A program made the position numbers and the translations under genes. Shown here one piece after another: positions 1 to 30,336 of a DNA stretch of 30,336 bases. The notes below the pieces were generated by a model that made no database searches, had not been told where the DNA came from, and saw only the letters and a list, made by a program, of their open reading frames with translations. The stretch comes from a virus, in IMG/VR virus record IMGVR_UViG_3300022200_008045, positions 1-30,336 of that record; one strand, 5' to 3'. Positions within the stretch are counted from its first letter, which is position 1. Each line of letters begins with the position of its first letter.

Positions 1-1
1 C

Positions 2-319
2 ACAAAGAAAATCATTGTGTTTCATTATTCAATCCTGTCAGAAGGTATCAATGTGCCCGGATTGACTCATTGCATTATGCTTAGGAATCTTCCGACAGTT
101 GAGATGTTACAAACAATCGGTAGGGTCATTCGAGTTGCAAAGGAAGACAGAGATGCTATTGAGAAGAGAAAGATTCAACCAGGGCAATTTGAGTTCTACA
201 AAAAGTCGGAGGGCAAAATTATCATCCCAATATCTAAAGGATACGGAGCTAACATTCAACGAAACATTCAGAATCTCGTTGATGCGGTATTTGTCCAGGG
301 TCAGACTGTAGTTTCTTAA
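2..319 (+). CDS. Superfamily 2 DNA/RNA helicase, C-terminal fragment (5' end outside window)
   Basis: The frame is open from base 2, so the gene began upstream of the window and only its last 105 codons are present. The fragment holds helicase motif V (SEGINVPGL) and motif VI (QTIGRVIR with the arginine finger), which together mark the second RecA-like domain of an SF2 ATPase. These motifs couple ATP hydrolysis to nucleic-acid translocation. After motif VI there is a roughly 60-residue tail (KIQPGQFEFYKKSEGKIIIP and onward) without a further domain I can name. T4-like phages carry the SF2 helicase UvsW, but motifs V and VI here do not read like UvsW as I remember it. A type III restriction-like or DEAD/DEAH helicase fits equally well. 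The helicase class is clear; the exact family is not. Confidence 0.8.
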   Translation, partial: TKKIIVFHYSILSEGINVPGLTHCIMLRNLPTVEMLQTIGRVIRVAKEDRDAIEKRKIQPGQFEFYKKSEGKIIIPISKGYGANIQRNIQNLVDAVFVQGQTVVS

Positions 320-363
320 GTTTCCGCGATTCCAAATTAACTAACATTCATTTTTCCGCAATT

Positions 364-681
364 ATGCCACGTTTTGAAGCACAAATTTGGGTTGATGGAG
401 AACTCCCTTATCAGGTTGAAACTAATGCGGCAAATGTATTTGCTGCTAAAAACATCATTGCGAGGCGTGAGGGTGTTGAAGATCATCAAGTTCAACGTGT
501 TTTTCAAATAAATGATGACAATGATTCATTCGACTCTGACACTAGTGATGAAGGAAATTTTGATCTAGGTGGAGCATTTGGATTAATCATTATTGGTATT
601 TGTATTGTATTCTGGAAGTGGGTACTAATCATTGGATCAATTGCATTCATTGCTTGGTTAATCTATTATTTCAAGAGTTAG
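364..681 (+). CDS. Small membrane protein of unknown function
   Basis: A 105-residue protein that I do not recognise by name. Residues 1-50 form a soluble, mixed alpha/beta-looking head. Residues 51-66 are an acidic linker rich in D, S and N. Residues about 70-103 are strongly hydrophobic (GLIIIGICIVFW, then WVLIIGSIAFIAWLIYYF) and could make two short membrane segments around the lone lysine at 85, or one hairpin. This suggests an inner-membrane anchor with a cytoplasmic head. It begins 44 bases after the helicase stop, with no clear Shine-Dalgarno sequence, and its stop is followed by the first hairpin-promoter cassette. Function cannot be inferred from the sequence. Confidence 0.65.
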   Translation: MPRFEAQIWVDGELPYQVETNAANVFAAKNIIARREGVEDHQVQRVFQINDDNDSFDSDTSDEGNFDLGGAFGLIIIGICIVFWKWVLIIGSIAFIAWLIYYFKS

Positions 682-692
682 TAAGAATAATA

Positions 693-775
693 TGTGCCAG
701 TTGTAGAAGTGGCACAGAACACTCCCAAACCGCCTCCATATGCCCTATAATTACGAAGTAATCAATCAGGGATCT
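693..775 (+). promoter_or_regulatory. Hairpin-promoter cassette, copy 1
   Basis: A hairpin (TGTGCCA 693-699, TGGCACA 710-716) lies 11 nt after the preceding stop. A TATAAT -10 box follows at 746-751, then ATTAC-GAA-GTAAT at 750-762, and the shared leader ends 7 nt before the ATG at 776. From the G of GTGCC (694) to the -10 box is 52 nt, exactly as in copies 2 and 3. The middle hairpin of the other copies is not formed here. No TTGACA-like -35 is visible. Confidence 0.7.
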
Positions 776-964
776 ATGTTTGTTGTTTGTCCTGTTCAAT
801 ACAATCTAATTGATGCTGAATGGTATGATAACATTGATGACGCATCTGAAAATGCACTTGAATGGAGTGTTGATCTTCAAGGATCTAATGTGAAAGTTTA
901 TGAGGCAATCTATCAAGATGATGGAAGTTGTTCTTTCAAAGCGTTAAAATCTATCTGTTCCTGA
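776..964 (+). CDS. Small acidic protein of unknown function
   Basis: A 62-residue protein starting MFVVCPVQYN. The frame also opens at an ATG at 740, but that start lies 6 bases before the TATAAT box, and its first 12 codons would be the conserved promoter/leader sequence shared with the cassettes at 1401 and 2174. Starting at 776 puts the ATG 30 nt from the first base of the -10 box, the same as the gene at 1483 (30) and close to the gene at 2255 (29). AGGGA at 768-772 can serve as ribosome-binding site. The layout (CP-x-Q near the start, an acidic helix, then a VxVYEAxYQDDGSC-type strand) loosely resembles the 60-residue protein at 2255, so the two may be distant paralogues. Function unknown. 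Confidence 0.65.
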   Translation: MFVVCPVQYNLIDAEWYDNIDDASENALEWSVDLQGSNVKVYEAIYQDDGSCSFKALKSICS

Positions 965-975
965 AATCTTAAATT

Positions 976-1149
976 ATGAGTTTAATTAAGTCTGAACTTA
1001 TGGATATGCTCACTGCCCGTGAACAATTGATGGAAGACATTGATTGTATCATTGATGAATACTTTCAAGAGTATGGCATCACAAATGACCCTGAACTTGT
1101 GAAGGTCTTGTGTGATGCTGTTTGTAAAAACTTTCCAATTAACAACTGA
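976..1149 (+). CDS. Small acidic alpha-helical protein of unknown function
   Basis: A 57-residue ORF (MSLIKSELMD to KNFPINN) beginning 11 nt after the previous stop and ending in a TGATG overlap with the next start. That layout is typical of translational coupling within one transcript. It is rich in D, E, L and I with heptad-like spacing (about residues 5-31), suggesting a single helix or helical hairpin. No domain is recognised. Its place inside a tight three-gene unit (776, 976, 1149) bounded by two hairpin-promoter cassettes supports it being a real gene despite its size. Confidence 0.6.
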   Translation: MSLIKSELMDMLTAREQLMEDIDCIIDEYFQEYGITNDPELVKVLCDAVCKNFPINN

Positions 1150-1394
1150 TGAACTACACACTAAAAGATCTTCAAAATCGTGTCAACAATCTGATTGCAC
1201 AACAGGGTGAAGATGCACCTGTCGCGTGGTGGATTTATACCAATGAGGATGTTTTTACTATTGATGACAATGGTAATGAACAATATAAACCACTTGATGT
1301 TTGTGAAAAAGTCTTATCAAATTTGTGGGATATTGATTATATTCATACTGTAATTGTTGATGCTATTGATGAAGAACTTCGAGAGACTAATTAA
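1149..1394 (+). CDS. Small acidic protein of unknown function
   Basis: An 81-residue protein that starts on the last base of the preceding stop codon (TGATG), so it is probably translated by re-initiation. It has an N-terminal helix (TLKDLQNRVNNLIAQQGEDA), a central strand pattern (PVAWWIYTNEDVFTIDD) and an acidic C-terminal helix (VIVDAIDEELRE). The pattern looks like a small folded alpha/beta phage protein. I do not recognise the family. It is the last gene before cassette copy 2, whose hairpin starts 6 nt after its stop. Confidence 0.7.
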   Translation: MNYTLKDLQNRVNNLIAQQGEDAPVAWWIYTNEDVFTIDDNGNEQYKPLDVCEKVLSNLWDIDYIHTVIVDAIDEELRETN

Positions 1395-1400
1395 CATCTT

Positions 1401-1482
1401 GTGCCACCTGTAGAAGTGGCACTAACAACCCCCAAAGCGCCCCCTGAGGCGCTATAATTACGAAGTAATCAATCAGACAGCA
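1401..1482 (+). promoter_or_regulatory. Hairpin-promoter cassette, copy 2
   Basis: Hairpin GTGCCAC (1401-1407) / GTGGCAC (1416-1422) with loop CTGTAGAA. A second hairpin AGCGCC (1436-1441) / GGCGCT (1448-1453) with loop CCCTGA has as its last base the first T of TATAAT (1453-1458). A third small one, ATTAC-GAA-GTAAT, covers 1457-1469. The start codon at 1483 follows. The GC-rich hairpin occupies the spacer where a -35/-10 spacer would lie, and no consensus -35 is seen. Confidence 0.75.
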
Positions 1483-2160
1483 ATGGATCGCGCTCAAGTC
1501 ATCGCCAAGATTCAATCAATTCTGAAACTTCAGAATGGAACTACATTTGATGGTGAGGCAGATGCTGCCGCTAAAATGATTGATAAACTTTGTAAACAGT
1601 ATGGTGTCACTGTTAATGAAGCAACTGAAGTACAAGTTTCTGATGAAGAGTTTTCTTCATTCAAGAGAATCAATCAAGCACACGCAACAATCCTGAATGC
1701 AATTGCACAATTCTATGATGCAAAAGCATATCTTAAGAAGAGTGGAGATCTTAAATCTCTTCAGGTGATTGGTAGTGAGGGTCAGCAAATTCAGGTTAAA
1801 CTTTACTTTGATTATCTGATTCAGGTAATGGAGAAAGAAGCAGAAGTTGCATATAAAGCAGAGAAAGTCATTGCTGATATTCAAGGAACTAAAGTATCAC
1901 GTAGTTTCAAACTTAACTTTAGAAAGGCATTTGCAGATAAGATCTCCATTAGACTTGATGATATGAAAAAGCAAGAGGGTAGAGTTCACGAAGATAAAGA
2001 AGCAGTTTCCAAGAAATTATCTACTATGCGATTTGGAACTGCAAGGAGAGGAACATCTGCTAATGGTGCAGGTGCTGCATCTGGAAATTCTGTTGGTGCT
2101 GGTGTTTCTCTTCACAGACAAACATCTGGATCTGTTACAAAACAACTGTGTGGAGTGTAA
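1483..2160 (+). CDS. DUF2786-like protein
   Basis: A 225-residue protein. The first 45 residues (KIQSILKLQNGTTFDGEADAAAKMIDKLCKQYGVTV) fit the DUF2786 pattern: an N-terminal helix, a short loop, then an EA-x-A-A-x-K-x-x-x-L helix and a hydrophobic Y/I-x-V end. DUF2786 proteins occur in phages and bacteria and have no established biochemical role. The middle (about 60-175) is helical and charged, as in the companion region usually found with DUF2786. Residues about 185-215 are a low-complexity tail rich in G, A, S, T and R, probably disordered. It is a single-gene unit with its own cassette promoter upstream and another cassette right after its stop. Confidence 0.75.
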   Translation: MDRAQVIAKIQSILKLQNGTTFDGEADAAAKMIDKLCKQYGVTVNEATEVQVSDEEFSSFKRINQAHATILNAIAQFYDAKAYLKKSGDLKSLQVIGSEGQQIQVKLYFDYLIQVMEKEAEVAYKAEKVIADIQGTKVSRSFKLNFRKAFADKISIRLDDMKKQEGRVHEDKEAVSKKLSTMRFGTARRGTSANGAGAASGNSVGAGVSLHRQTSGSVTKQLCGV

Positions 2161-2171
2161 TTAACTGTGGG

Positions 2172-2254
2172 GTGTGCCAGTCCACAAACCGGCACACAAA
2201 CCTCCCACAGTGCCCCCTGAGGCGCTATAATTACGAAGTAATCAATCAACCACT
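2172..2254 (+). promoter_or_regulatory. Hairpin-promoter cassette, copy 3
   Basis: Hairpin GTGTGCC (2172-2178) / GGCACAC (2191-2197) uses different loop and inner bases from copy 2 but keeps the pairing. The middle hairpin AGTGCC (2209-2214) / GGCGCT (2221-2226) has a T-G wobble where copy 2 has C-G, and again ends on the first T of TATAAT (2226-2231). The leader with ATTAC-GAA-GTAAT (2230-2242) leads to the ATG at 2255. GTGCC (2174) to -10 is again 52 nt. Confidence 0.75.
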
Positions 2255-2437
2255 ATGGCAACTCGATACAGTGTCCTCTGTCCTTCACAACCTCAAGAAT
2301 CTGAATCTGTATTAACATTAGATCAGGCGTGGGATGTATGTTATGATCTTGCTGAGGAGTTTGGTTATGCTGAGGTGAGAGATCCCAATGGTAATTACAT
2401 TGGAGATTGTGGTAATCCTGCATCATTCTTTAACTGA
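2255..2437 (+). CDS. Small acidic protein of unknown function
   Basis: A 60-residue protein (MATRYSVLCPSQPQ...) with an N-terminal strand, a helix (LTLDQAWDVCYDLAEEFG) and a terminal hairpin (AEVRDPNGNYIGDCG). The last part resembles the D-P-x-G-x-x-I-G turn of many small phage proteins that handle a nucleotide or simply form a beta hairpin, and it is not diagnostic. It resembles the 62-residue protein at 776 in overall layout. It starts 6 nt after the conserved cassette leader, without a Shine-Dalgarno sequence. It heads a three-gene unit with 2459 and 2768. Confidence 0.65.
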   Translation: MATRYSVLCPSQPQESESVLTLDQAWDVCYDLAEEFGYAEVRDPNGNYIGDCGNPASFFN

Positions 2438-2458
2438 TTCAATCAACCCATTAACAAA

Positions 2459-2701
2459 ATGACTACTTCTACACTTTCAACTGAAACCTATCAAGGTTGG
2501 GCAAATTACGAGACTTGGAATGTCGCACTTTGGATTGGTAATGATTATGGACTTTATAATCAAGCAAGGAGATCCAAAAACTATCAAGATCTTGTGAACT
2601 ATTTGTATGAGTGTGGATCAACTGAAACTCCAGATGGTGTTGAATGGACTGATACAAAGATCGATGGTATTGCTATCAATGATATGATGAAAGATCTCTG
2701 A
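2459..2701 (+). CDS. Small phage protein with NYETWNVALWI motif (DUF7249-like)
   Basis: An 80-residue protein whose signature is GWANYETWNVALWIGNDYGLY at residues about 13-33. This W/Y-rich motif recurs in small accessory proteins of many phages and some plasmids and, as far as I recall, is grouped as DUF7249. No activity is established for it. The remainder is a helical middle (YQDLVNYLYECG) and a short acidic end. It starts 21 nt after the preceding stop and belongs to the unit driven by cassette copy 3. The recurrence of the motif is from memory; the exact family name should be checked. Confidence 0.75.
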   Translation: MTTSTLSTETYQGWANYETWNVALWIGNDYGLYNQARRSKNYQDLVNYLYECGSTETPDGVEWTDTKIDGIAINDMMKDL

Positions 2702-2767
2702 TTGATTAATTGACCTGATGATGTCATTAAACTCATTGTATTGTACAAACTAACTTCTTCTTTTATT

Positions 2768-2923
2768 ATGACTTCTGTGACTATTGACTTCCCCCGTAGT
2801 GTTGCTATTGATATGCTTCGCAAGGGAAATACTGGTAATGAGATTCTTCAGATCCTGAATGTTATTGTTCCTGATCAAGATGATGCACCTAACGAAGGTA
2901 CACTAGAACCCATCGAATTCTGA
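2768..2923 (+). CDS. Small protein of unknown function
   Basis: A 51-residue protein, MTSVTIDFPRSVAIDMLRKG and onward, ending in an acidic tail. The frame also opens at a TTG at 2741. The first ATG at 2768 is preferred because the nine codons before it look like untranslated A/T-rich leader. Residues 11-33 could form a helix followed by a short strand (LNVIV). No family is recognised. It ends the unit that starts at 2255; cassette copy 4 begins 7 nt after its stop. Confidence 0.55.
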   Translation: MTSVTIDFPRSVAIDMLRKGNTGNEILQILNVIVPDQDDAPNEGTLEPIEF

Positions 2924-2929
2924 TACCAC

Positions 2930-3011
2930 TGTGCCACCTGTAGAAGTGGCACAATAAATGAGCACAGACCCAAAAATGGTCTATACTGTATAGGTGGTTG
3001 AGAGAGACCAC
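2930..3011 (+). promoter_or_regulatory. Hairpin-promoter cassette, copy 4 (sequence-divergent, same architecture)
   Basis: The first hairpin is nearly identical to copy 2: TGTGCCAC (2930-2937) / GTGGCACA (2946-2953). Downstream the sequence is unrelated to copies 1-3, yet a second hairpin AGACC (2966-2970) / GGTCT (2978-2982) again ends on the first T of a -10 box, here TATACT (2982-2987), 51 nt from the hairpin start. A third stem GTGGT (2994-2998) / ACCAC (3007-3011) follows. The next ATG is at 3039. Confidence 0.65.
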
Positions 3012-3038
3012 ACTTTTGTTCTTTACTCCTTCTCTTCA

Positions 3039-3215
3039 ATGACTACAGCACAACGAATGGAACGTCAATTCTTTATTCGATTCATCACACTTGTCAATGA
3101 TGTGCAAGGATATACTCAACTGCCTTCTGAGATTAATTCTTCGCGGAAGTCAACTTGGATGAAACAGGTAAAGAATCCAAAGATGAAGAAAGATGCACTG
3201 TCTTCCGTAAAATAA
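3039..3215 (+). CDS. Small basic protein of unknown function
   Basis: A 58-residue protein (MTTAQRMERQFFIRFITLVN...) with a basic C-terminal half (KSTWMKQVKNPKMKKDALSSVK), so a nucleic-acid contact is conceivable but unproven. The frame also opens at GTG 2994, which lies only 12 bases after the -10 box of cassette copy 4 and inside a predicted leader hairpin. ATG 3039 is therefore the better start. No clear ribosome-binding site is present, as for most genes in this cluster. No family is recognised. Confidence 0.55.
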   Translation: MTTAQRMERQFFIRFITLVNDVQGYTQLPSEINSSRKSTWMKQVKNPKMKKDALSSVK

Positions 3216-3224
3216 TGGTATAAT
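3216..3224 (+). promoter_or_regulatory. Extended -10 promoter (TGGTATAAT)
   Basis: TGGTATAAT matches the TG-N-TATAAT extended -10 element exactly, one base after the preceding stop codon. Extended -10 promoters can work without a good -35, and none is seen here. Transcription would begin near 3231, inside or just before the hairpin at 3227-3249, and run towards the DnaA-box cluster. Confidence 0.55.
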
Positions 3225-3226
3225 TG

Positions 3227-3249
3227 TTAACATATTAAAAATATGTTAA
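3227..3249. repeat. Perfect 10-bp AT-only-rich inverted repeat
   Basis: TTAACATATT (3227-3236), loop AAA, AATATGTTAA (3240-3249), followed by AAAA. On the + strand it lacks the T-run of an intrinsic terminator. On the - strand it would be preceded, not followed, by T. It may be a 5' mRNA stem or a binding site for a dimeric regulator. Confidence 0.6.
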
Positions 3250-3282
3250 AAAACCATTTAATCTGTTCTTATTGTGTATCTA

Positions 3283-3462
3283 ATGTCTCCAATTGTTATG
3301 TTAATGTCTCTACTTATCGTAGTCTTGGCCCGCATTATACCACAAAAACTTCGTGGTGTCAAGAGAACTGGGACACCTGACAAAGTGGCACACTGGGAGT
3401 TTTCCACAACCCTGTGGAAAACTATTTTTCCACAAGTAATTAATAGTTTTCCACAGGGTTGA
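3283..3462 (+). CDS. Possible small membrane protein; doubtful
   Basis: A 59-codon frame starting at ATG 3283 (an upstream GTG at 3274 is also possible). Residues 1-20 (MSPIVMLMSLLIVVLARIIP) look like a signal-anchor, followed by basic residues (QKLRGVKRTG) as expected for a cytoplasmic flank. An extended -10 promoter lies upstream. Against it, the last 25 codons run straight through a cluster of four DnaA boxes and a long inverted repeat, so the C-terminal peptide (FSTTLWKTIFPQVINSFPQG) is largely dictated by that DNA. Either the gene is short and tolerates the overlap, or the frame is accidental and the stretch is regulatory. Confidence 0.35.
   Translation: MSPIVMLMSLLIVVLARIIPQKLRGVKRTGTPDKVAHWEFSTTLWKTIFPQVINSFPQG
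3355..3377 (+). repeat. Hairpin GGTGTC/GACACC
   Basis: GGTGTC (3355-3360) pairs with GACACC (3372-3377) across an 11-nt loop. A competing stem ACCAC (3339-3343) / GTGGT (3353-3357) overlaps it, so the two are mutually exclusive if transcribed. It lies just upstream of the DnaA-box cluster. Confidence 0.4.
3398..3461. other. DnaA-box cluster with nested inverted repeats; candidate replication origin core
   Basis: Four exact copies of TTTTCCACA, a DnaA box form used by cyanobacteria: 3400-3408 (+), 3413-3421 (-), 3426-3434 (+) and 3447-3455 (+). Starts are 13, 13 and 21 bp apart. Boxes 1 and 2 form an 11-bp hairpin (3398-3408 with 3413-3423). Box 2 and box 4 sit in the arms of a perfect 20-bp inverted repeat (3407-3426 with 3442-3461, 15-nt loop). 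The two hairpins exclude each other. The right arm overlaps the -35 box of the promoter at 3459. That this works as an origin is inference; the boxes and repeats are seen directly. Confidence 0.65.
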
Positions 3463-3487
3463 CATTAACTCACAAATGCACTATGAT
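3459..3487 (+). promoter_or_regulatory. Near-consensus sigma70 promoter
   Basis: TTGACA at 3459-3464, a 17-bp spacer, and TATGAT at 3482-3487. This is the best host-type promoter in the window. It points into 640 bp with no ORF, and its -35 box is overlapped by the inverted repeat that carries DnaA boxes, so occupation of those boxes could block or modulate it. Confidence 0.75.
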
Positions 3488-3753
3488 ATTAGGTGAGATA
3501 GCAGTTGTTATATACCACCCCCCCTATTCGTGCATTTTGAGGTATGATATTACATAGGAGTTCGTATTCGTTATGCGTCCTCTAAGGTGTCTATAATCGT
3601 CTACAATCGTATTGAGAGGTTATTCGAGTATAGTTCGTGGTTTAATTCTTATTACGTCTTGTGGAGGGTTATAGAATGTCGTTGTAAATATTCGATTTAC
3701 TCGTAGTTTATATTCGTGTGAGTTATATAATTATAATTAATCTGTCGTGGTAT

Positions 3754-3867
3754 ATTATTAACAATACAACTTACAGATCTGTCTATTAGTTTACTATCAT
3801 CGTATATGTAATACTAATAGACAGTGAGTTTCGTATTCGTTATACCTGCAATATTATTGTTAATAAT
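3754..3867. repeat. 13-bp inverted repeat enclosing the 12-bp inverted repeat
   Basis: ATTATTAACAATA (3754-3766) is the exact reverse complement of TATTGTTAATAAT (3855-3867). The pair flanks the 3779-3824 inverted repeat, so the whole 114-bp block could fold as one nested stem structure. Confidence 0.6.
3779..3824. repeat. 12-bp perfect inverted repeat
   Basis: CTGTCTATTAGT (3779-3790) and ACTAATAGACAG (3813-3824), with a 22-nt centre that can pair further (TTAC with GTAA). The half-motif ATAGACAG recurs at about 3880-3887. It could form a cruciform or a stable RNA stem. Confidence 0.7.
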
Positions 3868-4066
3868 TAGTATTCGTCCATAGACAGTTATACCGGGGGG
3901 TTGATGTTAATTATTATCGGTAATGCGATATAAAAAAGGCAAACATCCCTAACCTACAACGAACCAAAATCGAGAGAGAGATTTCGAGTTAATAAAAAAA
4001 ATTTTTGGGTAATTTTTTCCGAGAAACCAAAAAAAATCCGTGGTAAAAAACCTGTGAGGAACTTGA

Positions 4067-4095
4067 TTGACAAGGGATAAATAATCGAGTATCAT
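4067..4095 (+). promoter_or_regulatory. Overlapping sigma70-type and T4-type late promoters
   Basis: TTGACA (4067-4072), a 17-bp spacer and TATCAT (4090-4095) form a good sigma70 promoter. The late octamer GATAAATA (4076-4083) lies within the spacer. A/T tracts at about 3994-4050 could act as an UP element. The next gene starts at 4131, so it could be read both by host-type sigma early and by the phage late sigma later. Confidence 0.6.
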
Positions 4096-4130
4096 TGAGT
4101 TGGTACGATATAACCTAATTATTACTTAAG

Positions 4131-4901
4131 ATGGCAAAAGGATTTAAAGTTAAGGCGACAGCACCTACAAAGGCATCCGAAGGGGAAACAGGGGATAGTC
4201 TATTTGATATCGAAGAATGTAAGGAGAGAATCAGAGGGAAGACGATTGTATTCTGCCTTCCAGGCAGGGGCGTTTCGTATCGCTATCTGAAGAGTTTCGT
4301 ACAGTTGTGTTTCGATTTAGTTCAGGCAGGAGCAAGCATTCAGATCAGTCAGGACTATTCAAGTATGGTCAACTTTGCTCGATGCAAATGCCTAGGCGCA
4401 AATGTACTGAGAGGACCGGACCAACTTCCTTGGGATGGAAAGTTGACATACGACTATCAGTTATGGATTGACTCAGACATTGTTTTCAACACCGACGCAT
4501 TTTGGGCAGTGTTTGCAATGGACAAGGATATTGCTTGCGGATGGTATGCAACAGAAGACGGAAGGACTACAAGTGTCGCGCATTGGCTTGAGGAGGATGA
4601 CTTCAAGAACAATGGGGGAGTAATGAACCACGAGATGGTAGATACGATTGGTCAGCGTAAGAAGCCATTTACAGTTGACTATACAGGATTTGGTTGGACA
4701 CTGATCAAGAAGGGCGTATTTGAGCACTCTGAGATGAAGTACCCCTGGTTTGCCCCACAGATGCAAGTCTTCGACTCTGGAGAGGTTCAGGATATGTGTG
4801 GAGAGGACGTTTCGTTCTGTCTCGATGCTAAGAAGGCTGGATTTGAGATCTGGTGTCATCCACAGGTCAGAGTTGGTCACGAAAAAACCCGAGTCATTTG
4901 A
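4131..4901 (+). CDS. GT-A fold glycosyltransferase (family 2-like)
   Basis: A 256-residue protein. Residues 37-45 (KTIVFCLPG) are the first Rossmann strand. Residues 109-120 (YQLWIDSDIVFN) carry a D-S-D motif at 114-116, the DxD-type site that binds the metal and nucleotide sugar in GT-A enzymes. Residues 222-227 (MCGEDVSF) give the conserved G-E-D, with the acid as likely catalytic base, and the end (AKKAGFEIWCHPQVRVGH) is the usual closing strand-helix. It should transfer a sugar from a nucleotide donor; the acceptor (virion protein, DNA or host envelope) cannot be told. Residues 1-30 are a charged extension before the fold. The gene is visibly more G+C-rich than the structural genes downstream (32 of 60 bases in 4741-4800), which suggests separate acquisition. 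A dual promoter lies upstream. Confidence 0.8.
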   Translation: MAKGFKVKATAPTKASEGETGDSLFDIEECKERIRGKTIVFCLPGRGVSYRYLKSFVQLCFDLVQAGASIQISQDYSSMVNFARCKCLGANVLRGPDQLPWDGKLTYDYQLWIDSDIVFNTDAFWAVFAMDKDIACGWYATEDGRTTSVAHWLEEDDFKNNGGVMNHEMVDTIGQRKKPFTVDYTGFGWTLIKKGVFEHSEMKYPWFAPQMQVFDSGEVQDMCGEDVSFCLDAKKAGFEIWCHPQVRVGHEKTRVI

Positions 4902-4913
4902 TTATTATTTTTT

Positions 4914-5642
4914 ATGAGTCATCTACTAGTAAATTTACCCTCAGAAAAAGTTTGGGTTAGAAAAGAATATCTAAGAGATCTCAAAGATGGTCACGGTGAA
5001 TTTGTAGAAGGTGTCTGGGTTTCGGTTAAATCGATTCCTGGACGTGCCTTTTACTTTGAGACCTATTTACCAGAATACGGTGCAATGTTTGATAAACTTC
5101 CTATCAGTGCATTTGTGTCTAGACCTGAAACTCCTACTCCAGATCTAGATCTACCAAACCTACAGTTCTGGAATTGTATGGATTATGGAGTTACTACAAT
5201 TTGTAAACAATTCACTGCTTCAATGGATTGGCAAATTAAAACTCGTCATTTTGGAAATATGAATGGTTATTATGTTTGCACATTGGATAATTATCATGCA
5301 AATCCAGATGTAATTGATTGTTCTACAAGTGAATCGCCATCTGAACATAAGTCATTTAATGTAATTAATTTAAAAAATGGTCAGTTTGCATTGTATCCAA
5401 ACAATAGGTGTAGAATCTTTGATCTTAGTTTAACTCCAGAAAATCCAAAAGATCCTGACTTCAAAGTTTCGACTGAATATTATCAGGTTGAGAATGACAT
5501 TGGTTGGGGAAGACTTGGTGATACTGATGAGTATTTCTGGGAGACGCCGGATGAAAAGTATTCATGTCTATCAGTTACTCTTCCTATGCCAAATGATATA
5601 ACGGATGAAAAAGATTCAATCCTAAGGTTTGAGAGAATTTAG
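4914..5642 (+). CDS. Conserved phage protein of unknown function
   Basis: A 242-residue protein starting MSHLLVNLPSEKVWVRKEYL, 12 nt after the glycosyltransferase stop and probably co-transcribed with it. It has no signal peptide or membrane segment. Aromatic and acidic residues are frequent, and strand-like stretches (RAFYFETYLPEYGAMF, NGYYVCTLDNYHAN, NGQFALYPNNRCRIFD) suggest a mostly beta fold. I do not recognise a catalytic motif. Position just ahead of the baseplate module, next to a glycosyltransferase, is compatible with either a virion-associated or a modification-related role, and I cannot choose. Codon use returns to the A/T-rich pattern of the structural genes. Confidence 0.7.
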   Translation: MSHLLVNLPSEKVWVRKEYLRDLKDGHGEFVEGVWVSVKSIPGRAFYFETYLPEYGAMFDKLPISAFVSRPETPTPDLDLPNLQFWNCMDYGVTTICKQFTASMDWQIKTRHFGNMNGYYVCTLDNYHANPDVIDCSTSESPSEHKSFNVINLKNGQFALYPNNRCRIFDLSLTPENPKDPDFKVSTEYYQVENDIGWGRLGDTDEYFWETPDEKYSCLSVTLPMPNDITDEKDSILRFERI

Positions 5643-5652
5643 GCGTTAGAAA

Positions 5653-5660
5653 AATAAATA
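5653..5660 (+). promoter_or_regulatory. T4-type late promoter octamer AATAAATA
   Basis: AATAAATA differs from the T4 late consensus TATAAATA by one base and ends 24 nt before the ATG at 5685. It would drive the small genes up to the terminator at 6196. Confidence 0.55.
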
Positions 5661-5684
5661 TTAGTTGGATAAAATTTTGAGCAA

Positions 5685-5855
5685 ATGAAAACAGAAAAAA
5701 TCAATATATACTGTCAGGGGAGAAAGATCTACCACGGTCTTTCTGAAGAATCAATGTTTGAAGTTCTTGATCAATTAACTGAAGAATTTTATGCAACAGG
5801 GGTTCCCCTTCCTGAGGAAATTATGGTAGAATACACAAGTACCGAAGGAGATTAA
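5685..5855 (+). CDS. Small conserved phage protein of unknown function
   Basis: A 56-residue ORF, MKTEKINIYCQGRKIYHGLS to EYTSTEGD. It has a short N-terminal hairpin (INIYCQGRKIYHGLS), a helix (ESMFEVLDQLTEEFYATG) and a C-terminal strand (EEIMVEY), a compact beta-alpha-beta pattern. A late octamer lies 24 nt upstream and the next gene starts 2 nt after its stop, which supports expression as a two-gene late unit. No family name is recognised. Confidence 0.65.
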   Translation: MKTEKINIYCQGRKIYHGLSEESMFEVLDQLTEEFYATGVPLPEEIMVEYTSTEGD

Positions 5856-5857
5856 TT

Positions 5858-6001
5858 ATGGCACTGCGTCCAGGGAAAAATGGAAAGGAGACTATCGAAA
5901 GTCGTCCGAAAAAAACGAGACAGGGGAGCTCGCAATATACGAAACTCTCTGCATCATCTCGGAATGGAAAGCGAAAACGTTATAGGGGTCAAGGTAGATA
6001 A
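5858..6001 (+). CDS. Small, very basic protein (possible nucleic-acid binding)
   Basis: A 47-residue ORF: MALRPGKNGKETIESRPKKT... ending KRKRYRGQGR. About 14 of 47 residues are K or R against two acidic residues, with no hydrophobic core, so it is probably disordered until bound to nucleic acid or to an acidic partner. It starts 2 nt after the previous stop; GGAG at 5847-5850 is a ribosome-binding site within the end of that gene. I believe similar short basic proteins recur in T4-like cyanophages next to baseplate genes, but I cannot name a function. Confidence 0.65.
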   Translation: MALRPGKNGKETIESRPKKTRQGSSQYTKLSASSRNGKRKRYRGQGR

Positions 6002-6052
6002 TTCTTTACAACTATTTCTGATTTGAGAGTCTGTGTCTTTTACGTAGTTTAA

Positions 6053-6178
6053 ATGTCAAATACTCTCAGAAAACTGAATAGCGTTAACTTAACGACGCTC
6101 TTAATCACTGTGATGGCATCTTCTGCCCTTATTAAAATGTCGGTAGCGTCATTATATCTTGAGGAATACTTCGACTGA
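6053..6178 (+). CDS. Small hydrophobic protein, probably single membrane span
   Basis: A 41-residue ORF: MSNTLRKLNS, then a hydrophobic stretch at about 13-38 (LTTLLITVMASSALIKMSVA), ending LYLEEYFD. A basic head and acidic tail fit a single-span membrane protein with its N-terminus in the cytoplasm. It lies between the basic protein and a strong terminator whose stem starts 17 nt after its stop, so it is the last gene of the unit. Small size and lack of a ribosome-binding site keep confidence modest. Confidence 0.5.
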   Translation: MSNTLRKLNSVNLTTLLITVMASSALIKMSVASLYLEEYFD

Positions 6179-6195
6179 ATTTTCTCAGATCATAT

Positions 6196-6222
6196 GAAGT
6201 CTCGAAAGAGACTTCTTTTTTT
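6196..6222 (+). terminator. Intrinsic (rho-independent) terminator
   Basis: GAAGTCTC (6196-6203), tetraloop GAAA, GAGACTTC (6208-6215), then seven T (6216-6222). It separates the glycosyltransferase/small-gene unit from the baseplate module. Confidence 0.92.
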
Positions 6223-6256
6223 ATGCTTGGAATTATTTTAAGGTAATCATATCGCG

Positions 6257-6294
6257 TTTCTTTCAATAAGCGAACGTCGAATTTCTTTCAATAA
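6257..6294 (+). repeat. Tandem direct repeat TTTCTTTCAATAA, 25-bp period
   Basis: Exact 13-mer at 6257-6269 and 6282-6294, between the terminator and the gp25 late promoter. A 25-bp period is between two and three helical turns. It may be a binding site for a late regulator, or a remnant of a local duplication. Confidence 0.55.
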
Positions 6295-6300
6295 AACTCA

Positions 6301-6308
6301 AATAAATA
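6301..6308 (+). promoter_or_regulatory. T4-type late promoter octamer AATAAATA upstream of gp25
   Basis: AATAAATA ends 26 nt before the gp25 start at 6335, in a gene-free gap downstream of a terminator. It is the expected promoter for the baseplate module. Confidence 0.65.
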
Positions 6309-6334
6309 CATATATAATTTTTGAGAAAGACAAA

Positions 6335-6739
6335 GTGCCTCTCAATGCAGTATCAATAGGATTTAAAGATATCAGTCTATCTTTTTTAAGAAATCCTGTA
6401 ACAAATGATATTACATCTTTAAGAAATGAAGATGCAATAAAGAAATCAGTATTCAATTTAATTAGAACTCAGGTAGGAGAAAGGTTCTTCAATTCTCTTC
6501 TAGGTTCAAATGTTGAAGGATCCCTATTTGAACTTGCGACAGATAATTTACTTGATCCACTAGAGATTGAAATTAAAAACGTAATTAATAACTTTGAACC
6601 TAGAGTAATATTAAGGGAAGTTGAAGTTGATCCTTTACCAGATAGAAATACATTAAATATTTCTATATCTTACGATATTGTTGGATTAGGTGCTCCTACA
6701 CAAACAATTAACTTTGTATTACAACCAACCCGATACTAA
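6335..6739 (+). CDS. 25: Baseplate wedge subunit gp25
   Basis: A 134-residue protein of the GPW/gp25 family, close to the usual length. Signature residues are T-x-x-G-E-R at 45-50 followed by the FFNSLLGSNVEGSLFE stretch (51-66), and the E-P-R-V-x-L-x-x-V-x-V-x-P strand (88-100). In T4, gp25 lies in the core of the baseplate wedge, contacts gp6 and gp53, and is related to the sheath handshake domain, so it helps nucleate sheath polymerisation. The start is a GTG (6335); the only nearby ATG (6345) is out of frame. GAGAAAG upstream (6323-6329) can bind ribosomes. It overlaps gp6 by one base (TAATG). Confidence 0.93.
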   Translation: MPLNAVSIGFKDISLSFLRNPVTNDITSLRNEDAIKKSVFNLIRTQVGERFFNSLLGSNVEGSLFELATDNLLDPLEIEIKNVINNFEPRVILREVEVDPLPDRNTLNISISYDIVGLGAPTQTINFVLQPTRY

Positions 6740-8622
6740 TGGCATTCACACAACTAACGAATTTAGACTTTGATCAAATTCGGGAATCAATTAAGGACTA
6801 CTTAAGATCAAATTCAAACTTCACAGACTTTGATTTTGAAGGATCCAACTTTTCAATACTAATTGATATTCTAGCTTATAATACTTATTTGACAGCCTAC
6901 AACACCAATATGGTGGCGAATGAGGCGTTCTTAGACTCTGCTACAGTTCGTGAGAATGTAGTATCACTTGCACGTAATATTGGGTACGTTCCACTGTCTC
7001 GTAGGGCAGCTAGAGCGAGTGTATCTTTCTCTGTATTTGATATTCCAGACAGTTCTTTAACAGCAACTATCAAAGCAGGGATTCTTTGTACAGGAAATTT
7101 TAATAATACAAGTTTTATTTTCTCAGTTCCTGAGGATATTCAGGTTGGAGTTGTAAATAACAGAGCAGATTTTTCAGATATTGATATCTTTGAAGGAACT
7201 TTGATCACGAAAAAGTTCACAGTAGATGATTCTCAACCAAATCAAAAGTATATTTTACAAAATCCTTTCATTGATACTTCTACAATTAGAGTTAAAGTTA
7301 AAAATACTTCTACAGATACTACTGAAGAGGAGTATACTCAGATTGACAACATCATAAACATTGATTCTGACTCTAAAATCTTCTTAGTTCAAGAAGTTTC
7401 TGATGAAAAATATGAAATTTTCTTTGGAGATGGTATTTTAGGTAAGAAATTGAGCAATAATAATGAAATTACCGTGACTTATATTGTCACAAATGGAAGA
7501 TCTGGCAATGGAGCATTAGATTTTACGTTCTCTGGTAACATTTTAGACAATAATTCCGCAAATATTAGCGGAGGAACCGGACTTGTCATTACAAATGAAC
7601 CAGCATCAAATGGAGATGAGATACAAAGTATCGAATCAGTACGTTATTATGCACCAAGACTCTATTCAACGCAGTATAGAGCGGTAACTGCAGCAGATTA
7701 TGAGGCAATTATACCCTCAATTTTCCCAAATGTAGAATCTGTCACTGCTTTTGGGGGAGAAGATCTGGATCCGCCAAAGTTTGGCACTACTTTTCTTGCT
7801 ATAAAGCCTAAAAATTCAGATTCTTTGAGTGTATTCTCTCAAGATTTGATTCGTCAGTCACTAAAGAATTATTCTGTTTCTGGATTAGCGGTAGAATTTG
7901 TTGATGTAAATGTATTATACGTAGAGTTAATAAGTACATTCTACTACAATTCAAGTTTAATTTCATCTCCATCAGATTTGAAGGCAAAAGTTACAAATTC
8001 TTTAACAAAATTTGCAAATTCTTCAGATTTAAACAAGTTTGGAGGAAGATTTAAGTATAGTAAAGCGATTCGTATCATTGACGCAACAAATGAAGCGATT
8101 ACTTCTAATATTACAAAGGTAAGAATTCGTCGCAATATCCCAGTAACTCTTAATTCTCCAACAAAATATGTAATTTGCTTTGAAAATAGATTCAATGTTT
8201 TAAATAAGAAAAATAATATTCGTTCAACAGGATTCAAGGTTAACGGTATTACTGAAACAGTTTATATCGGTGATCAACCAGACTCTGATTTGTCTAAAGG
8301 AACTTTATTTTTATTTTCTTTGAATCAAGATGAAGTTTCTATTAAAGTTCAAAATGTTGGAACTATAAATTATACCACCGGAGAAATTAATATAGATAAT
8401 ATAAATGTATCTTCAACTGTTTTACCGAATAATATAATTGAAATTGATGCAATTCCACATTCAAATGATGTAATTGCTAAAAAATCAATTTATTTGAAAC
8501 TAGATATTGGAAGAAGTGTAATCAGTCCTGTAAAGGACATAATTTCATCAGGAGAAAATGTTTCAGGAAGTAGATTTACTCCAGAATCAAGTTATTTTTC
8601 AGACTCAAAAATAAGAATTTAA
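6739..8622 (+). CDS. 6: Baseplate wedge subunit gp6 (baseplate J-like)
   Basis: A 627-residue protein. The N-terminus (FDQIRESIKDYL, then SNFSILIDILAYNTYLTAYN and NEAFLDSATVRENVVSLARN, residues 11-80) is the typical helical start of gp6/gpJ proteins. The baseplate-J core signature follows at about residues 299-365 (YYAPRLYSTQYRAVTAADYE, then SVTAFGGEDLDPPKFGTTFL). In T4, gp6 dimers form the continuous ring that holds the wedges around the hub and changes conformation on infection. The C-terminal part from about 470 is extra beta-rich sequence. It starts on the last base of the gp25 stop, and its own stop is one base from the next start. Confidence 0.93.
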   Translation: MAFTQLTNLDFDQIRESIKDYLRSNSNFTDFDFEGSNFSILIDILAYNTYLTAYNTNMVANEAFLDSATVRENVVSLARNIGYVPLSRRAARASVSFSVFDIPDSSLTATIKAGILCTGNFNNTSFIFSVPEDIQVGVVNNRADFSDIDIFEGTLITKKFTVDDSQPNQKYILQNPFIDTSTIRVKVKNTSTDTTEEEYTQIDNIINIDSDSKIFLVQEVSDEKYEIFFGDGILGKKLSNNNEITVTYIVTNGRSGNGALDFTFSGNILDNNSANISGGTGLVITNEPASNGDEIQSIESVRYYAPRLYSTQYRAVTAADYEAIIPSIFPNVESVTAFGGEDLDPPKFGTTFLAIKPKNSDSLSVFSQDLIRQSLKNYSVSGLAVEFVDVNVLYVELISTFYYNSSLISSPSDLKAKVTNSLTKFANSSDLNKFGGRFKYSKAIRIIDATNEAITSNITKVRIRRNIPVTLNSPTKYVICFENRFNVLNKKNNIRSTGFKVNGITETVYIGDQPDSDLSKGTLFLFSLNQDEVSIKVQNVGTINYTTGEINIDNINVSSTVLPNNIIEIDAIPHSNDVIAKKSIYLKLDIGRSVISPVKDIISSGENVSGSRFTPESSYFSDSKIRI

Positions 8623-8623
8623 A

Positions 8624-11600
8624 ATGAATCAAGATAAAAAAGTAATTAAAATTAGTGATGTTGTCGAAAATCAAATTCCAGAATTTATTTTCACAGATAA
8701 TCCAAATTTTGAAGAATTTTTAAAGCAATATTACATATCACAAGAGTTTCAAGGCGGAGTTGTAGATCTTGCTGAGAACTTAATTGATTACAAAAATGCT
8801 GATTCATTCGATTCAAGCAATTTAATTACAAAAACAACATTATCTTCAGATATTGATCCATTTTCTGAGACTATTACTGTAGAATCCACTACAGGTTGGC
8901 CAAAAACTTATGGTCTTTTAAAGATTAATAATGAAATTATAACTTATACTGGAATTACTACAAATTCTTTTACTGGTTGTGTGAGAGGATTTAGTGGGAT
9001 TCAATCTGTTTCCAAAGAAAATGATCCTGAATTCCTTGTATTCTCACAATCAGAATCAGATTTCCACACTAGTGGAGACTCTGTAGAGAATTTAAGTAAT
9101 TTATTCTTAATTGAATTTTTTAAAAAGACTAAATCTCAGTTTATTCCTGGATTCGAAGACCTAAATTTTGATTCTAGAATTGATATTCCTAACTTCATCA
9201 GCAAATCTAAAGACTTTTATAGATCTAAAGGTACTGATGAATCTTTTGAAATTTTATTTAAAGTTCTTTTTGGTGAAAAAGTAGAAGTAATTAAACCAAA
9301 AGACTTTTTATTCACACCTTCAGATGACAAATGGATTGTAGTTGAAAACTTTATTTGTGATTTAGTTGAAGGAGATCCTTTAAAGATAAGTGGTCAGACT
9401 CTGTTCCAAAGTGAAAATGATTCAGGTACTATTTTAGAAGCTAGTGGATCAATTTATGCCATAAGTTCTTTCAATGTTAGAGAAAATATTTTTTATAAAG
9501 TTAGCATATTCTCAGGATTTTCTAATAATTTAAGTCCAAGAGGATCTATTTTTGGAGAATTTAAAACTACAGCAAAAACATATGTAGTTTCTGATGTTTC
9601 TGAAAACAGTAGCACTATTCCGGTAGTATCTACAATTGGATTTGATCGTAGTGGTAAGTTAGTTATTGGTAGTTCCGAAATAACATATACAGATAAAACT
9701 TCTACAGAGTTTTTAAATTGTTCGGGAATAGTAAATTCTATATCAAATTCTACAGAAATATATTCTGATAACTTTGTATTCTCATATGAAGATGGTGATA
9801 TAAATTCCATTGTAAAATTAAGAATAGTCAATACAATTTCAAATATTGATTCTAGTGACTTAGTATTAATTAATGAGGGTGATCAAATTAATATTAAAGG
9901 TTTAGGATCTACTAGAAATAGTATTTTTACAGATTCTTTAAATTATAATGTACCATCAGTAATTTCAGCAGGAAAGGTTTTCCCTGCTGAAGAAGATTTA
10001 GGAGAATTTGAAGAAGGTATTAACATTAATGGTTTTGTGAAAACAAAGTTTCCACATTATTTAAAAAATGATGATGATGTTGAAATATTCAACTCATCTA
10101 GAAATATTAAAATTGCTAATGCTAAAGTTAGTAATGTTAATACTTCTAGATCTTTTATAATTAATAATTCATCAGGACTTTCTGAATTTATAAACAATGA
10201 AATAAAAATAAGAAGAATTCCTTTTAGATCAAAATCTTCACTTTATCCCGAAGTTGATAAAAAATTTGCAGTCAATGTTCAGAATTCATATGAAGACACG
10301 GATAATTATTACTTAGAGTCTAATGGATTTCCAGATAATGATATAAAACCATACAAAAAAGAATATAAATTTACTGTTGAAAATGAAAATGGTCTTTTAA
10401 GTATAATAAGTGACTCTAATAATAGATCTGAGCATATTTTTCAAAATGGAGATATAGTAAGAGTATCTAATATAGTTGGAGTTTCTACTGTACTATCTAA
10501 TAATGTTGATTATTATATAAAAAGAATAAATGTATCTAGTTTAAAATTATCTAGAAGTTTACTTAATGTATTAAAAGAAGATTTTGTAATCCCTGAGGTT
10601 GATATTGAATGCACTTTGACATCTAAATCATTATCTGGAAAGCAATTAACTTCTTCAAAATCATTTAAAAAGATACCAAAAGATATTGACTATACTAGAA
10701 CTGAAGAAACTACAAAACCAGGATCAATTGGAGTTTTAGTTAATGGAGTAGAAATTCAAAATTATAAATCTTTAGATAAAATTTATTTTGGCACTTTAGA
10801 AAATATATTAGTTTTAAATTCTGGTTCTGGATATGATTTATTGAATCCTCCTACTTTTAAAATTGGAATTGGTTCGGAAGTTGATACTGTATCATCAATT
10901 ATTCCACAATTAGAAGGAAAGGTTGAAAGTATATTTGTAGATGATCCTGGTTATGATTATGTTGAAACACCAATTGTTACTATAAGTAATGGAAGCAATG
11001 AAGAAGTTAAGACTGAAGTTAGAATGAAACTAATTTCAAGAGAACTTGAATTTAATGCAGGAAACTCTGATGTAGTTGCAACTTTAGACACTGAAGAAAA
11101 GTTTATATTTACAGAACCTCATAGATTGATTGTTGGAGATGGTGTAATATATGATTCTCTTTCAGGCACTAAAATTGGTATTGGAACTGAGTCTAGTGAC
11201 GGTACACTATTAGATAAATCTGTATACTATGTTTCTTCTATTGGCGCTGGAACTTCTTTTAGACTAGCTCCAACGGTAAAAGATGCTATAGATGAAACAA
11301 ACTTGATTAGACTTAGAACTCTTGGAACTGGACTTCAGAAGTTTACTTCAGTAAAAAAAGTAAAAGTAATAGATTCAGTCAACTTGACTGATATTAATCC
11401 CACATTAAGATATAAAAAAATTGTAGCTAAAGCAGATGATATTAACAAATTTGACAATATTATCAATATAAAAAATCACGGATTTTTATCCGGAGATGAA
11501 ATTTCATATTCATTCTCTAATGGTAGTGGTTTAACTAATCTTTCAACATCAGAATTTTATTATATAATTAAAATTGATAATAATAGTTTCAAATTATCAT

Positions 11601-14600
11601 CTACAAAAGATTTAGAAAGTATTGTAGATTTTAATTTACCTGACAACGATACAGTTCATCTATTTGAGTATTCTCCAATAAAAGTAAATATTATAGGTTC
11701 ATTAACTGTATCTGGTATATCTGAAATAGGAACTCCTGCAGTATTAACTCCAGTAGTAAGAGGATCAATTAATGAAGTATTAATTGAATCTTCTAAAACT
11801 GATTATAACACATCTGCTCGTACATTTTTAAATTTTAATGTCAATCCACAAATTAAAGTAAATGATGGAAAAGGTGCTTTCTTACAACCAGTTATTGAAA
11901 ATGGTAGGATAACTAATGTTATAATTCTAAGTCAAGGTGAAAACTATTTTAACTCATTAGATTTAGAAGTTATTGGTAGTGGTAGTGGAGCAAAACTAAG
12001 CCCAGGAATTGTAAATGGTAAAATTACAAGTGTAAAAATTGTAAACAAAGGTATTGGATATGATTCAAATACCACAATTAGAATAAAAAATATAGGATCA
12101 GGATTTAGTGCAATAGGTGAAATTAAGGATTATACATTAAATGAAGTTGATAGGTATAAAACTTCAATACTAAACAGAGGGATTATAGTTAATGATGTCT
12201 ATAGACCAGAAAATAACATATATGGAGTATATAAACTAACCAATACTCTAAAGAATCTTCTAGGTGCAAATGATTCGAAATTACATTCTCCTATAATTGG
12301 ATGGGCTTACGATGGATGTCCAATTTATGGACCTTTTGCATTTGAGAACAATGATGGAACTGGTAATATAATTGAAATGACCAGTAGTTATAAAAAATCA
12401 AAAATACAAAGAATTACAGATGTTATAGAAGATTTTAAATTCGTAGAAAATATAGGATCTTTAGATAAGCATAATGGAAGATATTGCATTACACCAGAAT
12501 ATCCAAATGGAGTTTATGCATATTTTGCAACTTCATCTTTTCCATTCTTCATAGGAGATACATATAAATTCAAACCATTACAAGAAAACTTTGAATTTAA
12601 TTTTAGTCAAAATTTAGACTTTAACAAATTAGATATAATCAAATATACTTTACCATATTATGTTAAAGATCAATTAAACTACTACGATTATTTTGATTAC
12701 AGACCAAATCCAAAAAAAGAAGAAGCAATTGTACTAAAAACTTTATCTGGTGATATTGATAATGTCGAAGTAATAGATTCTGGTGAAGGATATTCTATAG
12801 GTAGTAAACTGACATTTGACAATGATGGTACAGGTGGATTTGGAGCATCAGCAGAGATTACTGAACTTTCTGGAGTTGGAATTACAACAATAAATTCTAA
12901 TACAAAAACAGTTCAAAATATAACATTTGTTTCAAATAATAATATAATTACAGGAATTGCTACAACTGCACACAATTTCAAGGATGATTTCTTTATAAAA
13001 ATTTCAGGAATTACTGATTCTAATTTTAAATCATTGAATGGAGTTAAGCAAATAAATGTAAATGAATTTAAAACAAGTCTAGATGAAAATTTAGATTCTG
13101 AATCTAATACTGGAATTGTAACTTCAATTAAAATTAAAGATTCTATAAAAATTTTTGATATAGATTCAGAAATAAAAATTTCCGATGAAACTGCTACTGT
13201 TATTGGTTTTGACTATTTAAACAATAGAGTTAATATTTTAAGAGAATCTTCTTCTCCATCATCTTCTATTGGTTCTTTAGTTGAGTTAAAACAGAATAAA
13301 TTTAGTTTTAATGAAAGTAAATCTCTAGATCTTCCAGAAAAAGATGTATCATATTATTTCAATTCTGATCTTGTTTCATTAGGATCAGATACTTCTGCAG
13401 GTGCTGGAAATACTGTTAATCTAGAACCACTTGGAGCTGGAGTTTCTCAAACGAAATATATTAGGACAGCAGGAATATGGATGCCTAATAATGAATTTAA
13501 GTCTGGAGAGTCAGTATCATATTCTAACAATTCAGCATTTTCAGATGTTCAAAGTGATCAATCCTTATCTAGTTTTTCAGAATTGTATATTGTAGATTTT
13601 GGAAACAGTGTAATTGGATTGACAACTATTCAAAACGATTTAAGTGGTTTATTATATTATACTGATAAAGGAACAGGAAGACTTCACAAATTAAATACAA
13701 ACAGAACTGTAATTTCAGGTCAAGCAATATTTAATGAAACAGTTGTTTCTACAGCATCTTCTCACGGATTAGATGTTGGAGATGAAGTAAGTTTAAAAGT
13801 AATATCTGGATTAACTACAACTTATACTACAACTTACAATCAATCAGATGCAAAACTTCAAATTGACGGACAAAATAATCCTGAAATAAATGTTTATAGA
13901 AATCAAAAAGTTGTATTTGATACTTCAACCGATACATTCTTAAGTGGTTCAAACGCTGAATTTAAATTATATACAGATAGTGAATATAAGAATGAATATA
14001 TTGGAACTGGAACTTCTGGAGTAGAAGTTGTAGTTGGAGTTGGTTCTTTAACTTTAAATGTTACAGATACAACTTTATCTACTCTTTATTACAATTTTGA
14101 ATCTGATACTAAAAAAGTTTTTGATGATAAAACTGTTACTAACAATAATAGAATCAATATTCTAGAAAGTCTTTATAATGTTACTAGTGGAATAGTAACT
14201 AATACAAATCAAACTTTTACAATAAACTTACCATCTTCTCCAGAGGAAGATAATTACAATTCATCAGATTCTAATAAATTGTCATATACAGTTAAAAAGT
14301 CTGATGTTTTAGGTCCTATTTCTAAAATAAAATTAACTTCTAAAGGAGTTGATTATAAAAAAATTCCATCTATAAAAAGTATAGAAGGTGATGGAAAATC
14401 TGCTGTATTAGTTCCTACAACAAAAAATATTGGAAGAGTATCAGAGATAGGTCCAATATCAATTAATGTTTGTCCTTCAGATAAAACTTTAGTTCCTGAA
14501 TCAAATTCATATTCAGTTTTATATTTAAAAAACAACTATGAAGTATCATCAATAGACTTAACTTTCTCTGGAAAAAATTATCTAACTCCTCCTAAAGTAA

Positions 14601-16825
14601 AACTATTCAATAGTAGTAAGAATTCACTTGACGATTCTTTTAGTGCATTTTGCACTCTAAAAGGAAATACTGTTGATCAAATTTCAATTTTAAATCCTGG
14701 AAGTGGATTAAGTAGATTTGGAAATAAAATAGTATTTACTGATAATTCTAATGGAGTAAAGATTCTAAGTGCATCTTCTGTTCAAGATACACCATCAAAT
14801 TTTGTAATAACATTAACTGTTGAAACTCCTTTATCTGGATTTACAACTTCAAATCCACCACCATTTAGTATTAATGATGAAATATTTGTTGAAAATCTTG
14901 GTACTAATTTTGACTCTTCAGATTATTCTTATAATACATTCAAAGTAATAGGAATAGTTACTAATTTTAGTAGTCAAAATCAAACAACAATAACATATGA
15001 AGTTCCAAGAAGTGTTGGAAGTGTAATTTCATATGATAAAGCTTTTGTAATTAATGCAAATGATCTTCCAAAAGCAAATGTTTTACTTACTCAAAGTTCA
15101 TTTATTGCTGGAGAAGAAATTAATAGCGAAAAGACTATATCAAACAAAAAAGATAGTTTAACAAAAAATATTGTAAAGATTGAAGATTTAAAATCAATAA
15201 AAGTTGGTAATAAAATAAAAGGTAATTTAAGTTCTTCTGAAGGTGAAGTTGTTAAGATTGATAATTACAATTCAAAATTTAATATTGATAATAGTGCTTC
15301 TGAGATATTTGGATGGAAAGAATCTAAAGGTAAACCCTCTTCAAATGAGCAAACTTTATCAGATAATGATTACTATCAAAATTTTTCATATTCTTTGAGG
15401 AGTAAGTTACAACTTTCTGATTGGAATTCTCAAGTTTCAGATTTAAATCATATTTCTGGATTTAAAAAGTTTAGTGATTTGCAGATAGAATCCGAATTTA
15501 ATTCATCTGTAGTGGAATCCACTGCTTCTTCTGATGTAAATTTATCAATAAATTCTTTTGGAGATATAACAACAAAAAATAACTTTGATCTAGTTTTAGA
15601 ACTAGATATTGAAGATAATAATAATCAGTTCTCAGAACTATTGAAGTTTAAATCGAGAAAACTTTCAGATTTTCTACTTTCAGAAGAAAATAGAGTTTTG
15701 CCAATAGATAATATTGCATCAAATTTCAATAATCAAGTAAAATTTGCTGAAATTGTTGTGGATACTTTACCAACAATTAATACTGGAGGTATTGTTGCGA
15801 AATATTTTGTTTTCATAGAATCTACAGCTTCATTGTTTACAGATTTTGAACTTCCTACATTGGCAGAAGTTTTTATAACTAAAAAAAGTAATGATTTAGA
15901 TGATGATAATACAAGTGTAATTGCATATTCATATTTTGAAGATATTGACTTAGGTACATTTACTGCTTCAATAAATCCTCAAAACCAAAATGAAATTTTA
16001 TTGAAGTTTGTACCAAGGAGTGTTAATAATATTTTGTCTGCAAGAACTATAGTAGATTTTGTTCCTTTAAATTTAACTACAGAAACTGTACCATATGGTA
16101 ATGTAAATAGTTTAGCAATTACTACATCATTTTCTGCAGAAAGTTCCCCAACTCAAAAGGAAGTTATATTATCTTCATTATCTGAGTGTCAATCTGGAAC
16201 AGTTTATGTAGGAATTTCTTCATCTTCTGGTGTAATTCAAGAATTTAAAGAACTTGGATTTAGATATGACGGTACAAATGTTGCATTTTCCGTATATGCC
16301 GAAAGTAGAAAATCAGATTTAGGCGATATTGCAGTATCTACTAGTGGTACTGATTTAGTTCTTACATATGATGGAGTTCCTAATTTAGGTGTAACTTTAT
16401 ACGTTGACACAATTTTACTTGTAGAAACTGAAACTTCTCCAAATGAAATACAAAGCGACTTTGGATTGATACGTGGTGATTCATTACAATTTTCAGGAAG
16501 TAGTCAGATAGGTATAGCAACTGTTGGGGAAGAATACGCAGTTTCAAATTTCATAATTGAAGTTGAAAAGACTGTTGGGAGTACAACAACAAGATCTCTC
16601 GCTCAATTAAATGCAGTTCATTATAATGTAAATTTGCCAACTAATAAATATTTGGCAAATATTACTTATAATGTTGTTGGAAATTTTGATGATTTAGATT
16701 TTGATCTAACTTTTGATCCAGGTTCAAATAATTACACTCTTTCTTACATTCCTTTTGAAAATGCGGCTTTTGATGTAAAGTTATCTCAAAAAAGTATATT
16801 AAGATCCACAAATCCATTATTGTAA
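8624..16825 (+). CDS. Giant gp7-like baseplate wedge / virion structural protein with a YHYH-like domain
   Basis: A 2733-residue protein in the T4 gp7 position after gp6. The N-terminus is the conserved cyanophage gp7-like start (NPNFEEFLKQYYISQEFQGG, 27-46; later FYRSKGTDESFEILFKVLFG near 200-215). An E-I-I-x-Y-T...C-x-R-G module lies at 82-126. At about 1219-1315 is a YHYH-type domain (SPIIGWAYDGCPIYGPFAFE, then NGRYCITPEYPNGVYAYFAT). G-x-G-Y beta repeats are scattered at about 731, 772, 1102, 1139, 1384, 1904, 1980 and 2022. T4 gp7 (1032 aa) bridges gp10 and gp6 in the wedge; this protein is more than twice as long, so it probably also forms peripheral baseplate appendages. The gp7 role rests on position and the N-terminal region; the rest is inference. 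Confidence 0.8.
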   Translation: MNQDKKVIKISDVVENQIPEFIFTDNPNFEEFLKQYYISQEFQGGVVDLAENLIDYKNADSFDSSNLITKTTLSSDIDPFSETITVESTTGWPKTYGLLKINNEIITYTGITTNSFTGCVRGFSGIQSVSKENDPEFLVFSQSESDFHTSGDSVENLSNLFLIEFFKKTKSQFIPGFEDLNFDSRIDIPNFISKSKDFYRSKGTDESFEILFKVLFGEKVEVIKPKDFLFTPSDDKWIVVENFICDLVEGDPLKISGQTLFQSENDSGTILEASGSIYAISSFNVRENIFYKVSIFSGFSNNLSPRGSIFGEFKTTAKTYVVSDVSENSSTIPVVSTIGFDRSGKLVIGSSEITYTDKTSTEFLNCSGIVNSISNSTEIYSDNFVFSYEDGDINSIVKLRIVNTISNIDSSDLVLINEGDQINIKGLGSTRNSIFTDSLNYNVPSVISAGKVFPAEEDLGEFEEGININGFVKTKFPHYLKNDDDVEIFNSSRNIKIANAKVSNVNTSRSFIINNSSGLSEFINNEIKIRRIPFRSKSSLYPEVDKKFAVNVQNSYEDTDNYYLESNGFPDNDIKPYKKEYKFTVENENGLLSIISDSNNRSEHIFQNGDIVRVSNIVGVSTVLSNNVDYYIKRINVSSLKLSRSLLNVLKEDFVIPEVDIECTLTSKSLSGKQLTSSKSFKKIPKDIDYTRTEETTKPGSIGVLVNGVEIQNYKSLDKIYFGTLENILVLNSGSGYDLLNPPTFKIGIGSEVDTVSSIIPQLEGKVESIFVDDPGYDYVETPIVTISNGSNEEVKTEVRMKLISRELEFNAGNSDVVATLDTEEKFIFTEPHRLIVGDGVIYDSLSGTKIGIGTESSDGTLLDKSVYYVSSIGAGTSFRLAPTVKDAIDETNLIRLRTLGTGLQKFTSVKKVKVIDSVNLTDINPTLRYKKIVAKADDINKFDNIINIKNHGFLSGDEISYSFSNGSGLTNLSTSEFYYIIKIDNNSFKLSSTKDLESIVDFNLPDNDTVHLFEYSPIKVNIIGSLTVSGISEIGTPAVLTPVVRGSINEVLIESSKTDYNTSARTFLNFNVNPQIKVNDGKGAFLQPVIENGRITNVIILSQGENYFNSLDLEVIGSGSGAKLSPGIVNGKITSVKIVNKGIGYDSNTTIRIKNIGSGFSAIGEIKDYTLNEVDRYKTSILNRGIIVNDVYRPENNIYGVYKLTNTLKNLLGANDSKLHSPIIGWAYDGCPIYGPFAFENNDGTGNIIEMTSSYKKSKIQRITDVIEDFKFVENIGSLDKHNGRYCITPEYPNGVYAYFATSSFPFFIGDTYKFKPLQENFEFNFSQNLDFNKLDIIKYTLPYYVKDQLNYYDYFDYRPNPKKEEAIVLKTLSGDIDNVEVIDSGEGYSIGSKLTFDNDGTGGFGASAEITELSGVGITTINSNTKTVQNITFVSNNNIITGIATTAHNFKDDFFIKISGITDSNFKSLNGVKQINVNEFKTSLDENLDSESNTGIVTSIKIKDSIKIFDIDSEIKISDETATVIGFDYLNNRVNILRESSSPSSSIGSLVELKQNKFSFNESKSLDLPEKDVSYYFNSDLVSLGSDTSAGAGNTVNLEPLGAGVSQTKYIRTAGIWMPNNEFKSGESVSYSNNSAFSDVQSDQSLSSFSELYIVDFGNSVIGLTTIQNDLSGLLYYTDKGTGRLHKLNTNRTVISGQAIFNETVVSTASSHGLDVGDEVSLKVISGLTTTYTTTYNQSDAKLQIDGQNNPEINVYRNQKVVFDTSTDTFLSGSNAEFKLYTDSEYKNEYIGTGTSGVEVVVGVGSLTLNVTDTTLSTLYYNFESDTKKVFDDKTVTNNNRINILESLYNVTSGIVTNTNQTFTINLPSSPEEDNYNSSDSNKLSYTVKKSDVLGPISKIKLTSKGVDYKKIPSIKSIEGDGKSAVLVPTTKNIGRVSEIGPISINVCPSDKTLVPESNSYSVLYLKNNYEVSSIDLTFSGKNYLTPPKVKLFNSSKNSLDDSFSAFCTLKGNTVDQISILNPGSGLSRFGNKIVFTDNSNGVKILSASSVQDTPSNFVITLTVETPLSGFTTSNPPPFSINDEIFVENLGTNFDSSDYSYNTFKVIGIVTNFSSQNQTTITYEVPRSVGSVISYDKAFVINANDLPKANVLLTQSSFIAGEEINSEKTISNKKDSLTKNIVKIEDLKSIKVGNKIKGNLSSSEGEVVKIDNYNSKFNIDNSASEIFGWKESKGKPSSNEQTLSDNDYYQNFSYSLRSKLQLSDWNSQVSDLNHISGFKKFSDLQIESEFNSSVVESTASSDVNLSINSFGDITTKNNFDLVLELDIEDNNNQFSELLKFKSRKLSDFLLSEENRVLPIDNIASNFNNQVKFAEIVVDTLPTINTGGIVAKYFVFIESTASLFTDFELPTLAEVFITKKSNDLDDDNTSVIAYSYFEDIDLGTFTASINPQNQNEILLKFVPRSVNNILSARTIVDFVPLNLTTETVPYGNVNSLAITTSFSAESSPTQKEVILSSLSECQSGTVYVGISSSSGVIQEFKELGFRYDGTNVAFSVYAESRKSDLGDIAVSTSGTDLVLTYDGVPNLGVTLYVDTILLVETETSPNEIQSDFGLIRGDSLQFSGSSQIGIATVGEEYAVSNFIIEVEKTVGSTTTRSLAQLNAVHYNVNLPTNKYLANITYNVVGNFDDLDFDLTFDPGSNNYTLSYIPFENAAFDVKLSQKSILRSTNPLL
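16643..16650 (+). promoter_or_regulatory. Possible internal late promoter octamer in a palindrome
   Basis: AATAAATA lies in the loop of a 9-bp inverted repeat, ATTTGCCAA (16632-16640) / TTGGCAAAT (16652-16660), 182 nt before the next gene. It is inside coding sequence, so chance occurrence in A/T-rich DNA is quite possible. Confidence 0.25.
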
Positions 16826-16831
16826 AATAAA

Positions 16832-19540
16832 ATGCCAATATCAGGTTCTACAAATTCAATTTTTGTGCCAACTAGTTTTGGTACTAATGCTTTTAATTTA
16901 AAGTCAAAAGGTGATTCAATTTTTTTTAAAATTTTTGATGGGTCAAGTATAGAAACTGTAGATTTAAATAGAGATAAAATAACTATTAAAAATCACTTTT
17001 TTAAAACGGGTGAAAAATTAACATATAGAATTGAGGAAGGTGGAGAAAAAATAGGAATTTCTCCATCAAGTCCTGGAAATACTTTATCAACTACATTTTT
17101 ACCAGATGAAGTATATCCTTTAGTTATTGATTCTGATAATATAAGTCTTGCTTTTAGCCCTTCATTAGCAGAATCAGGTCAAGTTATAGATTTAACTTCT
17201 GTCGGAATTGGTACATTTCAATCTTTAGAAGTTGAAAAGCAAAATACAAAGTGTTTGATTTCAATTGATAATATAATTCAATCTCCAGTTTCTGTTGCTG
17301 CTACCGTTGGTATATTAGATTTTACTTCAAGTAGTTTGACTTTAGATAGTTTAGATAATATAAAAATTGGAACAACTCTCAGAGTATCCAATGAATTAGT
17401 AAAAGTGACAAGAATTATTTTTGAAGATAGCAGAGTAAGTATATTGAGAGGTGAACAATATTTGGGAACAGAAAAGGAAGATTTTACACCTTCAACTACA
17501 ATGGCTGAAGTAATGTCTGGACAATATAATATTGTTAAAGATGTTATTTATTTTACAGATGCTCCATTTGAAGGAATTAGATTGAAGTTTGATATACCTA
17601 CTTCAGATTTGAATTACGAAAATAATTCTTTTAATTTATTTGATAGTGGAATAGAAACTGGATCTTTAATATCAATATCATCACAAAATCCTCCAGATGG
17701 TTTAGAGAAATCTACTAGATTCTTTGCTATTAAAAACTTTGAAAATAATTTTAGTTTTGCTGAAACATTTACAAAAGCAATATCTGGAGAAAAAATAGAA
17801 TTTCAAAATTTAGGTGGAATTGATCCAACATCAAAAGTTGAAGATATTGAGTTAACTTTCATAGATATTTCTGGTGGTAGCAGTTTTTCTGGTAGAGCTT
17901 TTCTTAGGAGTGATTATAGTGGAAATGCAGTATTTGATGATTTTTCTGAGGAGTTTAATGGTATAACAACTTCTTTCGAATTGAAGGAATCTGGAATATC
18001 GACTGTTGGTATAAAATCTGAAAATGGTATTGTATTAATTAATAATTTATTTCAATTTCCAGGTTTTGATGAATCATTTAGTTTTGATGATGATTCTGGA
18101 TCTTCAACTAATATAGTTTTCACAGGAATATCTTCAGCAAATGGATTTACTACTAGTAAAGATTACGATGTTAACATAAGAGGTCTTCCTAGAAATGGTA
18201 TAATAGTTGCATATGGAACAAGCAATGGAACTAACTATCAACCTCAAAGATCAGCAGTTTTATCTGTTACTGGAGTAATTGAAGATGCAAATGGAAATTT
18301 TATTGTTGATTCTGATAATATTGGAATTGCTTTTAGTGGATCAGGTTATAGAGATGTTCCAGGTTCTACAACTTCGATATTCTTTGAAGACAAGTTTGGT
18401 AATAGAATTTCAGGAATTGGTACAGCAATAATTGAAAATGGAAATGTAACTAGTGTTTCTATGTCAGTAGGATCAACATTTACAACATTAGAAGATGAAC
18501 CAATTGTAAAAATAGATCCGCCAATACCATATTCAAATCTTGAATTTTCTGGATCTACAAATGGAGTCGGTGCTAGAGTATCATTAAAGATAAATGATGA
18601 TGGAACAATATCAAATTTAATTCTTACTAATCCAGGATATGGATATACAGTTGGAGAAGTTCTTACAATTCCATCTATTGTAGGGACATCTACTCAAATT
18701 TCTTCTGAAGAAATAGAGTTTACAGTCGAAAGAGTTGAAAAGGATAAATTTTCAGCTTGGAATATTGGTATACTAAGAAAATTAGATGATTTAGGACCAC
18801 TTTCAAATGGAGTAAGAAGAACTTTTAATATAAAGGAAAATGGAGAACTTTTAAGTTTGGAATCTAGTCCAGGTTCAGATATAGAGATTTCTCAAAATGT
18901 TTTAGTGTTTGTAAATGATGTTTTACAAATACCTAATGATTCATATTCATTTGAAGGAGGAACTCAAATTATATTCTCTGAAGCACCTCCTGAAGGAAGT
19001 ACTATAAAAATATATTTTTATGCTGGTAGTGAAAACGATACCTCTATTGTCAATGTAATTCCCCCTATAGAAATTGGAGATAACGTTAAAGTTAAGAAAA
19101 ATTTTGAAGAAAATCCACAAACTCAGCTCAAAAGAACTGTCAAGAGAATCATATCTTCTGACATTTTAAAAACTGAAATTTATAGTGATAAAGGACTTTC
19201 TTTCGACGCTGCTACGTTTAGACCAGTAGACTTAACCCCTCAAAAAAGAGATATATTAGTTGGTGGAGAAAAAATAAGTAAATCTAGGGAATCTTTAAAT
19301 TCTAAAATTGATATTTTTGAACTACAAGTTATTACAACTGGAACTTTTGTAGGTGTTAATACAAATACTGTAGGAATTGATACAACTTCAATTGAGATTG
19401 GAGATTATATAGAATCTGTTTATACTGGAATTGGTATAACAATATCATCAATTTCTACTGGTGAAGTTGGTCTTTCTACTAATTCTAATTCCGATCCTGG
19501 AACTAATACAGTAAATTGTTCTATATTTAGAAAACTCTGA
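16832..19540 (+). CDS. Virion structural protein, probable baseplate or fibre component
   Basis: A 902-residue, almost entirely beta-type protein without cysteine-rich or enzymatic motifs. It shares building blocks with its neighbours: an N-E-L-V-K-V-T...I-L-R-G-x-x-x-x-G-T module at 187-213 that parallels one in the gp7-like protein, and a G-Y-G-Y repeat (NPGYGYTVGEVLTIP) near residue 600. The C-terminal third has the pattern GVRRTFNIKENGE...VLVFVNDVLQIP...FSEAPPEGSTIKIYFYAGS, which is common in cyanophage structural proteins. It follows the gp7-like gene by 6 nt and is the last gene before a late promoter. Location suggests a baseplate-peripheral or fibre role; no T4 counterpart is evident. 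Confidence 0.7.
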   Translation: MPISGSTNSIFVPTSFGTNAFNLKSKGDSIFFKIFDGSSIETVDLNRDKITIKNHFFKTGEKLTYRIEEGGEKIGISPSSPGNTLSTTFLPDEVYPLVIDSDNISLAFSPSLAESGQVIDLTSVGIGTFQSLEVEKQNTKCLISIDNIIQSPVSVAATVGILDFTSSSLTLDSLDNIKIGTTLRVSNELVKVTRIIFEDSRVSILRGEQYLGTEKEDFTPSTTMAEVMSGQYNIVKDVIYFTDAPFEGIRLKFDIPTSDLNYENNSFNLFDSGIETGSLISISSQNPPDGLEKSTRFFAIKNFENNFSFAETFTKAISGEKIEFQNLGGIDPTSKVEDIELTFIDISGGSSFSGRAFLRSDYSGNAVFDDFSEEFNGITTSFELKESGISTVGIKSENGIVLINNLFQFPGFDESFSFDDDSGSSTNIVFTGISSANGFTTSKDYDVNIRGLPRNGIIVAYGTSNGTNYQPQRSAVLSVTGVIEDANGNFIVDSDNIGIAFSGSGYRDVPGSTTSIFFEDKFGNRISGIGTAIIENGNVTSVSMSVGSTFTTLEDEPIVKIDPPIPYSNLEFSGSTNGVGARVSLKINDDGTISNLILTNPGYGYTVGEVLTIPSIVGTSTQISSEEIEFTVERVEKDKFSAWNIGILRKLDDLGPLSNGVRRTFNIKENGELLSLESSPGSDIEISQNVLVFVNDVLQIPNDSYSFEGGTQIIFSEAPPEGSTIKIYFYAGSENDTSIVNVIPPIEIGDNVKVKKNFEENPQTQLKRTVKRIISSDILKTEIYSDKGLSFDAATFRPVDLTPQKRDILVGGEKISKSRESLNSKIDIFELQVITTGTFVGVNTNTVGIDTTSIEIGDYIESVYTGIGITISSISTGEVGLSTNSNSDPGTNTVNCSIFRKL

Positions 19541-19565
19541 TTAAAGTACAATAGCATAAAAAATT

Positions 19566-19573
19566 GATAAATA
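19566..19573 (+). promoter_or_regulatory. T4-type late promoter octamer GATAAATA upstream of gp8
   Basis: GATAAATA sits in the 54-bp gap between the 902-aa gene and gp8, ending 21 nt before the ATG at 19595. It is the same octamer as at 4076. Confidence 0.6.
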
Positions 19574-19594
19574 GGGATAAACTAGAATTTTAAA

Positions 19595-21154
19595 ATGCCA
19601 GCAATTATAACAGATAATTTAAAGATTCAAAATTGTTCTAATTTTGTTTCTCAAATTGCAGGTTCTGATAGCAATTACTACATCTCTATTGGTATTGCTA
19701 ATCCTGATTTTTACTTTTCAGATTTTGACACAAATCCACCAGCACCTATAGATAATACAACTTATTTAAATTTCTATAGAGATAATATTCTTGGAGTCAA
19801 AAAAATAACAGCATCAGATGTAATTAGAGTTGTTCCAAAAGTTGAATGGAAAAGAGGAACTACTTATGATCTTTATAGACACGATTATAGCGTAAACAAT
19901 ACTACTAAAGTAACTGGTTTTAGCAGTTTATATGATAGTAATTTTTATGTTGTAAATGATTTTAAAGTTTATCTCTGCTTGAATAACGGTGCTTCATCTT
20001 CTAATAGTATGAAGGGAGTTCCTTCTACTATAGCTCCAGTTCAAACTGATACAGCAGACTTAACAGACAAAGGAGATGGATATGTATGGAAGTACCTATA
20101 CACAATTAGTCCTGGAGATTTTTTAAAGTATGATTCAACTAATTTCATTTCAGTTCCAAATAATTGGTTAACTTCTTCAGATGCTGCAATTGTTTCCGTT
20201 AGAGAGAGTGCCACAGATGGTGAAATAAAAACTATTTTAATTGAAAGGGCAGCAAAATATAATATTACATCAAATACTGTAACCTGTAACATTGAAGGAG
20301 ATGGTACTGGAGGAACTGCATCAGTAACTTTTGATAGTCTTGGAAATCCAAATAAAGTTCAAGTTTTAACCGGAGGTTCTGGATACACATTTGCAACTTT
20401 AAATTTAGACGCTGTAGTTTCTCCAATCGATACTAATAATAAAGCAATATTTAATGTTATTATTCCTCCAGAAGGTGGACACGGTGCTGATATATACAGA
20501 GAGTTAGGGGCAAATAGAGTTTTAATTTATTCTAGAATAGAAAACTCATCAACAAATCCAGACTTTATTGAAAATAATCAATTTGCATCAGTTGGAATAA
20601 TAAAGGATGTTAAGAGTTATAAAAGTTCTTCACTTTTCACATCAGATACTGGATCAGGTGTATATGGTATATCACTCAACACTTCAGAACAACTTACACC
20701 CGATGCTCTTATAGAGCAATCATCATCTGGTGGAACTGCTAGAGGATCTTTGGTCACTAGTAAGTTTTATGGTACTGAAAATATAACTATAGTAAAATAT
20801 TCTCAAACTAGAGATTATTATACTGATTCTTATAGTGAAGGAAATGTTGTAAATATATTTGACCCGTTTATAGTAAATCCAAATTTTTCGGGGTTAAATA
20901 ATTCTTCAGTATATAAATTTATAGAATTTGATTCTTCTAATCCAGTAACAATTAATAATAATAGTTACAATGTTTCATCTAGTTTCAATGGAGATGAAAT
21001 TAATTCAGAATCTCTTGGTCAAGAATTTACATCAGGCATATCAAAACCTGACATAAATACAAAGAGTGGTGATATTTTGTACGTAGATAATCGAGTACCT
21101 GTAAATAGATCACCAGATCAAAGAGAAGACATTAAAATTATTATAGAGTTCTAA
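19595..21154 (+). CDS. 8: Baseplate wedge subunit gp8
   Basis: A 519-residue protein. Residues 80-94 (VPKVEWKRGTTYDLY) and 158-170 (DKGDGYVWKYLYT) are the hallmark W-x-x-G-x-x-Y-D and D-G-Y-V-W-K-Y-L-Y stretches of T4-like gp8. In T4, gp8 dimerises and binds gp7 and gp10 in the wedge. T4 gp8 is 334 aa; the extra length here includes an inserted G-G-S-G-Y repeat (about 233-275, EGDGTGGTASV...VLTGGSGYTFATL) of the type found in the neighbouring structural proteins. It has a late promoter directly upstream, and the next gene starts 2 nt after the stop. Confidence 0.87.
   Translation: MPAIITDNLKIQNCSNFVSQIAGSDSNYYISIGIANPDFYFSDFDTNPPAPIDNTTYLNFYRDNILGVKKITASDVIRVVPKVEWKRGTTYDLYRHDYSVNNTTKVTGFSSLYDSNFYVVNDFKVYLCLNNGASSSNSMKGVPSTIAPVQTDTADLTDKGDGYVWKYLYTISPGDFLKYDSTNFISVPNNWLTSSDAAIVSVRESATDGEIKTILIERAAKYNITSNTVTCNIEGDGTGGTASVTFDSLGNPNKVQVLTGGSGYTFATLNLDAVVSPIDTNNKAIFNVIIPPEGGHGADIYRELGANRVLIYSRIENSSTNPDFIENNQFASVGIIKDVKSYKSSSLFTSDTGSGVYGISLNTSEQLTPDALIEQSSSGGTARGSLVTSKFYGTENITIVKYSQTRDYYTDSYSEGNVVNIFDPFIVNPNFSGLNNSSVYKFIEFDSSNPVTINNNSYNVSSSFNGDEINSESLGQEFTSGISKPDINTKSGDILYVDNRVPVNRSPDQREDIKIIIEF
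21052..21059 (+). promoter_or_regulatory. Possible late promoter octamer CATAAATA inside gp8
   Basis: CATAAATA lies 97 nt before the next start (21157). It matches seven of eight positions of the T4 late consensus, but it is inside coding sequence and of low weight. Confidence 0.25.
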
Positions 21155-21156
21155 AA

Positions 21157-24100
21157 ATGTCACAAAGCACAAATTTAAATGTCAATCCATATTATGACGA
21201 TTTTGATTCCCAGAAAAACTACTATAAAGTACTTTTTAAACCTGGAGTAACAGTTCAGGCTAGAGAACTTACAACTCTACAGTCTATTTTACAAGATCAA
21301 ATTGAAAAGTTTGGTAGTAGTTTTTATGCAAATGGTGGTATTGTAATTCCAGGAAACTTTGCTTATGACGGAACTTTTACTTGTGTTGAAGTAGAATCTA
21401 CGTACAAAGGAGTTGATGTAGAAACATATTTTAATTCTTTAATTGGAAAAATTGTAAAAGGTAAAAATACAGGAATTACTGCAAAAATAGAAAGTGTTTT
21501 ATCTAGAAATAATTCTATAAGAGATACAACAACTTTATATGTTAAGTATCAAAATTCTTCCTCAGAGGACTTTTCTACAGAAATTTTTGAAAATGGTGAG
21601 GAATTATCAGTAACTTCTAATGTATCAATAGGAAATACTTTAATTGAATCTGGACAGGATGTTTTTAGAGTAATTTCTCCACTTGATAGAAGTGCTTGTT
21701 CTGTTGGTTCTGCTGCAAAAATTGAGTCTGGAGTTTACTTTGTAAGGGGATTCTTCGTAGATATAGACTCAGACTTAATTATACTTGATCAATATACTAA
21801 TACTCCTTCATATAGAGTTGGATTAAAGATAACTGAAAGCATTGTAGATGCTAATGATGATTCTTCACTATTTGATAATGCTCAAGGATTTTCAAATTTT
21901 GCTGCACCAGGGGCAGATAGATTTAAAATATCCTTAACTTTAACTAAAAAAGAACCTGATAATTTCGTTGATAATGATTTTATAGAACTATTTAAAGTTG
22001 AGAATGGTATAGTTAAAAAGATCAAGCAAAATGATAAATTTTCATTTATAAATGAAATTTTAGCAAGAAGAACTTTTGATGAATCTGGAAATTATTATGT
22101 TTCTCCTTTTGAAGTAGAATCTTTTGAATCTTTAAATGATAGATTAGGAAATCAAGGATTATATTTAAGTAATGAAAAAACTCCTGATGGATCTACTCCG
22201 TCAGATGACTTAGCGGTATTGAAAGTATCTCCAGGAAAAGCTTATGTAAAGGGATTTGAAATATCAACTTCAGATGAGATTTTAGATTTACCAAAACCAA
22301 GAAATACTAAAGAAGTAGAATCTTCATCTAGCAATTTTTATGCTGCTAATTTAATTAAAGTTAATAATGTTCAAAGTTTACCTAAAATAGGTCTAACCAC
22401 TGATTTTACAGTATCTCTTTATGATACTAGATTGGATGGTTCTGCTTCAGTTTCAGCAGGAACTACAATTGGACTTGCAAAAATATATGATTTTGAATCT
22501 GACAATACTTCTTATGTAGATGCATCAAGTCAATCTAACTTGTACCTATTTGACATTCAGACATACACAAACTTGACTTTGAGTAGTTCGGTAAGTGCAG
22601 GAATGGGAGAGTATATTCAGGGACAATATAGCAACGCCTCAGGATATGTTCAATCTGGTTCTGGTGGTAATTTATCTTTATATCAAGTTTCTGGTGAATT
22701 TCTAGATAATGAACCTTTAATAATTTCAGGTATTTCTACAAATACAACTATCACTGAAATTGAAGATTACTCTATACAAGATGTAAAATCTTTTGGATTT
22801 GGTGATGATTTTGCTGCAGATACACTTTTATCTAAAGAATTATTAATTGATGGTCCGTTTGATTTTGAATCATCTGCAGGGGTTGCTACAATTACTAGAT
22901 TCGATGGAAGTGCATTTGCTACTGGATTTAAAGTTAATGATATTGTAAAATATTCTAGAACTGGTGGAGCTAACGAACCAAGATTTGCTAGAATTACTAG
23001 CATCAATTCTTCTTTAACTGGAATTGGAGTTACTGATGTAGCTAATGTTTCAAATGTTTGCACTGGAGATATTGACAGCACTACAACTCTACAAACTATT
23101 AAAATAATTAGACCAGAAGTTATAAACTTCGAGGATTCTTCATTATATTCAAGACTGAATAATACTAATATTTCAGAAATTAGTTTCTTAAATTCCAGTA
23201 TTTTTATTAAGAAGTATTACGATGGTCAAACTATTTCTGGCAATTCTATCACACTTCCATCTCTACTCAATACAGATTTTGTCTATGCAGCTTTTGACGA
23301 GGAGAGATATAGTCTAGTAGACGACTCTGGTAATGGTGTAAATTTATCTTCTGCAACATTTAATATTACAAATGGCGGAAAAGATGCAGAATTTACAGGA
23401 TTAAGCGTAGCAACTGCTTCTTCAGCAAAAATAATAACTACTCAAATTAAATCAAATATTTCACAAAAATTCAAAAAACTGCAAAAAGCACAGTCAGTTG
23501 TACTAAACAGAACAAAATATAGTCCTACTAGAAATGGTGGATTAACTAATTCTACTGTATATGGAACTAGAGTTGAAGATAATGAAATAAGTTTAAATTA
23601 TGCAGATATAGTTGAAGTTCACGGAGTATACCAATCTTCAACTACATCAGATCCAGAGTTACCTTCTATTACATTTTCTGGTGCGAATTCTAGTAATTTT
23701 AAACTAGGAGAAGTTTTAATAGGAAAAACTTCTGGTGCTGTTGCAGTTTATGTAGAGCAAAACTCAAATAGTAAAATTTCTTTCGTTTATAAGTCAAATA
23801 ACAAGTTTATTGTAAGTGAAGTTGTTGAATTTCAAGATTCTTCACAAAATGCAACAGTATTAACTGTAAATGAAGGTGAAGAAAATATAATTTCAGACTT
23901 TATCTTAGATAACGGTCAAAGAAAGCAGTTTTATGATTTTGGTAGGTTAGTAAGAAAAGAATCTACAAAAGAACCTTCTTCTAGATTGAAAATTGTATTT
24001 GATTATTTTAAATTTGAATCAACAGATTCTGGAGACTTAGTTGGAGCAAATAGTTATCAAGAATTTTTAGATAAAGATAAAATTCCATTCTTTAATGGTT

Positions 24101-27100
24101 TGAGAAACTCTGACTCGATTGATATTAGGCCAAGAGTATCTGATTATAATACTGCATCGTCTATGAGTCCATTTGATTTCAAATCAAGGTCTTTTGATAC
24201 TAGTTCAAACAATTCTACACAAGTACTTTCTTCTAATGAATCTATAGTTTTTGATTATAGTTTTTACTTACCTAGAATTGATAAACTAACTTTAGATAAA
24301 AATGGTAAATTTGATTTGGTATTTGGTGAATCTAGTGAAACACCAGTTAAACCACAAATATCAGAAGATGTATTAGATGTTGCAACAATTTTAAGTTCTG
24401 CTTATGTTTATGACGTAAACAGAGACATCGATATTGTATTAACTGACAATAGAAGATTTACTTTTTCTGATATAAGAGATATTGAAAAGAGAGTTGATAA
24501 TCTTGAATTAACAAGCACATTATCTCTTCTTGAAGTTGACACTAAAAATCTTTTAATCCAGGATTCTGAAGGTTTCAATAGATTCAAGTCTGGATTTTTT
24601 GTAGATGATTTCCAAAATTTTGATACTTCAGATGTTAAATCACCAATTTTCAAAGCAAATATTAGTAATGGATCTTTAAAGTCTGAAGTAAATAAAAACA
24701 GAATTACACTTAAGTTAGATTCAAATACTAATACTCAAATAACTGGACATACACTAACATTAAGTTATTCTGAGAATGATTATCAAAAACAACCATTTGC
24801 AAGTAGAATTGTAAATGTAAATCCATTTAATATTGTAACTTGGACTGGAAAACTTGAATTAAATCCATCTAATGATAGTTGGACTATAGAAATTTCTTCT
24901 TCTGAAAGAGTTGGTAGTGCTACAAGAGGAGGTGAAACAGAGGTTATTAGATCTTCTAGATCTATAGAATTCATTAGATCTAGAAATATAGAGTTTATTG
25001 GAACTAGATTAAAACCTTCTACTGAGTTTAGTTTGATATTTGACTCTAGAAATCTCTCTTCAAATTTAACAGGAACTACTTATGCATTCCCCAAATTACT
25101 ACAAATAACAAGTGTAGTTGGAACATTTAATGTTGGTGAGACTGTTAATGGATTTGATAATAATGGAAATAGAATCTCATTTAGAACTTGTACAGCAAAT
25201 CATAAGACTGGAGTATTCAACAATCCAGATTCAACTTATAATATTAATCCTTATGATCCAACTGTACAACTTCCTTCAAGTTATGGTCCACAGTCTACAG
25301 TATTGAATGTTGATACATCATCATTACAAATTTCAAACGAATCTTCTTTCTTTGGAAATGCTACTTCTGGTATGAGATTGTTTGGAACAGAAAGTGGAGC
25401 AATAGCAACAATATCTGCATTAAAACTAGTATCAGATGATAACGGAACTTTAATAGGAAGTGTATTTATTCCTGATCCAGATTCAAGTTCATTGAAATTT
25501 AGAACTGGTAATGCTTCTGTGAAGTTAACTACATCTACTGCAGGTTTAGGAGTTCCAGGAGAATTTACCAGCACTGCAGAAACTGTCTTTAATACTTCAG
25601 GAACTAGAATAGAGATTAGGACTGTTACTTATTATGATCCTCTAGCACAGACATTCATTGTAGATGAACCTGAAGGGATTTTCCCAACTTCTATTGATGT
25701 TTTCTTTGCTACTAAAGACGATACAATACCAGTTACACTTCAGATTAGAGAAGTTATAAACGGTATTCCAGGTGGTCCCGATAAGATTGTTGGAAGTTTA
25801 GAAAAGATTTTAAATCCAAATGAAGTTAAAGTTAGTAAAGATTCTTCGGTAGCAACAAACTTCAAGTTTGATAATCTAACTAGATTAGAAGGAGGTAGAG
25901 AATATGCTATTGTTCTTATTTCTGATTCAAGCGACTATCAAGTTTGGATTTCTAGAGTAGGGGAAATTGAAATTTCTACACAATCATTCACTGAAGCTCA
26001 GAAAGTTTTAATCAGTAAGCAACCATCTTTAGGATCTTTATTCAAATCCCAAAATGGAACTACTTGGATTCCAACTCCAGAAGATGATCTTAAATTTACA
26101 ATTAAGAATGCTAAATTTAATACTACAGGAGGAACTTCAACATTCTTCAATAGTGAAGTTAATGCAAGATCAAATGAAAATAAACTTGCTCCAAATTCAA
26201 TCTTCTCAATATCAACAGATGCCTCAGAATTCAATAATGGAAGATATATTCTAGTTTTTCATCCAAATCATGGAATGTATTCATCAACTAATAAAGTTGT
26301 TATTGAGGGAGTTAAATCAGATATTCTTCCAGAAAAATTAACAATTGGGTATGGTATTACATCTTCTGGTGCGATAGACGTATCAGATTCTACAATATTC
26401 CAACAATTTGAAGGATCTACAGTTAGTAATTCTGATGCTTATATTGAGATTAATGGTGAGATTATAAAATATGAAAATGTTTCTGGAAATCAATTAACTG
26501 ATATTACAAGAGGTCAATTTGGAACTAAACAATTAGATCATCCAGTAAATTCTTTAGTACGTAAGTATGAATTTAACAATGTTTCTTTGGCCGGAATCAA
26601 TACGGAACACGATGTAATTAGTCCAACAATAGATTCTTACTATGTACAAGTAGAATCTGGAAAACAATTCAGCGAAAGTAAATTTGGTGGTGGTGATAAA
26701 ATATTTGCCTCAAGAAATAAGCAATTTAGTAAATTAGAATTTGAGAATAATTTTATTAGAAAATTTGAATCCACTTCTGTAGATTCTTCTATTAGAACAG
26801 TAAGTTCTACTAGTGTAGATGGAACAGAAGTATCATTTAAAGATAAAGGATTTGAATCTGTCGGTATTAATAGTACAAATACATTTACAGATCCAAGAAT
26901 GGTTTGCTCTAGAGTTAATGAAACTACATCATTAAATTCCAATCAATTCAAGGATAATAAGTCATTCACTTTACAATTAACATTATCAACTGATAATGAA
27001 GACTTATCTCCTGTAATAAATTTGAATAATTCAAATTTAATTGTAGAAAATAATAGAATAAATCAACCAATTAGCACAAATTCTTATCCTGTAGACGGTA

Positions 27101-27519
27101 GAGTTAATTCAAATGTTGATGATCCAAATGCTTTAATTTATGTTTCTAATAGGATTGAATTGGCGCAAAGTGCATCTTCAATAAAGGTTTTACTTTCAGC
27201 ATTCAGATCACAATTTTCTGATATTAGAGTTCTTTATAAGATTTTTAGGGACGATACTCCAGATGAAAGTCAAGTTTGGCAGTTATTCCCAGGATACTTG
27301 AACCTTGATGTAAATAATAAAATTGTTGATCCTTCTAAGAATGATGGTAGATCTGATAAATTAGTTCCATCTAGTTTTGAAGATGAGTATCGTGAATACT
27401 CATTCACAATTGATGACTTACCACAATTTACATCATTTGCTGTAAAGATTGTTGGTACAAGTACAAATCAAGCATTCACCCCAATTATAGAAGATCTAAG
27501 AGTTATTGCATTAAAATGA
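21157..27519 (+). CDS. Giant DUF4815-like virion structural protein
   Basis: A 2120-residue protein. The N-terminus (NVNPYYDDFDSQKNYYKVLF, then KPGVTVQARELTTLQSILQD at 28-47) is the typical start of DUF4815 proteins, which are large structural proteins of cyanophages and other myoviruses. Middle and end are beta-rich. F-x-x-G-E-x-(8)-S-G-A modules occur (FKLGEVLIGKTSGAVAVYVE near 850), and an E-I-I-K-Y...I-T-R-G-x-x-G-T module at about 1765-1790 parallels the gp7-like N-terminus. It occupies the T4 gp9-gp12 interval, where T4 has short-fibre and gp9/gp10/gp11 genes, so a peripheral baseplate/fibre-attachment role is plausible. That is inference from position. It overlaps the next gene by 4 nt (ATGA). 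Confidence 0.77.
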   Translation: MSQSTNLNVNPYYDDFDSQKNYYKVLFKPGVTVQARELTTLQSILQDQIEKFGSSFYANGGIVIPGNFAYDGTFTCVEVESTYKGVDVETYFNSLIGKIVKGKNTGITAKIESVLSRNNSIRDTTTLYVKYQNSSSEDFSTEIFENGEELSVTSNVSIGNTLIESGQDVFRVISPLDRSACSVGSAAKIESGVYFVRGFFVDIDSDLIILDQYTNTPSYRVGLKITESIVDANDDSSLFDNAQGFSNFAAPGADRFKISLTLTKKEPDNFVDNDFIELFKVENGIVKKIKQNDKFSFINEILARRTFDESGNYYVSPFEVESFESLNDRLGNQGLYLSNEKTPDGSTPSDDLAVLKVSPGKAYVKGFEISTSDEILDLPKPRNTKEVESSSSNFYAANLIKVNNVQSLPKIGLTTDFTVSLYDTRLDGSASVSAGTTIGLAKIYDFESDNTSYVDASSQSNLYLFDIQTYTNLTLSSSVSAGMGEYIQGQYSNASGYVQSGSGGNLSLYQVSGEFLDNEPLIISGISTNTTITEIEDYSIQDVKSFGFGDDFAADTLLSKELLIDGPFDFESSAGVATITRFDGSAFATGFKVNDIVKYSRTGGANEPRFARITSINSSLTGIGVTDVANVSNVCTGDIDSTTTLQTIKIIRPEVINFEDSSLYSRLNNTNISEISFLNSSIFIKKYYDGQTISGNSITLPSLLNTDFVYAAFDEERYSLVDDSGNGVNLSSATFNITNGGKDAEFTGLSVATASSAKIITTQIKSNISQKFKKLQKAQSVVLNRTKYSPTRNGGLTNSTVYGTRVEDNEISLNYADIVEVHGVYQSSTTSDPELPSITFSGANSSNFKLGEVLIGKTSGAVAVYVEQNSNSKISFVYKSNNKFIVSEVVEFQDSSQNATVLTVNEGEENIISDFILDNGQRKQFYDFGRLVRKESTKEPSSRLKIVFDYFKFESTDSGDLVGANSYQEFLDKDKIPFFNGLRNSDSIDIRPRVSDYNTASSMSPFDFKSRSFDTSSNNSTQVLSSNESIVFDYSFYLPRIDKLTLDKNGKFDLVFGESSETPVKPQISEDVLDVATILSSAYVYDVNRDIDIVLTDNRRFTFSDIRDIEKRVDNLELTSTLSLLEVDTKNLLIQDSEGFNRFKSGFFVDDFQNFDTSDVKSPIFKANISNGSLKSEVNKNRITLKLDSNTNTQITGHTLTLSYSENDYQKQPFASRIVNVNPFNIVTWTGKLELNPSNDSWTIEISSSERVGSATRGGETEVIRSSRSIEFIRSRNIEFIGTRLKPSTEFSLIFDSRNLSSNLTGTTYAFPKLLQITSVVGTFNVGETVNGFDNNGNRISFRTCTANHKTGVFNNPDSTYNINPYDPTVQLPSSYGPQSTVLNVDTSSLQISNESSFFGNATSGMRLFGTESGAIATISALKLVSDDNGTLIGSVFIPDPDSSSLKFRTGNASVKLTTSTAGLGVPGEFTSTAETVFNTSGTRIEIRTVTYYDPLAQTFIVDEPEGIFPTSIDVFFATKDDTIPVTLQIREVINGIPGGPDKIVGSLEKILNPNEVKVSKDSSVATNFKFDNLTRLEGGREYAIVLISDSSDYQVWISRVGEIEISTQSFTEAQKVLISKQPSLGSLFKSQNGTTWIPTPEDDLKFTIKNAKFNTTGGTSTFFNSEVNARSNENKLAPNSIFSISTDASEFNNGRYILVFHPNHGMYSSTNKVVIEGVKSDILPEKLTIGYGITSSGAIDVSDSTIFQQFEGSTVSNSDAYIEINGEIIKYENVSGNQLTDITRGQFGTKQLDHPVNSLVRKYEFNNVSLAGINTEHDVISPTIDSYYVQVESGKQFSESKFGGGDKIFASRNKQFSKLEFENNFIRKFESTSVDSSIRTVSSTSVDGTEVSFKDKGFESVGINSTNTFTDPRMVCSRVNETTSLNSNQFKDNKSFTLQLTLSTDNEDLSPVINLNNSNLIVENNRINQPISTNSYPVDGRVNSNVDDPNALIYVSNRIELAQSASSIKVLLSAFRSQFSDIRVLYKIFRDDTPDESQVWQLFPGYLNLDVNNKIVDPSKNDGRSDKLVPSSFEDEYREYSFTIDDLPQFTSFAVKIVGTSTNQAFTPIIEDLRVIALK

Positions 27520-27743
27520 GTAAATTTGCTAAAATAGATGGACATCAAAATTTAATAAGAGACATTAAATCAAATGCAATAATAAATACTGACATATCTG
27601 AGGGTAACAATTATTTTCTAAATAGGCAAAAGAGAAAAGAAGATGAAGAAACTATGAACAAATTGAAAAATGATATTGATTTTCTAAAATCTTCTATCGA
27701 TGAAATTAAATCTTTAGTTAAAGGATTAAAAGATGGAAAGTAA
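27516..27743 (+). CDS. Small coiled-coil protein
   Basis: A 75-residue protein beginning in an ATGA overlap with the DUF4815 gene. Residues 1-32 contain an N-terminal part (HQNLIRDIKSNAIINTDISE) and residues about 38-72 are a heptad-patterned, highly charged helix (KRKEDEETMNKLKNDIDFLK, then SSIDEIKSLVKGLK) that should form a coiled coil. Proteins of this type recur just before gp13 in T4-like cyanophages, as far as I recall. A role as assembly factor or minor virion part is conceivable and unproven. An AATAAATA octamer lies within it at 27581-27588. Confidence 0.75.
   Translation: MSKFAKIDGHQNLIRDIKSNAIINTDISEGNNYFLNRQKRKEDEETMNKLKNDIDFLKSSIDEIKSLVKGLKDGK
27581..27588 (+). promoter_or_regulatory. 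Possible internal late promoter octamer AATAAATA
   Basis: The octamer lies inside the coiled-coil gene, 145 nt before the 27733 start and 335 nt before gp13. It may supply extra transcripts for the neck genes. Weak evidence because such octamers can arise by chance in A/T-rich DNA. Confidence 0.25.
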
Positions 27744-27909
27744 TGAAATTAAATTGGAAAATGTTTCAAAATTATTTCTTTTTGAAAATTTATCGAGAGA
27801 CATAGATTCTATCGAAGACATTAATAAATTGAAGGAAATATGTAAATCTTGTATAAAACTTTATTTTAAGCAACAAGAAACATTAAAAGTAATCTTTCTA
27901 AATAGTTAA
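27733..27909 (+). CDS. Small helical conserved phage protein
   Basis: A 58-residue ORF, MESNEIKLENVSKLFLFENL and onward, overlapping the end of the coiled-coil gene by 11 nt in another frame and ending 13 nt before gp13. It is nearly all helix: FLFENLSRDIDSIEDINKLK, then EICKSCIKLYFKQQETLKVI. The pattern E-N-L-S-R-D-I-D...L-K-E-x-x-K-x-x-x-K-L-Y-x-K-Q-Q-E is one I associate with small proteins at this position in other cyanophages, which supports coding despite its size. Function unknown; co-expression with neck genes is implied by the packing. Confidence 0.7.
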   Translation: MESNEIKLENVSKLFLFENLSRDIDSIEDINKLKEICKSCIKLYFKQQETLKVIFLNS

Positions 27910-27922
27910 AAAAGTAAAAATA

Positions 27923-28744
27923 ATGGCAAAACCCGCATCAAGACAAGAATTAAAAGATTATGCTTTAAGACAACTTGGTGCTCCAGTTTTAGAAATCAAT
28001 GTTGACGATGAGCAAATGGATGATCGTTTAGATGACGCTCTTCAACTTTTTTATGAACGTCATTTTGATGGTGTGGAGAGAGTTTATCTAAAGTATAAAT
28101 TAACTGAAGATGACATTAAAAGAGGTAGAGCAAGAGGTGGAGATGAAACTCTTGGTATTACAACTTTCACTACTTCTAGTGGAAACTTTGAAGAGAATTC
28201 TAATTTTATAAATTTGCCAGACTTTGTTATTGGTGTAGAAAGAATTTTTAAATTCGATACAAGTACTGTTACTAATAATTTTTTCAATTACAAGTATCAA
28301 CTTTTTTTGAATGATGTCGCTTTTAATGTTGGTTATGGTGGACTTTTAAATTATTCAATGGTAAGAACTTATGTTGAAGAAATTGATTTTTTACTTTCAA
28401 CAACTAAGCAAATTAGATTTAACAAAAGAAATAATAGATTATATTTAGATGTTGATTGGGGAACAGCAGTAAAAGATACTTACATTATTATAGATTGCCA
28501 GAGAATTATGGATCCATCAGATTATACTGGAGTTTATAATGATTCTTGGTTGAAAATGTATTTTACTGCTCTTCTTAAGAAACAGTGGGGTCAAAATTTA
28601 ATTAAATTCCAAGGAGTAAGACTTCCAGGTGGAGTGGAACTTAATGGAAGACAAATTTATGACGATGCTGTTAATGAATTAGAATCGATAAGACAAAGAA
28701 TGATGAGTGAATACGAAACTGCTCCTTTTGATGCCATAGGATAA
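27923..28744 (+). CDS. 13: Neck protein gp13
   Basis: A 273-residue protein starting MAKPASRQELKDYALRQLGA, followed by PVLEINVDDEQMDDRLDDAL and FYERHFDGVERVYLKYKLTE. This is the conserved N-terminal signature of T4-like gp13 (head-to-tail neck protein). T4 gp13 is about 309 aa, so the length fits. With gp14 it forms the neck complex that closes the filled head and provides the surface for tail joining. The C-terminal region (WLKMYFTALLKKQWGQNLIK, then FQGVRLPGGVELNGRQIYDD) is also typical. It is followed one base later by gp14. Confidence 0.9.
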   Translation: MAKPASRQELKDYALRQLGAPVLEINVDDEQMDDRLDDALQLFYERHFDGVERVYLKYKLTEDDIKRGRARGGDETLGITTFTTSSGNFEENSNFINLPDFVIGVERIFKFDTSTVTNNFFNYKYQLFLNDVAFNVGYGGLLNYSMVRTYVEEIDFLLSTTKQIRFNKRNNRLYLDVDWGTAVKDTYIIIDCQRIMDPSDYTGVYNDSWLKMYFTALLKKQWGQNLIKFQGVRLPGGVELNGRQIYDDAVNELESIRQRMMSEYETAPFDAIG

Positions 28745-28745
28745 T

Positions 28746-30116
28746 ATGCTAAATCCATTTTTTCTAAACGGTAGTAATGGTGAACAGGGTCTTGTTCAAG
28801 ACCTTATTAATGAGCAACTTAAAATTTATGGAATAGAAGTTTACTACTTACCTAGAGCCATTTTTTCTGAAGGAAAGGTAATTAGGGAAGCTATATACTC
28901 AAAATTTCAAAATGCATTTCCAATTGAAGCCTACGTCCAAAATTTTGAGGGGTTTCAAGATAATACTGTTTTAATGAGTAAATTTGGAGTTAGAGTTACT
29001 GATGAACTTAATTTAATAATCTCAAAAGAGAGGTTTGAATTATACATTGGTGAGATTATGAAATCAATTCCAAATGTAAAAAACTTTTCTAGACCAAATG
29101 AAGGAGATCTAATTTATGTTCCATTAACTGAAAGTTTAATGGAAATTAAATTTGTAGAAAATAGAAAACCATTCTTTCAATTGCAAAAAATTTATGTTTA
29201 TGAATTAAGATGTGAATTATATGAATTAGAAGATGATGAAATTAAAACTGGGATAACTGATATTGATAAACAATTTAAAGACGAAAGTTATTCGGCAACA
29301 TTAACTCTTTCTGGTATAGGCGTAACAGCAACAGCAACATCAACAATAGTTGATGGTGGAATACAAACTGTTGATATTATAAACGGTGGATATGGATTTA
29401 GTTCTACACCATCAATAGTAGTAAGTTCTCCAACATCTGGAACTCAAGCTAGAGTTGTAGGTACTACTACAAGTTCAATATCATTAAATTCCAAGTTAAG
29501 CATAAATAAAGTTTACATAGAAGATGGTGGTAGTGGTTACACTACAAAACCAACAATATCTTTATTTGGTGGAGGAGGAACTGGCGCATCATTTAATGTT
29601 GGAATTTCTACAACTGGATCTGTAGGATTTGTATCAATTGCAAATACAGGTCAAGGATACACTTCTATACCAAATGTAACATTTTCTTCTCCTCCTGGTG
29701 CTGGTGTAACTGCCACTGGAGAAGCAGTATTAAATTCAACAGGAGGAATATCTACAGTTAGAATGACAAATTGTGGTTCTGGATATTTAACTGCACCAAC
29801 AGTTACAATATCAGCAGGATCTACTATATCTACTGGTAACTTTAAGTTCAACGAAACAGTGACTGGATCTATATCTAATGCTACTGGATTAGTTAGAGAC
29901 TGGGATCCTGATACCAGAGTTTTAAAAGTTTATGGTCAAGGAAAAGATTTTATTGTTGGAGATCTTGTAAAAGGATCAGATTCATCTGCTGAATATTTCA
30001 TTCAAAAATATAATACTTTTGAGTCTGATACAGAATACGATCAAAATGAAATTATTCAGGAAGAATCGGACAATATTCTTCAGTTTGATGAGATAAATCC
30101 TTTCGGAGAAGTTTAA
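28746..30116 (+). CDS. 14: Neck protein gp14 with inserted G-x-G-Y repeats
   Basis: A 456-residue protein. Residues 1-175 (MLNPFFLNGSNGEQGLVQDL, then YGIEVYYLPRAIF, and later FFQLQKIYVYELRCELYELE) are the gp14 neck domain, and the C-terminus ends in the characteristic I-L-Q-F-D-E-I-N-P-F-G-E-V. T4 gp14 is 256 aa. The excess is an insertion of about 180 residues (about 190-360) holding four G-x-G-Y repeats, centred at 214-217, 261-265, 301-305 and 343-347, each followed by a P-x-[IV]-x-[IV] strand. An F-N-E-T-V-T-G...A-x-G-L-V-R-D-W-D module comes after it (about 368-420). The insertion probably projects from the neck as a beta decoration, perhaps in place of collar/whisker structures; that is inference. 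Confidence 0.88.
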   Translation: MLNPFFLNGSNGEQGLVQDLINEQLKIYGIEVYYLPRAIFSEGKVIREAIYSKFQNAFPIEAYVQNFEGFQDNTVLMSKFGVRVTDELNLIISKERFELYIGEIMKSIPNVKNFSRPNEGDLIYVPLTESLMEIKFVENRKPFFQLQKIYVYELRCELYELEDDEIKTGITDIDKQFKDESYSATLTLSGIGVTATATSTIVDGGIQTVDIINGGYGFSSTPSIVVSSPTSGTQARVVGTTTSSISLNSKLSINKVYIEDGGSGYTTKPTISLFGGGGTGASFNVGISTTGSVGFVSIANTGQGYTSIPNVTFSSPPGAGVTATGEAVLNSTGGISTVRMTNCGSGYLTAPTVTISAGSTISTGNFKFNETVTGSISNATGLVRDWDPDTRVLKVYGQGKDFIVGDLVKGSDSSAEYFIQKYNTFESDTEYDQNEIIQEESDNILQFDEINPFGEV

Positions 30117-30135
30117 TTGGTTAAATAATAACTAC

Positions 30136-30140
30136 AGAGG
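30136..30140 (+). promoter_or_regulatory. Ribosome-binding site of gp15 (AGAGG)
   Basis: AGAGG with 8 nt spacing to the ATG at 30149 is one of the few good Shine-Dalgarno sites in the window. A weak late-like TTAAATAA lies at 30121-30128. Confidence 0.55.
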
Positions 30141-30148
30141 TTAAGAAA

Positions 30149-30336
30149 ATGTTTGGAACTTACTTTTATAATAAAATAATTACAAAACACGTTGTAGCAT
30201 TTGGCACGTTATTTAATAATATATCGATTAAAAAGCAAGATCAATCTGAAAATGATCTTTCTATTTTTAAAGTTCCAATTTCTTACGGACCAGTACAAAA
30301 ATTTCTAGCAAGGATTGAACAAGATCCAAATGCAAG
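30149..30336 (+). CDS. 15: Tail completion and sheath stabiliser gp15 (N-terminal part; 3' end outside window)
   Basis: The first 62 codons of a gene cut by the window edge. MFGTYFYNKIITKHVVAFGT, followed by LFNNISIKKQ and KVPISYGPVQKFLARIEQDP, aligns with the T4 gp15 start (M-F-G-Y-F-Y-N...L-F-S-N-I-Q-I-K-R...V-P-I-T-Y). gp15 forms the hexameric ring that caps the tail tube and sheath and joins the tail to the neck (gp13/gp14). Its place directly after gp14 is the T4 order. Confidence 0.87.
   Translation, partial: MFGTYFYNKIITKHVVAFGTLFNNISIKKQDQSENDLSIFKVPISYGPVQKFLARIEQDPNA

Follow-up and report, generated by a model that had tools for sequence, protein, structure and literature searches.

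A non-coding stretch in a T4-like cyanophage genome carries an array of DnaA boxes between the genes for a UvsW-like helicase and the gp25 baseplate wedge. We regard the array as almost certainly a genuine and non-random feature of the locus. Host DnaA probably binds the boxes, and their use as an origin is proposed with less assurance; the case draws mainly on the position of the array and on the identity of its word with the published cyanobacterial DnaA box. Our best reading, to which we give slightly better than an even chance, is that the array binds host DnaA within a promoter-rich candidate origin module and serves the initiation of phage replication.

Gene context of the window

The window, meaning the whole stretch of DNA analyzed here, is an entire IMG/VR record of 30,336 bases whose gene content is that of a T4-like cyanophage. 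It begins with the C-terminal part of a UvsW-like helicase gene (17..319, plus strand; PHROG 16 DNA helicase, E = 5e-14), which is cut by the contig end and forms the left border of the interval. Small ORFs come next, then the non-coding stretch with the boxes, a gene for a PHROG 1574 protein with weak similarity to glycosyltransferases, gp25 (6335..6739, plus strand; PF04965 and PHROG 261), gp6, and tail and neck genes. On its right side the interval is bounded by the gp25 gene, and in T4 this interval contains oriF: the T4 record annotates oriF (ori(uvsY)) at 115321, between uvsW (112677-114440) and gene 25 (115404-115802). A preliminary description of the window had noted that DnaA boxes are foreign to the scheme of T4 origins, and the finding that oriF occupies the same uvsW-gene 25 interval as the boxes sharpens this contrast. 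Gaps between the small genes of the window contain minus-strand ORFs (671-799, 1387-1515, and 2112-2249) with similar peptides, e.g. IDYFVII, pointing to repeated intergenic sequence.

The box array

Four exact copies of TTTTCCACA lie within 56 bp, as first described: box 1 at 3400..3408 (plus strand), box 2 at 3413..3421 (minus strand), box 3 at 3426..3434 (plus strand), and box 4 at 3447..3455 (plus strand). The exact word occurs nowhere else in the window. With up to one mismatch allowed there are eighteen matches in the window where 15.8 would be expected, and what stands out is therefore confined to the copies that are exact and clustered. When the window was resampled 300 times with a first-order Markov model, the maximum number of exact boxes per 60 bp was zero in 164 cases, one in 135, and two in a single case; the observed number is four.

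Promoter-like sites and other conserved elements

The array is flanked by two matches to the sigma70 consensus, both of which we treat as putative promoters. The rightward one, TTGACA (3459-3464) and TATGAT (3482-3487) with a 17-bp spacer on the plus strand (3459..3487), had been recognized before and is borne out as a consensus match. The leftward one is absent from the preliminary description: on the minus strand (3334..3362), TTGACA (3362-3357) is followed after 17 bp by TATAAT (3339-3334), with twelve of twelve consensus positions matched and a TG before the -10. In the consensus scan this leftward site is the stronger of the two; the boxes separate it from the rightward site, so that the array sits between two diverging sigma70-type sites. 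At a looser threshold, positions 3000-4130 hold eight promoter-like sites against 5.0 (s.d. 2.3) in shuffled sequence, so what is unusual here is how good the best sites are, and not how many there are. Across 89 nonredundant regions there were 133 promoter-like sites against 35 in mononucleotide shuffles. Both the leftward and the rightward site, each with a perfect -35, are found in all ten loci of the window's clade (L033, L114, L117, L118, L119, L122, L125, L126, L128, and L129). One of these, L033, is near-identical DNA from another contig; it matches the window in all four boxes and in the -35 and -10 hexamers of the two promoter-like sites, and three changes fall in the adjoining motif E1 and its flanks.

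E1 is our name for a motif (CGTAGTCTTGGCCCGC in the window, 3318..3333, plus strand; consensus TGTAGTCTTAGCGCGC) that abuts the -10 of the leftward site. It also adjoins the box clusters of many relatives and, judged by eye, of other cyanophages in culture, several of which have rightward promoter-like sites after it (again by eye). E1-like sequence occurs without exact boxes in Sf-FS3, S-CAM9 and, weakly, S-SSM7. A shorter E1 motif scored at least 10 bits in 44 of 68 loci and in 21 of 167 control stretches, having been trained partly on the same loci. These sixty-eight were hand-picked from seventy-eight nonredundant loci among L002-L113, leaving out L010, L024, L033, L044, L050, L051, L062, L070, L071, and L099. 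A long E1 consensus was dropped, as it scarcely outscored its control (mean score 20.9, against 19.5 for shuffled sequence with a largest shuffled value of 22).

Comparison with other Kyanoviridae revealed a second conserved non-coding element downstream of the boxes, TAATGCG...CCTAACCTAC...AAAAAATTTTT (3921..4006, plus strand). It is also present in P-SSM2, Sf-FS3, S-SSM7, and L143, all of them box-less, and neither in the window nor in six other sources did it match an Rfam family at the gathering threshold. Between the boxes and this element, the 14-mer TTCGTATTCGTTAT is present in two identical copies (3561-3574 and 3830-3843), and ATTCGT-like words are repeated across 3500-3900.

An easily melted AT-rich stretch at 3208..3288 is a possible unwinding element. 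It is the weakest 80-step duplex of 3091-4390 (-1.06 kcal/mol per step, the 98.9th percentile of the window) and is not unique, with 343 stretch starts of the window equally weak or weaker. In an uncontrolled survey of ten phages, mostly covering only a few kilobases of each, the weakest duplex between -300 and +1000 lay at varying distances from the boxes, within 450 bp in eight and farther away in Syn19 and Syn33. S-PM2 has DNA at the 99.8th percentile of genome weakness 345 bp from its boxes, adjoining 3.1 copies of a 17-bp AT-rich repeat. Tandem iterons, as expected of an iteron origin with a phage initiator, were not found in the window, whose tandem repeats are limited to a pair of short arrays with roughly two copies each (3271-3310 and 3589-3610).

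Box clusters in cyanophage isolates

The complete sequences of nineteen cyanophage isolates and T4 were searched for exact TTTTCCACA. At least two exact boxes within 60 bp were found in nine of the nineteen isolates (S-PM2 with three, Syn9 with two, S-ShM2 with two pairs, S-SM1, S-SM2, Syn1 with three, Syn19, Syn33, and S-CAM1), each time 1.5-7.6 kb upstream of gp25. No exact pair within 60 bp occurred elsewhere in any of the nineteen genomes, and when Syn9 and S-PM2 were each resampled 100 times, two boxes never fell within 60 bp. The known hosts include Synechococcus WH7803 (S-PM2 and Syn33), WH8109 (Syn19), and WH8102 (S-ShM2).

S-SKS1 carries a mixed cluster 8.8 kb upstream of gp25, in which TTTTCCACA and two copies of TTATCCACA follow each other at 21-bp steps. 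These boxes adjoin 4.7 perfect copies of a 22-bp repeat (L559 1010-1165; S-SKS1 about 151309-151464), a layout that on sequence is one of putative iterons plus DnaA boxes. The remaining nine isolates (P-SSM2, P-HM1, S-SSM7, Sf-FS3, S-CAM9, S-SRM01, S-CRM01, S-RSM4, and Bellamy) had no exact cluster. Allowing one mismatch in the available gp25-upstream stretches of the box-less isolates added only a loose group in S-SRM01. In S-CAM9, two-copy repeats of 21-22 bp stand directly before E1 (L316 1382-1504).

The S-PM2 array lies at 19231-19264 of NC_006820. An annotated tRNA-Asn and tRNA-Leu at 19177-19333 (L322 7178-7334) overlap its three boxes, and these annotations may be questionable. In Syn9, S-PM2, G001, and G009 the cumulative GC skew mostly rises along the record, interrupted by brief local reversals, and reaches no global extreme at the clusters; it does not mark the array and is uninformative as to an origin. 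One reversal, at 20-25 kb of S-PM2, is just to the right of the cluster, where some genes are on the minus strand.

Box clusters in metagenomic contigs

A pattern of three boxes in alternating orientation matched 112 IMG/VR stretches, and the same pattern with the word reversed matched none. The cluster lies upstream of gp25 or gp6 in all fifty-four loci that hold a relative of either gene (2.5-8.6 kb) and downstream of a UvsW-like helicase in all nineteen loci that hold one; at least one border gene (gp25, gp6, or UvsW) is present in 69 of the 112. After removal of redundancy (68 loci), thirty-four have gp25 or gp6, thirteen have UvsW, and forty-six have any of these, in the same positions. 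Among the 118 listed control loci with TTATCCACA clusters, none matched gp25, gp6, or UvsW. Of the 112 loci, 105 matched one or more ORFs of S-PM2, Syn9, S-SSM7, Sf-FS3, P-SSM2, or the window at E 1e-8, a loose test of T4-likeness because 30 of the 118 listed controls pass it too, and some of the matches are weak.

Single-base variants of the box accompany the exact copies. In nonredundant clusters the commonest is TTATCCACA (eleven), followed by GTTTCCACA and TATTCCACA (eight each); with redundancy kept, across all 105 loci, GTTTCCACA (eighteen) outnumbers TTATCCACA (twelve). Both the search pattern and common ancestry bias the orientation and spacing counts from the 112 loci; in eighty-six loci, spacings peak at 12, 22, 21, and 11 for boxes in the same orientation (83 pairs), at 13, 23, 24, and 14 for plus-then-minus (127 pairs), and at 19 and 13 for minus-then-plus (88 pairs). 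They gather on a few values about one helical turn apart.

Close relatives of the window

Eighty relatives were found through the glycosyltransferase-like protein. Ten have at least three exact boxes within 2.3 kb upstream, and an eleventh (L162) has five exact boxes at 5.6-5.9 kb. The other sixty-nine showed no such cluster in their available upstream DNA, which is often short. The contig of L137 carries a cluster further upstream, and those of L143, L150, and L187 carry none.

In five relatives (L114, L117, L122, L125, and L128), selected for having clusters and aligned with L125 as the reference, every one of the 54 gap-free columns that fall in boxes is invariant; of the 493 gap-free columns outside the boxes, 255 are. 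Eighteen further box columns of L125 are gapped because L125 has one box within a 22-bp duplication and L122 lacks one. With L127 added, the invariant columns fall to 34 of 54 in boxes and 154 of 457 elsewhere, a drop that makes selection on the box letters harder to argue but leaves our estimates as they were, since these depend chiefly on position and word. L127 (83 per cent identity, approximately 770-1370) has no exact boxes: the first two carry single changes and the rest are gone, while the center of E1 is kept letter for letter. The array can therefore decay while E1 stays, and L127 appears from its sequence to be a natural case of box loss. The search for conserved clusters that the preliminary description proposed thus came out positive in about half of the isolates and in the metagenomic loci with border genes; the absence of boxes from close relatives, which it named as counter-evidence, applies to L127 and to nine of the nineteen isolates, and tells in part against its reading.

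DnaA boxes of the cyanobacterial hosts

The word TTTTCCACA is the cyanobacterial DnaA box given in the accessible text of PMC4674748, where Cyanothece DnaA was placed on the box by gel shift and footprint and at least two boxes were needed for binding. Eleven boxes of the TTTTCCACA consensus are described for S. elongatus in the part of PMC3480399 that is available. A DnaA C-terminal domain was not found over the cut-off in twenty-one phage records other than the window, several of them fragments; there was one sub-threshold match (14 bits) in G008. With no phage DnaA domain over the cut-off, the host protein is the natural candidate binder. The earlier suggestion that the boxes are sites for host DnaA gains from this result, from the published word, and from the presence of TTATCCACA alongside it, notably in S-SKS1.

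We also compared the arrays with eleven cyanobacterial genomes near dnaN. Exact arrays stand beside dnaN in three (G016, G048, and G058), and G158 has a single exact box. In G066, G100, and G110 the arrays consist of TTATCCACA instead, and the other four (G206, G018, G072, and G043, with G018 and G043 seen from one side only) show nothing closer than near-boxes; these last two groups speak against our reading. Spacings in six cyanobacterial arrays were 11 and 20-21 (same orientation), 13 and 21-22 (plus-minus), and 17-19 and 29-30 (minus-plus), three of these arrays (L444-L446), only putatively beside dnaN, having also come from the three-box pattern. The phage peaks at 12 (same orientation) and 13 (minus-plus) have no counterpart there.

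The three-box pattern, which demands alternating orientation, matched 4 of 290 genomes in the class of one cyanobacterium, a count that speaks against any plain claim that host origins share the phage layout. In ten small cyanobacterial genomes, exact boxes were about twice as frequent as the reversed word in four and similar or fewer in six. The matches listed from a wider scan of genome contigs were mostly not from cyanobacteria.

Comparison with known origins

T4 oriF resembles the cyanophage locus in its place between uvsW and gene 25 and, going by a review (PMC3016281), may also do so in combining a promoter with AT-rich DNA in a T4-like phage. The review describes oriF as a middle promoter, an unwinding element, and an R-loop primer, and never uses the word DnaA (PMC3016281). 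The two differ in that oriF has a MotA-dependent middle promoter and an R-loop, as far as that source goes, whereas the cyanophage locus has DnaA boxes and sigma70-consensus sites.

Cyanobacterial oriC regions beside dnaN share with the phage array exact copies of TTTTCCACA in clusters and several spacing classes. In S-PM2 and Syn9, however, no dnaA or dnaN is annotated alongside the array, which is accompanied instead by E1 and the CCTAACCTAC element; the same-orientation spacing peaks at 12 in the phages and at 11 in the cyanobacterial arrays.

The nearest precedent that we found for DnaA sites together with promoters at a phage origin is lambda, by analogy and from the accessible part of one source: host DnaA sites lie near promoters, with DnaA footprints downstream of pO, and titles cited there refer to DnaA-stimulated activation of the lambda origin (PMC3985674). 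Unlike the two diverging sites of the window, the lambda promoters pR and pO converge, and the phage and its replisome are unrelated. Lambda also has its own initiator, O.

Our literature search, with few subscription papers within reach, returned no report of DnaA boxes in T4-like cyanophages. The only statement that it returned on a cyanophage origin is the prediction of a single theta origin in Syn9, as cited in the available text of PMC2984593. Syn9, whose predicted theta origin is known here only through that citation, carries a box pair in the uvsW-gp25 interval.

Proposed mechanism

The proposed module would be non-coding and would comprise E1 with the leftward promoter, the boxes, the rightward promoter, and the CCTAACCTAC element, all between uvsW and gene 25. 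Host DnaA would most likely bind the boxes cooperatively and help phage replication to start there. It could assist in unwinding AT-rich DNA close by, or it could stimulate transcription from a promoter, which in turn would prime or activate an origin in the manner reported for lambda. From there the T4-type replisome of the phage itself would take over. Since there are phages without boxes, the module can work without them.

A broader proposal, which we put forward tentatively and rate at somewhat below an even chance, is that much of the T4-like cyanophages use a hybrid origin, in which the T4 oriF locus was rebuilt with a host-DnaA array and diverging promoters, and that other lineages lost the array or exchanged it for other repeats. 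T4-like phages are the textbook case of replication without a host initiator. If the hybrid origin is real, the start of phage replication would be coupled to the initiator of the host cell cycle, and the array would offer a route from the cell-cycle state of the host to the replication of the phage. As the array is present in cultured phages with named hosts, both the start site and the mode of replication of these ocean viruses are directly testable.

Alternative explanations

As the best single reading, an origin assisted by DnaA comes ahead of a pure transcriptional switch, titration of DnaA, and a phage-encoded binding protein. In the first of these alternatives, which we consider unlikely, DnaA would bind solely to regulate transcription from the promoters on either side, as a switch for early or middle genes that senses host DnaA, with no origin present. 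Such a role would fit the placing of the boxes, which in the window and throughout its clade have strong sigma70-type promoter-like sites on one side or on both, with E1 directly against the -10 of the leftward site. The gene that follows the boxes, however, is glycosyltransferase-like in the window and encodes hypothetical proteins in S-PM2 and Syn9, a difference that argues against a switch, and two features suggest something more than one: where the array lies, in the interval of T4 oriF, and the easily melted repeats by the S-PM2 boxes.

It is less likely still that a protein encoded by the phage binds the repeats, their resemblance to DnaA boxes being no more than that. Other 21-22 bp repeats do take the corresponding place in S-SKS1 and S-CAM9, most spacings are common by descent, and the argument for DnaA binding in these phages is built from sequence. 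Against this stands a word identical to the cyanobacterial DnaA consensus, joined by TTATCCACA, likewise a DnaA box, notably in S-SKS1; several phage spacing classes also overlap those of the host arrays.

Slightly less probable again, in our view, is a decoy role, in which titration of host DnaA by the array would stop or delay replication of the host chromosome. Compact arrays of consensus boxes gathered in one region of the genome might suit that purpose, but the isolates and the window's clade have only two to eight boxes, and a decoy would presumably not need one fixed locus between promoters.

The preliminary description stressed a perfect 20-bp inverted repeat, which is present (3407..3461, with arms 3407-3426 and 3442-3461) and nested in a 33-nt pair that is 82 per cent complementary; the 11-bp hairpin that boxes 1 and 2 can form (3398-3423) is present too. 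The 20-bp repeat is not the conserved part of the locus, being seldom so long in relatives. That these repeats act as a transcription terminator or as a hairpin or cruciform is very improbable: the window does have a hairpin followed by ATTTTT with a terminator-like score, and its box region folds far better than shuffled sequence (z = -7.9), but arms of at least 15 bp occur in only 6 of 87 loci, close inverted box pairs are possible in forty-one of these and followed by a T run in only five, and the clustered boxes of Syn1, S-SM2, S-CAM1, and S-SKS1 all point one way, so that a hairpin or terminator was rejected as a conserved function. An Rfam search of seven sources gave a single tRNA and no match at the box locus. 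Finally, the boxes of the window are spanned by a GTG-start ORF of sixty-two codons (3274-3462).
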